Shown: positions 1 to 64,000 of the stretch, piece by piece
Layout of the letters: every line of letters starts with the position of its first letter
How positions within the stretch are numbered: position 1 is the first letter of the stretch
Assembly (NCBI RefSeq): GCF_001641615.1
Contig: NZ_LRRU01000019.1
Coordinates: 466,064 to 530,063 of the forward strand
Direction: 5' to 3'
DNA: 64,000 nt
Origin: Pseudoalteromonas gelatinilytica
GTDB taxonomy: Bacteria; Pseudomonadota; Gammaproteobacteria; Enterobacterales; Alteromonadaceae
The notes under the pieces: generated by a model
Seen by the model: only the letters and a program-made list of their open reading frames with translations
What the model was told of the DNA's origin: nothing
Database searches by the model: none
Translations under genes and position numbers: made by a program

Positions 1-596
1 CTGATAGCACCACCACATACAGTACGTCCGTTGATGACAATGATGTTACGATGGTCGACCTACAAGGGCTTGATGGAGAAGAGAAAACACAACAGGCAAT
101 GCTCGATGAGATGGTTCAAGCAGATGTGATCGTATGGGTGCTAAAAGCGAACCAATCAGCGCGTGCTCTTGATAAGCAGTTGAAAGCGAAATTTGATGAG
201 TTTTATACGAGTCGTAATAACACCTCTAGGAAGAAGCCCAAAGTAATCTTAGTAGTAAACCAAGTTGATATGCTTAAGCCTGTTAATGAATGGTCGCCGC
301 CTTATGATATTGAGGCACCTACATGTGAGAAAACTAAGATCATTGGTCAAGCGCTCGACTTTAATAAGAACCTTTTACAACCAGATGTGACTTTGCCGCT
401 GTCTATTGCGCTAGATAAACCTCATTTTGGTGTTGAGGGGTTACAGCAAACACTGCTCGACAGCATTGCTGAAGCCAATAATGTACAGAGAAATAGGCAG
501 CGCATTGAAGCGATGGAGCGTGGTGTGCCATTTAGTAAACATTTTGGGCGAGCAATCAACTCAACCAAAAAAGTGTTCACGGAAAAGTTTCGCTAG
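1..596 (+). CDS. YeeP/YfjP-like GTPase, C-terminal part (5' end outside window)
   Basis: The reading frame is open from the first bases of the window, so the start lies upstream; the ATG at 51 is internal. The visible part carries a G3-like element (DLQGLDG), an Asp that would contact magnesium, and a G4-like element (VNQVD) for guanine recognition. The P-loop must lie outside the window. The pattern fits the GTPase family that includes YeeP/YfjP, often found in prophage-like islands beside defence genes; its role there is unknown. The following gene starts about 200 bp downstream with its own leader, so the two are probably transcribed separately. Family assignment is by motif and context only. 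Confidence 0.6.
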   Translation, partial: DSTTTYSTSVDDNDVTMVDLQGLDGEEKTQQAMLDEMVQADVIVWVLKANQSARALDKQLKAKFDEFYTSRNNTSRKKPKVILVVNQVDMLKPVNEWSPPYDIEAPTCEKTKIIGQALDFNKNLLQPDVTLPLSIALDKPHFGVEGLQQTLLDSIAEANNVQRNRQRIEAMERGVPFSKHFGRAINSTKKVFTEKFR

Positions 597-697
597 TATA
601 TTTGTGCCAATCAATGGGTCAGTTAATTTGATTTGACTCTTTTACAACTGCAGCTTCTGGAACAATTAACCATTTATTAAAAAAGCACGCTAGAAAA

Positions 698-722
698 ACA
701 AGTGTAATACAATCGCACTTGT
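698..722. promoter_or_regulatory. Inverted repeat upstream of hsdM
   Basis: Perfect 7-bp arms (ACAAGTG and CACTTGT) are separated by 11 bp, about 75 bp before the hsdM start. This is a possible operator in the hsdM promoter region. A second imperfect hairpin (arms GAGTCGC and GCGGCTC) follows at about 730-746. Function is not shown by sequence alone. Confidence 0.3.
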
Positions 723-796
723 AAAAGGCGAGTCGCAAAGCGGCTCCCAATTATCAGAATTAGATATACATTTGCCATCAGGTAATGAGGAACAAC

Positions 797-2377
797 ATGA
801 TCACAGGTCAGTTAAAAAGCAAAATCGATAAACTTTGGGAAGAATTTTGGACAGGCGGTATTACCAACCCGCTTACCGTAGTAGAGCAAATCACCTTTTT
901 AATGTATGCCCGCATGCTTGATATGAACGAGCAAGCAGACGAACGCCGCGCTGCACGCACTAAAAAGCCATTTAACCGTCGTTTCGAAGAAAACGAACAG
1001 CACTTAAGATGGCAAAACTTCCGCCATTTAGGCGCCGAAGAACTTTATAAATTGGTAAAAGATGAGTTGTTCCCGTACTTCTCAAAAACATCAGACAACG
1101 AGTCAACCGAAGGCGCAATTTTCAACGAGTTTATGAAAGACGCCCAGTTGATGATCCAAAAGCAATCATTGCTTGTGCGCGCTGTTGAAATGGTTAATTC
1201 GCTGCCACTTGAAGACTCAGATACAAAAGGCGATTTATACGAGTACTTACTCAGTAAACTGACCACCGCAGGCATTAATGGACAGTTTAGAACGCCGCGT
1301 CATATCATTCGTGCCATGGTCGAAATGATGGACCCAACACTTAAAAGCCGTATTTGCGACCCATCAACGGGCACCGGTGGCTTTTTATCGGTCTCTTACG
1401 AGTATTTACTTGAAAAATACACCTCACCAGAGGGCATTGAAAAAGACCCACTGCTTGACGAAGACGGCAACCCATTGCGCGATTCCGACGGAAAACCGCT
1501 ATTTAACACCCTTTATTCAGGTGATTTAATTGACGCTGAGCAGCGCAAGCATATTGATACCGACATGTTCCACGGCTTTGACTTTGACGCCACCATGCTA
1601 CGCGTAGCGGCAATGAACCTAGTCATGCATGGCATTAAACAGCCCGATATTCATTACCAAGATACCCTAAGCCAAAGTTTTAAAGAGCGCTTTTCAACAG
1701 AGGCCAAAGAAGGCTTTGATATTATTCTCGCTAACCCGCCATTTAAAGGCAGCCTAGACGAAGAAGACGTCTGCCCAGAGATTTTACGTAAAGTAAAAAC
1801 TAAAAAAACCGAGCTGCTATTTGTTGCGCTCATTGAGCGCATGCTAAAAATTGGTGGCCGCACCGCAACCATCGTACCCGATGGCGTATTATTTGGCTCA
1901 TCAAAAGCACACCAACAACTGCGCCAGTTATTGGTTGAAAATAACCAGCTAGAAGCCGTGGTCTCACTACCAAGTGGGGTGTTTAAACCTTATGCGGGTG
2001 TATCGACGGCGATTTTAATTTTCACCAAAGGCGGCAGTACAGATCATGTTTGGTTTTATGACGTACAGGCCGATGGCTTCTCGCTAGATGATAAACGCAC
2101 ACCGATTAAAGATAACGATCTGCCAGATTTAGTCGCGCAATTTAAAGCCCGTGATAAAGCAGTAGCTGACAGCGATAGCAATGATAAAACCCAAAAAGCG
2201 TTTTGGGTGAGTAAAGACGAGATTGCTGCGAATAAATATGACCTTTCAATAAACCGCTATAAAGAGGTGGTTTATGAAGAAGAGCAGTACGATCCACCAA
2301 AAGAAATATTAGGTAAGTTAGTGTCGCTGGAAAATGAAATCTTGGCCGACTTAAAAGAACTTGAGGGTATGCTTTGA
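797..2377 (+). CDS. hsdM: Type I restriction-modification DNA methyltransferase subunit
   Basis: This is the N6-adenine methyltransferase subunit of a type I system; with HsdS it methylates adenines in a bipartite target. The 526-residue protein has the helical HsdM N-terminal domain (LWEEFWTGG, residues about 13-21), the SAM-binding motif DPSTGTGGF at about 188-196 and the catalytic NPPF at 313-316, all intact. I chose the ATG at 797 because GAGGA lies five bases upstream; the ATG at 785 is in frame but has no good ribosome binding site. The hsdS frame overlaps the stop, implying coupled translation. Length is normal for the family. Confidence 0.92.
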
Positions 2378-3582
2378 GCATGATGAAAAAATTCAAAGAT
2401 TTAGTTACCGCTAACGGAGTTTTTTCTGATGGTGACTGGGTAGAAAGTAAAGATCAAAATCCAAATGGTGATGTTAGGCTAATACAGTTAGCTGATATTG
2501 GTGTGGGCACTTTTATTGATAAATCTAACAGGTTTATGACTAGTGAGAAAGCTGAAGAATTAAAATGCACGTATCTTGAAGAAGGAGATATATTGATTGC
2601 TAGAATGCCTGACCCTATAGGCAGAGCGTGTATTTTTCCAGAGTTAAATACCAAGTGTGTAACAGTTGTTGACATTTGTATTGTTAGACCAGCTTCGGAT
2701 GAAATTGACAGCCGTTGGTTAATGCATTTGATCAACTCTGAACGTTTTAATAATCAGATTTTAAAATTTGTGACTGGAACAACTAGGCAACGAATTTCAA
2801 GGGGGAACTTAGCAAAGTTAGATGTCGAAGTTCCACCACTCGAAAAACAAAAACGTATTGCCGCGATTTTAGATAAAGCCGACAACGTGCGCCGCAAACG
2901 CCAACAAGCCATCGACCTCGCCGACGACTTCCTCCGCAGCGTCTTCCTAGATATGTTCGGCGATCCAGCGACAAATCCGAAGGGTTTTCCTCTTGGCATT
3001 TTATCTGACTTTTATATTGATCATAAAAATGGCACCAAATGTGGGCCATTTGGCAGTGCCTTAAAAAAGCATGAATATGTTGAAAATGGTGTGCCTGTAT
3101 GGAATATGGACAACATATCTCTGAACGGGAAGTTTACAGATTCGCCTCGATTGTGGATCACAGAGAGTAAGTATGTAGATCTGGAAGCTTATTCTGTTGA
3201 GGATGGAGACGTTATCATTTCGAGGGCTGGTACTGTTGGAAAAATGGGAGTTGTTCGCTCTAAATCAGAACACTCAATTATTAGTACCAATTTAATCAGA
3301 GTTCGCTTTGGTGAAAAGTTAAGGCCAGAGTATTTTGTTAATCTGATGAATTACTGTAAAGGACGGGTTGGAAGACTAAAAACGGGACCTGATGGTGCGT
3401 TTACACATATGAACACGGGGATTTTGGACAAGCTTGAGTTTCCTTATCCACCAATTGAATTGCAGAATAGGTTTATCGAAATTAAAGAAAAAGTAATATC
3501 TTCACTGGAAAAAAGTGAAAGAAATGAGATTGATAATCTGTTTAATTCACTAAGCCAAAAAGCTTTCGCTGGCGAATTATAA
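2374..3582 (+). CDS. hsdS: Type I restriction-modification specificity subunit
   Basis: HsdS chooses the DNA target of the type I complex. The 402-residue protein has the normal two-repeat plan: a first target-recognition domain (about 1-150), a conserved helical spacer containing [17 protein letters not shown] and FLDMFGDP (about 150-200), a second recognition domain (about 205-370) and a short terminal helix ending QKAFAGEL. The start is TTG at 2374, overlapping the hsdM stop, with GAGGG six bases upstream; ATG codons at 2380 and 2383 are alternatives. The spacer (about 2,840-2,980) is visibly GC-richer and uses different codons from both recognition domains, as expected if those domains were exchanged by recombination. 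Confidence 0.92.
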
Positions 3583-3604
3583 GAATAACAACAAGGACGT
3601 TTTA

Positions 3605-6600
3605 ATGAATGTTAGTGGTTTCTCTGTCAATGAAGATTTGTGGCAAAGTCTAAGACACTGCCAGCAAGAAAGTATTCAAACGGCGTTAAGTTACTTAAAA
3701 AAGCCGTTAAATGAAAATGCGAACTCTTGCCTTATTAGCTTGCCAACAGGCGCAGGTAAATCGGGTGTAATAAGTATTGTATCTCACAAAGCGACCCAAA
3801 AGCGGGTACTTGTGTTATGTCATCGACGTGCTGTGTGTGATCAACTTTTTAAAGAAATAAATGGAAAATTCTTTAGTGATCGTGTTGAAGGTGAGGTTAT
3901 CAAGCTAAAGACTGTTTATAGTGATGTGAACGATACATCAAAAAACGGCGTGTACGTTTCAACATTCCAGAAGCTACAAACTTTCGATAATGCTCAGCTA
4001 GAGCTGTTAAAGCAAAATATTGATCTTATTATTATTGATGAGGGGCACGCCGAACCATCTCCAGTATGGAGTACCTTGGTACGCGGTATTAACGCTCATA
4101 AAGTCGTTATAACTGCGACTCCTTACAGGAATGATTTGTATCAATTCGATGTTACCGAAGATGCCAGTTATATTTATACCTTTGAAAGAGCACTTGCAGA
4201 TGATGTTTTAAAAGCCCCCACTTTTGAGTCAATTTCTTTAGCTGAATTAAGCGGAAAAATCACCGAATTCTTAGAGGCTAATGATGGCACAAAGTGCATT
4301 ATTAAATGTGAAAAATTCGAAGATATAAAAAGCTATTACGATTTGTTAAACGATGACTTTTCAGTATTAGCAATACATGAACAATTTACTAAAGATGAGC
4401 GAGATAATGTAAAGGTTAAAGTGCCGTCGAACCTAAAAGGTTCTGATTACCAAATCATTATTCACCAGCGGAAACTTGATGAAGGGGTCGATATTCCCGA
4501 AGCTAAGTTATTGATTTTGGCCTATGCCGTTAATAGTGGTCGGGAACTAGTTCAAACCATCGGAAGAGTAGTACGCTTATATGGTGATATAGAGCCTAAG
4601 ATTTTGGAAATTGAAAGCGATGCAAATAGCCAAATGTGGCAAAACTACAGAAAATTTGATCGTTCACTTAATACCACTGAGTCAGTTAAAAAATTCATAG
4701 CATCATTAGACAGCAACAAGTTGATTGACCGTTACCTAGAAGCATTTCCTGATGTGAGTTATTACGGCAACCGCTTTGTAAGTAAGTTTGACCTAAATAC
4801 CTTTAATCCCGAAAGTTCTCTTAATATCCCAACTGCATCAATTTGTTTTTTGAATCAGGCGCAGGGATTCTGCATTCAGCTTTTATCAGATCATCTATAT
4901 TGGCGATGCAATAATGCTGGCGAACTTGCGAGAATATTTGCTACAGAAACTGGTATTCATGGTGTTATATCAATCGCGTTCAATAAGTCTCGGTTTTTAA
5001 CAGACCAGCTTTTCTTTGAGCCTTCACTTGAAATAACATTATATAAACAGCTCTCGAACAACATTGTAGCAATTTATGATAGCCGAGGTCGCAGATTTAA
5101 TGGTGAGAAAGATTTTAAACTCGGCTCAGCGGTATCTCTAGATAAACTGCTTAAGGTAATGTCATTAGGCGAATCAGCCTCAACTAAAGAAGCAAGTAGT
5201 AAATCGATTAGCTCTGCTAGAAAACGTCCTGAGAGCATCGCGGTAAAAGGGAAAGATTTAGAGCAAATGGCTGACATGCAAGCCAATGCGTCATATCGAT
5301 TAGCTACAATGCGTTGTGATACCTATGACCAATACAATAAAAAGAATGGTAGTTATTATGTAGGTGCAGACTCTGGGCGAATCTCAGATCAAAAAGAGTC
5401 CTCGTTTACATTGGATGAACTTAATGATTGGCTTACAGATATTGATAGTGTGATATCTGCAAATATTAATATACAAAACGCCTTAGTACGTTCATACGCA
5501 AAGCCAATACCTGTTGATGAAAATTTTGAAGCTCACAGTTTGATTTTTGATTTAACAGAGTTTGAGTCTCCGATAAGTATTTTTATAGCAGGGGAACAAT
5601 ATACACTCGATAATTCGTTCTTGTATTTGGCCTATGACAAGGGCACTTTGCTTATTGATGGTGTTGAAGAAAGTAAAATCTTGGTCAACTTTAAGCAAAG
5701 AGAGCCATATTTAGAAATTGCACCAGAAACGGAAATACTCTATCCACATGAAGGTGAGGAACAGCAAGACATAACTGATTTTCTCAACAAGCACTTACAT
5801 AAAGCGCTTTTAGCAAATGGGATCACCTATTCAAAGGGTAAGTTCTATCAATTAACGCTTCCTGTGGCGGATAGTTTTGAATTAGGTGCTTCTAACCTTG
5901 CAAATGTTGTTATCGGGCTAGGGTATCTTGTTGGTGCAAACTTAGATGAGAAAGGATATCAAAATGGTGCTCATCAGGTTGTTGACGGAGGCTTTAGCAG
6001 CGATTCGATTTTCTACTTAGTGGATCAATTAAAAGCTAATGGCTTAGCCAACCCAACAAAAAGCGAACTAGGCCCATTTTCCCCTTACATACCTGATGCA
6101 GACTTGCTAATTAACACGGATATGGGAACCGAGCCTGCTGACTTTATAGTATCTTCAAAAAATAAATTAGCATTCGTTCATGTTAAATGTGGTAGTTCAA
6201 TAAATCCGCGTTCATCGGCTGGAGCACTTGCTGAAGTAGGATCTCAAGCTGTAAAGAATATTGAAATGCTAATCAGTGGTGATGCTGAACTGAAGCCTAC
6301 AAATTGGAATAGGCTTGATACAGCTTGGCCAGCCCCAGAAGCAGAACAAAATATGGCTGAAAGAATTAGACTTTTCCAAGGTGCTACTTTTGAGGCTCAA
6401 AATGAGCAGGAAAGATTAGAAAAACTAAACGAGCTATGGGATACCGTTGCAATGAGAAGACGCTCAACAGCAGTAAAAAAGGAAATTTGGATAGTTGCTG
6501 CCAATAGCTTTTCGGCTGCCCATTTTGAGCAACAATTAAAGTTAGGTTCAGAGGCAAATGGCGAAACTTTGCAAGCTTTCCAATTACTAAATAGTTGGCT

Positions 6601-6652
6601 AGCGACGGCGCATAATAATGATGTTGAGTTGAAAGTTTTTGTTTCACCATAG
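3605..6652 (+). CDS. SF2 DEAD/DEAH-type helicase in the place of HsdR, with possible C-terminal nuclease fold
   Basis: The 1,015-residue protein starts 22 bp after hsdS and is probably in its operon. Superfamily 2 motifs are clear: Walker A PTGAGKS (47-53), DEGH (145-148), TATPYR, and motif VI QTIGRVVR. It begins directly with the motor and lacks the N-terminal PD-(D/E)XK nuclease of canonical HsdR. In the C-terminal third, an Asp at 846 followed by a strand ending VHVK (Lys 861) resembles a PD-(D/E)XK core, but His replaces the usual acidic residue before Lys. It may therefore be the translocase, or translocase-nuclease, of this type I locus, or a separate defence helicase. The helicase call is firm; the nuclease is a guess. 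Confidence 0.75.
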   Translation: MNVSGFSVNEDLWQSLRHCQQESIQTALSYLKKPLNENANSCLISLPTGAGKSGVISIVSHKATQKRVLVLCHRRAVCDQLFKEINGKFFSDRVEGEVIKLKTVYSDVNDTSKNGVYVSTFQKLQTFDNAQLELLKQNIDLIIIDEGHAEPSPVWSTLVRGINAHKVVITATPYRNDLYQFDVTEDASYIYTFERALADDVLKAPTFESISLAELSGKITEFLEANDGTKCIIKCEKFEDIKSYYDLLNDDFSVLAIHEQFTKDERDNVKVKVPSNLKGSDYQIIIHQRKLDEGVDIPEAKLLILAYAVNSGRELVQTIGRVVRLYGDIEPKILEIESDANSQMWQNYRKFDRSLNTTESVKKFIASLDSNKLIDRYLEAFPDVSYYGNRFVSKFDLNTFNPESSLNIPTASICFLNQAQGFCIQLLSDHLYWRCNNAGELARIFATETGIHGVISIAFNKSRFLTDQLFFEPSLEITLYKQLSNNIVAIYDSRGRRFNGEKDFKLGSAVSLDKLLKVMSLGESASTKEASSKSISSARKRPESIAVKGKDLEQMADMQANASYRLATMRCDTYDQYNKKNGSYYVGADSGRISDQKESSFTLDELNDWLTDIDSVISANINIQNALVRSYAKPIPVDENFEAHSLIFDLTEFESPISIFIAGEQYTLDNSFLYLAYDKGTLLIDGVEESKILVNFKQREPYLEIAPETEILYPHEGEEQQDITDFLNKHLHKALLANGITYSKGKFYQLTLPVADSFELGASNLANVVIGLGYLVGANLDEKGYQNGAHQVVDGGFSSDSIFYLVDQLKANGLANPTKSELGPFSPYIPDADLLINTDMGTEPADFIVSSKNKLAFVHVKCGSSINPRSSAGALAEVGSQAVKNIEMLISGDAELKPTNWNRLDTAWPAPEAEQNMAERIRLFQGATFEAQNEQERLEKLNELWDTVAMRRRSTAVKKEIWIVAANSFSAAHFEQQLKLGSEANGETLQAFQLLNSWLATAHNNDVELKVFVSP

Positions 6653-7008
6653 TTTCGGTAAGTCTTAATAGAGGTTAGTAGAACCAATCACTTCCTTAGG
6701 GCTGTTTGAAGTAGAGTTGATTTGGCACAAAGACAACCTCTCAAGCTTGAGAAAAACTAATAGAGAACCTACTCAGTTAGTATGGAAACTGTATAAGAAG
6801 GTAAGGATTGAACATGCAAATTCAGATTGGCATAACTGCATTACAGTTGGCAAAGTTGCTTCCAGCACACTCGGCATATTGGAATAAGGGAAGAACTGTG
6901 CTCAGAGTCGTTGATTCTGGCAAAAATAACAAGGTTGTTTGATGTACGATTTATCGAAATTTAAAAATCATAAGATGCTCACACTCTGCTTTCAAACAGG
7001 GAGTGCGT
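6653..7008. other. Gap with possible gene remnant
   Basis: About 350 bp without a convincing gene. On the + strand the frame 6672-6887 is open and has protein-like composition but no ATG. A 42-codon frame with ATG at 6814 ends at 6942 and resembles nothing I know. The stretch probably contains gene debris plus the promoter of the next pair; an AGGGAG ribosome binding site at 6998-7003 serves the gene at 7009. Confidence 0.3.
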
Positions 7009-8688
7009 ATGGCTGATTTTACGTTAGATAAATCACATGCAGAGAGGGCGCTGCTTAAGCAAGTTGCCGAAAAAGTTGATAAAGGTGAAAACCAAAAGGC
7101 AGTTATACTGTTGCAAGAAGCTCTTGAGTTACACACTGATTCAGAGTTGATACTGAATAGTTTAATTAACTTATATAAACAACTCGGCCAGCTAGATGTT
7201 GCTCGTAAATACACACAAACCTTGCTAAATCTACAAAGTACACAAGTGGATTTACCTACCGATAGCGATTTCGACTATCTAGATGCGCAATTGCTCGAAC
7301 TAAGCGAAGAAGAGTACAGTTTTGACGAACCTTTGGTTGAGACTCCTGCACCCAGAAAAACATTAAGTTTAAAAACAAAGCCTAAACCTCAGCCAAAAGA
7401 TCATGATGAAAAGTCAAAAATTGTTGTTAAAAACAAATTTAAACATGCACTAGATAACAACAAACCTAAGTCTGAACGTGCTTTCCAAGACACATTTAAA
7501 CCTGATGTTGCTTGCCAAACGCAGGTTGCTGCTCATAGTGAGCAAGCTGATGTATATAGCACCAAAGGTAGCATATCGACACCTGTTAGCTCTGAGCCTA
7601 GTGAACCGACTAAGCTAGAGCTGCAAAATGATGCTGACACCATTACTTCTGTAACGTCAAAGCAAGACAATAAGCAGCATTCGCAAGCCGATGAAGGGTC
7701 ATCCAATTCGACCGAGCAAAGTGACACACAATTGAAAAGTTTGCCACTAGCCAAAGAAGAGCTTGATGGGACCGAAGAAAACGACATAGCAACCAGTGAT
7801 TTTGATTGGTTTGATAATGATTTTGAGTCTGTATCTGAACAACAAATAGAAGAAGACTATTTTGATGACTTTGAGGTCTCGTCATTTGAAGAGAACGAGT
7901 CAGCTAATGAATTAAGTTTTTATGACTTATGGGATGATGCACTTGACGAATGTGATGAAGCAGAAGAAGAAAGAGGTGTTTTAGCCGATACATTAACACC
8001 CGAAGCGCGAGCAAAGTTAGTTGCGGTTGAGTTTGTTGATTCAGTTAATTGGGATAAAAGCACTTTAGCATTTTTCACAGAAGTGTTTACTTCGAGAGGT
8101 TGGAGCAATATCAAGACAGCCTTGGAACGTGAGGTGAATGCGGGTGCCACTTTTGAAGAGCTGCAATTAGCATTTGAAATTAAAACATTGTGGCTGCAAT
8201 CATCAAGATATTGGATCACATTCAGTCGTGCATATGGGCCTGGTGAATCAACCGATGCGACCTGTCGTCATTGCAGTTGGAGCCAGGCGCTTAGACTACT
8301 GCGAGTTTTTGAGTCGATACCTGAACTCGAGGAGGTATATGATTTTCTTGAGCATGAGTTTGAGCTTTGGTTTAGCCATGGTGTTTTAAGAAAGTGCTTT
8401 CCGGCGTTCGCTAAATACTTGTTTAACTACAGATTACATGAACGCAATATACCAGAATTCAATCATGGGTTTTATGGAACAGGTGAATACGAACAAGCAG
8501 ATTTAAACTGGTTACAGCTTCCACATAGTGACGAGATGAGTCATTTAAGAGAACTAGGACTAGACTTACTCTCTCTTCATGCCCCCAAAATTGACTATAT
8601 ATCAGACAAATACACGCTCGAATACTTATTTGAGTACTGGCGCTCAACAACCCCAGAGAGTGAAAGAGGAAAAAATTTTGAAAAATAA
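7009..8688 (+). CDS. TPR-like N-terminus, acidic linker and unknown C-terminal domain
   Basis: I do not recognise the family. The 559-residue protein starts with two to three helix pairs resembling tetratricopeptide repeats (about 5-75). A long Glu/Asp/Ser/Lys-rich, probably disordered region follows (about 80-310, including a very acidic stretch near 240-310). The C-terminal domain of about 240 residues is compact and rich in aromatic residues, with a Cys-x-x-Cys (CRHC). The ATG at 7009 follows AGGGAG by five bases; GTG at 7003 is less likely. The stop overlaps the likely start of the SNF2-type helicase by 11 bp, so the two are probably co-translated partners. A defence role is inferred from position only. 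Confidence 0.6.
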   Translation: MADFTLDKSHAERALLKQVAEKVDKGENQKAVILLQEALELHTDSELILNSLINLYKQLGQLDVARKYTQTLLNLQSTQVDLPTDSDFDYLDAQLLELSEEEYSFDEPLVETPAPRKTLSLKTKPKPQPKDHDEKSKIVVKNKFKHALDNNKPKSERAFQDTFKPDVACQTQVAAHSEQADVYSTKGSISTPVSSEPSEPTKLELQNDADTITSVTSKQDNKQHSQADEGSSNSTEQSDTQLKSLPLAKEELDGTEENDIATSDFDWFDNDFESVSEQQIEEDYFDDFEVSSFEENESANELSFYDLWDDALDECDEAEEERGVLADTLTPEARAKLVAVEFVDSVNWDKSTLAFFTEVFTSRGWSNIKTALEREVNAGATFEELQLAFEIKTLWLQSSRYWITFSRAYGPGESTDATCRHCSWSQALRLLRVFESIPELEEVYDFLEHEFELWFSHGVLRKCFPAFAKYLFNYRLHERNIPEFNHGFYGTGEYEQADLNWLQLPHSDEMSHLRELGLDLLSLHAPKIDYISDKYTLEYLFEYWRSTTPESERGKNFEK

Positions 8689-11497
8689 TAGAAAAATAAA
8701 ACCAGTTGTTGGTTGTTGGGTCAAACATAGTATTCGAGGGGCGGGCCTTGTTATTGGTGTTAAAGATGGATTAAACGGTATTACTCTTAAGGTGGCGTGG
8801 AAGAATACAGAGTTTGACCGAACTGATGTGCCCCTCTCGTCTGTGTCTTCGGGTTTCATGCCAGGTATGGAGGTGCAGCATAAGCCGGCTTCAAAAGCTG
8901 ATAAGTCATTAGGAGAAGGGCTCGTTTTGAAGACACGCTCAGTAGCTGGTTTTGATCAAGTATTGGTTCATTTTTCTGAGTTAGGCGCATCGCGTTGGTT
9001 ACCTTTTGAAAGGCTTGCTTGGATCAAAGGTGTAAAGCATCGGTTTAGTAAAAGAGACTTTGGTGATGAAACGTCGCCAGAAAAATTTAGGCTTAAGGTA
9101 CTTGCCCATGCAATTGAAAACTGGAACGAAAATACAGGGTCATTATCTAGGTTAGATATTGATCCTTTACCTCATCAAGTTCATTTAGTGCATCATATTC
9201 TTGCATCAGGGCACCTTAATTGGTTGATTGCCGATGATGTGGGTTTAGGGAAAACCATAGAAACAGGCATGCTACTAAAAGCGCTGGAGCAAAGAGGGCA
9301 AGCCGATAGAGTACTACTTATTACTCCTGCAGGCCTTACTGCGCAATGGAAAGAAGAGTTACATCATAAGTTTGGTTTAAGTGACTTTAGAGTGTACGGC
9401 GATAATTTCCAGATTGAAGAAGAACGTGAATGGGGCATGTATAAACACGTTATTGGCTCAATCGATAGGTTCAAAGAAGAGCGTCATCTTGAGAAGTTGT
9501 TAAGAGCAGAGCATTGGGATCTGGTTATATTTGATGAGGCACACCGCTTAAGTCGCAGGCAATATGGCTTAAAATATGATGTTTCAAATCGCTTTCAGCT
9601 TGCGAATCTATTGAGAAGTAAAACAAAAGCGATGGTGCTGCTGAGTGCGACACCTCACCAAGGTAAATCAGATAAGTTTCAAAGTTTATTGATGTTGTTG
9701 GACCCAGAGCGTAAGAGCGAGATTGAGACTTTAGCACTCAACCCAGAAATTTTATCTGAAATGATGATCAGGAATAACAAGTCTGATGTTACAGATTTGG
9801 CTGGTAACTTTATCTTCAAGGGTAAGACAACCAAAGCAATTAAAGTACCGTATGATAATGTGATGAGAGCTTTTGACGATTCACTGCAGTCATATTTACG
9901 CAAAGGCTATTTAACAGCGAGTGAATTAGGCCAAACAGGTAATGCGATAGGCTTTGTAATGACTGTTTATCGTAAGCTTGCAGCATCAAGCGCAAAGGCA
10001 ATCAATAAAGCACTAAAAAATAGGAAGCGTAGATTAATAGAAGAGTCTGTCGCAATTATAGATTCTGAAGACTTTTTTGTTGAAGATGAGCGTTTTTACG
10101 GTGAATCAGAAGAACTATTGTCACAAAATGGCAAAGCAAAAGAGTTCTTTGCTGGTGAGCTTGAGCAGTTAGATATTCTAATTGCCGAAAGTGAAGAAGT
10201 TTTGAAGAACGATTTGAAAATAAAACAATTCGCTGACACCTTAATACCCAATATTCTTGCTAAAAATCCAAATGAAAAAGTGCTTATTTTTACTGAGTAC
10301 AAGTCAACTCAAGAGTACATAAAACACGCTTTAGAAAACCAATTTGGAATTGGTTGCGTTGACCTAATAAATGGCTCAATGAAGCATCAAGATAGAAGAG
10401 TTTCGATTAACAACTTTGAAAGTGGCGGGCAGTTTTTAATATCTACTGAGGCTGGTGGTGAAGGTATCAACCTTCAAGATAAATGTCATATTATGGTTAA
10501 TTATGATTTGCCTTGGAACCCTATGAGACTTGTTCAGCGTATAGGTCGTTTATACAGGTATGGGCAAAAAAATCGGGTAGTCGTATTTAACTTGTACTCA
10601 CCAGAGTCAATGGATGACCAGATCATGGAGTTAATGCAAGAGCGTATTGAGCAAGTTGTTGGAGATTTAGCTACTGTTAGTGGTGAATATAATGAAAGGC
10701 TAGGAGACGAAATCTTAGGTGAGTTTGCTGATCTTATTGATGTTGAAGGTATTTTATCTGATTCAATTGGTGAAGGTATAACTAGAACAACAGAACGTAT
10801 TGAAGATGCATTACAAAAGGCTAAAAATGCAGCCAGTATGCAGAGAGAGCTTTTTGAGCATGCTGCTGGATTTAATCCAAATGAAGCGAAAGAAGAATTA
10901 AATATTACATCTGAACATGTTAAGTCGTTTGCAAAAGGTATGTTTATTTACCTTGGTATTGAAATTGTTGAAAAAACACATAAAGACCTCGTTTGGCATA
11001 TCAAAATACCTGAAGATTTAACAATTGAACTTGGAGTTAGAAAAACAAGGTGGGAAGTCACATTCGATCGTAAATTACATGCGAAACGAGAAAATTGTGA
11101 AATGATGGACCTTGATAATTTTATTTTCAAGTTCTTGCTAAACAAAGCAAAGTCTTATGAATTTGGTGGTCTATCGACTGCTATTGTTAATGGTGAAAGC
11201 TTGAATGGCGCATTAGTTTGCTCTTATTTAAGGTGGCAAAACGCCACAGGGATCCGTCAACGACAAGAGTTAGTTGCTGCTTATATCGAACAAAATAAAA
11301 AGCCGCTTATCAACTCTCAAGTATTCAGTGATTGGCTTAAGTCTGAGTCAATTTCACATAGCTCTGATATTACTTTTGACACTAAAGCTCTATTTGAACA
11401 AAGTGAAAAAGTTAGCTCAGATTTGTTGGAAAGCAAGTCAAATAGCTTATTACATCCAGATGGAGTTTACCCCTTGGCCGCAGCTGTGTTTGAGTAA
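8678..11497 (+). CDS. SNF2/RapA-type SF2 helicase
   Basis: This is a 939-residue SWI2/SNF2-class ATPase, related by motifs to RapA and to the DrmD type of defence helicase. It has a motif I of the form DDVGLGKT (about 186-193), DEAH (286-289), SATPHQGK, then in the second RecA domain EAGGEGINLQ and QRIGRLYRYGQ. An SH3-like N-terminal region contains the VVGCWVKH segment. The C-terminal 250 residues are unassigned. I prefer the TTG start at 8678, because AGAGGA lies seven bases before it; a longer frame reaches back to ATG 8579 but would overlap the upstream gene by 110 bp. No DISARM methyltransferase or DrmA/B/C gene is adjacent, so this is not an ordinary DISARM locus. Confidence 0.82.
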   Translation: MKNNRKIKPVVGCWVKHSIRGAGLVIGVKDGLNGITLKVAWKNTEFDRTDVPLSSVSSGFMPGMEVQHKPASKADKSLGEGLVLKTRSVAGFDQVLVHFSELGASRWLPFERLAWIKGVKHRFSKRDFGDETSPEKFRLKVLAHAIENWNENTGSLSRLDIDPLPHQVHLVHHILASGHLNWLIADDVGLGKTIETGMLLKALEQRGQADRVLLITPAGLTAQWKEELHHKFGLSDFRVYGDNFQIEEEREWGMYKHVIGSIDRFKEERHLEKLLRAEHWDLVIFDEAHRLSRRQYGLKYDVSNRFQLANLLRSKTKAMVLLSATPHQGKSDKFQSLLMLLDPERKSEIETLALNPEILSEMMIRNNKSDVTDLAGNFIFKGKTTKAIKVPYDNVMRAFDDSLQSYLRKGYLTASELGQTGNAIGFVMTVYRKLAASSAKAINKALKNRKRRLIEESVAIIDSEDFFVEDERFYGESEELLSQNGKAKEFFAGELEQLDILIAESEEVLKNDLKIKQFADTLIPNILAKNPNEKVLIFTEYKSTQEYIKHALENQFGIGCVDLINGSMKHQDRRVSINNFESGGQFLISTEAGGEGINLQDKCHIMVNYDLPWNPMRLVQRIGRLYRYGQKNRVVVFNLYSPESMDDQIMELMQERIEQVVGDLATVSGEYNERLGDEILGEFADLIDVEGILSDSIGEGITRTTERIEDALQKAKNAASMQRELFEHAAGFNPNEAKEELNITSEHVKSFAKGMFIYLGIEIVEKTHKDLVWHIKIPEDLTIELGVRKTRWEVTFDRKLHAKRENCEMMDLDNFIFKFLLNKAKSYEFGGLSTAIVNGESLNGALVCSYLRWQNATGIRQRQELVAAYIEQNKKPLINSQVFSDWLKSESISHSSDITFDTKALFEQSEKVSSDLLESKSNSLLHPDGVYPLAAAVFE

Positions 11498-11705
11498 GTT
11501 TTAATAGTAATCAAGCTTCGAGATAAGTCAGTTTGAGTTTTTTAATTTGGTTACAAATTGACTCTCCATTTTAAGTCAATACTGATAGCCAATAAAATTA
11601 AAAATTGCATTGCGCAGTTTTTACAATTGGCTCTGAGGATTACACAGGTGTTTAGGTATTTAATTAGTTTGAAATGCTTAGTACAAGATTATCAAAGGGT
11701 ATGAT

Positions 11706-12128
11706 GTGAGAGAGTATATACGTCTAACTGAATTAGAGAAAGTAAGCGCACGCTTTGAAATCGAAGCTCGGTATGCAAATCGTTTTAACGAGAAACTCAT
11801 CAACCAGTTTATTCATATTCTAGAATTGGCGACGATGGTTGAGCTTGGTTACGACGATTTGCTTTATTGTTTATCTTACTGTTCAGAAGGCTATGAAGTA
11901 TTTTCTAGCTTAGCTGATGTTGAACAATATGCTGAGGCAAAAGGTAAGAAGTTAAATATGATACTTGCCTATCGGGTTTATAGTTTAGAGCAGTCTTTAA
12001 ATTTTCCACAGTGCTTTACAGAATATTCAAATGTTTTGAAAGCTTGTGTTGGTAGTCAGGGCTTTCTCGCGACGTGCTGTGCAATAGATGAAGTGGATAG
12101 TGAAGAATTTTATTTGGTTAGTAAATAA
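11706..12128 (+). CDS. Unknown 140-residue protein upstream of mcrB
   Basis: No family is recognised. The protein is soluble and mostly helical, with several Cys (Cys 55 and 59, a CC pair near the end) but no clear motif. The start is GTG at 11706, preceded by AAAGGG about six bases upstream; the nearby ATG at 11701 runs straight into a stop. It lies 208 bp after the SNF2-type gene and 77 bp before the McrB-like gene on the same strand, so it may be an accessory protein of the McrBC-like system or a single-gene insertion. It is longer than expected for a chance frame and the codon use looks coding. Confidence 0.55.
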   Translation: MREYIRLTELEKVSARFEIEARYANRFNEKLINQFIHILELATMVELGYDDLLYCLSYCSEGYEVFSSLADVEQYAEAKGKKLNMILAYRVYSLEQSLNFPQCFTEYSNVLKACVGSQGFLATCCAIDEVDSEEFYLVSK

Positions 12129-12205
12129 TCTTCGTCTTTCAAGTTGTAAAATGTTCGCAATGGTCATGAATAGAAAGACTATCGTGAACTGATTTAAGGA
12201 AAAAA

Positions 12206-14311
12206 ATGGATTTGCAGAATTCGCAGTCTGAAAAAAGTTTTTTAGAGAGTTTCGAACAATTCCCTTGGATAAAAAGGTGTCTTGCTTATGAGTCATTCAA
12301 CTCGTTTTTGAACAAGAGAAATATCAATTTACCAGCTTTAAACGATGCTATAAGAGTGATTAGTGAAAGCTCTTTAAGGTTTGATTTTTATCATGTTAAT
12401 CATATTCGTTCTGCGCTTAGGTTCGGACATAAGGAAATTGGTAATCAAACGGGAAAGGTTGCAGGGCAGTTTGAGGTTTTTGAGAAAAACCTAATAGTTA
12501 GGTTCCCAAAACGTTATGGTAGAGAAAAGAGTATAAAAATCAAACTAGCAGATGACTTAAACTTAAACGCTCGGCGTCTAACCGAAGAGTTAAATAACTT
12601 AACTACCTTTTTTAAAACTAACTCGCTGATTGGAGAGGGCCATTGGCCAAGAGATTATGATGAAGAGGTCAGTGTCGATGAAATCTACAAAAACAATACA
12701 AGGACTAATGTAATGAATGGTACTGCATTAAATCAGATTCTATACGGACCACCAGGAACGGGTAAAACCTACTATACCATTGAGGCTGCGGTAAAAGCGG
12801 CTCATCCTGAGTTTACTTGGAAAAGTCGAAAGGATTTAAAGATGCGATATGATGAATTAATAAATGCTAAGCGCATTCGCTTTGTTACATTTCATCAAAG
12901 CTACGGTTATGAGGAATTTGTTGAAGGAATTAGTGCAGACACTGATGAAAAACATGGTATTTCGTATAACAAGCAAAATGGTATTTTTAAGCAAATCTGT
13001 AGTGATGCTAGTAACGCAGCTATTGAAGTCAACGATACTTTTAATTTAAAAGGAAAAGTTTGGAAGCTCTCGATTGGTGGCGCGCACTCAAACCCTAATA
13101 AAACCTATTGCTTAGAAAACAACCTGGGTGCTATAGGTTGGGCTCATACTGGTGATTTAAGTGAAGAAGGATTGAATGATTACCATGAAGGCTTAGGAAA
13201 AAACGCTAAGAATACACTGGAATATTTTTCAAATACTGCAGAAGTTGGCGAGCTTGTTTTATGTATTAATAGTAAAACCTCTATTGAAGCTGTAGGTGTT
13301 ATCACTGGTGATTATCAGTACCAAGAGCAAGGGTTACCGAGCGATAATGATTACAGACACCACTTGCCAATAAAATGGTTGGCAAAAGGTATCAATGTAG
13401 ACTTTAAAGAACTCAATGGAAATACGAGCTTTAATTTATCTACTTTTTACCCATTAAGAAGATTAACACCGGCAAAAGTATTTGAGCACTTAGAAAAAAA
13501 TGATGTTGAAATAGCGCAATACAAAAAAAAGCAGTCAAATGAAGTAGATAATTACGTGCTAATAATCGATGAAATTAATCGCGGAAATATTTCAAAGATC
13601 TTTGGTGAGTTAATTACGCTCATCGAAGAATCAAAGCGGATTGGCAATGAAGAAGAAATTAAACTGACTTTACCAGTTACAGGGGATGAGTTTGGTGTAC
13701 CAAATAATGTGCACATTATTGGAACAATGAATACAGCTGACCGCTCATTAGCAATGATGGATACCGCGCTAAGACGTCGCTTTGATTTTGTTGAAATGAT
13801 GCCTGATTACCAAGCTTTAAGAGATGAAGCCAATGCTCCATATGTAATTAAAATCGATGAAAAAGAGATTGATTTAGTTGCTTTACTCTCGACTTTAAAT
13901 AAACGCATCACTGCTTTGTATGATAGAGAGCATCAGCTGGGCCATGCTTTTTTAATGCCTGTAGTTAAGCATGTCACTGATAATCACTACTCGAGTGCGG
14001 TTACAGAGCTAAAGAATTGTTTCCAAAATAAAATAATTCCTTTGTTGGCAGAGTACTTCTTTGAAGATTGGGAAAAGATCCGTCTAGTTTTAGGTGACAA
14101 CCAGAAAGAGCAGAGCAGTAGAACATATCAACTTATTGAGCATACAAGCGCAGACTTTGAGAGCTTGTTTGGGAATAATCATGATTTAGGTGACGGCGAA
14201 AAAGTGCAAAGCTTTGAACTAATCAGTTATGACAATGAAATATGGGATGAAGCATTAACCTATATTGGTATGTACGATGTGAAGAAGTTCAAATCGCAAC
14301 AAGAAGGTTAG
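12206..14311 (+). CDS. mcrB: McrB-like AAA+ GTPase with an EVE-like insertion
   Basis: McrB is the GTP-driven motor of the McrBC restriction system, which attacks modified DNA. In this 701-residue protein the N-terminal 165 residues are an unrecognised, presumably DNA-recognition, domain. Walker A is GPPGTGKT at 181-188, Walker B is IIDEIN with D455/E456, and the McrB signature MNTADRS lies near 508-514, followed by ALRRRFDF. Walker A and B are separated by about 265 residues instead of about 90. The extra part (about 275-405; VWKLSIGGA, NNLGAIGW, VLCINSK) looks like an EVE/PUA-type base-reading domain. mcrC follows 10 bp downstream. The EVE call is from pattern, not alignment. Confidence 0.88.
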   Translation: MDLQNSQSEKSFLESFEQFPWIKRCLAYESFNSFLNKRNINLPALNDAIRVISESSLRFDFYHVNHIRSALRFGHKEIGNQTGKVAGQFEVFEKNLIVRFPKRYGREKSIKIKLADDLNLNARRLTEELNNLTTFFKTNSLIGEGHWPRDYDEEVSVDEIYKNNTRTNVMNGTALNQILYGPPGTGKTYYTIEAAVKAAHPEFTWKSRKDLKMRYDELINAKRIRFVTFHQSYGYEEFVEGISADTDEKHGISYNKQNGIFKQICSDASNAAIEVNDTFNLKGKVWKLSIGGAHSNPNKTYCLENNLGAIGWAHTGDLSEEGLNDYHEGLGKNAKNTLEYFSNTAEVGELVLCINSKTSIEAVGVITGDYQYQEQGLPSDNDYRHHLPIKWLAKGINVDFKELNGNTSFNLSTFYPLRRLTPAKVFEHLEKNDVEIAQYKKKQSNEVDNYVLIIDEINRGNISKIFGELITLIEESKRIGNEEEIKLTLPVTGDEFGVPNNVHIIGTMNTADRSLAMMDTALRRRFDFVEMMPDYQALRDEANAPYVIKIDEKEIDLVALLSTLNKRITALYDREHQLGHAFLMPVVKHVTDNHYSSAVTELKNCFQNKIIPLLAEYFFEDWEKIRLVLGDNQKEQSSRTYQLIEHTSADFESLFGNNHDLGDGEKVQSFELISYDNEIWDEALTYIGMYDVKKFKSQQEG

Positions 14312-14321
14312 TTTTGACGAT

Positions 14322-15689
14322 ATGTTAAAAGGAGTTAAGCGCGTAAAAATCATTCATCATCAAGTGTTTGAGTATGGGCTGTTGAGCGCAGATAATAAGG
14401 CGGCCCATAATGAGAAAGTTAAAGAGATCTCGTTTGATGCATTTAAATACCTCAAAGCGTGTTGTTTATGTGATGAATCTGAGTCGCGCTTTTTAAAGCT
14501 GAAAATTTTTCAGGGTATGGAAGTTCTGCAAGTTCAAAATTATGCAGGCGTTGTACTTTGTCCTGATGGTACGCAAATAGAAGTACTGCCAAAAGTAGCT
14601 AAGGCGAATGATGAAGAAGCGTCTTTTTCTGATGCGCAAGACTCTTTGTTGATGATGCTTAAAGCACTTAAGCAATTTCGCCATATTCAAACTGAAGTGG
14701 CGAGTATTCGAAAACAAAAAATGCCATTGCTAGAAGTTTTCATTGCTCAGTTTTTAAGTACAGTGAACGCTTTGGTCAAAAAGGGTATAAAAAGTGACTA
14801 TGTTCGTGAGCAAGATAACTGTCACTTTCTAAAAGGTAAGCTGCTGCAAAGTCAGCAGCTTAAACACAACTTTATAAATCGACATAAGTTTTTTGTTGAA
14901 TACGATGCTTATATTACTGACAGAGCTGAAAACCGCTTGATTCATGCAGCGCTTAAATCCGTCGTTGCTTATACCAAAGTGATGAAAAGTAAAAAGTTAG
15001 CGCAAGAGCTGCTGTTTGCTTTTAATGAGATCCCTGTGAGTTCAGATCATAAGAAAGACTTTGATAGTATTAAGCTTCAACGGGGGATGCAACATTATGA
15101 GGCTCCTCTCAATTGGACTAAATTGATATTAGAGGGCCATTCACCTCAAGCAATGAAAGGCGCGCATGCTGCTTATTCATTGTTGTTTCCAATGGAAGCG
15201 TTGTTTGAAAGTTACGTAGCAGATTACTTAAGCCGGCGTTTAGCTAGTGGTTATTCACTTAAAAGTCAATCCCAATCTAAAACATTAGTAACTCATGATG
15301 ATCAAGGATGGTTTAGGCTAAAGCCAGATATAGCATTTTCAAAAAGAGACAAATTGGTGTGTATTTTAGACACTAAATGGAAGTTGCTCGATCAAGCTAA
15401 GAAAAACGGGTCTGATAAATACGGCCTTTCACAATCAGACTTTTATCAAATGTTTGCTTATGGCCATAAATACTTAGGGAGTAAAGGCACTCTGGTGCTG
15501 ATTTACCCTAAACAAGGCGACGATAGAACAGGCTTTACAAAAGTCATAGAAAAACCATTTAAGCTTGATGAACACTTGAAACTTTACGTTGTTCCTTTTG
15601 ATCTAGATAAAAGTGCGCAAAACCGCATTGATTTAGAATTCATTTTTAACCAAATAGAGGCTTCGTGTAATAGAGAGAGATTACTTTAA
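14322..15689 (+). CDS. mcrC: McrC-like nuclease subunit of the McrBC system
   Basis: McrC binds the McrB ring, stimulates its GTPase and cuts DNA. The 455-residue protein has an N-terminal McrB-contacting region and a C-terminal PD-(D/E)XK nuclease domain. The putative catalytic residues are D336 (LKPDIAF), D350 and K352 (LDTKW), with Q/Y-rich helices following (DFYQMFAYGHKY), typical of McrC. All appear intact. The ATG at 14322 is the only reasonable start, 10 bp after mcrB, with a weak ribosome binding site that suggests coupling. The pair should be functional as a modification-dependent restriction system. Confidence 0.9.
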   Translation: MLKGVKRVKIIHHQVFEYGLLSADNKAAHNEKVKEISFDAFKYLKACCLCDESESRFLKLKIFQGMEVLQVQNYAGVVLCPDGTQIEVLPKVAKANDEEASFSDAQDSLLMMLKALKQFRHIQTEVASIRKQKMPLLEVFIAQFLSTVNALVKKGIKSDYVREQDNCHFLKGKLLQSQQLKHNFINRHKFFVEYDAYITDRAENRLIHAALKSVVAYTKVMKSKKLAQELLFAFNEIPVSSDHKKDFDSIKLQRGMQHYEAPLNWTKLILEGHSPQAMKGAHAAYSLLFPMEALFESYVADYLSRRLASGYSLKSQSQSKTLVTHDDQGWFRLKPDIAFSKRDKLVCILDTKWKLLDQAKKNGSDKYGLSQSDFYQMFAYGHKYLGSKGTLVLIYPKQGDDRTGFTKVIEKPFKLDEHLKLYVVPFDLDKSAQNRIDLEFIFNQIEASCNRERLL

Positions 15690-16016
15690 ATACTTATTTC
15701 TTATCTAGCAATCATTCAATACTCTGTTACAATCCAAAAATAGAGAACAAAACCAAGTTGATACGGAGTTTCAACTGCAAATAAAATGGATTTTCTTACC
15801 TCGTTTGCAAGCTTGTAATCCTCCTTTTTCACTAAAAGTGTTTAGTATATTTCCAATAAGTTTTCTTTGTAGAAAATATTTAACAGTATTCATTACATTT
15901 ATCTTTTATTAGAACGAAATGCATTTCTCAACATTGAGAAATTGGACTTTTTAGAGAATCTTAAATTATATATCTCTCAACTTACAATTTAACTATTTAA
16001 TTTTAAAGGTGATTTC
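15690..16016. promoter_or_regulatory. Promoter region of the vWA/kinase/phosphatase operon
   Basis: This 327-bp, very AT-rich stretch separates mcrC from the long operon beginning at 16,017 and must hold that operon's promoter. It contains the palindrome listed separately at 15,923-15,942 and a similar half-site (TCTCTCAA) at about 15,973-15,980. AAAGGTG just before 16,017 is the ribosome binding site of the first gene. No open frame of note is present. Confidence 0.5.
15923..15942. promoter_or_regulatory. Perfect 9-2-9 palindrome, candidate operator
   Basis: ATTTCTCAA and TTGAGAAAT flank a 2-bp spacer, 75 bp before the first gene of the operon. Size and spacing suit a dimeric repressor. A degenerate half-site follows about 30 bp downstream. 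No dedicated HTH regulator is encoded first in the operon; the winged-helix protein at 25,938-28,073 is one candidate binder. Confidence 0.45.
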
Positions 16017-16697
16017 ATGACATTCGACCCGAGTAAATTTGTTGCACCAACAGCGAAGCCGATTCCTGTGGTTTTGTTGCTGGATATTAGTTATAGCATG
16101 AGTGGAGCACCTATTGATCAATTGAACAAAGCTGTTCGAGAGATGATCACTAGCTTTTCTTCCTCAGAAACCTCGGAAATTGAAATTCAACTTTCTGTAA
16201 TTACTTTTGGTGCAGAAGTAAAGTTGCACACTCCTTACACGTCAGCAACTGACATTGAATGGGAGGATTTGTCTGTAAATGGTGCCACTCCAATGGGAAC
16301 GGCATTGAAGATGGCCAAGGCGATGATTGAGGACAAAGAAGTGACTCCTTCTCGAGCATATCGGCCAACCATTGTACTTGTATCAGATGGAGGGCCAACT
16401 GATGACTGGGAAAGCCCATTAAATGAATTTATTCAGGAAGGCCGATCTTCTAAGTGTGATCGTATGGCTGTAGCTATAGGAGACGGTGCTGAGCGCTCTG
16501 TTTTAAACCGGTTTATTGAAGGTTGTGAGTATCCACTATTTACACCTGATAACGCATCAGATATTAGGGATAGCTTCCGTTATATCACAATGTCAGTTAC
16601 TGCTCGAAGCAAGTCACAGAATCCGAATAAAGTAGTCAACGTTTCAGCTCAAGCTGAGCAGAAGGCGACTGAATATGAAGACGATGAGTTGTTCTAA
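16017..16697 (+). CDS. vWA (TerY-like) metal-binding protein
   Basis: This 226-residue von Willebrand factor A domain protein is the first gene of the operon. The MIDAS metal site is complete: D23-I-S25-Y-S27 (DISYSMSG), a Thr in GATPMGTAL and D124 in VSDGGPTDD. The fold fills about residues 15-200 and a short acidic tail follows. There is no signal peptide, so it acts in the cytoplasm. TerY-type vWA proteins are known from comparative genomics to accompany a kinase and a PP2C phosphatase, the TerY-P triad; both are encoded downstream here. It probably works as a metal-dependent adaptor or kinase partner. Position as first gene and a good ribosome binding site suggest strong expression. Confidence 0.88.
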   Translation: MTFDPSKFVAPTAKPIPVVLLLDISYSMSGAPIDQLNKAVREMITSFSSSETSEIEIQLSVITFGAEVKLHTPYTSATDIEWEDLSVNGATPMGTALKMAKAMIEDKEVTPSRAYRPTIVLVSDGGPTDDWESPLNEFIQEGRSSKCDRMAVAIGDGAERSVLNRFIEGCEYPLFTPDNASDIRDSFRYITMSVTARSKSQNPNKVVNVSAQAEQKATEYEDDELF

Positions 16698-16725
16698 GAA
16701 CTGTTGACAATAAACAGGAAATGGC

Positions 16726-19700
16726 ATGAACCAAGATTTGATCGCACCAGTAAAAACTGCAGAGTTACTGAAAGCACTGGACAATGTTGCAACTCCAGTA
16801 AAAGTTGCTAAAAAATTAGTTGTATCCAGCAACTTGGCAGAGAGTGAATATCAGTTTTACAAGATAGATAGTCTGACTCACTTTTCTGAGGAACCTCGGA
16901 GGGAAGCTCTTGAAAATGTTTACAGCAGTATTCGTTTTTCTGGAGCCAGCCTTGTGTACCTTTTACATGGTAGTTCTTCTGGTGTTGATCTTTATCTTGG
17001 TATCGCTCGGAGCCACCAACACAAGCCTCCGGCTTTAAGTGTAAAAAATATAGCTGACTCCATTCTTAAGCCGGTTTTTGAAGGGAACTTTAGAGGTAGC
17101 AAACTTCATCAAGTTGATGAGAAGCATGAGTTACTGAGTAAACTTGAAAGATTTAAGCATGTTGGTGTTTTGCAGGGGGCCGTTGGTAACCAGGAGCAGG
17201 GCGAAAACAATTTTTTCCAAGGTATGGATAGGCTCGTTGATGTGATGTTGGGTCAAGAATTTTGCCTTGCTATAACTGCATCAGCGATGTCGCATGAGAA
17301 ACTGCTAGAGCTGGAACAGATCGTTCATCAAGGTTATGCGCTATTTGCCCCCCTTTCTAAGATGTCATATCAACAAGGAAAAAATAGTGGAGAAGGCCGC
17401 AATCTTGGTGACAGTATTACGAAGTCTAAAGGTTATAACTATTCAAAGAATAACGGTGAAAGTGATTCAGAAACGTCAGGTACGAGTAAGGCTACAAGCT
17501 CTGGAAGTGTATCGGATACAGGGTCTGTAGGTAAGTCAAAGTCGACTAATAGTGGTGAATCCTGGGGTAGTAATTTATCCGAAAGCAAGGGATTAAATAA
17601 AGGTATATCAGTTAACTCTGGGAAGAGCCAGACAGTTTCAACAGAAATACACAATCGAAAAGCGCAGCAATGGCTCACATATATTGATGAGGTCTTATTG
17701 CCTAGAATTGACTACGGGCGCAGTCGAGGAGGGTTTGTCTCAGGGATCTCGTTGTTTGCCACTAGCCACCATTCGCTATTAACCCTAAGTAATACGGCTA
17801 TGTCAGTTTTTTCAGGTAACTCTGGCAACTGTTACCCTTTACACTTTATGTCGGTTAGTGAATACCCTTCCATTGTTAATGAGCTAAGAAACCTACAAAT
17901 ACCAACTATTGAACTGAATAACCGGCAGAAAGAGCCAAATGGCTATCTTTTTCATCACCTAAAGTCCCGTTTGGTTGAAAGAGATAGAGTTATCATGGGA
18001 ACGTATTGTTCTCCTCGTGAACTATCCCTTATCGCTGGATTGCCTCAGAAAGAAGTGGCGGGTATCGCTTTAAATGAAGAAGTGAACTTCGGTTTGAACC
18101 CACCTCAAGTTGATGAAGGTAGTAAACTAGTTTTAGGGGAACTTGTCCAAGACGGCAGAAGTATCCCTAATAATGATGTAAGCCTGAATATTTCAGAGCT
18201 GAACAAGCATATGTTTATTGCCGGTGTTACGGGAAGTGGTAAAACGACTACTTGTCATCATCTCCTTAGAGAAGCCAAGCTTCCATTTTTGGTCATAGAG
18301 CCGGCGAAGACTGAATACCGAACATTGATGGAAGAGTTTGATGATCTTCTGATTTTTACACCGGGACGAGATGATCTTGGGGCATTTAGATTGAATCCAC
18401 TTGAACTAATGCCCGGTGAGTCAATTTCGGCCCGAGTCGATATTCTAAAGGCTAGTTTTGCCGCTTCTTTCGACATGGAAGCAGCTATACCACAAGTTCT
18501 GGAAGCTGCTATTTATCGCTGTTACGAAAAGATGGGGTGGAATTTGACGACGTCCCGACATCCAGAGTTCCCGAATCCCTTTGCTGAAAATGTTTATCCC
18601 TTCCCTATCATACAGGACTTGTTGGAAGCAAGTAAAGACGTCATTGAAGAGCAGGGCTTTGATACTAGGTTGCGGGATGACTATATAGGCTCCATAAAAG
18701 CCCGTCTGCAGGGTTTGTTGGTCGGCTCTAAGAAGCAAATATTCAATACCCTGCGTTCTATCGATTTTGCGGCACTATTAAAACGAAGAGTGGTTATTGA
18801 GCTTGAAGAGATCCGTAATGGAGCAGAGAAGTCTCTGATTATGGCTTTTATCATGACCAATATGGTTCAAGCCTTGAAGAATGAGCATAGAATAAATCCT
18901 GGCTTTAGGCATTTGACTCTTATTGAGGAAGCTCACCGCTTGCTTGCTCACCCGGAACCGTCAGAAAGCAATAATAAAAAACAGGCAGTAGAAATGTTTG
19001 CTGACATGCTGGCTGAAATCAGAAAGTACGGAGAGGGCTTGATAATTGTTGATCAGATACCGAGCAAGTTAACACCCGAAGTATTGAAGAGCACAAATAC
19101 CAAGATAGTTCATAAGTTGTTTGCCCAAGACGATAAGGATGCAATTGGTAACACAATAGCTCTTGAAAAAGATCAGAAGACGTATCTTTCAAGGTTGGAT
19201 GTAGGGCATTGCGTTGTGTTTAGCCAGGGGTGGCAAAAAGCTGTACAGGTTCAAGTTAAGGTAGAACCGGCGTTGGTAACTCAAGCGGACCTTCCACTAA
19301 ATAAGGTTGAAAAAGTGATTAGGGATAGGTTTATCGAGTTCTGCCAATTGCCTACCAGTCGAAGGCTACTGCCAATGTTAAGCCATTCTGGACTAAGTTC
19401 GATTAGCACAACACAGGTTAGCGATTTACTTAAATTCTCTCTGGAGACGGATCTGTTTTTCTGCTGGGAGAAGTTTTTGCTAGAGCAAAGTGAATCCAAT
19501 AAGGAGAAGTTAACTCAATCTATAAAAGAGGGAATTGAACTTACTGGGAGTACGGAAATCGTTATCAACCATATTCTTTTTCATATTTACCCGCCAGTAC
19601 AAGGACACGATGAGTCAACTCAGCATTGGCGATCTAGGCTTGATTCTACGGTTAATTGCTTGCTTCAAAAAGAAAGCTTTTTATTTGCACGATTGAATTT

Positions 19701-19728
19701 GAATAGTTCATATAGGAGAAAAATGTAA
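16726..19728 (+). CDS. HerA/DUF87-type ATPase with Ser/Gly-rich linker
   Basis: This 1,000-residue P-loop ATPase belongs to the HerA/FtsK-like group, proteins that form hexameric DNA pumps. Walker A is GVTGSGKT (500-507). The segment PFLVIEPAKTEYRTL is typical of HerA-like motors in defence loci. Walker B ends with E734/E735 (LIEEAHR), and IIVDQIPSKL follows. The N-terminal half has a domain of about 215 residues, then a low-complexity Ser/Gly/Asn-rich stretch (about 220-305) that is probably flexible, then another globular segment. It lies 28 bp after the first vWA gene, and its stop shares a base with the next start (TAATG). In this context it is the likely DNA translocase of the system. 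Confidence 0.82.
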   Translation: MNQDLIAPVKTAELLKALDNVATPVKVAKKLVVSSNLAESEYQFYKIDSLTHFSEEPRREALENVYSSIRFSGASLVYLLHGSSSGVDLYLGIARSHQHKPPALSVKNIADSILKPVFEGNFRGSKLHQVDEKHELLSKLERFKHVGVLQGAVGNQEQGENNFFQGMDRLVDVMLGQEFCLAITASAMSHEKLLELEQIVHQGYALFAPLSKMSYQQGKNSGEGRNLGDSITKSKGYNYSKNNGESDSETSGTSKATSSGSVSDTGSVGKSKSTNSGESWGSNLSESKGLNKGISVNSGKSQTVSTEIHNRKAQQWLTYIDEVLLPRIDYGRSRGGFVSGISLFATSHHSLLTLSNTAMSVFSGNSGNCYPLHFMSVSEYPSIVNELRNLQIPTIELNNRQKEPNGYLFHHLKSRLVERDRVIMGTYCSPRELSLIAGLPQKEVAGIALNEEVNFGLNPPQVDEGSKLVLGELVQDGRSIPNNDVSLNISELNKHMFIAGVTGSGKTTTCHHLLREAKLPFLVIEPAKTEYRTLMEEFDDLLIFTPGRDDLGAFRLNPLELMPGESISARVDILKASFAASFDMEAAIPQVLEAAIYRCYEKMGWNLTTSRHPEFPNPFAENVYPFPIIQDLLEASKDVIEEQGFDTRLRDDYIGSIKARLQGLLVGSKKQIFNTLRSIDFAALLKRRVVIELEEIRNGAEKSLIMAFIMTNMVQALKNEHRINPGFRHLTLIEEAHRLLAHPEPSESNNKKQAVEMFADMLAEIRKYGEGLIIVDQIPSKLTPEVLKSTNTKIVHKLFAQDDKDAIGNTIALEKDQKTYLSRLDVGHCVVFSQGWQKAVQVQVKVEPALVTQADLPLNKVEKVIRDRFIEFCQLPTSRRLLPMLSHSGLSSISTTQVSDLLKFSLETDLFFCWEKFLLEQSESNKEKLTQSIKEGIELTGSTEIVINHILFHIYPPVQGHDESTQHWRSRLDSTVNCLLQKESFLFARLNLNSSYRRKM

Positions 19729-20402
19729 TGTTAGGTCCGTTAGTAAATGCTGCTGTATCTATTGGTTCCTCTGTTTGTAGTGCCATTGGTGCGGCATGTT
19801 CGTCACTTGGTAGTGGTCTTGCAACCACAGGAAAAGTCATTATTAATGCAATTCAGGTTGGTTTGCCGATTGCAGAAAAAGTGTTTACAGCCGTAGACCT
19901 TGTGGCTAAAGCCTGGGGGATTTTTACAGAGGATCACAAAGAAGATGATTTGTACGACCTGGGTATGCGAGCTGAACAAGCTTCAATGAACGGAGTTAAG
20001 TCAGATAACTTTGATTCATATCAGGAGTATATCGATCATCTTCGGAATGATATCGAACTTAAGTCAAATCCTTCACTTCGTGATGAAGATAAGTTGAAGT
20101 ACGGCGCTCTTGGTACTGCAATAGCAATGAAAGGTATTAGTGACAAGTATCAAGTCGAAATCCCGGATTCGTTCTGGTTATCAGGTGTAAATATGAATCT
20201 TCAGCCTGAACAGTTCAAGCCTCTCTTGGACATATTTGAGTCAGAGAAAGTAGCTCCTAAGCTGGAAGACTTCAATAAAGGAAAACTTCCATTTAGTGAA
20301 CACGAAAAAATCTATGATGTACTTGAAAGCTACCTTGGAGAATCTATGACAGCTAAAGAAGTTGAGCAGTTTTTTGCTGATGCCAAGAAAAACTCAGCCT
20401 AG
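19728..20402 (+). CDS. Small protein with hydrophobic Gly/Ala-rich N-terminus, unknown
   Basis: No family is recognised. The 224-residue protein opens with about 60 residues rich in Gly, Ala, Ser and Val (for example AAVSIGSSVCSAIGAACSS) that could form one or two membrane-inserting or amphipathic helices. An acidic, helical soluble region follows. There is no classical signal peptide with a charged n-region. Start and upstream stop overlap as TAATG, so it is made together with the HerA-like ATPase. A protein of this shape in a defence operon could be a membrane-acting effector or an anchor for the ATPase; neither is shown. Confidence 0.6.
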   Translation: MLGPLVNAAVSIGSSVCSAIGAACSSLGSGLATTGKVIINAIQVGLPIAEKVFTAVDLVAKAWGIFTEDHKEDDLYDLGMRAEQASMNGVKSDNFDSYQEYIDHLRNDIELKSNPSLRDEDKLKYGALGTAIAMKGISDKYQVEIPDSFWLSGVNMNLQPEQFKPLLDIFESEKVAPKLEDFNKGKLPFSEHEKIYDVLESYLGESMTAKEVEQFFADAKKNSA

Positions 20403-20420
20403 CTAAGGGGTATAATTTAA

Positions 20421-21014
20421 ATGGAATTAGAGCAAATCAATAATCATGTTTCGATTCTGAATGTAGTACTTGATGGTTCAGGAAGTATGTCGGTGTTTGG
20501 AAAGGGGCCTTTGCAGGTCAATCTAGCGCGCTTTGTGCAGCAGTATATTGAACAAAAATCCGCTCAAATTTTTGAGAGTATTGAAGTGAACTTTTTCCTA
20601 TTTAGAGAGCAGGTCAAGCTGTTGGAAAATGGTATCGATAGTGGGCAGTGCTCTATTTCTTTTGAAGGTGGCGCAGAAAGCAAAAGCCTGTCTAACTTCT
20701 TGAAGTACTTGCCAAGTCAAAGCAAAGTACTGCTTTTTAGTGACGGTTTCTGCTTGGATGATCAAGTGTCGGAAGTAGTAAATCAGAATGCTATTGACTT
20801 CAATTTGGTTGCTGTTGGACCGGATAGCCCTCCCCTTGAAAGGTATAGAAGCGAATACTTTCATGTCGCGAAAAGTGAAAGCCTACCTGCCCTTTTACAA
20901 AATTTACTTTATAAGTCAGAAGGTAACACTCTACCGCATAAGATCAGTACTAATTGGGAGATGGAAGAAGCTCTGTTTCTGCAAACGCAGAATGACGATG
21001 ATGACTGGGAGTAG
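20421..21014 (+). CDS. Second vWA domain protein
   Basis: This 197-residue vWA protein is distinct from the one at 16,017. MIDAS residues are D18-G-S20-G-S22 (LDGSGSMS) and the Asp in LFSDGF. The domain covers almost the whole protein, with a short acidic tail ending in a run of Asp residues. It lies 11 bp before the kinase gene and very likely partners it, as TerY-P vWA proteins and kinases are adjacent in many genomes. Having two vWA proteins in one operon suggests two different docking roles. Confidence 0.85.
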   Translation: MELEQINNHVSILNVVLDGSGSMSVFGKGPLQVNLARFVQQYIEQKSAQIFESIEVNFFLFREQVKLLENGIDSGQCSISFEGGAESKSLSNFLKYLPSQSKVLLFSDGFCLDDQVSEVVNQNAIDFNLVAVGPDSPPLERYRSEYFHVAKSESLPALLQNLLYKSEGNTLPHKISTNWEMEEALFLQTQNDDDDWE

Positions 21015-21025
21015 ATGGGAGCGCA

Positions 21026-22585
21026 ATGAAAATAAAAGATACGTTGTTGGAATCTGACTTTCCGCTCGATGTGGATGATGAGCATTTCCATCGTCATGAG
21101 CTTACTGAAATATTAACTAGTGGTGGGCAGGGTGTAGTGTGTAAAACAAATGATCCTGAGCTGTTGGTTAAGCTACCGCTGGCTGATGCTGCGACAAGGA
21201 AGATGTTGACGGATCCTAATGAAATAGAAAGGCACAAAAGAAAATACCTAGGTTTGAGTTTGTTGCCTATCCCAGAAGATATTCCACTGGCGTTACCTGC
21301 AGCGAGCCTGTCAGATACTGCAGGCTATATAATGCCACTTGTCGGGGGGATGGTTGAGTTCGGGGAGCAGTTTTTTTTAAAAAAAGCTCAAGCGAAGGCT
21401 ATGTACAAAGAGCGTGAAATACCTAACTGGTTATCTAAGTTGTTTGAGCAAGAAGATGAAATCAAAAAGGGAAAGGGAAATTACTTCAGTTTAGAAATCA
21501 TTCATTACCTTAATGGTGGGGGCCTACGTAGAAGACTTACGGCCTTAACAAAATGTGCGTCGATACTTGCAAGATTGCACGCACATGGTTTTGTCTATGT
21601 GGATCTTTCTCCGGGAAACGTCTTTATCTCAGATAGTATTGAGCACTCGGAGGTATGGATGATCGATGCTGACAACCTTCGTTATGAAGGAACAGAAGGC
21701 ACCAACTATTTTACCCCTGGATATGGAGCGCCAGAAGTAGTTCAGGAGAGAGGTAATGCAAGTCAGTTATCTGACAGCTATGCCTTTGCAGTCATGGTAT
21801 TTATTCTGTTGTCTATGACCAATCCGTTTGATGGCATTGCTCTGGAGAGTAATGATGACGAAGGCGATTGGGCTGATGAAGACGAATGGGGCTGTGATTT
21901 TGGGGGCGGCGACTCGGAACTCTCGGCGGATAAGAAAAAGGAGTTTGGTATGCTTTCTTTTGTTGACGATATAAATGACAACAGCAATGAGGCTCCAAAT
22001 AGGGGGCTTCCTCGGCAGTTAGTTTTGACTGAACAACTGAAAGTTTGTTGTCAAAAAACGTTAGGAGAGGGAAGAACAGAGCCGAGAAAAAGAACACATA
22101 TGTACCTATGGGCCACTGCACTAGCACAGGCTGAGGATGTAACAATAGCCTGCAAAGGCTGTGGTATGACTTATTATCCTCACCAAACAGAGTGCCCTTA
22201 TTGTCAAAGTACATTGCCTAGCTATGTAAAAATGACGGCATATTCAGACCAAACAAAACAAACTGTGGTTTGGGAATGGGTTAGAGAGGTTAGTGAAGAT
22301 AAAGTTCTAAGGGTACCACAACGCCTAGGCCTACCTTTTTCTTTGAAAGATAACGCTAAAAGTTTCATAGAGATACAAAAACGCAAACAACAATTTGTCA
22401 TAAAGTGTTTAGATGAGTCGCTATTAGTTCATTGGGCGACAAGCTCTGAGAATGATGGTGAGTTTAGAAGACTTGCCGGTGATTTAGTGTTTACGCCCGA
22501 GATTGGAAATGATGGCTTGTATCTTTACATAGAGAGTACAAACTCAAGGCTAATTCACTTACAGCTGTGTGGGGAAAGAGCATGA
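21026..22585 (+). CDS. TerY-P-type protein kinase with C-terminal zinc ribbon
   Basis: This is a 519-residue Ser/Thr-type protein kinase. The glycine loop is SGGQG (32-36), the ATP-binding Lys is probably K49, the catalytic loop reads YVDLSPGN with D193 and N198, and the metal-binding element is DAD (214-216) in place of DFG. An acidic insertion lies near residues 270-300. A zinc ribbon follows, with Cys at 376, 379, 390 and 393, then a C-terminal beta-rich region. A kinase fused to a zinc ribbon is the form known from TerY-P triads. GGGAG precedes the ATG at 21026, and the stop overlaps the next gene as ATGA. Probable substrates are other operon products; the phosphatase at 34,389 would reverse the mark. 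Confidence 0.87.
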   Translation: MKIKDTLLESDFPLDVDDEHFHRHELTEILTSGGQGVVCKTNDPELLVKLPLADAATRKMLTDPNEIERHKRKYLGLSLLPIPEDIPLALPAASLSDTAGYIMPLVGGMVEFGEQFFLKKAQAKAMYKEREIPNWLSKLFEQEDEIKKGKGNYFSLEIIHYLNGGGLRRRLTALTKCASILARLHAHGFVYVDLSPGNVFISDSIEHSEVWMIDADNLRYEGTEGTNYFTPGYGAPEVVQERGNASQLSDSYAFAVMVFILLSMTNPFDGIALESNDDEGDWADEDEWGCDFGGGDSELSADKKKEFGMLSFVDDINDNSNEAPNRGLPRQLVLTEQLKVCCQKTLGEGRTEPRKRTHMYLWATALAQAEDVTIACKGCGMTYYPHQTECPYCQSTLPSYVKMTAYSDQTKQTVVWEWVREVSEDKVLRVPQRLGLPFSLKDNAKSFIEIQKRKQQFVIKCLDESLLVHWATSSENDGEFRRLAGDLVFTPEIGNDGLYLYIESTNSRLIHLQLCGERA

Positions 22586-25500
22586 AGCTAGAACACTTTA
22601 GCAGTATGCCGAGTTTTTTTGATGATGTTTGGGCTGTTCCAGAAGACAAAGAAGCATCGATTAAACTAGGTCTTGCAAAGCTGTCTATTGCTTCGGATGG
22701 AGAGAGTTTGCGTATTGTAACTCGAATGAAGCGTCACTTGGTGCGCCTTCAAGACCAGGCATTAATGTCGGACATTACTCATTACTTGAAGCGAAATACA
22801 GCCCATCTTGCTGAAGTTTGCAGGATAGCTAAAAATGGGCACATTCAACTTCAAATTGCTTTTTTTAATGGAGATTTGCTTGACCTCGATGAAGTCGATA
22901 TTAACCTGGATAGTGAGTTACTAGCGAGGGCAAATAAATTGGGTCTTAGGTCGCCGGATTTGAGTGCTCTTGCAAACTTATTAGAAGATAAATGTACCCT
23001 CAAAGGCAGTATCTACGAAGAAGGGGAGTATTATTTTCCTCTCTTAACTGGTAGAGCTTCTGGTGCTATATGGAAAGGAAATGGATCTGAAGAAGAGCAA
23101 GAGGTGTTGCTTGATAATGGCTTTTCACTACTTGGGGATAACGTGCAGCTTGCTGTTAAGCAGAGTGATACGCTGGGAAGCTTGACTGCATCGCGCATAT
23201 CAAGTGGTTGGAGTCAGAAAGCACTAGGTGCAATTCGACTGGCAAAAGGGCAGATCAGCCTGTCTGATGGGGATAAAAAACTACAAGAACTCTCCAAGCA
23301 CCTGTTGAAATCTTTGTTGGAAGATGAAAGTCACTCTAGTTACCTAAAAACATGGGATAAATATGGTGATATTGAAGGAGAATTGCTTTTAGAAAGGGCT
23401 AGAGCTGTAGGTTACTTACCTATTCCTTCAGAAAAAGCTTTAGAGGTTGTCCCTGGAGGAGTGAAAATATTCTTTCATGAAAACCTCCCTAGAGGAATAG
23501 TAAAGGGTTCTCAATTAGAGGTTGTGGATCAAATGCCAGTTTATCTTGATGATCAGGAGATGGACTGGAAAACTTACAGCGAGTTTCTTCTTGAGTCTTC
23601 TAATCCCCAATCTAGTCATAATTTAAATGCAGCCCAAAAGGTTGTAGGCCAAGTAGTTGAAGTAAAGGCTCGGGGTGAAAGCTGGATTACTTTAGATCTT
23701 GAGCAAAAACCATTACAGGGTGTCCACGCACTGGTTTTGTCGATAAATGGCGACAAGATTCAGGTAGAAAGACGGATGCTGGCACGGAAACTGATTTTGG
23801 AGGGCAATAGTGCAAACCCGCAGCTTGGACTATTAATAGAGGAAGAGGGAAAGCCAAGCATAGCTAAACGACACAATACTATTGCCCCGTTAACCGCTTT
23901 TGTTCAGGAAAAAGTGTTTGCTCACCCGCCGACACCTAGCCAGGAACTGGCAATAAAGGTCGCATTAAATACACCAGATATTGCCTTGATCCAAGGCCCC
24001 CCAGGGACAGGAAAAACCACGGTTATAGCGGCAATAATTGAACGACTTAACCAAGAGTATAGAAAGACAGGAAATTACAAAGGACAAATACTGGTATCGG
24101 GTTTTCAGCATGATGCTGTTGAAAATCTATTAGCTCGTTTGAGTATTAACTCACTTCCATCGGTCAAATTTGGGAAGAAATCCGGGACTGAGTTTAGCCC
24201 AGATAGGGTAGACCAGAAGATTGAAAGCTGGTGTGATAGTATTGCAGACAACCTACGAAAGCAAAATCCACAACTAGCATCTTCGGAGTCTCTAAGAGTA
24301 GTTAGGAGTAAGCTGGCGCTGTATCAAGCGTCTCCCACAAATGAAATTGCTCTAAGTTTGTTGAAGCGGCTTCAAGAGTTCTCTGATGTTTCATTAGATC
24401 ATGATCTAAGCCAAAGAATCAGTTATATGATTAAAGAACTAGGTGATGCTGAGAATGGTGCAATCTCTGAAACGATTTCACATGTGCTGGCCCTACGGTG
24501 CCATGAGCGATCTTTTAAAGATGATGGTCCCGAAAGGGCAATGGCATTGTATCGAGAGATGGAAGATATACTCGATAGCGCAGAATTGGCATTGCTTAGA
24601 ACCGCATCAATTTGGAATGAAAGTAAGGAGCTAAAGTTCCTCCCCGAACTGAGAGCATTAAGAAGCGACCTACTTAAGCGTTATAGCCGCAAGCGGGCCT
24701 ATCGAGTGTCAAAGCCTAGAGAAGATGTATTGGCAATAGTTAATCAATCAATTGAAACTTTGTCAAAATCAAAACAGTTCTCTGAGCGTACGGATAATGC
24801 ATTGGTAGACTTTCTTTATGAATTGGACAACAACAAGGATGGGATAAAAAGAAGTCTAGCGGAGTACAACGCGGTCTTTGGAGCGACAGTTCAGCAGTCA
24901 ATGGGCCAAGATATTCGAAGTGTAAAGCTAGATAGCGGAGTAGGAGCGAAGCGCTTGTCATATGATACCGTGATCATTGATGAGGCCGCACGCTGCAGTC
25001 CTAGGGACCTTCTAATACCACTTTCTCAAGCAGAAAAGCGAATTATTTTGGTTGGTGATCACCGCCAGCTACCACACATCATTGATGAGGAAATAGCTCG
25101 TCAGCTGGAAGAAGGTGAGCAGACAAAAACAGAAGAAAGTATGTTTGAGTATTTGTTCAGTCGCCTCAAAAAGTTAGAAAGCGCAGATGGTTACCAACGA
25201 ACAGTTACATTAGATGCTCAATTTCGTAGTCATCCTTTATTGGGTGAATTTGCTAGTAAGTATTTTTATGAGCCAAGCAATGAAGGGTATGAGTCGCCAT
25301 TACCTGCCAGATTATTCGGACAAAGCTTAAAGGGTGTTGAAGATAAAGCGTGTGCTTGGATGCATATACCTAATCGACAAGGTGGTGAGAAACGAGATAG
25401 TTCACGTAGTGGATATCGGTCATGTGAAGCGGAAGCAATAGCCGAAAAGGTCAATGAGTGGTTAGTCTCGCAGGAGGGTAAGGAGCTGAGTTTTGGAGTT

Positions 25501-25941
25501 ATCAGTTTTTATAAAGCGCAAGTTAATGCAGTTTTTAAGGCCTTGAGTAAATACGGCATAACGACAAAAGAACGCGGTGAGTGGGAAGTAAAGGATGAAT
25601 ACCGGATGCTTCCTTCGGGTGAAGAAAGGTTAAGAATAGGTACTGTCGATTCGTTTCAAGGAATGGAATTTGATGTTGTATTTTTGTCAATGGTTCGGAC
25701 ACAAGACCTACTGAAAAACTCAAGTTACTTAGAACAAAATTGTGAGGATAGAAAAGAGCAGGCAAAAGTATTTGGTCATCTAATGTCACCAAATCGTTTA
25801 TGTGTCAGCGTAACCCGGCAAAAAAAACTGTTAGTAGTTGTAGGAGATATAGATCTTGCTGACCATTCAATTGCTAAACAAGCAGTGCCGGCTCTGTATG
25901 GTTATTGTCAGTTGGTTAAAGAACGAGGGGTGGTGTTGTGA
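22582..25941 (+). CDS. SF1B UPF1/DNA2-like helicase
   Basis: This is a 1,119-residue superfamily 1 helicase. Its N-terminal 400 residues are unassigned and the motor occupies the rest. Walker A is GPPGTGKT (472-479), motif II is DEAA (D800, E801) in VIIDEAARCSP, then GDHRQLPH (motif III), QFRSHP (motif IV), TVDSFQGMEFD (motif V) and SVTRQKK (motif VI). About 300 residues with helical content separate motifs I and II, as in UPF1-like enzymes carrying 1B/1C insertions. I use the ATG at 22582 (GGGGA six bases before, ATGA overlap with the kinase stop); a GTG at 22567 is in frame but less likely. It probably unwinds DNA or RNA for the system. Confidence 0.88.
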   Translation: MKLEHFSSMPSFFDDVWAVPEDKEASIKLGLAKLSIASDGESLRIVTRMKRHLVRLQDQALMSDITHYLKRNTAHLAEVCRIAKNGHIQLQIAFFNGDLLDLDEVDINLDSELLARANKLGLRSPDLSALANLLEDKCTLKGSIYEEGEYYFPLLTGRASGAIWKGNGSEEEQEVLLDNGFSLLGDNVQLAVKQSDTLGSLTASRISSGWSQKALGAIRLAKGQISLSDGDKKLQELSKHLLKSLLEDESHSSYLKTWDKYGDIEGELLLERARAVGYLPIPSEKALEVVPGGVKIFFHENLPRGIVKGSQLEVVDQMPVYLDDQEMDWKTYSEFLLESSNPQSSHNLNAAQKVVGQVVEVKARGESWITLDLEQKPLQGVHALVLSINGDKIQVERRMLARKLILEGNSANPQLGLLIEEEGKPSIAKRHNTIAPLTAFVQEKVFAHPPTPSQELAIKVALNTPDIALIQGPPGTGKTTVIAAIIERLNQEYRKTGNYKGQILVSGFQHDAVENLLARLSINSLPSVKFGKKSGTEFSPDRVDQKIESWCDSIADNLRKQNPQLASSESLRVVRSKLALYQASPTNEIALSLLKRLQEFSDVSLDHDLSQRISYMIKELGDAENGAISETISHVLALRCHERSFKDDGPERAMALYREMEDILDSAELALLRTASIWNESKELKFLPELRALRSDLLKRYSRKRAYRVSKPREDVLAIVNQSIETLSKSKQFSERTDNALVDFLYELDNNKDGIKRSLAEYNAVFGATVQQSMGQDIRSVKLDSGVGAKRLSYDTVIIDEAARCSPRDLLIPLSQAEKRIILVGDHRQLPHIIDEEIARQLEEGEQTKTEESMFEYLFSRLKKLESADGYQRTVTLDAQFRSHPLLGEFASKYFYEPSNEGYESPLPARLFGQSLKGVEDKACAWMHIPNRQGGEKRDSSRSGYRSCEAEAIAEKVNEWLVSQEGKELSFGVISFYKAQVNAVFKALSKYGITTKERGEWEVKDEYRMLPSGEERLRIGTVDSFQGMEFDVVFLSMVRTQDLLKNSSYLEQNCEDRKEQAKVFGHLMSPNRLCVSVTRQKKLLVVVGDIDLADHSIAKQAVPALYGYCQLVKERGVVL

Positions 25942-28073
25942 GTATAGGTAGAGACAATCGCCCGAAAGTTATCAGTTTCAACGAGAAAGTCAGTGGATTA
26001 CGAGTCGCGAGGCGGAAACATTTGCTTTGGCCGTGCCGAATGTACTCAGTATCGATGCAAGCTCCTTTAGATAGAGACTTGAATCCGTTTGAGGTTTTAA
26101 TACTTAGGCTATGCGCAAATTATATCAATGATGTAGCTCAGCTCTCATCGAAGACTGGTTTTGATAAGGAATTGGTACAGTTTATCTGTTCACGCCTAGA
26201 ACAACTTGGCCTGCTTGATGAAAGAAGGAAGTTAACTGCCACAGGTATAAATAAATTTGAGGCTTTAGATAACGTTAGAGATAACACTGACGCTGAATCT
26301 CAAACAGTAGCGGCACACATTTATGTTGATAGTATTTCTAATACTCTTTTGCCAATAATTACAAGAAAGAGAGAGTACGAGCATGTGTCTTCCTCTGAGG
26401 GTAAAGATGCTTGGACTATTCACCTTGGTTCTGCCGGCCAAGGATATGAAGTTAACGCTACCCGTCTACCACCCAAAGGACTTATATCTCAAGGTCCTCC
26501 GACATCAAGTCAGGTAAGTAACGTTATCCAAAGATACCGAAAAAGAAGGTCAATCAGCCGCTTTCTTTCAGGGGATCCTATAGATCAACGGCACTTCTCA
26601 TTCGATGTTGCATCTATTACTGTTGAAGCAGAATATGAAAATGTCTACTTACATACTCAACTGCTTCTTCAAGAAGGAAGTGATGAGTTCTTGGTTACTG
26701 ATGGGTTTGGGTTAGGATTCAGTCAGCAATTCAGTGAGGCTATTGTTAGCTTAGAACCCAAATGGCTTAAACACTGGAAAAGTTGTGCCCAGGTAACTGA
26801 GCTGGGTAATACGGAGGTTGAGCCCATTATTCATAGAAGTACAGGTTCCTCCAGATATCCGAGACTTACTAGATATCTAGATTCGGCAGAGGAAAGCTAT
26901 ACTGAAGCGATGCTTAATCCTACTTCAACGTTTACTCAAAAACAGATTGAATCAAAGCAAAATAAACTAATTAAGAAGTTGTACTCTGCTTTGGAGATGA
27001 CCTTCGCTATTGTAAATACTGACTGGCCTGTGTCTGATTGGAAGAACTATTTTCAACAGGGAACGGATCGAAGTAATGCAGAACTAATTCATGACTATGC
27101 AAGACGTTTAGGTTTTCAGTTTGACAAGCTTACGAAAAAATTTTTGTTTGTTTCTATTGGTAAACTAAAACGAATCGGTATTGAAGAGCCTGAGATGCAA
27201 CCTGAGGTAGTGATGGCAATATTGTCTGCACATATTAATCCTTTGCATCCATTGCGTAAGCTGGGGCGAGAGCATATTGATTTGCTAATCATGCTCTCAA
27301 AGTTAAAAGAGCTTCGAGACCCACTCCAGCATGGGAAATCCTTTGAGATAAGGCAAAAGGAACTAAAGGCAGCCCGGCGGGCTACGTACCGACTGATTAC
27401 GGCTTTACTTCCAGGTACATCACATGCATTGCCAAAAGAAACTAGAGCGAAAGATAACTTAAGCCAAGCAGAAAAGCAGCGTTTTGAAATTTCTGTTCTT
27501 TTAGATGATGAGTTCGGTTTACTAGCCATGCAGCGAATGGATGAAGCAATTAAATCGGAGTTGATCCGAAGCGAGCTTATATATGCCAAGCTTATGGACT
27601 CATCTCATAAAAGGCAAATGGTGGATATACAGCCATGGGCAACAGCGATATTAGGGATTGTTCAAACAAGGGTCTTCCAGCGCATTTCTGATCTGGATAT
27701 CTCTGAGCTTACGGGAAAAGAAGTTAAGGTAAAAGCTCAAGAGAGCGCATCAAAAGCAGGCTTTCGTTTGCCTAAAGGACAACTTCCAGAAGGTATTCAA
27801 ACTGTGAACCTTAGGAGAGCTGAAGCAGCATGTAGGGGGATTAATACTACTATCGGTGCAGAAATGTTGGCCTGGTTAGTGTTGGATAACCATAGTCAAC
27901 TTAGTTTCATCGCTAAATCAGTACCAGAGTGTCTTGGGAAAATCGGTGAGATGATTCGGCATAGAGGTCATGGAAATAGGCCAAGTTATGTCGAAGGTGG
28001 TGCTCTTGTTACCCTAAGACAAGAAATGTATCAAATTATCAGAAAATTTATAGAGATAGATAATGTCAGCTAA
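25938..28073 (+). CDS. Winged-helix protein with HEPN-like motif, unknown family
   Basis: The family is not recognised. The 711-residue protein overlaps the helicase stop by 4 bp (GTGA). An N-terminal segment (about 50-112) has the pattern of a winged helix (FEVLILRLCANYIN then FICSRLEQLGLLDERRKLT). Most of the rest is helical. Near the middle, LKELRDPLQHGKS contains R460-x4-H465 between two helices, which is the signature of HEPN ribonuclease or nucleotidyl-acceptor domains. A second weaker match, IRHRGHGN (R674, H678), lies near the C-terminus. If real, this could be the toxic RNase or the substrate-binding arm of the system. The HEPN reading is inference from a short motif and predicted helices. 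Confidence 0.6.
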   Translation: MSIGRDNRPKVISFNEKVSGLRVARRKHLLWPCRMYSVSMQAPLDRDLNPFEVLILRLCANYINDVAQLSSKTGFDKELVQFICSRLEQLGLLDERRKLTATGINKFEALDNVRDNTDAESQTVAAHIYVDSISNTLLPIITRKREYEHVSSSEGKDAWTIHLGSAGQGYEVNATRLPPKGLISQGPPTSSQVSNVIQRYRKRRSISRFLSGDPIDQRHFSFDVASITVEAEYENVYLHTQLLLQEGSDEFLVTDGFGLGFSQQFSEAIVSLEPKWLKHWKSCAQVTELGNTEVEPIIHRSTGSSRYPRLTRYLDSAEESYTEAMLNPTSTFTQKQIESKQNKLIKKLYSALEMTFAIVNTDWPVSDWKNYFQQGTDRSNAELIHDYARRLGFQFDKLTKKFLFVSIGKLKRIGIEEPEMQPEVVMAILSAHINPLHPLRKLGREHIDLLIMLSKLKELRDPLQHGKSFEIRQKELKAARRATYRLITALLPGTSHALPKETRAKDNLSQAEKQRFEISVLLDDEFGLLAMQRMDEAIKSELIRSELIYAKLMDSSHKRQMVDIQPWATAILGIVQTRVFQRISDLDISELTGKEVKVKAQESASKAGFRLPKGQLPEGIQTVNLRRAEAACRGINTTIGAEMLAWLVLDNHSQLSFIAKSVPECLGKIGEMIRHRGHGNRPSYVEGGALVTLRQEMYQIIRKFIEIDNVS

Positions 28074-30627
28074 GAATATGGATAGGTTTAAAATGGTTAA
28101 GAGCAAACCAAATTCAAACACTAAGAAACAAAACCCAAACAGTGATACGTTGCAGGATAAAGAGCAACTACAGGCTTTGCACACTGAGCTAGAAGCTAAG
28201 GAAAACCATCTCAACAGTTATGCAAAAGAGCTGGAGTCTTTAGAAGCTGAACTAAATAAAAAAGAACGATTACTGACAGATGAAACTGTTCGATTGAGAG
28301 CAAAAGAGCAAGAACTTTCTTCTCAGCAAGTGCAAATAGAGGCGGGACTTCCCGGACTTGTAGCCAAAGAGTTGAGCGCAGCAAAAAAATTGCTAGAGAA
28401 ACAAAGAGCAAGTTTCTCAGAGCAGTTAAAACAGTTTGAAACAGAAAAAGCAGAACTCGCAGTTAAAGAGTCGGAATTAAAACGGCTGGAAGTAAAGTGT
28501 CAATCTGACTTCGCAGCAGAGAGAAAAGAGTTTCAGAATAGTTTATTGGAACTTCGCCAAAAGGCTAACAACCAGGTAGATGAAGAAGCTGAAGCTAGAA
28601 AAGAAGAGCTGTTTAGAGAGCTAGAGAAACAGCATCAGCTATCAAAGCAGAAGTTGGTACAAGAGCTAGAAGGAACTCGCCTGGAGGCAGAAAAGCAGTT
28701 AGCCGAAAGAACAAGCGCTATCAATGCGAAAGTGAGTGACAATAATGCTAGAGAAGCAGATCTTCAGTCCAGAGAAGAGCAACTTGATTTTCAGCAAAAG
28801 CTATATAATGAGAAGAAAGAAAAGTTGAATGAAGATTATGCGCAGTTTGAGCTGAAAATAGCAAAAGCAGTCCAGGAAAGGCAGGCAGGGTTTTCTTCAG
28901 AAGAGCTGCGTATGAAAGAGGAATGCGACAGGCTGCGCGCAAGTCTTGATAGCTCTAATAGAGAGCTTAGCCTCTACCAGGAACTTAAACAGAAGCTAAA
29001 TGGTGAATCTCCGGAAAAAGTGCTGTTTGAGTTAGCTGCTTATAAAGAAGAGATTGTTACCCTTAAAGAAGAACTGACAAGAAGACCTGAGCAACAGGTT
29101 CAGCAGTTGTTTGAGCAAGCAAAGTTAGAAAAGGGACTGCTCGAGTCCAGCAATGAAGCTTTGATATACGAGCGTGATGCTCTCAAGAGGCAAATCAAAG
29201 AGCTTGAAGATAGTAGCTTCGAAGCAGAGATGTGGCAAAGAAAGTATGAATCTCTGGAAGTAAGAAGAGATGCTCTAGAGAGGGTAAACTCAGAACTCCA
29301 GCAGGAACTGGACCGATTAGCTCCTACAGCAGTGAATGAAGTGAGCCGAGAAGTACGTCTCGAACAGATTAACACGCCTGTTGTTAGCCTAAATGAGGAG
29401 CAGAAACAGCAGCTGATTGTTTTTGATAAGTCGAAGCTACGAAATGAAATGGACTGGCTTGATGTTATTTATAAGCGTTGTGATGAGTATGGCCTTAAGT
29501 TCAATCGTAGAATACTGTTTGCATTTCATACCGCTTTAAAGGTTGCTGAATGGTCACCAATAACAGTACTTGCTGGGGTTAGTGGTACAGGTAAGTCAGA
29601 ACTACCAAGGCTTTATTCTCACTTTGGTGGAATTAGTTTCTTGTCTCTACCTGTGCAGCCAAACTGGGATAGCCAAGAATCAATGCTGGGTTACTTTAAC
29701 TCCATTGACGATCGGTTTGACGCTGAACCTGCACTGAGGTTTTTACTACAAAGTCAAAAGGAATGTAGTAATGAGTATCCAGGCTTGAAATATGGCGTTA
29801 ACTTGCTCCTACTTGATGAAATGAACCTTGCACACGTCGAGTTATATTTTGCCGAGTTCTTGAGTAAGTTGGAGCAGCGCCGGGGCAAAAAGCGGGGAGA
29901 TACCCCTTGTCTTGATATTAAGCTGGGTGCGAAAGACGGAATATACCAGCTACCACTTGAGAGGAATGTTCTTTGGGCCGGTACTATGAATCAGGACGAG
30001 ACAACCAAATCTCTGTCTGACAAAGTTATTGACCGAGGAATCGCAATTCATTTCCCTAGACCAAAGGAGCTTCATAGTCGACAGACGTTGGATGTTTTGC
30101 CAGATCCTGAGCCAATGCTTCATTATAAGGAATGGCGTAATTGGGTAAGTATTTCTAGCCAAGAGGTTCCAGATAAAGAGCTCAAGAAATACAAGTTAAT
30201 GGTAGAAAAAATAAATAGTTGCCTGTCTTCTGTCGGTCTTGCTCTTGGCCATCGTGTCTGGCAATCAATTGAATTTTATATGGCAAACTACCCAATGGTA
30301 AAAAACTTAATTGACACAAATACCGAGGATACAAGCAAGTTAAATAAGTGGCTTAAGATTGCGTTTGAGGATCAACTTGTACAGAAGGTAATGCCGAAAC
30401 TTAGGGGAGTCGAAACCAGAGGTTACGGAAAAATAAACTGTTTAGATCCTATTAAACAATTGCTGACAGATAATGATTTCTCAATTGTTGAAGATTTTGA
30501 ACGCGCGTGTCAGTTTGGTCATGGCCAGTTCATGTGGAGTAGTGCGGAGTATTTGAACAATGATGAAGCATTTTCAGAGCTGGAAGAGCTGCCAACCGAA
30601 GAGTTAGAAGGCTCTGCTGATGAGTGA
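28063..30627 (+). CDS. Coiled-coil AAA+ ATPase, McrB-like
   Basis: The first 430 of 854 residues form a long coiled coil rich in Glu, Lys, Gln and Leu (heptad-like from about 25 to 420). An AAA+ motor follows: Walker A GVSGTGKS (505-512), Walker B LLLLDEMN with D585/E586, sensor region AGTMNQDETT, and a likely arginine finger in KVIDRGIAI. The motor type is that of McrB-like ATPases paired with DUF2357 proteins; the DUF2357 gene follows with an 8-bp overlap. By analogy with McrB/McrC, the ATPase would form a ring that drives or loads its partner. The coiled coil may sense length or tether complexes. Confidence 0.85.
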   Translation: MSAKNMDRFKMVKSKPNSNTKKQNPNSDTLQDKEQLQALHTELEAKENHLNSYAKELESLEAELNKKERLLTDETVRLRAKEQELSSQQVQIEAGLPGLVAKELSAAKKLLEKQRASFSEQLKQFETEKAELAVKESELKRLEVKCQSDFAAERKEFQNSLLELRQKANNQVDEEAEARKEELFRELEKQHQLSKQKLVQELEGTRLEAEKQLAERTSAINAKVSDNNAREADLQSREEQLDFQQKLYNEKKEKLNEDYAQFELKIAKAVQERQAGFSSEELRMKEECDRLRASLDSSNRELSLYQELKQKLNGESPEKVLFELAAYKEEIVTLKEELTRRPEQQVQQLFEQAKLEKGLLESSNEALIYERDALKRQIKELEDSSFEAEMWQRKYESLEVRRDALERVNSELQQELDRLAPTAVNEVSREVRLEQINTPVVSLNEEQKQQLIVFDKSKLRNEMDWLDVIYKRCDEYGLKFNRRILFAFHTALKVAEWSPITVLAGVSGTGKSELPRLYSHFGGISFLSLPVQPNWDSQESMLGYFNSIDDRFDAEPALRFLLQSQKECSNEYPGLKYGVNLLLLDEMNLAHVELYFAEFLSKLEQRRGKKRGDTPCLDIKLGAKDGIYQLPLERNVLWAGTMNQDETTKSLSDKVIDRGIAIHFPRPKELHSRQTLDVLPDPEPMLHYKEWRNWVSISSQEVPDKELKKYKLMVEKINSCLSSVGLALGHRVWQSIEFYMANYPMVKNLIDTNTEDTSKLNKWLKIAFEDQLVQKVMPKLRGVETRGYGKINCLDPIKQLLTDNDFSIVEDFERACQFGHGQFMWSSAEYLNNDEAFSELEELPTEELEGSADE

Positions 30628-33600
30628 GTTAACGTGCTTAGACTGGAGAGAGTTTGAGGATCTTTACTACGCTTTAGATGACCAGAATATCCGCGGAGAT
30701 GCAGAACAAATTTTGCGCCTTCGGGATTGGTTTAATGGGCTTTGCACGTTTGACCCTCTGACGAGTCTGCCTGAGTCAAGTAACCTGAGTTCGGTGTTGC
30801 AAAGCATCGCATCAGGTAGTGGGGAAGAGAAAGAGCTATCGCAACTTAACGATCGATTCTCAAAAATCATCCAACAAGTTGACCTTGCAGTTAACGAGAT
30901 TCTATTTAATCCTAGGGAAAAAATGGTACGAGAGCATAGCTTCGTGCCAGTTCCTAAAGTGAAGCATGTAGACAGTAAAAGTATTCAGTGGTTGAGTCGT
31001 CAGCCGGGGCGAAACATGAGGGAGAAAATGGCATCTTCTTCAAAAATCCTGGCTGTCGTGAAAAACACATCTTTAGACACGTCAGAAAACCGGCTGTTTA
31101 AACATTTCCTCTTAAGAGTCGAGAGGGTTTTCTTAGCAAGAATAGAGACTCAGAGCTTGGTAGCTGAGCGGCCTCTTTATGAAGAACTGCTGTCGCGTAT
31201 TCAGTACTGGTTAGCTCAACCAGAAGTAAAAGGTATTGGTTATTGGCGTTCGCTTTCACCAAATAATGTTTTATTGCAAGATAAGCACTATCGAAAAGTT
31301 TGGAGCTCTTGGCAAGAGCTGAGGAAACTGGATGAGACCTTGTTATTGGATAATAAAAACAGCGATCAACAGTTATCTACTTATATCTTCTGGAAGATAC
31401 TTGCCTATTTGTCACAACACAAGGAAGTTAAGTTAGTCGAGCAGCCTACACTATTTCAGTATGATCAACTTGAGATTACGACAGTAGTACTGATAGAAGG
31501 TCGTGTGTATCTAACTGGTCAGCCACCACAAAAGCTTATTATTCGATTAGATAACAATTTAGTTAGAGTTCAACTGGGGAAAAAACGCCTACAGCTCAAA
31601 ATGACGGCTCGGACTATTGATATTGTAGACCATTCAGGAACGGCATTGGCAAGCTATATGAAAGGTTTCCATAAGGTAGATAGATTAGTGGTGGAAGTAA
31701 ACCGGTTGCTGGTGGGGCACGAACCAAATAGCTTGCAACAAACTACCTTCAATAAATTTGTTGAGCATGATCCGGTTACTGTCGAAATAGGCTCACTTAA
31801 CACTAGGGTTAAAATTGCAGGCAAGAAGACTCATGTTGCTCCGTTGCGTTTCTTAAGACAGTTTTGGCAGCATCAGGATGAAAACTACCCCGTAGACTGC
31901 AGTTTATCTTCAGCGTTGCAGCTAGGCGATTATGCAGAGACTATCACCTGTAAGCATCTATGGAACGATAACAATGACTCAATGCTTAATGTATCAATTG
32001 ATAGTTATGTACACTCTTTAAAAGATTTGATAGGTACGCGTCCACTTACTTATCTTGTTCCGGATTATTTGAATGAGCTCGGAACTGAACAGCTTCGAAG
32101 AAGCTTGAATCTTGCTTTTTTAGATGCGAGACCACTACCAATGAGTATCGCATCATTACTCTTATGGCAAAGAGGAAAATCGTTCGAAAAAACAGACATT
32201 AGAGACGGTGACCTGTTTTTTATTCTTGATAGTAGTGCTGATAATCTCTACATGATACCGGTGGTCGCAAAAATACAGGACAGTTACAAGAAACGCTTAC
32301 CAGAGATGAAAGGTGTGATTTGGGAGAGACATCCACCACTCAGACTTTCTGGCTCTTCAAGTATGGAGCTAGTTGAGAAAAGTCTAAATAAAGAACTGTT
32401 TTCAGCCGTTGAAGGATTGCTGAGTTTCGATGAAGTTTTTGAAGCAGTCGGTAGGTTGTCAATTGTTTCTAACGATGGAAAGTGGTTGGATTGGCCTAAG
32501 TCTCTAAAGGAGAAATTGACCGATATAGCGAAGAGTAATCAACTGATAAAGGGTGAGTTCCTTGCTGAGTCTAGACGTCACGCTGTCAGTTTTGATCGTG
32601 TACGAATGCTCTCATTGACTAGGACAGTGAAGAAGCCAAAGTGGCTAGAACCTGGGGCCTGGTTGAACAATTCAGGTTTGTTGGTCGATTGTGAAGATGT
32701 TATCCAGAATAATATACGTTTTGTTGATAGCGGTATCCTTTGGCGAGACCACCTTCCACAGCTTTCAACTCGAACAGTTGTCGATGGTATTGAGCGCGAT
32801 TTCTTTTTTGTAAAAGACGTCCCACCAATTCAACCTGTGAGAGGGAAAGAGGTATCTATCGAGTTGGATGAGAAGTTTGTTCTTTCTTCGGGGCAAAACT
32901 ATTACGAACTTCCTCTGTTCTTAGGTACGAGTAAGGAAAGAACTAAACATTCGATTCGTTTGGAATCTCAGGCTTTTCCACTAACTAAGAATACAGAATG
33001 TTTATTGGAACTCTCATATACTTATGGAGCGGATCAACCGTATAAACTCATATTTATACCGAATGAGCGGAAGAACGCTGAGTTTCGTAGAGTTGAAGCT
33101 AGGTGGACCACGTCTGGTAAGAAAGCCGAAGTATCTAGCCCTACCTATCCTCGAATATATGCATGGGAAGACTTTAAAAACTATTCTGATGGTGTGAAAA
33201 GGGATCCTCAGGATTTACTAGACTGGTTGGAGCGTGAATTTGAAAAAATTGTAGCAATTAGGGATTTTGTGTTTTCTGGTGATAATGGGAAAAGAATAAC
33301 TATTAATACGCGAGGCTCAGAGTGGTTTACAGATAGAAATGGAAGCCGTTGTTGCAAGTTTCAGCACCCAAGGTACGGAGAAATCTTCATTCATCAAAGC
33401 AACTACGAAGACTTTGATGAATGCCGGTACGAGATATCACTCGATATAGTCCGAAGCAATAAAGGTAACTGGCAAGCACGCTCGATTACAGAGGCAGGTT
33501 TGTTGCCGAAAGAGTCGAAATATGTATTCAGTAATAGTTATCGTTTCCCAATGTTGACTGTTTGGAACAATGGCAACAACTTATCGGACGAATCAGTACC

Positions 33601-34399
33601 ACAGAAATTTAAGGTTCTAGCACAGCAGGCGGTCGAGGCTGCGACACAGTTGTTATTTAGTCGGTTGCATAGAGAGGATTTACCTTTCGAAATAGAAAGA
33701 GAGCTGCAGCAATTTTTGTGTTATCTGCATGTAGATATGCCTATCGAAATGACGAATAGGCTCATTGCTGAAATTGACAAAGGGGATATGCTTGGGAGTT
33801 TGCCTTACCAATTACCTTATGCGTTGGGTGGTGTTCACGCTGATTGGCAGAAATCTCTAATGAAAACTCTGTTGAAATTGGTAAGCAATAGAGGTTTGAA
33901 AGCTTCAAAAGCCTTAGATATTCTATCTATCGCTGCATGGAGAGAACCAAAGTTTATCTTCGGTTTTGAACAGAAGCAGGTAGAGCCCATATTGGATTCG
34001 CTAGTAAATGCATTGCAGTTTGATAACGATGATTTGAAGAGTGGTGACAAAGCTAAGCCAGTTCGCTGGAACTCACTTCTCAGAAAACTAGAACTTTTAC
34101 TTGCGTTAATACGTTTGAGAGACAGTGATGAGCCAGAGGTCAGTAAAATATTCTCACTAGAAAGTAAAACCATCAATGCAGTGACTAAAATAGTAGAAGA
34201 GATCAATACTAATCACGGAGCTAAATTAAACAAGCAGTTAGCACAGGCTCGTGCTGTTAAATCACGTGTAAAGTTTGAGCTGAATAAACCTGACACCATG
34301 AAAAACACACCTGATATCTTGTATGCTCTCCGGCTTTATTTAACTGGGGATACAGGTGCAAACCTCATCACGATATCTGGAGTTGTTGATGATGCTTAG
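30620..34399 (+). CDS. DUF2357-family partner of the coiled-coil AAA+ ATPase
   Basis: This is a very large (1,259-residue) protein. The region around residues 140-175 has the DUF2357 pattern (VVKNTSLDTSENRLFKHFL; the SENR-x-FK part corresponds to the family's usual PEN-R core). Family members sit next to McrB-like ATPases and often carry a PD-(D/E)XK nuclease. I did not find a convincing nuclease core in this one; the central part is beta-rich and the last 350 residues are helical. It overlaps the ATPase gene by 8 bp and the phosphatase gene by 11 bp. By analogy it is the McrC-like arm of the second motor pair. It is long for the family, and catalytic activity is uncertain. Confidence 0.75.
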   Translation: MSELTCLDWREFEDLYYALDDQNIRGDAEQILRLRDWFNGLCTFDPLTSLPESSNLSSVLQSIASGSGEEKELSQLNDRFSKIIQQVDLAVNEILFNPREKMVREHSFVPVPKVKHVDSKSIQWLSRQPGRNMREKMASSSKILAVVKNTSLDTSENRLFKHFLLRVERVFLARIETQSLVAERPLYEELLSRIQYWLAQPEVKGIGYWRSLSPNNVLLQDKHYRKVWSSWQELRKLDETLLLDNKNSDQQLSTYIFWKILAYLSQHKEVKLVEQPTLFQYDQLEITTVVLIEGRVYLTGQPPQKLIIRLDNNLVRVQLGKKRLQLKMTARTIDIVDHSGTALASYMKGFHKVDRLVVEVNRLLVGHEPNSLQQTTFNKFVEHDPVTVEIGSLNTRVKIAGKKTHVAPLRFLRQFWQHQDENYPVDCSLSSALQLGDYAETITCKHLWNDNNDSMLNVSIDSYVHSLKDLIGTRPLTYLVPDYLNELGTEQLRRSLNLAFLDARPLPMSIASLLLWQRGKSFEKTDIRDGDLFFILDSSADNLYMIPVVAKIQDSYKKRLPEMKGVIWERHPPLRLSGSSSMELVEKSLNKELFSAVEGLLSFDEVFEAVGRLSIVSNDGKWLDWPKSLKEKLTDIAKSNQLIKGEFLAESRRHAVSFDRVRMLSLTRTVKKPKWLEPGAWLNNSGLLVDCEDVIQNNIRFVDSGILWRDHLPQLSTRTVVDGIERDFFFVKDVPPIQPVRGKEVSIELDEKFVLSSGQNYYELPLFLGTSKERTKHSIRLESQAFPLTKNTECLLELSYTYGADQPYKLIFIPNERKNAEFRRVEARWTTSGKKAEVSSPTYPRIYAWEDFKNYSDGVKRDPQDLLDWLEREFEKIVAIRDFVFSGDNGKRITINTRGSEWFTDRNGSRCCKFQHPRYGEIFIHQSNYEDFDECRYEISLDIVRSNKGNWQARSITEAGLLPKESKYVFSNSYRFPMLTVWNNGNNLSDESVPQKFKVLAQQAVEAATQLLFSRLHREDLPFEIERELQQFLCYLHVDMPIEMTNRLIAEIDKGDMLGSLPYQLPYALGGVHADWQKSLMKTLLKLVSNRGLKASKALDILSIAAWREPKFIFGFEQKQVEPILDSLVNALQFDNDDLKSGDKAKPVRWNSLLRKLELLLALIRLRDSDEPEVSKIFSLESKTINAVTKIVEEINTNHGAKLNKQLAQARAVKSRVKFELNKPDTMKNTPDILYALRLYLTGDTGANLITISGVVDDA

Positions 34400-35108
34400 C
34401 TGCTGGGCCACTGGTGGAGTAAGCGTGATTGGTCCATTACACATCAGAGAAAATATCCCTAATCAAGATTATTGGTTGGGAAAAGAGTACAGCTGGGGCT
34501 CGGTCTTAGTTGTTTCTGACGGATTAGGTAGCAAGCCTTATGCGGATGTAGGTTCTAAGGCCGCTTGCGAGTCGGTTATTGAAATAGCTGAAAAATGGGA
34601 TTTCGATAAGGATTTTGATCAAGACAGATTTACTAGCCGCATTCATTCTGAGTGGTTGAGACGCATATCACCGCTAAGAGCAGAGGATTGCAGCGCTACT
34701 TGTTTGTTTGCTATTCAGGTGGGTTGCAGTTGCTTTCTAGGGAAGTTAGGTGATGGTTTGATTTGCCTAGGAAGTCGCTCAGATCAAGCTTATCTAGAAG
34801 TAAACCATGATAATAGCCAAGGATTTTCAAATCTTACCTTATCACTATACTCGCGGCACTATTCCTCAGACTGGCAGGTTTCAATTCATGATTCATCGTT
34901 ATATGACTTTGTCTTTATGTGTACCGATGGCATTGCTGACGATTTGCCACAAGAAAATATCAAAGATTTTGCATGTGGTGTTGTTGAAAATTACGAGTCA
35001 AAAGTATCCGACGGAAAAGCTTTGAACGCTCCAGAGTGGCTAATTAATTGGCCTGTAAAAGGACACTCAGATGACAAAACATTCGCTTTAATGATTAAAA
35101 AATGTTAA
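34389..35108 (+). CDS. PP2C-type protein phosphatase
   Basis: This 239-residue PPM/PP2C metal-dependent phosphatase is the last gene of the operon. Metal-binding motifs are present: REN...NQD near 20-27, SDGLGS (D44, G45), CTDGIADDLP and GHSDDKT with the last metal-binding Asp. I use ATG 34389, six bases after GGAG and overlapping the DUF2357 stop by 11 bp; ATG 34392 is also possible, while a frame back to GTG 34356 would lie inside the upstream gene. With the vWA proteins and the kinase it completes a TerY-P triad. It should remove phosphates set by the kinase, keeping the system quiet or resetting it. Confidence 0.85.
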   Translation: MMLSCWATGGVSVIGPLHIRENIPNQDYWLGKEYSWGSVLVVSDGLGSKPYADVGSKAACESVIEIAEKWDFDKDFDQDRFTSRIHSEWLRRISPLRAEDCSATCLFAIQVGCSCFLGKLGDGLICLGSRSDQAYLEVNHDNSQGFSNLTLSLYSRHYSSDWQVSIHDSSLYDFVFMCTDGIADDLPQENIKDFACGVVENYESKVSDGKALNAPEWLINWPVKGHSDDKTFALMIKKC

Positions 35109-35136
35109 TTCAAATGCTTAGAATCGTTAGTTTCTA

Positions 35137-35457
35137 TTATATGTTTGTATCTAGTAAAGAAAAATTAGTTTTTATCTTTTTAACTATATGCTTTTTAAAC
35201 AAGCTTTTGTCTAAATATACGTATGAGGTATTTTGATCAACATTAAAAACAACTCGACCTCTGGGAAAGTTGTAGTAGTCAGTGTTGTCTAGCATTAAAC
35301 CAAACAATTGATAAATATTATTATCTTCCCACTCAACTTGGTGTTGCAGCGTGCTATCAATAAATTCAAGTTGATCTGGCTTTAAGTCGATAGCACTTTG
35401 AGCTTTAAAGACTAATGTGTTTTCAGCAAACCAAAAGATGCCAACTTTGATATTCAT
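35137..35457 (-). CDS. Small conserved-type hypothetical protein
   Basis: This 106-residue soluble protein has no known function. A segment with FPRGRVVFNVDQ and VYLDK resembles small uncharacterised proteins I have seen in many Proteobacteria, probably a beta-rich fold followed by a terminal helix. The start is well supported: AGGAG seven bases before the ATG at 35457. It converges on the phosphatase gene with only 28 bp between the stops, so it is not part of the long operon. Confidence 0.6.
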   Translation of the reverse strand: MNIKVGIFWFAENTLVFKAQSAIDLKPDQLEFIDSTLQHQVEWEDNNIYQLFGLMLDNTDYYNFPRGRVVFNVDQNTSYVYLDKSLFKKHIVKKIKTNFSLLDTNI

Positions 35458-35594
35458 AAAGGGCTCCTAAACTTATTTTTCCCGACATTATTCGGTTAAG
35501 TCCAATTTAGAACCCTTCCTCACTGCCTCTTTCTGCTAAAATTTATACTTCTGATGGGGTGCTTATTATCGCCACTGGTATGGGTAAGCAAAAT

Positions 35595-36470
35595 CTAAAT
35601 TCTATAAAACCTCTCGCTTATCTCATCACATAACTTGGTTCGATAGATAATTGATGATTGCAGTAGCTCGACATCTTCAGGCGATAGGAGAGGGTGGCGG
35701 GTTTTCTTATCGAATCGCGTTGTCATTTCTTCGAATAATTGTTCATGAAGGCGCTTTATGTCGTCAAAAATTTGCTGCGACTGGGAGAATAAAAACACTT
35801 TGTTATAGTCGCCATTTTTTAGTGAGGCTATGTATTTTAAAAGAATGGCTTGTCGTGCTGTTTTGTTCTTAAAGGAGTGTTCGACTTCTATGGCCGCAAT
35901 TGAGCCATCTAATAAGCGAACTGCACCATCGACTGTTCGGGTGTCTGTGCTTGTATTGGCGCGTTTGAATTCGGGTTCAGTTATAAAGCTTTGCCACATT
36001 GGGGCGTAGGTGCCATCACTATGATAATTGTGAATGCCTCTTAGCATCACGAAGGCGTTAATTAGGTTATGCATTACGTTGTTATGGTTAAACTGTAAGG
36101 CGGGGTTGGTATTGGCTCTGAAGTAGACATCAATATTCATTATTTCTTCAGCGTACTTTGCAGCACTGTAGGTTGGAACATAGACGCGCCCATCGGGGCT
36201 ACGATGTGTTTTAACGAGCTTTAAAAAGCCATCGCTGGTGAGCCTATTTAAATGCTCCAAGGCTAATCGATGTGAGATACTATAAAGCCAACTCACAAGG
36301 CCTGGTGTGATGATAGTAAATCGAATGGCAATGAGGGTTGAGAGCCTCAGGCGATTGCTAAACTTTTGATGATTGTTTGCACCTTCATAGTAGCGCATAT
36401 CAATATCAAAATAGCGAGGGTAGGCGAGCTGAAGTTGGTTACTGGTATTGTTGTTTTGGATGTTTGTCAT
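35595..36470 (-). CDS. Replication-relaxation-like protein (winged helix plus nuclease-like fold)
   Basis: The first 100 of 291 residues look like a winged helix-turn-helix that ends in a wing (LEHLNRLTSDGFLKLVKTHR). The second half contains DGAVRLLDGSIAAIEVE, an Asp followed by a strand with E-x-E, as in restriction-endonuclease-like folds. This two-part plan fits the replication-relaxation family found on plasmids and mobilisable elements, some linked to mobilisation (MobC). AAGGT precedes the ATG at 36470. The gene faces away from a hairpin-rich region (36,528-37,205) that could be its DNA target. The assignment is from pattern and context; no relaxase gene is in the window. Confidence 0.45.
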   Translation of the reverse strand: MTNIQNNNTSNQLQLAYPRYFDIDMRYYEGANNHQKFSNRLRLSTLIAIRFTIITPGLVSWLYSISHRLALEHLNRLTSDGFLKLVKTHRSPDGRVYVPTYSAAKYAEEIMNIDVYFRANTNPALQFNHNNVMHNLINAFVMLRGIHNYHSDGTYAPMWQSFITEPEFKRANTSTDTRTVDGAVRLLDGSIAAIEVEHSFKNKTARQAILLKYIASLKNGDYNKVFLFSQSQQIFDDIKRLHEQLFEEMTTRFDKKTRHPLLSPEDVELLQSSIIYRTKLCDEISERFYRI

Positions 36471-36483
36471 GTTTAAAGACCTT

Positions 36484-36514
36484 GGTTGTTAGTTTGAATC
36501 TTTAATTAACAACC
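36484..36514. promoter_or_regulatory. Inverted repeat before the replication-relaxation-like gene
   Basis: Perfect 8-bp arms GGTTGTTA and TAACAACC are separated by 15 bp, starting 14 bp upstream of the gene's ATG on the minus strand. This could be an autoregulatory operator or a leader hairpin. Confidence 0.4.
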
Positions 36515-36527
36515 TACCTTGCAAATT

Positions 36528-37205
36528 ATCGCTTTTTAGCGATTATCTGCCGGTTTTCCTACCGGGATGCTTTGTACGCGTGCCCGGCAGAGTTGTCGCG
36601 ATGATTATCGCAACAACAGGCAGCTTTCAGCTGATGTCTTCACAACGTTGTTGTTCAAACATATGGATTAAAACGCCCGTCATCTCTGATGTTGCTCCGC
36701 AACGAGCTGACTCGACGAGCTACCGCTCTAGCGTATTAAGCCATAGCGCGAATGTACCGAGCTACGCTCTGTACTCACCGCCACAATGCCGCTTTATGAA
36801 CAGGCGATGGGTGCCCCATTCTCCGCCTTCATCATATCGCTTACTTTTCTATCGCAAAGGTGGTTCGCTTTTCAATTTGTACCAAATTTCAATCGAATTT
36901 CGCTATGGCGAAACATCATCGCGGTGAGTACAGACCAGCTGTACATTCGCGCTGCTCCATGTTTCTTCGGCTTCGCCTACGGCACATTACGCGACTTATT
37001 GGTCTCATTCTGAGACGCTTTTTATTGCCTAATTTCGTTCCGAATTAGGCTGGATTTGATGTCTTTCAGACGAAAAAGTAAGTCTACTTCGTAACAAAAC
37101 AAAGTAATATTTTCTGTGAATAGTGAGATAAATAGAAAAGAAGAAAGTGATAATCCAAACTGTTTGTTGCTGAGCTTCGCAGTCAAACAAGTTTGTTTTT
37201 TATCA
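36528..37205. other. Non-coding region packed with mini-hairpins; candidate transfer origin or structured RNA
   Basis: No convincing gene lies here, but small perfect inverted repeats are dense: 36528-36543, 36547-36590 (7-bp arms), 36598-36611, 36621-36633, 36691-36703, 36717-36728, 36759-36769, 36898-36913, 36969-36977, 37002-37016, 37027-37050 and 37061-37071. In most of the tight ones the loop is three bases, TTC, TCC or TAC on the + strand, which is GAA, GGA or GTA on the minus strand. GNA triloops are known to make unusually stable DNA mini-hairpins. A longer imperfect stem (37157-37194) followed by a T run could end a + strand transcript. Possible roles are oriT, a single-strand initiation site or an ncRNA. 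Confidence 0.45.
37157..37201 (+). terminator. Terminator-like stem with T run
   Basis: An interrupted stem pairs AAAC, GTTTG and CTG with CAG, CAAAC and GTTT, and is followed by GTTTTTT. No + strand protein gene precedes it, so if it is a terminator it would end a non-coding transcript from the hairpin region. Confidence 0.3.
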
Positions 37206-37255
37206 CAAAATCATTAACTTTTAAAGAGAACTCACCCACTCTAAGAGGTTAAAAA

Positions 37256-37456
37256 ATGACGACTACATCGATTAATCCTGCAACCGGTTTACCTATCAAT
37301 GATGCTGATAATGGCAATTGTGTTGATATCGGTGGCAACGTATTTGGCACAGATAACAGTGACTTTTCTGATACAACTAGCTGTGATTCTTTCTCTGTAT
37401 TTGATGATACTGATTGGGGGATAGATATTTCTTGCGGTGGAATAGATGAGTTTTAA
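37256..37456 (+). CDS. Small acidic protein, unknown
   Basis: This 66-residue acidic protein is rich in Asp, Ser, Thr and Gly, with three Cys (positions 22, 43 and 60) and no lysine or arginine. AAGAGG precedes the ATG by seven bases. It overlaps the next membrane-protein gene by 11 bp, so the two form a small operon. The all-acidic composition is striking and could reflect a secreted peptide precursor, a metal binder or a protein partner of the membrane protein. Confidence 0.55.
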   Translation: MTTTSINPATGLPINDADNGNCVDIGGNVFGTDNSDFSDTTSCDSFSVFDDTDWGIDISCGGIDEF

Positions 37457-37691
37457 ACACTCATTTATCTATCGCAATCGTATAGAGATTGTTATCGCAC
37501 TGATTCTATTCAGTGGTGTTGGATTTACGTTTTATCAGCTTAAGACCACAGAAAATCTCGTTTGGTTAATCGTAATGAGCCTGTTTTGTACCAAATTTGT
37601 AATGGGTGCCACTGGCTACTATATCTATGCAGAAAAGCACACACCCAGCATGAAAAAGATGCTTGAGTATGTGTTACTAAGGTTTTACTAA
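37446..37691 (+). CDS. Small two-helix membrane protein, unknown
   Basis: This 81-residue protein has two predicted membrane helices (about 15-32 and 38-60, including IVIALILFSGVGFTFY) and a basic tail. Its start overlaps the end of the acidic gene, so translation is probably coupled. A clear terminator follows at 37,712. The function could be immunity, export or signalling with the acidic partner; nothing in the sequence decides. Confidence 0.55.
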   Translation: MSFKHSFIYRNRIEIVIALILFSGVGFTFYQLKTTENLVWLIVMSLFCTKFVMGATGYYIYAEKHTPSMKKMLEYVLLRFY

Positions 37692-37711
37692 CCTCCTATG
37701 TTTGTCCAGCA

Positions 37712-37735
37712 AAGCGCCTCTAAGGCGCTTTTATC
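37712..37735 (+). terminator. Rho-independent terminator
   Basis: Perfect 8-bp stem AAGCGCCT/AGGCGCTT with a CTA loop, followed by T-rich sequence, 20 bp after the small membrane-protein gene. Confidence 0.75.
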
Positions 37736-37762
37736 GTTTTATAAAAAGTCATATCAGAACTT

Positions 37763-37785
37763 AAAAAAGCGCCCACAGGGCGCTT
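37763..37785 (-). terminator. Rho-independent terminator, minus strand
   Basis: Perfect stem AAGCGCCC/GGGCGCTT with an ACA loop and an A run on its left, which is a T run for minus-strand transcription. It ends the gene at 37,790-38,032. Confidence 0.75.
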
Positions 37786-37789
37786 AGAA

Positions 37790-38032
37790 TTAAAGGTATT
37801 TCTCTCGTAATTTTGATTCTATGAAACTTAAAATGTCAGCACATATGTATGCAAAAATAATGTACTCATAGCCTTCGATTAAGTTAGCAGACGCCAGTCT
37901 AGAAGTTTCGGGGTAATCAAGAACCCACAAAAATATCGCAAGTGAAATAAACAAATAAATACTATTCACACCGACTTGAACTAACCCAAGTACGAGCTCT
38001 AAACAAAATGTCTTCACACAGATTCTCCTCAT
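37790..38032 (-). CDS. Small membrane protein, unknown
   Basis: This 80-residue protein has one long or two short hydrophobic helices (about 12-38 and 54-68). No family is recognised. A terminator directly downstream on the same strand supports it as a real gene. There is no good ribosome binding site before the ATG at 38032, so the start is uncertain. It lies about 110 bp downstream of the diguanylate cyclase on the same strand and could be cotranscribed with it. Confidence 0.5.
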   Translation of the reverse strand: MRRICVKTFCLELVLGLVQVGVNSIYLFISLAIFLWVLDYPETSRLASANLIEGYEYIIFAYICADILSFIESKLREKYL

Positions 38033-38142
38033 TTGTACTGTGCAAATACGTATGTTTGTTAGGTGATAACTTATAGTTATTGATTAATTTTTTACAACGA
38101 AAAGTGAATGCATACTTAGAAAAAGACACGATCACATAGTAA

Positions 38143-39306
38143 TCAAGCAATCTGAATCATATTAAAATCTGTTGATGTGTTTTTACCAGAATCTTTCGAA
38201 TGGTAAAGAGCTTGGTCAGCTCGCTCTAAAACACACTCCCATGACTTGTCAGCTTTTGAACAAAGAGAATACCCAATGCTTACAGTTACTTTTAGACTGT
38301 CGCTTCCTGTATCTATTTCAGTACAACTTATTTTCTTCAAAATTCGATTGGACAAGTTTTCCATAAGGTTATTATCAGCGTTCTTGATGAGAATTAAAAA
38401 CTCTTCACCGCCTAGCCTGAAAGCATAATCACAAGCTCTTACATTACTTTTAGCCCGATCGCATACTTCCTTTATAACTGTGTCTCCAACTGAATGGCCA
38501 TACTTGTCATTTATGCTTTTAAAGTTATCTATGTCAATCAACATGAATCCGAGACAACTGTCGTTACGAAGACACTCACTTTTCATATTCTGTGAGATAC
38601 TATTTAGAACGGTTCTATTAAGCCAGCCGGTTAAATGGTCTGTTATTGCCAGTGCACGTAAATGGGCTTCTTTTTTCCAAAATGAAACAAATGCGAAACT
38701 TATAGTAAGCATAAAAAACAAACATACCAAAGCCAAAGTACCTGAAGTTTGAATAAATTCGCTACCGAATATTTCAAGTTTCTCACCAAAAGCAATTACA
38801 ACACCCCTAATAATTAATTGGAGGGTGAAAATGAATAACACGATCATCAATAAGATGAATGAATTTCTGTCCTCTTGCTTTCTATGCTTCCATAATGTGT
38901 AAAAGCTTAAAGAGTTTATAAAAATCAGGAATGGATAAAAAATTAAAAGCCGAAGGTTAACTGACTGTATAACAGCTGGAATTAGCTGAACCAAATAACT
39001 AATTGCAAGGACACTGGCAACCAACTTCCAATGCGAACGCTTGAGTGTAAGTTGGCTAACACCGCTGTAGATAGCAGTAAAGCCAGCCATATATAAGGCA
39101 TTAGGAGCTGCAGGAAATATGAGCTGGTGTGTTTCAAGGTAAGCAGAACAAATGGCTATAACGCCATAAATGCTAAATAAAATAGCCGCAATCATCCAAT
39201 CAAACAAATAACGTTCATTTCTGCTGACGTTATAAAGCAACATGCTAGTTATCATCATAATGATTGCGCAAGCTGCCGCTGCAGCCGTCATGCTTACTTG
39301 GTCCAT
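38143..39306 (-). CDS. Membrane diguanylate cyclase (GGDEF)
   Basis: This enzyme makes cyclic di-GMP from two GTP. The 387-residue protein has about seven predicted membrane helices in the first 215 residues, an integral sensor of MASE-like layout, and a C-terminal GGDEF domain. It starts at DHLTGWLNR, the active site is GGEEF, and an RxxD inhibitory site (RACD) lies five residues before it, so the enzyme should be active and product-inhibited. AGGAGG precedes the ATG at 39306 by nine bases. It lies inside the island, between hairpin DNA and the integron cassette, so it may be cargo that affects host motility or biofilm. Confidence 0.9.
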   Translation of the reverse strand: MDQVSMTAAAAACAIIMMITSMLLYNVSRNERYLFDWMIAAILFSIYGVIAICSAYLETHQLIFPAAPNALYMAGFTAIYSGVSQLTLKRSHWKLVASVLAISYLVQLIPAVIQSVNLRLLIFYPFLIFINSLSFYTLWKHRKQEDRNSFILLMIVLFIFTLQLIIRGVVIAFGEKLEIFGSEFIQTSGTLALVCLFFMLTISFAFVSFWKKEAHLRALAITDHLTGWLNRTVLNSISQNMKSECLRNDSCLGFMLIDIDNFKSINDKYGHSVGDTVIKEVCDRAKSNVRACDYAFRLGGEEFLILIKNADNNLMENLSNRILKKISCTEIDTGSDSLKVTVSIGYSLCSKADKSWECVLERADQALYHSKDSGKNTSTDFNMIQIA

Positions 39307-40014
39307 TTGAGCTATCCTCCTTTGTTCTTATTATTTTATATCATAATAATACAGTTTCTGTAATGTTTGAGGTGCGATTTTATAAACGGTGGTAGTTACT
39401 TCTAGCACATAATATATTGATTTATAGCGTTTCTTCCTTCGCAGTTGTTTTAAACCAAGAACTTCAATTCTTGCTTAAACTATAAACTCTGAAAGCAGTA
39501 AGTTTTGAATGTTGGTAGATTGTTTGTGATCGAGATTTATAATTATTGGTCTACTATTAGAAGACATACTGCTGGGTGAGGTCACCATCATTGATGGTGC
39601 TTTAGGAAGTCGAATAAATTGTCTGGTTGAGAGCAACCGTACGGGCTTTGAGGTGGAACATTTCTGCCCCATTACCATTTAACGCCATTACTCTATAGGT
39701 CGGCCCGGAGAAAACAACGAAAGTTGAACAAACAGAACTAGATAACTGCTGTTCACCTGCTGAATTCCTCTGCCTAGTGGCTTCTGTGCGTATGAAAATA
39801 TAGTTGCTTACCGAGATAAACTTAGGTGTAATGAATACATAATAAGCGCTGAGCAATGCAGGGAAAGCTTACTTAACACTAGGAAAGTGAGAGCCTCCAA
39901 AAAGCAAATTTCCATAGCATAAATAACACCAACTCTGACACACCGAGCAGGTAGCGACTCAGTCCAACAAGCGATTATGCAACACAAACTGCGTGTCGTA
40001 TAAATACTAAAATG
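39307..40014. other. 700-bp gap without recognisable gene
   Basis: Only short frames without ribosome binding sites are present, and their translations resemble nothing I know. A 17-bp perfect inverted repeat (CACCATCA, T, TGATGGTG) lies at 39,583-39,599. The promoter of the diguanylate cyclase should lie at the left side. The right end at G40014 is the proposed left junction of the integron cassette. Confidence 0.4.
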
Positions 40015-40036
40015 TTATATTTCAAAGGAGAGTACA

Positions 40037-40621
40037 TTGCAAAATCAACCTATGAGTAGTGGCGACCAAAGTAAGCTGCTTATTTTTTCACTCTTATTCG
40101 CACCTTCGATAGTTCTTCTGGTCGGCGTTATTCCTGCCATATTTTTGGGCTTTGGCATATATATGATGAAGAAGAATCAAGACTTCTCCAGCATTGATAC
40201 CGCGGTCAAAAACTTTAAGGGGTTTACTTGGATAGCTTTCATTGGCTGCGCTCTGAGTTCTGTTTATTGGGGTATTAAGTATTTCACTCCTGAACAAAGC
40301 TGGTATTACGACGATGAGTTCTTTGGTTCGTTAACATTCGCTGGAATTTCTTTTGCTTATTTAATTATGATTCAGGTTTTATTTTATTCTCCGTTGAATA
40401 GACATAGAGAGTGGGTAGAGGTTAATGGGATATTTTCAACAAAACCCAAATCAGACAAGGCCTCAAAAAGTCACTCAGAGGTGGACATAATAAAAGGAGA
40501 AAAATTGAAGCAATACTCTGTTGCTGACGAATTAACAAAATGGGCTAACCTCAAAGAAAATGGTCATATCTCAGAAGAGGAGTTTCACGAGGCTAGAGCC
40601 AAGCTTTTGAAGCGAAATTGA
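40037..40621 (+). CDS. Membrane protein with C-terminal SHOCT domain
   Basis: This 194-residue protein has three to four predicted membrane helices in the first 125 residues (for example IVLLVGVIPAIFLGFGIYM). A linker follows, then a short C-terminal helical domain of SHOCT type (ELTKWANLKENGHISEEEF, about 165-190). SHOCT modules are common in small membrane and oligomerising proteins of unknown role. TTG at 40037 is preferred because AAGGAG lies exactly six bases before it; ATG 40052 is too far from it. It is the first gene of the integron cassette, and the next gene follows after 3 bp. Confidence 0.65.
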   Translation: MQNQPMSSGDQSKLLIFSLLFAPSIVLLVGVIPAIFLGFGIYMMKKNQDFSSIDTAVKNFKGFTWIAFIGCALSSVYWGIKYFTPEQSWYYDDEFFGSLTFAGISFAYLIMIQVLFYSPLNRHREWVEVNGIFSTKPKSDKASKSHSEVDIIKGEKLKQYSVADELTKWANLKENGHISEEEFHEARAKLLKRN

Positions 40622-40624
40622 AAA

Positions 40625-41137
40625 ATGAATATTTACAACAAGCAATTCGAACTACGTGAAGAAACACCAGCTTATTGGCATAATAAGTCAAATGATCTTT
40701 TAGTCTCTGCTCGCACTCTATGGGAAGCAATGCAAAAAGAAAAAGCGTTAGTGATAAACTGCTGGTCAACGTACAAAATGTTAATGGGAATGTCCTTTGA
40801 ACTTCTTTTCAAGGCGCATTGCGTAGGCGCAGGTATTCGCTTCGGGGCTACCCATGACTTAGTGTCATTGGCAAAAACCGCAAACTTCACAATGTCCAAA
40901 GAAGAAAATGGAATTTTAAATGTTCTTTCGGAATATATTATTTGGGACGGAAGGTATCCGATCCCAAAGAGGTCACAGCATCTTGAAAATCATTGGAAAA
41001 GCCAAAACAAAGTGCTTAACGACAAGAAGAGTCTTGGCGGTTTAACGGTTCAAACCCCCAATGATAAATTAGATTTTGATAACTTACTTCCTATTTGGCG
41101 CAACTATTCAGAGCTTTACATGGATAGATACAATTGA
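40625..41137 (+). CDS. HEPN-like protein of the integron cassette
   Basis: The 170-residue helical protein has a HEPN-like pattern: a helix with WSTYKMLMGMSFELLFKAH, then THDLVSLAK, then WDGRYPIP near residue 115. HEPN proteins of this shape bind nucleotides or act as RNases or accessory proteins in toxin-antitoxin and defence modules. No R-x4-6-H catalytic motif is evident, so it may be non-catalytic. It follows the SHOCT membrane gene by 3 bp, and attC begins right after the stop, as is normal for cassette genes. The pair could be a membrane/HEPN stress or phage-response module. Confidence 0.55.
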   Translation: MNIYNKQFELREETPAYWHNKSNDLLVSARTLWEAMQKEKALVINCWSTYKMLMGMSFELLFKAHCVGAGIRFGATHDLVSLAKTANFTMSKEENGILNVLSEYIIWDGRYPIPKRSQHLENHWKSQNKVLNDKKSLGGLTVQTPNDKLDFDNLLPIWRNYSELYMDRYN

Positions 41138-41138
41138 A

Positions 41139-41207
41139 GTATAACAGGTTGCTCCACACCGAAAAATTACTCGCTGTGCTCCTAATTTTTCGGTGAGCAA
41201 GGCGTTA
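41139..41207 (+). repeat. attC recombination site
   Basis: Outer cores GTATAAC and GTTA bound an inverted repeat. The inner arms are TTGCTC/GAGCAA and ACCGAAAAATTA/TAATTTTTCGGT, with three extra bases (CAC) on one side only and a 13-base terminal loop. This asymmetric folded layout with AAC and GTT ends is diagnostic of integron attC sites, in which unpaired bases mark the strand that is recombined. It is about 69 bp long and lies 2 bp after the HEPN-like gene. Confidence 0.8.
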
Positions 41208-41826
41208 CAGAATAAATACTCTAACGTGTTTTTGTCCATAGACAAGTTATAAATATAGCTCGCCGTTAACCCAAAATGCGTTAATGTGAGCCTTGATGTG
41301 TATAGATTGAAAGGATGATTACGATTGTAGTTGCAATTCAGAGAGCTGCTTTGATATCAAACTCTTTTGATGAGAAATGACCTTTCATTAATATACTCTC
41401 ACTTTGATAGTTTCTTTACTAACCCTATTTTAAACTTTTAATGAGTGCAACAAGAGTTGAGAAATATTGTGTTGTTGTTCGGGTTGATATTAATAATTGT
41501 TTTTCATTAAGAGAATGTCTATTAGGGTACACAGTATAGCCATTCAGGCATATTATTGTCGAAATAGTGGAGAGATCAAATACTATGAAATGTCTTCTCT
41601 TCGGTTAAAACCACCGACATTGAGTTAATTTGAAATCATAGCTACCACAGATATATTTCAATTTTTCTTAAGATCTAGGATTTTTAAGCGCAGTGTCAAC
41701 TCTAATCGACATCTGTCCAAATATGAGCTAGAAGCAACGCCTTGCTTAACATCTTATGTGTCTGTTTGATCCTTCCTACAAGAGACCTTAATCAAAAGAT
41801 CTCATCTTATTAACTCAGAACGAACT
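41208..41826. other. 620-bp gap, nothing recognised
   Basis: AT-rich sequence between attC and the stop of the first recombinase. No frame with a ribosome binding site, no clear hairpin terminator and no tRNA-like fold was seen. Confidence 0.4.
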
Positions 41827-43395
41827 TTATATTCTTAAAGTGGTGCATTCTTTTTGAGTGAACGGGATTAAATGTTCGGGTAGTTTTATAGGTAATTCAG
41901 GTTCAATAATACGTTTACCTTTTTTAAATGCATCTAAACCTTGCAGAATAATAGCTTCATTAATTAAAAAATATTTATACGCCGTTTCTGCTCTTAAATC
42001 ATAAAGCTCATCGTTTTTATCGTAATGCTCTCCTGAACGGTCATGCTCTCTTCCTGTATGTCCAAGTATTAGTTTTGACTCAATTTGCGCATTGCTGAGT
42101 GAATAACCTTCTTCTTTCACTAGATATCTGACAACATTGGTTTTAGCGTGCTGTCTAAGTAAGGTAAAGCAAGGTCCAGCTGTACCTTTCACATAAAGGT
42201 CTTCCAGAGATGATTTATAGATGTCATTAGGGCAAATCAACATGAAGTATTCCCTTAAAGAATTATACGGCATCGCTTTAGTACAGTCTTTAAAGCTGAA
42301 AAATAAGTACTCATTAGGCTTATCAGGATGTAGTGATAACTGATTTTTGATTATTTTTGTCATTTGCAGAGTTAACTTTATTTTGAATTGTCCTTTGTTC
42401 TTCATGGCTCCTTCTTTGGTCATTGTGGATTTTGGATAAGTTATATATTTAGGGTTCTTTAAGTTATCTAGATAGCTTGTTTTTAATTCAATTATGTTAA
42501 CTGGCCTAACAGCTGTGAAAGCCATTAAAAGTACAGCGTTCTTTTTTTGGGTGTTGGGCTCCTCTTCTAATCTATACATGAGCTTTGAAATACCCTCGCC
42601 ATCGGTATACCCATTAAAAGTAGACTTGATAGGTGCTGGAATATAGCTAGTACGAATTTCGTTGATAGATTTATTTTTAAGATTTAGCTTTTCTGAAGCA
42701 AAAGCAAATAATGATTTAACTCTATTAGAAACATCATATGTATAATTTGCTTTCTTTTCTTCATATAGTTTGTCAAAAGCAGACTTTATTTCTTCTTGGC
42801 TTATATCTAAGAACTTTGCAGAACTGCCAATTACATTCACAAAGGCATTTATTTGTGATGAATATGTTTTGATAGTTTTTTTAGAAATGACTCTTTTATC
42901 ATTTTCATGTTTCATTGAGAGGCTTTCAATGAATTTTTCAGCAACTTCTCCAAGCGTTTGACCAGACAGTTGATTATCAAAAATGATGGCGCTAAGAGTT
43001 GCAGCTTCAGCGACTGTCATTGTTTTATTGTTACCCAATAAAGGCTTTTTTAACTTTCGATGGCCAGGGTAGTATGCAAAAAATTGTACGATTCCATTTA
43101 AGTTAAAAATGAACCTTAATTTGCTTTTGCTACAATATTTAGATTTCCTATAATCTTTTTTGGGTTGGCCTGGTTCTGGTTCCGGGTATTTAATTGATAC
43201 AGCGTATTCAGATAATATTAAAATATCTTTATCACTATATGGTGGTTTAATACTGTCGAATTTCGACTTGCTAATACACTCACTTTCACTTTGCTTCTCA
43301 GACTCATTTTCACTTGTTATCTTAGATAGGTTTCTAATTTTATCTAATATTCTGCTTATATTATTTTTCTTAAACTTCTTGTTGTTTTTTTTCAT
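41827..43395 (-). CDS. Tyrosine recombinase / integrase 1
   Basis: This is a 522-residue site-specific recombinase. A Lys-rich N-terminus and an arm-binding-like domain (FIFNLNGIVQFFAYYPG) precede a core-binding domain (about 170-260) and a C-terminal catalytic domain. The first Arg lies in AFTAVRPVN. Box II reads CFTLLRQHAK, with Thr where H-x-x-R integrases have His. The later His lies in LGHTG and the nucleophile is probably the Tyr of EHYDKND. It is clearly a paralogue of the next recombinase: both share QKKNA/HQKNA, R-P-[VI]-N-I, MKN[KQ], [VM]KG[TS]AG and YDK. It is longer than typical phage integrases. Confidence 0.85.
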   Translation of the reverse strand: MKKNNKKFKKNNISRILDKIRNLSKITSENESEKQSESECISKSKFDSIKPPYSDKDILILSEYAVSIKYPEPEPGQPKKDYRKSKYCSKSKLRFIFNLNGIVQFFAYYPGHRKLKKPLLGNNKTMTVAEAATLSAIIFDNQLSGQTLGEVAEKFIESLSMKHENDKRVISKKTIKTYSSQINAFVNVIGSSAKFLDISQEEIKSAFDKLYEEKKANYTYDVSNRVKSLFAFASEKLNLKNKSINEIRTSYIPAPIKSTFNGYTDGEGISKLMYRLEEEPNTQKKNAVLLMAFTAVRPVNIIELKTSYLDNLKNPKYITYPKSTMTKEGAMKNKGQFKIKLTLQMTKIIKNQLSLHPDKPNEYLFFSFKDCTKAMPYNSLREYFMLICPNDIYKSSLEDLYVKGTAGPCFTLLRQHAKTNVVRYLVKEEGYSLSNAQIESKLILGHTGREHDRSGEHYDKNDELYDLRAETAYKYFLINEAIILQGLDAFKKGKRIIEPELPIKLPEHLIPFTQKECTTLRI

Positions 43396-43897
43396 ATTTT
43401 ATTAAGTCTTTATTACTTCATCTGGGATGAATTAACGTTGTCGCTTTTTTATTATGTTGAATGAGTTTTTTGATTGCTGCAAGAGGGGGAAGCCTTGCCA
43501 GCTATGGCTTTAAGCCTATGACTACTAAGATCATTTTGGTGGTGAAATTAAATGGCTTTGTTTAAGCTACTGATAAGTCGTTTATAAGCTTATTATCAAA
43601 TCTGAGCTTTTTGGTGGTGTATTAGTATGTTTTGGGTACTAAACTTTTTTAAATTTTTTTTAATAAAATTTTTTAACGATTTTTGTGTACTTTTTATAAA
43701 TTCTTTGTAAGTTCATCAAAATTCAATACTTTTCTTCGTTCTACCGTTAAATTTATTTTTGCCAATACTATTTATTATTTTTGAGCGAAAAGTGTTCATC
43801 ATCTTTGCTGTTGTACGAAAAATGACCCGGCTTTACGCTAAGTCATTATTTAGTTTCTATATGCTCTTTCAGTATACTTTTCGGATGAGTATTTAGC
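43396..43897. other. 500-bp AT-rich gap between the two recombinases
   Basis: Contains very T- and A-rich runs (notably 43,650-43,690) and no gene. Such DNA could be bent or hold recombinase-binding sites and the promoter of the 41,827-43,395 gene, which has only a weak ribosome binding site. Nothing more can be supported. Confidence 0.4.
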
Positions 43898-45556
43898 TTA
43901 AACAACAATATCATCAAGGTAACTTTCGATTACAGTTCTACCATCTTTAGTCAGAATTAACTCTTTAACTGATTTTCCTGTATCGCCAAAAGGCTGATTT
44001 ATGAATTGAATGTATGCACCTTTATGGACAAGAGATGCTTTTATTCGCTCTCTTAGCGCTTTTTTATGTTCCTTATCTTTGATTATTTTTTGTTGGTTTA
44101 CATGAAATGCTGTAGGCCTTAACTCTAAGCTTTGAAGCTCATGGACTCGTTTTAAAATGCTGACCTCGTGTAACTTAAATACATTAAACTTAAGTTTTGT
44201 TGAAGTGCCGTAGAGCTCTTCAGATTTATCGTAGTTAAGCCCATTCGGATCATCAGACTTTCTCAAATGATGAAGTGCTAAACGGGTTAAGTCTTCTGCA
44301 TGCTTAAAGTGGTAGCCGTTTGATACCATCAGCTCTTTTGTATTGGATTTAAAAAAGCTTCTACACATAGTACAAAATGCACCCGCAGAGCCTTTCATTA
44401 CAATCTGTTCGATATCACCTTTTACTGCATCAAATGGAGAATAGTCTTTGATAATTTTATCGAGGGAGCGTTTAGAAAATTGCTTCATAGGGTCGCGTGG
44501 TTGAAGAAAAATGAACTCTTGATTGCAATTAGGTCGTGCCGATTCCATCCATGCCCTTTGTTCAAGGATAATAGTTCGCATCATTTTTGTTAGTGGGAGT
44601 CTGTATTCTTTTTGGTTTTTCATTTCACCACGTACACCTACGATGGATGACGGAAAAGTTATTAAGGTCGGAAAGGTAATACTATTCAGCCATGACCATT
44701 TCATTTGAGGAATGTTGATAGGCCTCAAGCCCGTTAAAATCATAAACCTGGCTGCGTTCTTCTGGTGAATGCATGGCGTAGTTGCAAGGTTGATCCACAA
44801 CTCTGCAATTGAATCTAAGTCAGTGTAGGCTTGGCACGGGCGGGGAGTATCAACTCGATCCGAAACATAATAATCATCGATGTCAGCAGCAGGATTACGG
44901 CCATTGTTAAACTTATTTTTGGCGAACTTCCATATACGCCTTATTTGAGCAAATAGCTCTATGGCTTGGTTGTTGGATTCGCTAGCAATAATTTTATCAA
45001 TGATTCGCTCAAGATCCCCTGCCGTAATACTTTGAAATCTCGTTTTCATATTAAAGTACTGCTTAAGCTTTTTTACTCTGCACTTATATGTTCTCAATGA
45101 ACCGGCTGCAAACTTTGTTGGTGCGAGTAAATGTCGGTTTGTCAGGTTCTGCTCATATTCTTTAAAAATAGTGTTTAAATCGGCGAATATCGTTCTTCCC
45201 TCTAATATCGTTTGTGTAAGCTCTCTTGCTTTTGCAATGGTGAGTTCTGGTAACTCCCCTAGCTTTACGTTTCGGATCTCTAATTTTTTTGGGAAATTAG
45301 AATAGAAGATGACCTTACCTTTTGGGGTGAAAACGAGCCGTAAATTGTGTTGTTGCTCATATTTAGACAAACGAACCAAGGGCTTATTTTTAATCCCTTG
45401 TTTTAAAGCAACTTTTCTCTCAAAATTTGAAATTATTTGAATCGCAGTAACACACTTTTTTATGTACAACATTGAAAAAGGTGCCTTCGTCTCTCTCCAA
45501 ACGGCTTTTGCTTTAATGTATTCGGCTTTTGTAATGGGTTTATTCGTGTTTTTCAT
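43898..45556 (-). CDS. Tyrosine recombinase / integrase 2
   Basis: This 552-residue recombinase lies at the right end of the island. It has an arm-binding domain like those of P4-type integrases (LRLVFTPKGKVIFYSNFP, then ELPELTIAKARELTQ), a core-binding domain with SLRTYKCRVKKLKQYF, and a catalytic domain. The first Arg is in LTGLRPINIPQMKW, box II is FCTMCRSFFKSN (again Thr instead of His), the late His is in LALHHLRK, and the probable nucleophile is the Tyr in LNYDK. Being nearest the core genome, it is the best candidate for the enzyme that integrates the island. Upstream lie about 250 bp with an FNR-like box and probable att DNA. Confidence 0.87.
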   Translation of the reverse strand: MKNTNKPITKAEYIKAKAVWRETKAPFSMLYIKKCVTAIQIISNFERKVALKQGIKNKPLVRLSKYEQQHNLRLVFTPKGKVIFYSNFPKKLEIRNVKLGELPELTIAKARELTQTILEGRTIFADLNTIFKEYEQNLTNRHLLAPTKFAAGSLRTYKCRVKKLKQYFNMKTRFQSITAGDLERIIDKIIASESNNQAIELFAQIRRIWKFAKNKFNNGRNPAADIDDYYVSDRVDTPRPCQAYTDLDSIAELWINLATTPCIHQKNAARFMILTGLRPINIPQMKWSWLNSITFPTLITFPSSIVGVRGEMKNQKEYRLPLTKMMRTIILEQRAWMESARPNCNQEFIFLQPRDPMKQFSKRSLDKIIKDYSPFDAVKGDIEQIVMKGSAGAFCTMCRSFFKSNTKELMVSNGYHFKHAEDLTRLALHHLRKSDDPNGLNYDKSEELYGTSTKLKFNVFKLHEVSILKRVHELQSLELRPTAFHVNQQKIIKDKEHKKALRERIKASLVHKGAYIQFINQPFGDTGKSVKELILTKDGRTVIESYLDDIVV

Positions 45557-45598
45557 TTCTCTAAAACTCAGGTTTATTAAGCCCTGCAGGCCTGTCGT

Positions 45599-45612
45599 TT
45601 GATCTAGATCAA
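45599..45612. promoter_or_regulatory. Perfect FNR-type box
   Basis: TTGATCTAGATCAA matches the FNR consensus TTGAT-N4-ATCAA exactly. It is centred about 50 bp before the minus-strand recombinase start and about 200 bp before the ferredoxin start. It could give oxygen-dependent control of either, or of a promoter that existed before the island inserted. Confidence 0.45.
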
Positions 45613-45744
45613 CAAAATTTAGAGTGGGGTAAAGTAGAATGCGCGACCGCTTTTGTAACGGCTGCTCATAAACAGAGTGTGCTACGAATTGTGTTATTAT
45701 TTATCGAATATTTTTTAAACTAAGCTTGTTTGAAAAATATATGT

Positions 45745-45766
45745 GTTACATACCTACTCATGTAAC
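45745..45766. promoter_or_regulatory. Inverted repeat upstream of the ferredoxin gene
   Basis: GTTACAT and ATGTAAC (perfect 7-bp arms, 8-bp spacer) lie 38 bp before the ferredoxin start, overlapping where a promoter is expected. Possible operator. Confidence 0.35.
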
Positions 45767-45803
45767 TATTTGTTTTATAGTGATTTATGTTCGAGGGCAT
45801 TAA

Positions 45804-46058
45804 ATGGCATTACTCATCAATAACAAATGTATTAACTGTGATATGTGTGATCCTGAGTGCCCGAATGAGGCTATTTATATGGGCGCGAAGATATATCAAA
45901 TAGACCCAAATAAATGCACTGAGTGTGTTGGGCATTATGATAATCCTACATGTGTTAGTGTGTGTCCTATTGATTGCATCAAGCCAGATCCAAATCACCG
46001 TGAAACTTTAGATGATCTGGCTGAGAAATACGTTAAATTGACCTCCCAAGCTTCTTAG
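45804..46058 (+). CDS. yfhL: YfhL-type 2[4Fe-4S] ferredoxin
   Basis: This is an 84-residue soluble ferredoxin with two cluster motifs. The first is CINCDMCDPECP. The second is CTEC, then an eight-residue loop before CVSVCP, the expanded loop of the Allochromatium-type ferredoxins to which YfhL belongs. All cluster Cys are present. CGAGGG lies seven bases before the ATG. It acts as a low-potential electron carrier in the cytoplasm; partners are not evident from neighbours. It is the first core-type gene right of the island. Confidence 0.93.
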   Translation: MALLINNKCINCDMCDPECPNEAIYMGAKIYQIDPNKCTECVGHYDNPTCVSVCPIDCIKPDPNHRETLDDLAEKYVKLTSQAS

Positions 46059-46166
46059 TTAAATCACCTTTCTTAATTCTTTTTGCTTATTTTAAAGTAG
46101 CGCCCTGCGTTAATTGTTCTACAATTTTATGAACAACAACACGTTAATAAAAAATCAGGGCGTTTT

Positions 46167-47486
46167 ATGTGGTTTAATAAATCCTTACAGGCTGAAATTG
46201 ATGCGTTAAAAGCTGAGCTTTATCCGCTAAAAGATCTCACTTCAGGTATTGATGAAGAGATGCTGGTGCTTAGGCTGCGTGCTGATGGCACAATGGCCTA
46301 TATTAACCAGAACTTTTTAGATGAATTAGGCTACTCGCACAATCAGCTAATTGACTCGCCCTTCCAAGATATTATTACTGAACAATCTCGAAATACTGAC
46401 CAGTTTAAAGACCTAAAAAACGCCATTGAAAATCAACAGCATGGTGTAGGGCACTTACAAATAACTCGCTATGACGGCAAGCTTGAGTGGCTACGATTAA
46501 TTGCTCACCCGGTACACACAGAGCAAGGTGAGCTTAATTACTTTGCTATTTACGGCACTGTGCTTACCGATGCTATTTCTACTTCTCGTGAACAGCGTGA
46601 CACTATTAATGCCATCTATCGCTCGATGGCAGTTATTGAGTTTGACCTTGAGGGCAAGGTTATTAACGCAAATGAACCGTTTTTAGAGAGTATGGGTTAT
46701 AAAAAAGATGAGATCGTTGGCAAGCACCATCGTATGTTTTGTGATCATGCACTTGCTGAATCTGCGGAATATGAGAAGTTTTGGCAGCGCTTAAGACGTG
46801 GTGAGTTTGTTGTTGATCGCTTTAAACGTGTTGACCGTCATGGCAATGAAGTGTGGCTTGAAGCTTCATACAACCCTATTTCAAATGATTTTGGTGAGCT
46901 TTATAAAGTGATGAAGTTTGCCACTGTGATCACTGAGCAAGTTAATCGTGAGCATGCAATTTCACAAGCGGCCGAAATTGCGTATGGCACATCAACAGAG
47001 ACTGATAGACTCGCTCAACAAGGGGCTGAGGTGTTACAAAACACCATGACAGTGATGAATGAATTAGCCCAGCAGATGGAGCAAGCAGCTCAAGAGATTT
47101 CAGCCCTTGATAAACAGTCACAACAAATTGCTGCCATTGTGCAAAGTATCAGCAGCATTGCGGAGCAAACGAACTTGCTGGCGTTAAACGCAGCAATTGA
47201 AGCCGCTCGTGCCGGTGAGCAAGGTCGAGGTTTTGCGGTGGTTGCTGATGAAGTCAGACAGCTTGCTTCAAGAACCTCAAAAGCCACTGAAGAAATTGTT
47301 GAAGTAGTAAATAACAATCAGTCACTTACGCAAAATACGGTAAAGGTTATTGAGCAAGGCAAGGTGAAAGCCGAGCAGGGTGTGTCTTTATCAAATGAGT
47401 CTGGCAAGGTGATGGAAGACATACAACACGGTGCCCAGCAAGTGGTTGATGCAGTTGGACAATTTGCAAATCAACTGAATCACTGA
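46167..47486 (+). CDS. Soluble PAS-PAS methyl-accepting chemotaxis protein
   Basis: This 439-residue cytoplasmic transducer has two PAS domains (about 30-140 and 150-262; the second includes [12 protein letters not shown], typical of Aer-like PAS), then a short MCP signalling domain. The signalling hairpin [19 protein letters not shown] and [12 protein letters not shown] is intact, so it should couple to CheA/CheW. There is no membrane segment or HAMP domain. It probably senses redox or a small ligand through PAS and feeds chemotaxis. It is paralogous to the proteins at 47,683 and 54,547, all of about 438 residues and starting MWF or MFF. A terminator follows. Confidence 0.9.
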
Positions 47487-47488
47487 CA

Positions 47489-47512
47489 AAAAGCCTACTC
47501 AGTTAGGCTTTT
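47489..47512 (+). terminator. Rho-independent terminator
   Basis: 9-bp stem AAAAGCCTA/TAGGCTTTT with a 6-base loop, immediately after the first PAS-PAS transducer gene. Confidence 0.8.
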
Positions 47513-47682
47513 ATAATGCTATTTGATTAAATCATTTCTTATTTTGCTTCAAGAAACTTCCTAATGTCTTGAAAGCGGCTATTTATCCAACTTTTTTACG
47601 CTAATATCATCGAACGGTACAGATTTAGTAGTCCTTATCGAGCTACTCTGTGATGATTTTAGTATTTAAGGTGGGATGATTT

Positions 47683-48999
47683 ATGTTTTTTACCCAGCCA
47701 TTGAAAGAAAGGATAGCTCAGTTAGAAGATGAATTGTTTCGTGTATCTCAAGTGAAAGATACATTAGATAATAGAATGTTTACGCTGGAACTTGATAGGG
47801 AAGGTCGTATCACGTTTGCCAATACGCAAGTATTAGCAGAACTCGGCTTTACAGAAGCCCAATTAATAGGAAAACCTCTGCTTGACTTGGTGCCTAGCAG
47901 CGCCAAAGACGCAAAGCATTACCTTCATTTTAAACGAGCTATTTTAGACAAATCAGCTTGGGTCGGTGCTGTTCAACTTTTAAATGCGCAGGACCAGCAT
48001 GTTTGGTTAAGAGCATTTTTTCATCCAATTTTAAATAAACAGCAGGGCTTTGAAAAGTTTGATCTTCATGCCAGCGTGCTGACCCGAACAATTGAAACAT
48101 CGCGAGAAAATAAAGACTTAGTGAAAGCAATTAATCGCTCTATGGCAGTTATTGAGTTTGATTTAGAAGGCCATGTTTTAAAAGCGAATGAGCAATTTCT
48201 CGCGGGGGTTGGTTATACAAAAGACGAAATTATCGGTAAACATCACCGGATGTTTTGTGAACCAGCCGAAGCAAATTCAACTGGCTATGCTGAGTTTTGG
48301 CAGAAATTACAAAAAGGCCAATTTATCTCGTCACGATTTAAGCGGGTGAATAAATTTGGTGAACCCATTTGGTTGGAGGCGACTTACAATCCGGTTTTTA
48401 ACGAGCAAGATGTGCTTTATAAAGTCGTTAAGTTTGCAACTGTGATCACCGAACAAGTGAATTTAGAAATGGCTGTGTCTCAAGCGGCTGACATCGCTTA
48501 CGGCACATCCACCGAAACTGATAAAGCAGCAAAACAAGGTGCCACTGTTTTAGATGAAATGGTTCATGTAATGGACGATTTAGCGAAGCAAATGGAACAA
48601 GCCGCAGCTGAAATGGCCGAGCTCGATAAGCAATCGCAGCACATTGCTGCCATCGTACAAAGTATTAGTAGTATTGCGGAACAAACAAACTTATTAGCGC
48701 TAAATGCGGCAATTGAAGCGGCTCGTGCTGGCGAGCAAGGCCGAAGTTTTGCAGTGGTGGCTGATGAAGTACGGCAACTTGCTTTAAGAACCTCTAATTC
48801 GACAGTTGAGATTGTTGATGTTGTAAAACAAAATAGGTCTTTGACTAAACATACGGTTGAAGTAATCGAATTAGGAAAAACGAAAGCTGAGCTGGGTTTT
48901 AACCTCGCCTCTGAGTCAGGAAATGTGATGAGCGACATTCAACATGGCGCTCAAAAAGTGGTGGATGCAGTTGGCCAGTTTTCTCAAAAGATAAAGTAA
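47683..48999 (+). CDS. Soluble PAS-PAS chemotaxis transducer, paralogue 2
   Basis: This 438-residue protein is very similar to the gene just upstream in layout and sequence (two PAS domains, [15 protein letters not shown] hairpin). In the signalling tip the sequence is [12 protein letters not shown] instead of the nearly invariant [12 protein letters not shown], and LALRTSN replaces LASRTSK. The Gly to Ser change is in the part that contacts CheA/CheW, so signalling strength may be altered. The genes are a tandem duplication, about 200 bp apart, each with its own promoter region. AAGGTGGG precedes the ATG. Confidence 0.9.
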   Translation: MFFTQPLKERIAQLEDELFRVSQVKDTLDNRMFTLELDREGRITFANTQVLAELGFTEAQLIGKPLLDLVPSSAKDAKHYLHFKRAILDKSAWVGAVQLLNAQDQHVWLRAFFHPILNKQQGFEKFDLHASVLTRTIETSRENKDLVKAINRSMAVIEFDLEGHVLKANEQFLAGVGYTKDEIIGKHHRMFCEPAEANSTGYAEFWQKLQKGQFISSRFKRVNKFGEPIWLEATYNPVFNEQDVLYKVVKFATVITEQVNLEMAVSQAADIAYGTSTETDKAAKQGATVLDEMVHVMDDLAKQMEQAAAEMAELDKQSQHIAAIVQSISSIAEQTNLLALNAAIEAARAGEQGRSFAVVADEVRQLALRTSNSTVEIVDVVKQNRSLTKHTVEVIELGKTKAELGFNLASESGNVMSDIQHGAQKVVDAVGQFSQKIK

Positions 49000-49001
49000 T
49001 T

Positions 49002-49253
49002 TTATCTATGTTTATATTGGGTTTTACAGTAACCACGGGATATATCTGGATGGCGTAGTTTTAAGTGTTTGCTTTGCCTACCCGCTGCGCGTTTTCGCCA
49101 AAGTTTAAAACTCGAAGGTGTTAATTGCTCACGCATTAGCGCGATAACGTTTTTTTCGTTTAAACCAAACTGTTGGTTTATTGCTTCAAACGGGGTTCTG
49201 TCTTCCCACGCCATCTCTATGATACGTGATACTTCATGATCTAAATGCTGCAT
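49002..49253 (-). CDS. DUF2805 / TIGR03643 family protein
   Basis: This 83-residue basic protein has the family core (IIEMAWEDRTPFEAI, FGLNEKNVIALMR, PSSFKLWRKR). It is probably a small helix-turn-helix-like DNA- or RNA-binding protein, but the function is unknown. AAGGAG stands six bases before the ATG. It converges on the second transducer gene with 2 bp between stops. Length is normal for the family. Confidence 0.82.
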   Translation of the reverse strand: MQHLDHEVSRIIEMAWEDRTPFEAINQQFGLNEKNVIALMREQLTPSSFKLWRKRAAGRQSKHLKLRHPDISRGYCKTQYKHR

Positions 49254-49298
49254 TACGGCTCCTTTTTATAGTCTATACGTATTTGCAGCAGATTTAGA

Positions 49299-50183
49299 TT
49301 ATAAGATATCGTGTTGCCAGTGCTCTGCTAAAAAGTCGATGAACGCTCTGACCACATTTTGTTGGAAGTTACGTGATAAATACACCGCCCATAAGTGAGA
49401 GCCTATAGTTGTATGCTCTGGCAGTACTTTAACAAGCTCACCTGATGCCAAATAGTCATTGGCGAGATCGCAGGGTAGGTGAGCAATCCCCATTCCTTGT
49501 TTTGCAGCTTTTAGAAGTACACCCATATCGTTGGCAACAATGTTGCCCTTCACGGTCACTTTTTGTGTGTTGTCGTCGTGTTGAAATTGCCAAATAGTGT
49601 GTTTGTTATGAATAAGGCAATTGTGTGCGGTTAAGTCACTCGGCTCAAAAATCGGTGGGTTTGCAGCTAAATAATCGCTAGAGGCACACACTGCGGTTGC
49701 GATATACATTAGCTTACGGGCAATAAGACCTTCGTCAGGCTGGTGGATGTAACGCAAAGCGATATCAACGCGGTCATCAACCAGCTGCGATAAACTATCT
49801 GAAAGTAACAGTTCAAAGCGCGTCTGTGGGTGGCGCCTAGCAAACACTTCAATGGCATCAAACAGTTTATGTTGGCCAAGCCCAATCGGAGAGGCAACAC
49901 GGATAGTACCCACTAATTCGTTGTTATGACTATGCGCTCGGCTTTGTAAATCAGACACTTGATTTAATATTTGCTGGCAATAGCTAAGGGCTTCTTCGCC
50001 TTGAAGGGTCAAACTTACTTTGCGTGTTGTACGATGAAACAATCTTAAATTTAGCCACTTTTCTATATCTTGAATATGCCTAGAAACTTGTAATCGGCTT
50101 AAACCTAAATGCTCTGCAGCCTGAGTAAAACTGCCTGTACGGGCCACTTCGACAAAGCTAGTAATTGAATTGAGTTTATCCAT
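49299..50183 (-). CDS. LysR-family transcriptional regulator
   Basis: This is a 294-residue LysR regulator: N-terminal winged helix (LNSITSFVEVARTGSFTQAAEHLG, then LSRLQVSRHIQDIE), linker helix, and a two-lobed effector-binding domain (IRVASPIGLGQHKL). I use the ATG at 50183, giving the standard MDKLNS start; the frame continues to a TTG at 50204. It is divergent from the NAD(P)-binding protein at 50,286, with a 100-bp shared promoter region, the classic arrangement in which LysR controls its neighbour. The effector is unknown. Confidence 0.9.
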   Translation of the reverse strand: MDKLNSITSFVEVARTGSFTQAAEHLGLSRLQVSRHIQDIEKWLNLRLFHRTTRKVSLTLQGEEALSYCQQILNQVSDLQSRAHSHNNELVGTIRVASPIGLGQHKLFDAIEVFARRHPQTRFELLLSDSLSQLVDDRVDIALRYIHQPDEGLIARKLMYIATAVCASSDYLAANPPIFEPSDLTAHNCLIHNKHTIWQFQHDDNTQKVTVKGNIVANDMGVLLKAAKQGMGIAHLPCDLANDYLASGELVKVLPEHTTIGSHLWAVYLSRNFQQNVVRAFIDFLAEHWQHDIL

Positions 50184-50285
50184 TGGTATCTTAAAGTGAA
50201 ACAATGTGTATCTATATAGTGTATTTATCAGTAATTAGTGAACAAGTAAACTGCAATCATTGAAACAAACAACGGAGAATTCCTC

Positions 50286-50915
50286 ATGAAATTAGCAGTT
50301 ATTGGCGCAACAGGTTGGATTGGCAGTCACATTACTTCAGAAGCAATCGCACGTGGTCATCAAGTAAATGCATTAGTTAGAGACGTAAGTAAAGTAACCC
50401 AAGATAACGTTACTGTGACTGAATTTGATTTAACAAAAGACGATATCGCAATTACAGCTGCAGGTAGTGATGTTGTTATTGCGGCAATTGGTGGTCGTGC
50501 TTTAGGGAACCATGAAATTGTTGCAAACACAGCAAAGCAATTATTAAACGCGCTTGCAGGTACAGGCACACGCATTTTATGGGTGGGTGGTGCAGGTAGC
50601 TTAGAAGTGGCACCTGGTGTAACACTGGTATCAAGCCCAGACTTTCCTGCTGAATACAAAGCAGAAGCCATAGCTCAAGGTGAAGCACTTGATGTATTTA
50701 GAGCATCAACAGCAGATACAGCTTGGACTTTTGTATCACCAGCTGCGGTCATTTACCCAGGTGAGTCAGAAGGCCCGTACCGTGTTGGTGGCGACAGCTT
50801 CTTTACTGATGCAAACGGCGAAAGCAAAATATCAGTCACTGATTATGCTAAAGCGATGCTTGATGAAGCACAATCGGCAGCTCATTTAAATCAACGTATT
50901 AGTATTGCTTACTAA
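50286..50915 (+). CDS. NAD(P)-binding Rossmann protein, NmrA/YwnB-like
   Basis: This 209-residue atypical short-chain dehydrogenase has a dinucleotide-binding N-terminus (IGATGWIGSHI), an Arg at the second strand (LVRD) suited to NADPH, and conserved IAAIGGRA and FVSPAAVIYPGE segments. Members reduce quinones or act as redox-sensing regulators. GGAG lies eight bases before the ATG. Divergent LysR control is likely. No membrane or export signal. The substrate cannot be deduced. Confidence 0.87.
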   Translation: MKLAVIGATGWIGSHITSEAIARGHQVNALVRDVSKVTQDNVTVTEFDLTKDDIAITAAGSDVVIAAIGGRALGNHEIVANTAKQLLNALAGTGTRILWVGGAGSLEVAPGVTLVSSPDFPAEYKAEAIAQGEALDVFRASTADTAWTFVSPAAVIYPGESEGPYRVGGDSFFTDANGESKISVTDYAKAMLDEAQSAAHLNQRISIAY

Positions 50916-50919
50916 TAGC

Positions 50920-50937
50920 GAGCCTTTCTTCAGGCTC
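50920..50937 (+). terminator. Hairpin after the NAD(P)-binding gene, weak terminator
   Basis: GAGCCT/AGGCTC stem with a 6-base loop, 4 bp after the stop, but no T run follows, so termination is doubtful. Confidence 0.35.
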
Positions 50938-50983
50938 ATAAAATGGTATTCTTTAGCGATGTGTTAAGTTACCTATTTAATTT

Positions 50984-52006
50984 ATGAGCCTGTTATTTTC
51001 TATTGCACTTGCAACCATACCTGCCTTACCAGAAGCCGTCGCGAACAACGCTGTCGCCAAAGTTGTTATTGATGAACAAGCCTACTTTTTAAGTTTTATG
51101 GGCTTGAGCTCAGGCAAAGCACATACAGATGTTCACAATAAAGTGTGGGTCCTTAAAGTGGGCGATAACGCGTGGCAAGCGGCTAAAGCCGTGCCAAGTA
51201 CATTGCCCCTTACTGGTCGTCTAGCGAGTACCGCTGTGGGTGTGGGTCAGCATGCCTATGTATTTGGTGGGTATACCGTTAGCGCCGATCATCAAGAAAT
51301 CTCTACACCCGATGTATATCGCTATGATGTGCTCTCTAATTCATATACGCAATTGGCCAATATGCCTGTGCCGGTGGATGACAGTGTGGCGCTTTCGTAT
51401 CAGCAGCGTTATATCTATTTAGTCAGTGGTTGGCATAACGATGGCAATGTTAACCTTGTACAAGTTTATGATACGCATACAGATACTTGGCAACAGGCTT
51501 CGCCATTTTTAGGTCAACCGGTGTTTGGCCAAGCGGCGGCAATTAGTGGAAACACTATATTGGTGTGTGATGGCGTTAAAACAGAAGCGAATGCTGATAA
51601 ACGCCGTTCTTTCGCTGCGGTTGCACAGTGTTTAAAAGGCACTATTGATGCTAATAATCCATTAAAAATAGATTGGCGTACCGTGCCACATCCAACAGGT
51701 GTTGCCCACTATCGTATGGCTGCAACCAGTTTTAATGGCGACATTTATATGATGGGCGGTTCTGCAAACCCATATAACTACAATGGCATCGGATACAACG
51801 GGAAGCCAGCGCCAGCGAGTGATCATGTTTGGCGCTTTGATGTTGATAAAAACACGTGGCAAGTGATGCCAAAAGCCGATACCGCGAGCATGGATCATCG
51901 AGGTTTATTAGAGCACCAAGGAAGTTTGTATCGTCTTGGTGGTATGGATAATAATCAACAAGTGACAGCCGATGCACTTGCTTACAAGGTAAAGTTATCT
52001 CTATGA
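50984..52006 (+). CDS. Kelch-repeat beta-propeller protein
   Basis: This 340-residue protein has several Kelch-type repeats (YVFGGYT, YLVSGWHN, YMMGGSAN, YRLGGMDN at the ends of blades), consistent with a six-bladed propeller of the N-acetylneuraminate epimerase/mutarotase-like group. The first 20 residues are hydrophobic and end in Ala-rich sequence, a plausible signal peptide, although the n-region lacks a positive charge. The stop overlaps the sirtuin start as ATGA. It may be a periplasmic sugar mutarotase, but no sialic acid genes are nearby, so substrate and role are open. Confidence 0.7.
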   Translation: MSLLFSIALATIPALPEAVANNAVAKVVIDEQAYFLSFMGLSSGKAHTDVHNKVWVLKVGDNAWQAAKAVPSTLPLTGRLASTAVGVGQHAYVFGGYTVSADHQEISTPDVYRYDVLSNSYTQLANMPVPVDDSVALSYQQRYIYLVSGWHNDGNVNLVQVYDTHTDTWQQASPFLGQPVFGQAAAISGNTILVCDGVKTEANADKRRSFAAVAQCLKGTIDANNPLKIDWRTVPHPTGVAHYRMAATSFNGDIYMMGGSANPYNYNGIGYNGKPAPASDHVWRFDVDKNTWQVMPKADTASMDHRGLLEHQGSLYRLGGMDNNQQVTADALAYKVKLSL

Positions 52007-52722
52007 ATACACTCTATATTACTGGTGCGGGTGTGAGTGCCGCTAGCGGTATACCAACCTTTCGTGGCGAAGATGGCTTTTGGACCATTGGTAGCAAAAA
52101 TTACACGCCGATGGAAATGGCAACGCGTGCTATGTACGAAAGCAACCCCCGTGAATTTTTAGCTTGGTATTATCATCGTTTTGCAACCTATCGCCATCAC
52201 GGTCCCAATGAAGTGCATCATTGGTTGAGTGATAAAAATCTCATTACGCAAAATATTGATGGTCTTGATGGCAAAGCAGGTAACACCGACTTTATTGCTA
52301 TTCATGGTCGCTTAGATCAAATGACACTGTTCCACCATCAAGGTGACGATGTGATGGCTTTTAACGCGCCGTGGGAGAAGGTTAACGAAGACAACCTCCA
52401 CAACTCCTTGCTTGAGGTGTTCAATATCAATAACGAAAGCCCCAAGCTCAACGAGTCATTTAAGCCTTACGTGTTGTTATTTGATGAATACTACACTGAT
52501 CTTTATCGAATCTCTGAGGCGCAACAGCGTATGATCGATGCCGATAAAATCGTCTTTATCGGCACCTCGTTTAGCGTCAATATAACCCAAATGGCACTCG
52601 ATATTGCACGCAGTCAAGGCACGCCAATTGAAGTGGTTGACCCAGATCCTACTCACGTATTTCATCCTAATGTGACATATCACAAGATGACAGCGCTTGA
52701 GTATGTTCAGCAGCAAGGGTAA
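52003..52722 (+). CDS. Sirtuin (Sir2) family protein lacking the zinc site
   Basis: This 239-residue NAD-binding protein has sirtuin motifs GAGVSAASGIPTFRG (residues 8-22), TQNIDGLD, and the catalytic-type His in IHGRLDQM. VDPDP near the C-terminus contacts NAD in the family. The four Cys that hold zinc in most sirtuins are absent; the small-domain region is replaced by an unrelated insertion (about 110-150). It may be a deacylase of the zinc-free type or a different NAD-consuming enzyme. Translation is coupled to the Kelch protein by the 4-bp overlap, and a strong bidirectional terminator follows. Confidence 0.85.
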   Translation: MNTLYITGAGVSAASGIPTFRGEDGFWTIGSKNYTPMEMATRAMYESNPREFLAWYYHRFATYRHHGPNEVHHWLSDKNLITQNIDGLDGKAGNTDFIAIHGRLDQMTLFHHQGDDVMAFNAPWEKVNEDNLHNSLLEVFNINNESPKLNESFKPYVLLFDEYYTDLYRISEAQQRMIDADKIVFIGTSFSVNITQMALDIARSQGTPIEVVDPDPTHVFHPNVTYHKMTALEYVQQQG

Positions 52723-52723
52723 A

Positions 52724-52754
52724 AAATAAGGCGCTTATATTAAGCGCCTTATTT
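52724..52754. terminator. Bidirectional rho-independent terminator
   Basis: Perfect 14-bp stem AAATAAGGCGCTTA/TAAGCGCCTTATTT with a 3-base loop, A run before and T run after, between convergent genes. Confidence 0.9.
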
Positions 52755-52756
52755 GA

Positions 52757-54352
52757 TTATTGTATTTCAGCTTTGGTTGCAGTGATGTTTAACCGCGCTT
52801 GTAAGGGGTCCGGTAAAAACTCTGCAGTCCCTGATTTACTCATTTGCAGTATAAAAGATTCATCATTTTTATATGCTTGCCAAGTAGGTAACCCTGGGCC
52901 ATTTGGTGTGCCTAACTTAATAAAGTTCGTCACATAACGGTGCATTATTTTAGCAGCTTGCTTATCTTGCTCAGTGGTTACATGCCCATATTTAGCAGCC
53001 ACAGTATTAAAAAAGTACGGAATTTCGCTGGCGTGCTCTGCACCAGGTTTATCTAAAGTTTGCGCCACATAACCAAAACGATACAAAAAGGCTTCCTTAC
53101 CCATATCTGTCACACGTTTTGCAACGAACTTTGCTGGCTCTTGCATTAACGCATCTTGACCAACTTGGTAATTGAGTAAAGGCAATGGCGTTTCGCCGCT
53201 TGCATCGTAAGTCATTTTTGCTTGTGTACTGTGCGGAGCAAAACTTGCGAATAGCGCCTCTTTAGAAGCAAAATTAGCAAAGCCTAAATCCATATCTGTT
53301 GTACCGACCATGGTCGCAACATGGCTAAACGTGCCTTTACTCAAGCGCGCTTCTGTCGCCGAATTGATGATGGTGCCATCAATAATTGGCCCGCCAACGT
53401 ACGTAGGTTCAACATCATTTTGTCGATTTAATGTGCTCAAATTTAGGTTATCAACCACCTCTTCGGCAGATAACTCACGTAGTGCAGCAAGGGCATTTTC
53501 ATCACTGCCTAAAATGGTGTGTTGTTTGGCAAAGTTTTCGCCAATTTTTTCGGCGCTTAACACGGTGTCATCATCACTATTAAGTGGTAACTGCTTAAAT
53601 AGTTCTCGTCCTCCCGCTGACATAATAATCGCTTGCTGGAATAAGCCATTTGCAGCAGGGGTTTGCATCATCGCATGTACCGATGCGCCTCCTGCAGATT
53701 CACCCATGAGTGTCACTTTTGCAGCATCACCACCAAATTGAGCGATATTTTGTTTCACCCATTCAAGGGCCGCAATTTGATCCATCAAAGCGTAATTGCC
53801 CAGTGCATCATTCTCAAAACGACTAAGGGCAGGGTGCGCAAAAAAGCCAAATCGGCCTAGGCGATAATTAAAGCTAACAAAAATAACCCCTTGTTTAGCA
53901 AAGCTTTCACCCGAGTAAACAGCGGGTGATGCGCCACCATTTACAAAGCCACCCCCATGTATCCATACCACAACGGGATAAGGAGTATCGCTGTGTTTAG
54001 TGGGTTTAAACACATTTAAATAAAGGCAATCTTCCGAAGGGGTTGTTGTAAGCGGTGCAGCGTCGGCTGCAAACGGCTTTTGCATACAGTCAGGCGCGTA
54101 ATCGTTAAGTACTTTTACATCTTGCCACTTAGGCACAGGTTGCGGTGCTCGCCAGCGTAACTCTCCCACCGGAGCTGCTGCATACGGAATACCTTTATAG
54201 GCAATAAAACGCCCTTCTTTTTGTCCTTGGATAAGCCCGCCAGTGACGGCAATATGATCAGACTGAGGTTGTTCTTGGCAGCCTTGCAAAAATACGGCGG
54301 AGCCTAATAGAAAAGATGAGTAAAAAATCGATTTGAGAATACGCGATGTCAT
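52757..54352 (-). CDS. Type B carboxylesterase, lipoprotein
   Basis: This is a 531-residue alpha/beta-hydrolase of the carboxylesterase/cholinesterase family. A signal peptide ends with lipobox LQGC (Cys about 25), so it is a membrane-anchored lipoprotein facing the periplasm or surface. The oxyanion region is VWIHGGGFVNGG, the nucleophile is in GESAGGAS, and the His is in GAEHASEIPYFF, just as in para-nitrobenzyl esterase-like enzymes. Domain order and length are normal. It hydrolyses carboxylic esters; the natural substrate is unknown. Confidence 0.92.
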   Translation of the reverse strand: MTSRILKSIFYSSFLLGSAVFLQGCQEQPQSDHIAVTGGLIQGQKEGRFIAYKGIPYAAAPVGELRWRAPQPVPKWQDVKVLNDYAPDCMQKPFAADAAPLTTTPSEDCLYLNVFKPTKHSDTPYPVVVWIHGGGFVNGGASPAVYSGESFAKQGVIFVSFNYRLGRFGFFAHPALSRFENDALGNYALMDQIAALEWVKQNIAQFGGDAAKVTLMGESAGGASVHAMMQTPAANGLFQQAIIMSAGGRELFKQLPLNSDDDTVLSAEKIGENFAKQHTILGSDENALAALRELSAEEVVDNLNLSTLNRQNDVEPTYVGGPIIDGTIINSATEARLSKGTFSHVATMVGTTDMDLGFANFASKEALFASFAPHSTQAKMTYDASGETPLPLLNYQVGQDALMQEPAKFVAKRVTDMGKEAFLYRFGYVAQTLDKPGAEHASEIPYFFNTVAAKYGHVTTEQDKQAAKIMHRYVTNFIKLGTPNGPGLPTWQAYKNDESFILQMSKSGTAEFLPDPLQARLNITATKAEIQ

Positions 54353-54546
54353 AACAAAGCCTAGGCTGTTTGGGGAAGGCTTATAATATTATATATTTGG
54401 CCATTCTTTAAGAGGAAAGCGCTTTAGTGTAAAAGCTATCTATAGGTTAAGCTGCTAATCATTAAGAAAAAAGAATTATTTTGTAATTTTATTCCTCGCT
54501 CTGCTGGGCTAAACTTTAGCTAAGTACCTTAATGACTGGTGTTTCA

Positions 54547-55863
54547 ATGTGGTTTAGTAAAAATAAAGATCAACTCATTGATGCGTTGCAGCATGATGTT
54601 GATAGAAGTCAGCAATATTTAGCTGGGATCAGAGAAAATATTGCTTATATCGAATTCACACCAGATGGAACTGTTCTCGAAGCTAATGATTTGTTTTGCA
54701 AAACAATGAAAGTGCAAGCTGGCGATATTATTGGTCAGCATCATCGTAAGTTTTGTGCGCCTGAATATAGCAGTTCAAAAGAGTATCAAACGTTTTGGCA
54801 AGATATCGCTAAAGGCCAAGCCAAGTATGGGGTTTTCTCGCGAGTTAATGGGGCAGGCGAAGCCATTTGGCTGCGTGCAACCTATTTTCCGGTACGCGGT
54901 GATGATGGCAAGGTACGCTGTGCAATTAAGTTTGCTTCAGAAATAACCAAAGAAGTCGAAAAACTTGATGAAATGTCGGCAATTTATGATGCCGTTAATA
55001 AAAGCACTGCAATGATCCGCTTTACGCCGGATGGTCATATTATTTCTGCGAATGATAATTTCTTAAATGTTGTGGGTTACAGTCTCGCTGAAATCCAAGG
55101 TCAGCATCATAAAATGTTTTGTTATGACGACTTCTATCAAAAGAACCCCAACTTTTGGCAAGAGCTGGCGAACGGGCGCATTTTTTCTGGGCAATTTTCT
55201 CGTAAAAAACGTGATGGCAGCCCGCTTTATTTAGAGGCAACCTATAACCCTATTTTTAATAAACAGGGTAAAGTGACACAGATCATTAAGTTTGCATCTG
55301 ATGTCACCGCCAGAGTGAACAGCACCGAAGAAGTGAAACATGCAGCAGAAAATGCCGGACACACGTCGGAAGAAACCTCGCAAGTCGTGACAAATGGTCA
55401 GCAACGAATTTTAAGCAGTGTTGAGTCATCAAAAAAAGTGAGCGAGCAAGTTCATCAAACCCGCGAACTGTCAGATGTGTTAGCGCAGCAGTCATCACAA
55501 ATAGGTGAAATTGTAACAACCATTAATAGCATCGCAGAGCAAACAAACTTATTAGCCTTAAATGCAGCGATAGAAGCTGCCAGAGCCGGGGAGCATGGTC
55601 GCGGTTTTGCGGTGGTTGCCGATGAGGTTAGAAATTTATCGCAACGTACTTCTGTGTCGACCAGCGAAATATCAGGCCTTATTGGAAAGACGCAAGAGAT
55701 CGCAGCAAAAATGACGGCTCTTATCGAAGAAATAGAAACACTGTCTGGTGAGTCTCAGCAAAATGTTGAAGAAGTCAGCATGATAATGGAAGACATTAAA
55801 ACAGGTGCAGATAAAGTGGTGGATCAAATATCCGAAGTAATTATTCGTTACGATACACTATAA
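54547..55863 (+). CDS. Soluble PAS-PAS chemotaxis transducer, paralogue 3
   Basis: Two PAS domains (about 20-130 and 140-255; [12 protein letters not shown] and [12 protein letters not shown]) and an MCP signalling domain with [19 protein letters not shown] and [17 protein letters not shown] 54547 gives 438 residues and an MWFS start like the two paralogues; ATG 54532 adds five residues and has no better ribosome binding site. It is more distant from the pair at 46-49 kb. No membrane segment. It likely senses redox state or a bound cofactor and signals to CheA. A strong terminator follows. Confidence 0.9.
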
Positions 55864-55868
55864 ACAAC

Positions 55869-55893
55869 AAAAAGCCCGCAATGCGGGCTTTTT
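55869..55893 (+). terminator. Rho-independent terminator (likely bidirectional)
   Basis: 11-bp stem AAAAAGCCCGC/GCGGGCTTTTT with an AAT loop between convergent genes. Confidence 0.9.
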
Positions 55894-55914
55894 AATGGGG
55901 TATTGATTCCAATA

Positions 55915-56916
55915 TTATTCAGAAACAGTGAAAGACACGTCTAAGTCTTCACCCGATGTAACTGTAATTGGTTTTACTTGATAAAGCGTAAATGCTTCGT
56001 CTTGCGTTTCTACGTCATCGATATGTGCTGCACAGGTATAAGCAAGTTGATAATCACCAGGTTGAATGAACGCAAGTTCAAATTCGTATTGATTATCTTC
56101 GCTATCGAAAACAACATCCGCCGTTGCAAGAGGTGCATCTAATGGTGTTTCATCTTCGTTAACTTCATAGTTGTCCATTGGCATTTCAACATCGCTGCTA
56201 TATAAGTAAACAGCATGACCGAATGAACCATCTTCCAGTGCGATATCGATATTATCTGTTTCACAGTTCGCGATGAGTACGTCGCTCACAGTGCCTTCGA
56301 TATCTTCAGATTCAGCAAGGTTTTCTAAGCGAACACCGCGTGGTTTTAAGAAGATCTCATCACTATTTTGTGGATCAACTAATGACTTTTTAAGGTCAAA
56401 CTCAATAACAAACTCGTTACCAGCTTGGTTAAGGGTAAAACCATCAAGTTGGATTTCACCGATACCATCGTTGCCTTTACGTTTAACAACAAGTGGTGCA
56501 ATGCTGTCATCTTCGTATACAACATGCGAAGTCATAGTTAAATCGTTTGTGTCACCATTGATAACATCTGCACGGATCCATTGATATTCGCCAGCTGGTA
56601 CTTCTTCATCTTCTAATAAAGAAAATACATCATCACCTGTGTAGTCTAATAAGTTAACCATTTCAGGCATGGTTTCATCATCATCTTCACGGGTCTCAAA
56701 AGTGAACTCTTCACCACCTTGGGTTTTCAATGTGATTGAATCAAACACAACATTAACAGCTTTTAAACCTGTCACTGGTGCATCAGACACACCTAATGTG
56801 AACTGTGCAGTTTGCGGCTGAGGATCAACCGTATCATTCTTGTCGTCATCTGAGCCACAACCAACAAGTGCAAATAAAACGGCGCTGCTAAGTAATGTAG
56901 TTTTAAAGTTCATCAT
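55915..56916 (-). CDS. DUF4382 lipoprotein
   Basis: This 333-residue lipoprotein has a signal peptide with lipobox LVGC (Cys 20), an acidic linker (SDDDKND), and the DUF4382 domain (FTLGVSDAPVTGLKAVNVVFDSITL, from about 40 to 190). A second beta-rich domain follows (about 205-333). The whole protein is very acidic, typical for an envelope protein of a marine bacterium. GGGAAG precedes the paired ATGs. The domain resembles carbohydrate-binding or adhesion folds, but the role is unknown. Confidence 0.85.
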   Translation of the reverse strand: MMNFKTTLLSSAVLFALVGCGSDDDKNDTVDPQPQTAQFTLGVSDAPVTGLKAVNVVFDSITLKTQGGEEFTFETREDDDETMPEMVNLLDYTGDDVFSLLEDEEVPAGEYQWIRADVINGDTNDLTMTSHVVYEDDSIAPLVVKRKGNDGIGEIQLDGFTLNQAGNEFVIEFDLKKSLVDPQNSDEIFLKPRGVRLENLAESEDIEGTVSDVLIANCETDNIDIALEDGSFGHAVYLYSSDVEMPMDNYEVNEDETPLDAPLATADVVFDSEDNQYEFELAFIQPGDYQLAYTCAAHIDDVETQDEAFTLYQVKPITVTSGEDLDVSFTVSE

Positions 56917-57141
56917 TTCTTCCCTTTGTGTTCTAAAAATTTACTAATAGTGTAATAACTAAAACTTAATGTAACTTGAATTGCTAATAATAAGTTTCGA
57001 TTAACACCTTTGTACCTTTTATGTAACAACCTGTAAGCCACAAAAAATATAAATGCAAATTTAGCGTGCTTTTTAAGCAAATCCATTTTTCTTCCACATT
57101 TTGCTGACACCATCGCAAAAAATAAAAATCTAGGAACAAAA

Positions 57142-57582
57142 ATGAAGGTCATTGATTTAGAAAAGCGCTTTGAGTTGAGGAGTTTGGCACTGCTAGGTGC
57201 ATTTAACGTAATCTTATTTGTGGGATTTATTAATAGCTCATCAGAAGTAAGCAGCTTACTTTTTAGCTTTTTAGCTTGTGCGGTTACGATGTTATTAGCG
57301 CTACTTGTTTTTAATTCAAAGCGCAATTTAACGGTGTGTCGCCATGGTGTGCATTACCGTAATTTATTTGGACAATGCCGTCATATGCATGCAAGACAAG
57401 TGCAGTTTATTCACCATTACTCATTTTTTGGTTTGCGCTTAGTACTTATTATGGGCGAGAAGTATATTTGTATTGCGCCTTTTTATAGCCTTAATGACAA
57501 ACATCAACAACGTCTAAAGCGCTACGATAATGATTTGTTCGATTGGTTAAAGAATTTACAAAAGACCAATGATTTTTGTTAA
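57142..57582 (+). CDS. Small membrane protein, unknown
   Basis: This 146-residue protein has two membrane helices (about 14-32 and 38-58) and a basic, His-rich cytoplasmic part of about 85 residues (VCRHGVHYRNLF, QVQFIHHYSFFGLRL) that resembles PH-like domains of small bacterial membrane proteins. AGGA lies before the ATG. It is divergent from the DUF4382 gene, with about 225 bp between starts. A frame on the opposite strand overlapping its start is not a gene. Confidence 0.65.
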   Translation: MKVIDLEKRFELRSLALLGAFNVILFVGFINSSSEVSSLLFSFLACAVTMLLALLVFNSKRNLTVCRHGVHYRNLFGQCRHMHARQVQFIHHYSFFGLRLVLIMGEKYICIAPFYSLNDKHQQRLKRYDNDLFDWLKNLQKTNDFC

Positions 57583-57600
57583 GCAGGCGTATTCGCCTGC
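57583..57600. terminator. Hairpin between convergent genes
   Basis: Perfect GCAGGCG/CGCCTGC stem with a 4-base loop directly after the small membrane-protein gene. There is no strong T run on either side, so it is a terminator candidate only. Confidence 0.5.
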
Positions 57601-57619
57601 CTAACAATCGCATTAAATA

Positions 57620-59308
57620 TTACGTTTTATAGCGACTTACATTTTGTTCTAATTGCGTTGCTGTGTCTGACAGCTCATGCATGTATGATGTGGCTACATC
57701 GGTATCATTAGCGGTTTTGTTAGCAATATCGACAATGGTCGTCATGTTTTGATTAATCGCTTCAGACACTGAAGTTTGCTCTTCAGCGGCTGTGGCAATT
57801 TGTGCATTTTGTGATGTGATGGTGTTAACCGAAAGCAACACTTCATTAAGCGCTTTTTCGACTTCGCCCGCCTCATTAACACTGGTTGCACTGCCTGATT
57901 TAATTGATTGCATAATGCTGTTTACAGTTGTTGTTCCTTGCTGTACTTGCTCAATCATAGCCTCTATTTCATGAGTACTATCTTGCGTGCGTTTTGCAAG
58001 CGTTCGCACTTCATCAGCTACCACCGCAAAACCACGACCCGCTTCACCAGCTCGGGCAGATTCAATTGCCGCGTTCAGTGCCAATAGATTCGTTTGCTCA
58101 GCAATGTTTCTGATCACATCAAGCACACTGCCTATTTGACTCGATTGTTGATTAAGCTGATCGACCGCATTCGCCCCTTCATCAACTTGTTTGGCGAGGC
58201 CATTAATCACCTTTATGGCAATGAGTAATTGGTTGTTAGCTTGTTTGACTAAATGATCGGCATGCTCAGCAGCGGTTGAGGCCTCTTGGGCACTACGAGC
58301 AACTTCCATTGATGCCGCCGACATTTCGTTTATTGCGGTTGCAACTTGTTCACTTTCTTCATGTTGGCGATTAATACCTGCATGCATATTGGCAAGTAGC
58401 TCGTTGAGTTTGTGTGACGCTTGATTCATCGATTGCGATGATTGGCGAATATCAATAACCATCTTACCAACGTCATCGGCAAAACGGTTAAACGAACTGC
58501 CAAGCTTGCCGAGTTCATCATCTCGTTTCACCATTAAACGTTGGGTTAAATCACCATCACCTTGTGATATATCGTTCATTGCTAGTACGGTTGTGTGCAG
58601 AGGGCTGGTAATACTGCGCGATACCACTACAGCAATTGCTGCGGTAATTGCAACTGCAAATACTGAAGCGATAATGGTGTTTATAAAGGCATTATCGATA
58701 CCTTCATTAACCCGTTGTTCTGTTACTGCAACTTGTTGCTCAAGGCCACTGATCCAAAAACCGGTTCCTAGCACCCAATTCCATTTTGGTAGTAAAGCGG
58801 CATAACCGAGTTTAGGGTTCACACTGCCATTGGTATTTTTCCAAGAATATTGCACATAGCCACCGCCTTTCTTCGCAGCATCAATAAGCTCTCGTATCAA
58901 ATAAACCCCATTAGGATCTTTAAAATCATAAAGGTTTTTACCCTCAAGTGAGGCGTTAACGCCATGAGCAATGTTGACACCTTTTACATCATATACAAAC
59001 ACATAGCCTGTATCACCAGCATCATTAAAACGCAAATTACGTAAGATGCTTTTTGCTTGGCTTTGCAGCTGTTCAGTATTAGAGCCATCATCTTGCGCGA
59101 TGAGATGAGCAATCGAACTCATGGCAATTTTTTGATAGTTACTGACTTCGGCCTTTCGGTCGTTTTCCATTTGTGTGGCAAAACTTTCAACGGTTTGTGC
59201 ACCACTGTGTTTTGATTGCACATAGTTGTAGAGTGTCAGCATTATTGCAATGAGTAGGGGGGGAAGTAGGGCTAGAAAGAGTACCCGTTGCTGTATTGAT
59301 AGCGCCAT
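57620..59308 (-). CDS. Methyl-accepting chemotaxis protein with sCache_2 sensor
   Basis: This is a 562-residue transmembrane chemoreceptor: TM1 (about 9-27), a periplasmic single-Cache domain (about 30-190, with [18 protein letters not shown] and [16 protein letters not shown]), TM2 (about 208-230), HAMP, and a full MCP domain with [37 protein letters not shown] precedes the ATG by eight bases. Cache_2 receptors often sense small organic acids. It converges on the small membrane-protein gene. Confidence 0.93.
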
Positions 59309-59406
59309 TTATCGCTCCTAATAAAAATCCGCAGTACTAGTTTAGTACGTTTAAAGATTTTTATTAGTCGACTTTATGATTATATCAATTGGCTATAAAA
59401 GCAGAT

Positions 59407-59916
59407 CTAGGCAACTTGCTTATAAAAATACACCGTTGCGTCAAATTCACCGGAGGAACTTTTCGCAAATCTAGGAATAGTGCCAGCTTCAATATAATCG
59501 AGTTTTCGATACAAATATGAAGCAGTGTCGCCTTGGCGGGTATCAAGTACCAATAATTGAATACCTAAGATACGGGCGTCGGTTTCTAGGCTATTCATCA
59601 ATTGTTTTGCAATTCCTTGGCCTTGATATTCGCTGTGTACCATGAGCTTTTCTACCTCGCCGCGGTGAGCGCCATTGGCTTTAGCGCACAAAGAAAGCTG
59701 CACGGAGCCAATCACCGTATCACCATCAAGGGCAAGATAAAGCCTACGGTAAGGCGTTGCTAAATCGCCATCGACCCCTTGCCAGTAGTCATGTGCTGAC
59801 TGTAATGATAGCGGGGCAATAAAGCCGATTGATGCGCCACTGGCAACGCTATCAATCAGTAAACTATTGAGTGATTTAGACACCCCTTTAATAGAGTGTA
59901 CAGCTTTAATTTTCAT
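59407..59916 (-). CDS. GNAT family N-acetyltransferase
   Basis: A 169-residue acetyltransferase with the acetyl-CoA binding motif QGQGIAKQLM, preceded by VEKLMVHSEYQ on the central strand, and a C-terminal LYRKLDYIEAG segment typical of GNAT proteins. It begins 3 bp after the astB stop on the same strand, so it is probably cotranscribed. It may acetylate an amino acid or small amine; linkage to arginine catabolism is suggested only by location. Confidence 0.88.
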   Translation of the reverse strand: MKIKAVHSIKGVSKSLNSLLIDSVASGASIGFIAPLSLQSAHDYWQGVDGDLATPYRRLYLALDGDTVIGSVQLSLCAKANGAHRGEVEKLMVHSEYQGQGIAKQLMNSLETDARILGIQLLVLDTRQGDTASYLYRKLDYIEAGTIPRFAKSSSGEFDATVYFYKQVA

Positions 59917-59919
59917 TAT

Positions 59920-61263
59920 TTATTCTTGTTGAAATGGATACACAGAGCCTAAATTAAGTAAGTTGGTTAACTCATCAAGTGCTTGATAGCTTTCGGTTAA
60001 AAGCATTGGATCGGCAAAGTCGTCACTACTTAACGAGTCACGGTAATGCTTATTCGCCCAACTCACTAGTTGGGTATATTTTTCTTCGCTGAATCGTACA
60101 CCCGGATTGACCGCGGCTAGTTCGTCAGTATTGAGTGCAACACGCAAGCGCAAACAAGCAGGGCCACCGCCATTTTGCATGCTTTGGCGCAAGTCAAAAA
60201 AGCGCACTTGCTGAACTGGGTTATCTGCCAAAATCATTTCTTGAATGTAATCGTGAACAGCTTGATTACGCTGACATTCTTTAGGTGCAACCAGCATCAT
60301 GCTGTCATCACTTAAGGTAATTAATTGGCTATTAAATAAATAGCTGCCTACAGCATCTGTAATGCTCACTTTATTGGTTGGCACTTCAATAATATGTAAC
60401 GGCTTGTTGCCTAGGTAAGCTTGTTTAATCTGTTTTAGCGTATCAGCTTGATGCAAAAACGCTTGTTCGTGGCATAAAAGTACATTGCCATTGGCCACAG
60501 CGATTACATCGTTATGGAATACACCTTGGTCTATCACATCAGGGTTTTGTTGAATAAATAACTGATTTTCTGGTTTTAGCTGATGTAGACGGGCAATTGC
60601 TTGCGAAGCTTCAAGAGATTGTCTTGCAGGAAATTTAACGGGTTTTGGTAAGGCGCTATTAAAGCTACTTGCCCCATAAACAAAGATCTCAAGCCCTGTA
60701 TCTGCGTGGCTGTCGCATAATCGATTATGATTTGCGGCGCCTTCATCACCAAAAAAACCTTGATCAGGTAAGTGCGTATGATGGCTAAAGTAACGTTCAT
60801 CGTTAAACATGGCTTTTAATAAAGCCGTAGTTGTAACGGGCTCTAGCGAGCGGTGAAATTTGTTATTTAAGTTAGCAGCCGTAAAGTGCACTTTGTCATC
60901 AAGCGTATCGACTGAAGGCGAGATAGTGCCAGCATTGGCTGTCCACATGGCCGATGCACTGTAACAAGCTCGCAGTAAAACAGGGTCGGCTTTAAATGCT
61001 TTTTCAATAATTTGGCTATCACTGCCTGTAAAGCCTAAACGCTTTAGCACGTTAATGTCGGGGCGAGCATGGGGTGCAAAAATACCTTGTTCTAGCCCTA
61101 ACTCGTGCATTGCCTTCATTTTTTCAAGGCCTTGTAGCACGGCCTCTTTGGGGTTCGAATGCGAAGAGGCGTGACTTAGTGAAGCGACATTGCCATACGA
61201 TAATCCCGCGTAATTGTGAGTAGGCCCCACTAAGCCATCAAAGTTTACTTCTACTGCGTGCAT
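59920..61263 (-). CDS. astB: N-succinylarginine dihydrolase
   Basis: AstB converts N2-succinylarginine to succinylornithine with release of ammonia and CO2, the second step of the AST arginine degradation route. The 447-residue protein matches the family from end to end: N-terminus EVNFDGLVGPTHNYAGLSYGN, NPKEAVLQGLEKMKAM, FFGDEGAANHNRL, and the nucleophile Cys370 in NGGGPACLRLRV. It is cytoplasmic. No other ast gene is in the window; only the GNAT gene follows. Family identity is very secure. Confidence 0.96.
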   Translation of the reverse strand: MHAVEVNFDGLVGPTHNYAGLSYGNVASLSHASSHSNPKEAVLQGLEKMKAMHELGLEQGIFAPHARPDINVLKRLGFTGSDSQIIEKAFKADPVLLRACYSASAMWTANAGTISPSVDTLDDKVHFTAANLNNKFHRSLEPVTTTALLKAMFNDERYFSHHTHLPDQGFFGDEGAANHNRLCDSHADTGLEIFVYGASSFNSALPKPVKFPARQSLEASQAIARLHQLKPENQLFIQQNPDVIDQGVFHNDVIAVANGNVLLCHEQAFLHQADTLKQIKQAYLGNKPLHIIEVPTNKVSITDAVGSYLFNSQLITLSDDSMMLVAPKECQRNQAVHDYIQEMILADNPVQQVRFFDLRQSMQNGGGPACLRLRVALNTDELAAVNPGVRFSEEKYTQLVSWANKHYRDSLSSDDFADPMLLTESYQALDELTNLLNLGSVYPFQQE

Positions 61264-61311
61264 ACTTAATCCATCATTATTGTGCGTGTATTTTAACCAT
61301 ACAGAAGTTAT

Positions 61312-61542
61312 TTAGCTGAAGCTAGCTAACTCCATTTCTACATTACGTAGACTTTGTTGAAGGCGCTTCTGAGTGGCAATTAAATACGCTTTTTGTTTGT
61401 TCTGTTTAACTTGTTGCTGTCGTGCGGCTTTGTATAACACACGCTTAGGAATGTCGTACTGCTCAGACGCTTCGGTGATTGTCAGTTGGTGAACCGAAAT
61501 TTTTTTAAGCGCTTCAATAAATGCGGGGTCATTATTTAACAT
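61312..61542 (-). CDS. Small HTH-like protein, unknown
   Basis: A 76-residue basic protein. The segment LTITEASEQYDIPKRVLYKAARQQ has a helix-turn-helix appearance, followed by a Gln/Lys-rich helix. I use the ATG at 61542, which has GGAG seven bases before it; the frame extends to 61587, but that part reads through the upstream small gene. It overlaps the 39-codon gene by 11 bp, indicating coupling. It could be a small transcription or replication accessory factor. Confidence 0.55.
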   Translation of the reverse strand: MLNNDPAFIEALKKISVHQLTITEASEQYDIPKRVLYKAARQQQVKQNKQKAYLIATQKRLQQSLRNVEMELASFS

Positions 61543-61651
61543 AGCGACGCTCCAAATCAGCAACATTATGCGGATCGTTTGCTTCATGCATATGCCATGT
61601 GCTGATGTCTAATCGCCAAAGTAGATAAAGAGTGTGAAAGAAGTTAGTCAC
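61532..61651 (-). CDS. 39-residue protein, DUF3563-like C-terminus
   Basis: A short frame starts at GTG 61651, with AAGGAG six bases before it, and reads MTNFFHTLYLLWRLDI in its first part, with an ending (NVADLERRY) like the short DUF3563-type proteins, whose ends contain DLERR. The excellent ribosome binding site, sensible composition and 11-bp overlap with the following small gene argue for a real gene, though it is short enough to be missed by usual cut-offs. Confidence 0.55.
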   Translation of the reverse strand: MTNFFHTLYLLWRLDISTWHMHEANDPHNVADLERRYVK

Positions 61652-61854
61652 GTTAGTCTCCTTGTTAGTGCCAGTTCATACTCACTATTGGAAGATCTGT
61701 GCCAAACCTTTATTAAATTTAAATGCATTAAAAATCAATCGGTTAATGTTTGATGGTTAGGGCTTCCTTAAAATCAGGCACTAAAATAGTGAAAGGTAAG
61801 TGCTGTAATGCACTTTAATGATGCGTGTTATTATTGTTAAGTGAGAAAATAAGC

Positions 61855-62285
61855 GATGTAAAATCGCTGCTACATGCTCGCACCTCGTATCTCGTAACTT
61901 TACTGTCGTAACTTGAATCTTAATTTTTTGTTTCGCGCGCCAAGCAAGCGTGACGCCTACTGGTAGCAGCGGCTTTATGCCGCGACATGGTTGAGGTAGG
62001 AGGATACGAGAATAAAACTCGATGTAAAATCGCTGCTACAAGCTGGCACTTCGCTTCTCGTATCTCGCACCTCGTATCTCGTAACTTGAATCTTAATTTT
62101 TTTGTTTCGCGCGCCAAGCAAGCGTGACGCCTACAGGTAGTACCGGCTTTATGCCGCGATATTGGTGAGGTAGGGGCGATACGAGAATAAAACGCTATGT
62201 AAAATCGCTGCTACATGCTCGCACCTCGCTTCTCGAAACTTTACTCTCGCTAACTTTCCCCTCGTATCTCGCAACTCGTTTCTCG
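61855..62285. repeat. Tandem intergenic direct repeat, about 2.4 copies of 166-175 bp
   Basis: The segment ATGTAAAATCGCTGCTACA occurs at 61,856, 62,022 and 62,197. Between copies, long stretches match (for example TTTCGCGCGCCAAGCAAGCG and GGCTTTATGCCGC). Each unit contains a run of CTCGTATCTCG-like micro-repeats and a GCGGC/GCCGC-type hairpin. It separates the small gene pair from the oxidoreductase gene. A frame inside it (61,920-62,117) is a repeat artefact. It is a non-coding repeat of a kind seen between genes in Alteromonadales. Confidence 0.85.
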
Positions 62286-63299
62286 TTACTCAAACCCTTC
62301 CAACACAAGCTTTCCACGAGCTTGATGAGATTCTAAAATCCCATGGGCTTTAACAAGGTTTGCTACGTTTATCTTACCTAAATGTTCACCCAATGTTGTT
62401 TTGATTGTGCCGTTATCAACTAAGCTAGCAAGCTCTGAAAGAAGCTGATGCTGGGCAATCATATCCTCGGTTTGGAACATTGAGCGGGTATACATAAACT
62501 CCCAATGCAGCGAAATACTTTTACGCTTTAACTTTAAAATATCAAAGCTTGCAGGGTCATCGATCAGTGCCAATTTACCTTGTGGCTTGATCACTTCCAT
62601 AATGCTATCAAGATGTTGGTCGGTGTGCGTTAAGCTCACTACGTAATCAAATTCACTCAGGTCGGCTGCAAGACGTTGCTCGTTAAGGTTTTTGCTATGA
62701 TCAAGCACATGATCAACACCTAAGTCTTTAAGCCAGTTGGCGCTTTCTTCTCGTGCGGCGGTACCAACAACTGTTAAATTGGTAAGCTGTTTGGCAAGCT
62801 GCACTAAAATTGAGCCTACACCACCTGCGGCACCTATCACTAATACAGAGGCTGGCTTATTGTTTTTAGATTTTTCAATCTGTAAACGGTCAAACAATAA
62901 CTCCCACGCAGTAATACTGGTTAATGGCAAGGCGGCTGCTTCACTATTACTCAGGCTTGTTGGTGCAAGACCGACAATGCGTTCATCAACAAGTTGCAGC
63001 TCAGCATTACTGCCTTGGCGCGTTAAGTCGCCAGCATAAAACACACGATCACCGACATTAAATAACGAAACCTTGTCGCCAACAGCTTTAACCGTCCCCA
63101 CTGCATCCCAGCCAATAACTTTGTAGCCAGTGTCTGGTGACACATTAGCGCGAATTTTAGTATCAACGGGGTTTACTGAAATTGCTTCTACGGCGACAAG
63201 AATGTCGTGACCTGTCGCAACGGGATCAGGTAATTCAATCGCTTGTAATGATGAGTCCGACAACGTTGGGGTTGCTGTAGTGTATCCAAATGCTTTCAT
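62286..63299 (-). CDS. Zinc-type quinone oxidoreductase / MDR alcohol dehydrogenase
   Basis: A 337-residue medium-chain dehydrogenase. GroES-like N-terminal domain (VEAISVNPVDTKIR, VIGWDAVGTV, VGDRVFYAG) and Rossmann domain (VIGAAGGVGSILVQLAK). It lacks the Cys set of a structural zinc site, as do most quinone oxidoreductases, so the name zinc-type reflects family only. It probably reduces quinones or enones with NADPH. The gene is upstream-adjacent to an OhrR-like regulator on the same strand, with a 255-bp gap. Confidence 0.9.
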   Translation of the reverse strand: MKAFGYTTATPTLSDSSLQAIELPDPVATGHDILVAVEAISVNPVDTKIRANVSPDTGYKVIGWDAVGTVKAVGDKVSLFNVGDRVFYAGDLTRQGSNAELQLVDERIVGLAPTSLSNSEAAALPLTSITAWELLFDRLQIEKSKNNKPASVLVIGAAGGVGSILVQLAKQLTNLTVVGTAAREESANWLKDLGVDHVLDHSKNLNEQRLAADLSEFDYVVSLTHTDQHLDSIMEVIKPQGKLALIDDPASFDILKLKRKSISLHWEFMYTRSMFQTEDMIAQHQLLSELASLVDNGTIKTTLGEHLGKINVANLVKAHGILESHQARGKLVLEGFE

Positions 63300-63423
63300 G
63301 ATGGTGTCCGTATTGATGAGTTTTGAACACTATAGCGTATAGAATTATATTAAAAAGGGTTTAGATACCAGCTCGCAATAATACGTAATCATTTTGAGGG
63401 AGCAAACCTGTCGCTACCAGCGT

Positions 63424-63466
63424 TAAAAATTTCTCATTTAGAACAACTAAATAACGAAATTTTTGC
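63424..63466. repeat. Extragenic palindrome
   Basis: AAAAATTTC and GAAATTTTT (9-bp arms) flank inner arms TTTAG and CTAAA, making a two-step stem in the gap between the dehydrogenase and the MarR gene. It resembles extragenic palindromic elements of Alteromonadales; the repeat status is from memory and not shown within this window. Confidence 0.45.
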
Positions 63467-63554
63467 CTTGTTATCAACGAGGTTTTCTTGCCTCAAAAAG
63501 CCCACTTTATTAAGCAAGCTGGTATTATCCAAATTCACTTTCAAAAATTTTTTG

Positions 63555-63986
63555 TTAATCAAGGTCACTATTTACTAAATCGAGTAACTCAATCAGTTGC
63601 AGTGCTTGTTGTTCGTTAATGCTTGGGAAGCGACAACGAATTTGCGACGGTATATCGGCAGCTTGATCTTGCATCGCCTTGCCTTTGGCTTCGAGCTGCA
63701 CGAGTCGTTTGCGTTTATCTTGGCTATCTTTGGCGATCGATAACAATGCTTTATCACTCATTTTTTTCAAAATTTGCGTCATCGCACCGCCATCAATGGC
63801 GGTTTTTTCAAGTAATTCAGCAATGCTGATCTGATCTTTTTCCCACAGCGCCATCATCACTACGTATTGCGGGTAGGTTAAATCTAATTGGTTGAGAGAA
63901 TCTCGATACGCACGGGCAATCCCATTCGACGCCATATATAAGCGGTGGCATAGCTGGTTATCTAATTTTAGTTGTGGGTATTTCAT
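63555..63986 (-). CDS. MarR-family regulator, OhrR-like
   Basis: A 143-residue winged-helix regulator: LTYPQYVVMMALWE, recognition helix region DGGAMTQILKKMSDKALL, wing with DSQDKRKRLVQL. A Cys near residue 13 (QLCHRLYMASNGIARAY) sits where OhrR-type sensors have the peroxidatic Cys, suggesting organic-peroxide sensing. GAGG lies seven bases before the ATG. The dehydrogenase downstream on the same strand could be a target. Whether it is OhrR proper cannot be settled, as no ohr gene is visible. Confidence 0.88.
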   Translation of the reverse strand: MKYPQLKLDNQLCHRLYMASNGIARAYRDSLNQLDLTYPQYVVMMALWEKDQISIAELLEKTAIDGGAMTQILKKMSDKALLSIAKDSQDKRKRLVQLEAKGKAMQDQAADIPSQIRCRFPSINEQQALQLIELLDLVNSDLD

Positions 63987-64000
63987 GCACGATCCTCAAA

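Follow-up and report, generated by a model that had tools for sequence, protein, structure and literature searches.

Cassettes bearing attC sites are found as well outside of any integrase-bearing integron, where they are described as CALINs or SALINs. SALINs have been counted, for example, in Shewanella, with 115 in 41 genomes according to the accessible portion of PMC9229058. The locus considered here lies within what we refer to as the window, i.e., the whole 64,000-nucleotide stretch of Pseudoalteromonas gelatinilytica DNA that was analysed (contig NZ_LRRU01000019.1, positions 466,064 to 530,063). It resembles CALINs and SALINs in that an attC-bearing cassette is located outside of any integron possessing an integrase and, with only one attC counted, it would be a SALIN. 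Unlike CALINs and SALINs, however, here an IS91-type attC-like end stands directly before the cassette while a specific repeat, termed R, stands directly behind it.

Cassettes are located outside of integrons also upon insertion at attG sites, as described in the accessible part of PMC12444791, and to that extent the locus is similar. Its flanks, however, are integron-type repeats rather than a native target.

Among mobile elements known to insert within the attC hairpin are IS1111-attC elements and group IIC-attC introns. The element from which the cassette's left flank derives, which is of IS91 type, resembles these elements, which are named in the accessible portion of PMC9229058, in having integron sites as targets but sits instead at the crossover itself, as cassettes do. 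It is like other members of the IS91 family in encoding a Y2 transposase with a zinc-binding domain, scoring above the curated cut-off, and is unlike them in its tyrosine recombinase gene, in its position at attI/attC crossovers, and in its attC-like 3' end. Within the accessible text of the literature searched, no IS91-family element with an attC-like end was found, bar a remark on ISShvi3, an IS91-like element in a Shewanella integron (PMC9229058). ISShvi3 is one case, its ends not being described in the accessible text, whereas here the ends, the attI position and the genus-wide distribution are given. Relative to that same, partly accessible literature, an IS91-family element that is built like a gene cassette apparently is new, with the ISShvi3 remark pointing the same way.

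Our reading of the locus, to which we assign a probability of roughly 0.7, is that a relic integron array lacking an integrase, i.e., a CALIN, occupies the window from around 39526 to 41276 or beyond, with a truncated IS91-type element as its first cassette. As bears on its being a CALIN, intI is absent nearby, and one canonical attC is accompanied by one attC-like site that is missed by the attC model. The features are as follows:

39526 to 39705, no strand: sequence separating the native flank from the IS91-type remnant; identity with genome G012 stops at 39525
39706 to 39750, plus strand: possible degraded 3' tail of an IS91-type transposase gene, judged by eye against other copies and unscored
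39751 to 40014, plus strand: 3' end of the IS91-family element (B), 264 bp; a dispersed repeat, found in full copies just behind the transposase gene
39962 to 40020, plus strand: 59-bp attC-like site ending B, GTCCAAC ... G/TTATAT (the slash here and below marks the crossover), its last six bases being those of the next cassette
40015 to 41204, plus strand: intact two-gene cassette, each junction backed by other copies
40037 to 40621, plus strand: gene for a 194-aa membrane protein with a SHOCT domain, TTG start as listed
40625 to 41137, plus strand: gene for a 170-aa, weakly HEPN-like protein, with a relative in Alteromonas plasmid pAlt76 (42.5%)
41139 to 41210, plus strand: canonical attC, R'' GTATAAC and R' GTTACAG, its final six bases being part of R
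41205 to 41238, plus strand: core of repeat R, TTACYGAATAAATACTCTAACGTGTTTTTGTCCA; similarity extends to about 41276, and in CO133X to 41550

The cassette, its attC, and its surroundings

The preliminary description of this DNA had the cassette ending in a textbook attC site, and the covariance model used here, built from 20 attCs of arrays in intI-bearing loci, agrees, scoring 41139-41210 at 29.2 bits (E 5.8e-4). The bottom strand of this site folds at -15.9 kcal/mol (z -4.56), with 0 of 200 shuffles folding as well. A scan of the whole window with the same model at E<=1 gave no match besides this one, and no match to Rfam was seen in the window at gathering scores. The cassette, that is, possesses a canonical attC at its 3' end along with a G/TT crossover at both ends, and would presumably be excised or inserted by an integron integrase.

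The first of its two genes does encode a SHOCT domain, with a score exceeding the Pfam cut-off. The second gene had been called HEPN-like, a likeness which is weak (PF05168 at E 0.079, 13.6 bits versus a cut-off of 22). No relative of its protein was found among the 98 other genomes searched and none was confirmed in a wider search of genome contigs; relatives are present in 4 plasmid records. Plasmid records resembling the cassette number 625 and, among the matches listed, 19 of 20 cover the attC part only, at 86-88% identity.

The cassette had also been placed inside a defence island. There indeed are defence-type genes in the window, but those tested are found at 0.8-30.6 kb, with the cassette about 9 kb beyond them. 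They form a run (window 785-30627) within which nine proteins were scanned, including a type I methyltransferase, a BREX/DISARM-type helicase, and HerA/mad8-like, MkoA-like and MkoB-like proteins. At window 41827-43395 and 43898-45556 are tandem, large, tyrosine-recombinase-like genes on the minus strand, scoring slightly below the Pfam Phage_integrase cut-off. These precede a ferredoxin-like ORF at 45804 and perhaps are the integration module of an island.

That no intI is near was confirmed, and this for the whole of the organism's own draft genome (23 contigs, 4.8 Mb), where the best TIGR02249 score is 78.7 bits versus a cut-off of 265 and no integron integrase was found at E<=1e-60. Across the genus, integron integrases are present in 82 of 108 genomes, with none above cut-off in this one. 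The same genome has at least 32 attC-model matches, on contigs C9, C11, C13, C16 and C18, as seen upon scoring 150 of 1858 candidates, a list from which the window's own attC is absent. One stretch, C16:20001-40000 (locus L113), holds a big attC array, with 18 model matches at C16:26521-39562, in which an integrase was not found. Modules resembling attI (profile A), and lacking an intI match in the sequence around them, are seen at L015, L111, L113 and L114 as well as at several loci of other genomes, some of them preceding cassettes; these are platforms devoid of an integrase.

The left junction and the IS91-family element

The left end of the cassette had been placed at G40014/T40015. This is right because all 26 of the BLAST copies which reach the end of the flank (the window being counted among them, with 2 more rows partial) continue with TT, and because 73 of 78 profile-found copies, with ends located by an error-tolerant motif, end at G/TT. 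The flank nevertheless is non-native DNA. Its 705 bp (39310-40014) are matched in 65 of 108 genus genomes, with the listed places consisting mostly of the final 270 bases and with most listed matches stopping within the last three bases of the flank. As five candidates were scored per genome, copy numbers are lower bounds. One listed match, at 98% in G012, is to the native flank instead. Window 38091-39525 is 97.84% identical with G012 and similarity ends at 39525, past which G012 displays different sequence, by eye again with an attI-like module.

The identity of the flank is seen from full copies of an element (loci L143, L144, L146, L150, L152, L155 and L161). These extend from a TTGAACTAAGCCGC start through the gene for a 277-aa tyrosine recombinase (its frame broken in L152) and then that for a transposase of about 363 aa to the sequence of the left flank. 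The transposase scores 398.3 bits with NCBIfam IS91 NF033538 (cut-off 125) and has the Pfam domains Y2_Tnp and Zn_Tnp_IS91. The recombinase matches Xer as well as integron-integrase models, none above its own cut-off, with TIGR02249 giving 170.9 bits in two stretches, below the 265 required. From the window itself the IS91 transposase gene is absent, and in its own genome no transposase relative at E<=1e-60, and no full IS91-type element, was found. In an order-wide search, 14 of 295 genomes gave a transposase match at E<=1e-60. Among 21 such loci, 7 were inspected (48-56% identity), with the right end present in 7 of 7 and the left end in 6 of 7; in the seventh locus the recombinase was not found. 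A copy beside a truncated intI (L142) had prompted the idea of the IS91-type end being an attI. This was rejected because full copies have the transposase immediately before that end, which explains it better.

Distinct left ends of the element number 18, each preceded by G, 10 of them from a first round of searching and 8 from a second, in which 11 of 19 stretches lacked a left end; a motif match in L225 at 1310 was left out as not a true element end. At attI/attC crossovers are 15 of the 18. These consist of 14 at attI, i.e., 11 adjoining a match to the attI profile plus 3 (L077, L229, L230) adjoining attI sites of other types, as judged by eye against other attI sites rather than on the basis of the profile, and of 1 (L145) adjoining an attC of 83.6 bits. 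This attI comparison covers Pseudoalteromonas copies. The remaining 3 left ends (L143, L227, L228), all from genome G099, have one common, non-attI flank of 60 bases or more, as would be seen had neighbouring DNA been taken along during transposition.

IS91 elements have a hairpin at their origin end. From a different perspective, the element might not be a cassette at all, with its own transposase targeting GTT-type sites, attI/attC crossovers included, and B having jumped before an existing cassette. An IS91-family transposase certainly is encoded, and the common flank of the three G099 copies fits with rolling-circle transposition past the left end. We nevertheless view this as somewhat unlikely. 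The 15 of 18 left ends are found exactly at attI/attC crossovers, the TTGAAC start of the element agrees with the TTRRRY of cassette starts, and the right end has R-box-like motifs flanking a covarying hairpin, all of which argue against such jumping.

That hairpin, on which the reading as a relic array draws for its first member, is a 58-64-bp GTCCAAC...GTTR structure displaying compensatory changes. Its length is 59 bp in 62 of 73 distinct right ends (range 58-64), with RYYYAAC in front in 71 of 73, GTTR behind in 71 of 73, and full GTTRRRY in 25 of 73, the RYYYAAC and GTTR counts being partly built in because ends had been chosen for their close resemblance to GTCCAAC and for the TT that comes next. 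Across 17 aligned ends from four genera, 91.2% of cells are paired versus 79.9% in shuffles, cells with double changes number 32 versus 10.4, and the covariation score is 0.386 versus 0.174, values that in each case none of 500 shuffles reached. The excess is modest for pairs showing a double change (8 versus 5.5, with 13 of 500 shuffles as high) and weak for pair types (15 versus 14.1, with 189 of 500 as high). In 12 of the 17 sequences one of the pairs does not form, and slid registers are 25-46% paired. We use here the term 'attC-like' because pairing of L boxes is not evident, because the 59-bp end gives no match to the attC covariance model, and because the window copy folds weakly, i.e., at -4.1 kcal/mol (without shuffles).

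The 78 copies less 15, for which either the locus was unsearched or there was less than 3 kb of downstream sequence, leaves 63 IS91-type ends to be considered with regard to what follows them. Within the 3 kb downstream, 38 of these 63 have an attC scoring 24 bits or more on the same strand, whereas none of the 63 has one on the opposite strand and 4 of 63 have one upstream, with the downstream count dropping matches below 24 bits as well as matches overlapped by a better one on the other strand. The other 25 have no model attC within 3 kb; by eye, L148 and L149 have an attC of another type, and in L159 an opposite-strand gene comes next. A home-made attC scorer gave same-strand matches in 29 of 76 copies versus 6 of 76 for the other strand but is weak, and the covariance model was used instead for the evidence counts.

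The right junction and repeat R

The right junction, too, is as had been described, that is, at G41204/T41205. Pseudoalteromonas sp. CO133X is 92.6% identical over window 41201-41550 with other cassettes to the left, i.e., in this stretch (L053, the same as L115 of G134) two different cassettes come before R, their attCs scoring 56.5 and 43.2 bits. Matches to window 41195-41275 occur in 34 of the 108 genomes of the genus, that of the window counted, and in many of the copies from those 34 genomes R stands in register directly after the attC of some different cassette. The 19 stretches that a repeat from the window picked out in named genomes are, each of them, from Pseudoalteromonas. To put numbers to this, 20 copies of R in 19 loci were picked by pattern, regardless of attC. 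A model attC directly precedes R in 11 of the 20 at 24 bits or more and in 13 of 20 at 20 bits or more, the two extra copies having a preceding attC at 20-21 bits. The 7 others lack a preceding model attC, with some showing another attC type by eye. R ends arrays both with an integrase (L100, L101) and without.

In L098 and L099, R is found slightly past the 3' end of intI with the array on the far side, that is, as two integron units back to back. Beyond R, window 41250-41550 is shared with CO133X, there in a different gene neighbourhood, with part of it (41425-41504) found also in G014, perhaps representing a further dispersed repeat.

Repeats of this sort invite the idea that the whole block moved between R-family copies, e.g., by homologous recombination, with the cassette carried passively. 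The gene neighbourhood beside the right flank in CO133X does differ from that of the window, partial R-like repeats are found also upstream of attI-like modules in several loci, and the left breakpoint is identical in G012, where another unit begins. To the left of the cassette in the window, however, no R-like repeat was found, and we consider such a block move to be unlikely.

The preliminary description had instead proposed insertion at a secondary site, which would be a free cassette circle recombining once into an attG-type site of the genome, distinct from attI and attC alike, and remaining there. The cassette indeed is complete, with one canonical attC, and its genome lacks intI. Integration at attG also is known in E. 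coli (PMC12444791, accessible part). Both flanks nevertheless are integron-tied repeats rather than native DNA, and a joined B-R site is seen in 0 of 78 B copies, making this very unlikely. The empty site that had been proposed as a check, with 40014 joined to 41205, was not found, none of the 78 left ends listed being followed by R. Nor was an empty native site found in relatives, with the sole genome sharing the native left flank, G012, having different sequence there. That R alone might be a native hot spot was rejected. The existence of empty attI-R sites was rejected as well: across the 108 genomes, a pattern for attI-A joined to R matched once, with 3 mismatches, which is unconvincing.

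What stands from the earlier account are both cassette ends along with placement of the cassette outside of any integrase-bearing integron. Its being solitary and inserted at a secondary site are without support because the flanking DNA on either side is part of an integron structure, the left being an attC-like IS91-type end and the right following other attCs in the 11 of 20 sampled copies just described. It was also held that no other attC is near, yet the left flank ends in the attC-like site at 39962-40020, which the attC model does not detect. An adjacent second attC or intI had been named as contrary to the earlier account; of these, the attC-like site is present and an adjacent intI is not.

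A probable relic array and its implications

A relic array is the most economical reading of the locus, with a lone cassette at a secondary site unlikely. The array's first member would be what is left, at the 3' end, of an IS91-family element built like a cassette. In full copies this element consists, in order, of G/TTGAAC, a gene for an IntI/Xer-like tyrosine recombinase, a gene for an IS91 (Y2) transposase, and an attC-like end of about 59 bp. The intact two-gene cassette would be the second member, joined at the G/TT crossover of the neighbouring, attC-like end of the IS91-type element. Closing the array would be R, which closes other arrays of the genus as well. Presumably the joins were made by a tyrosine recombinase, whether IntI or the element's own, with an integrase having acted in trans or since been lost. 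The left part of the IS91-type element probably was lost after joining.

Going by sequence, the attC-like end may be used by an integrase, by the element's own recombinase or by its transposase, each of which is a candidate, and putative rolling-circle transposition may proceed from the element's origin end. More tentatively, and as a proposal we hold to be possible rather than probable, this could be a rolling-circle, IS91-type family whose origin end serves also as an integron attC, such that an integrase would move the element as a cassette and its own enzymes would move it as a transposon. If true, then an element leaving integrons by jumping would provide, at various places in the genome, new sites at which cassettes could land. 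This would explain the scattered single cassettes of marine Pseudoalteromonas, that of the window included. Single cassettes without an integrase are common, as with the 115 in 41 Shewanella genomes noted above (PMC9229058, accessible portion), and here a definite IS91-type end directly precedes the cassette of the window, as well as cassettes in many other loci (the 38 of 63 copies above). Should the 59-bp end function as an attC, integron cassettes and rolling-circle transposition would be linked within a single element family, and cassettes would have a way out of integrons and into other places.
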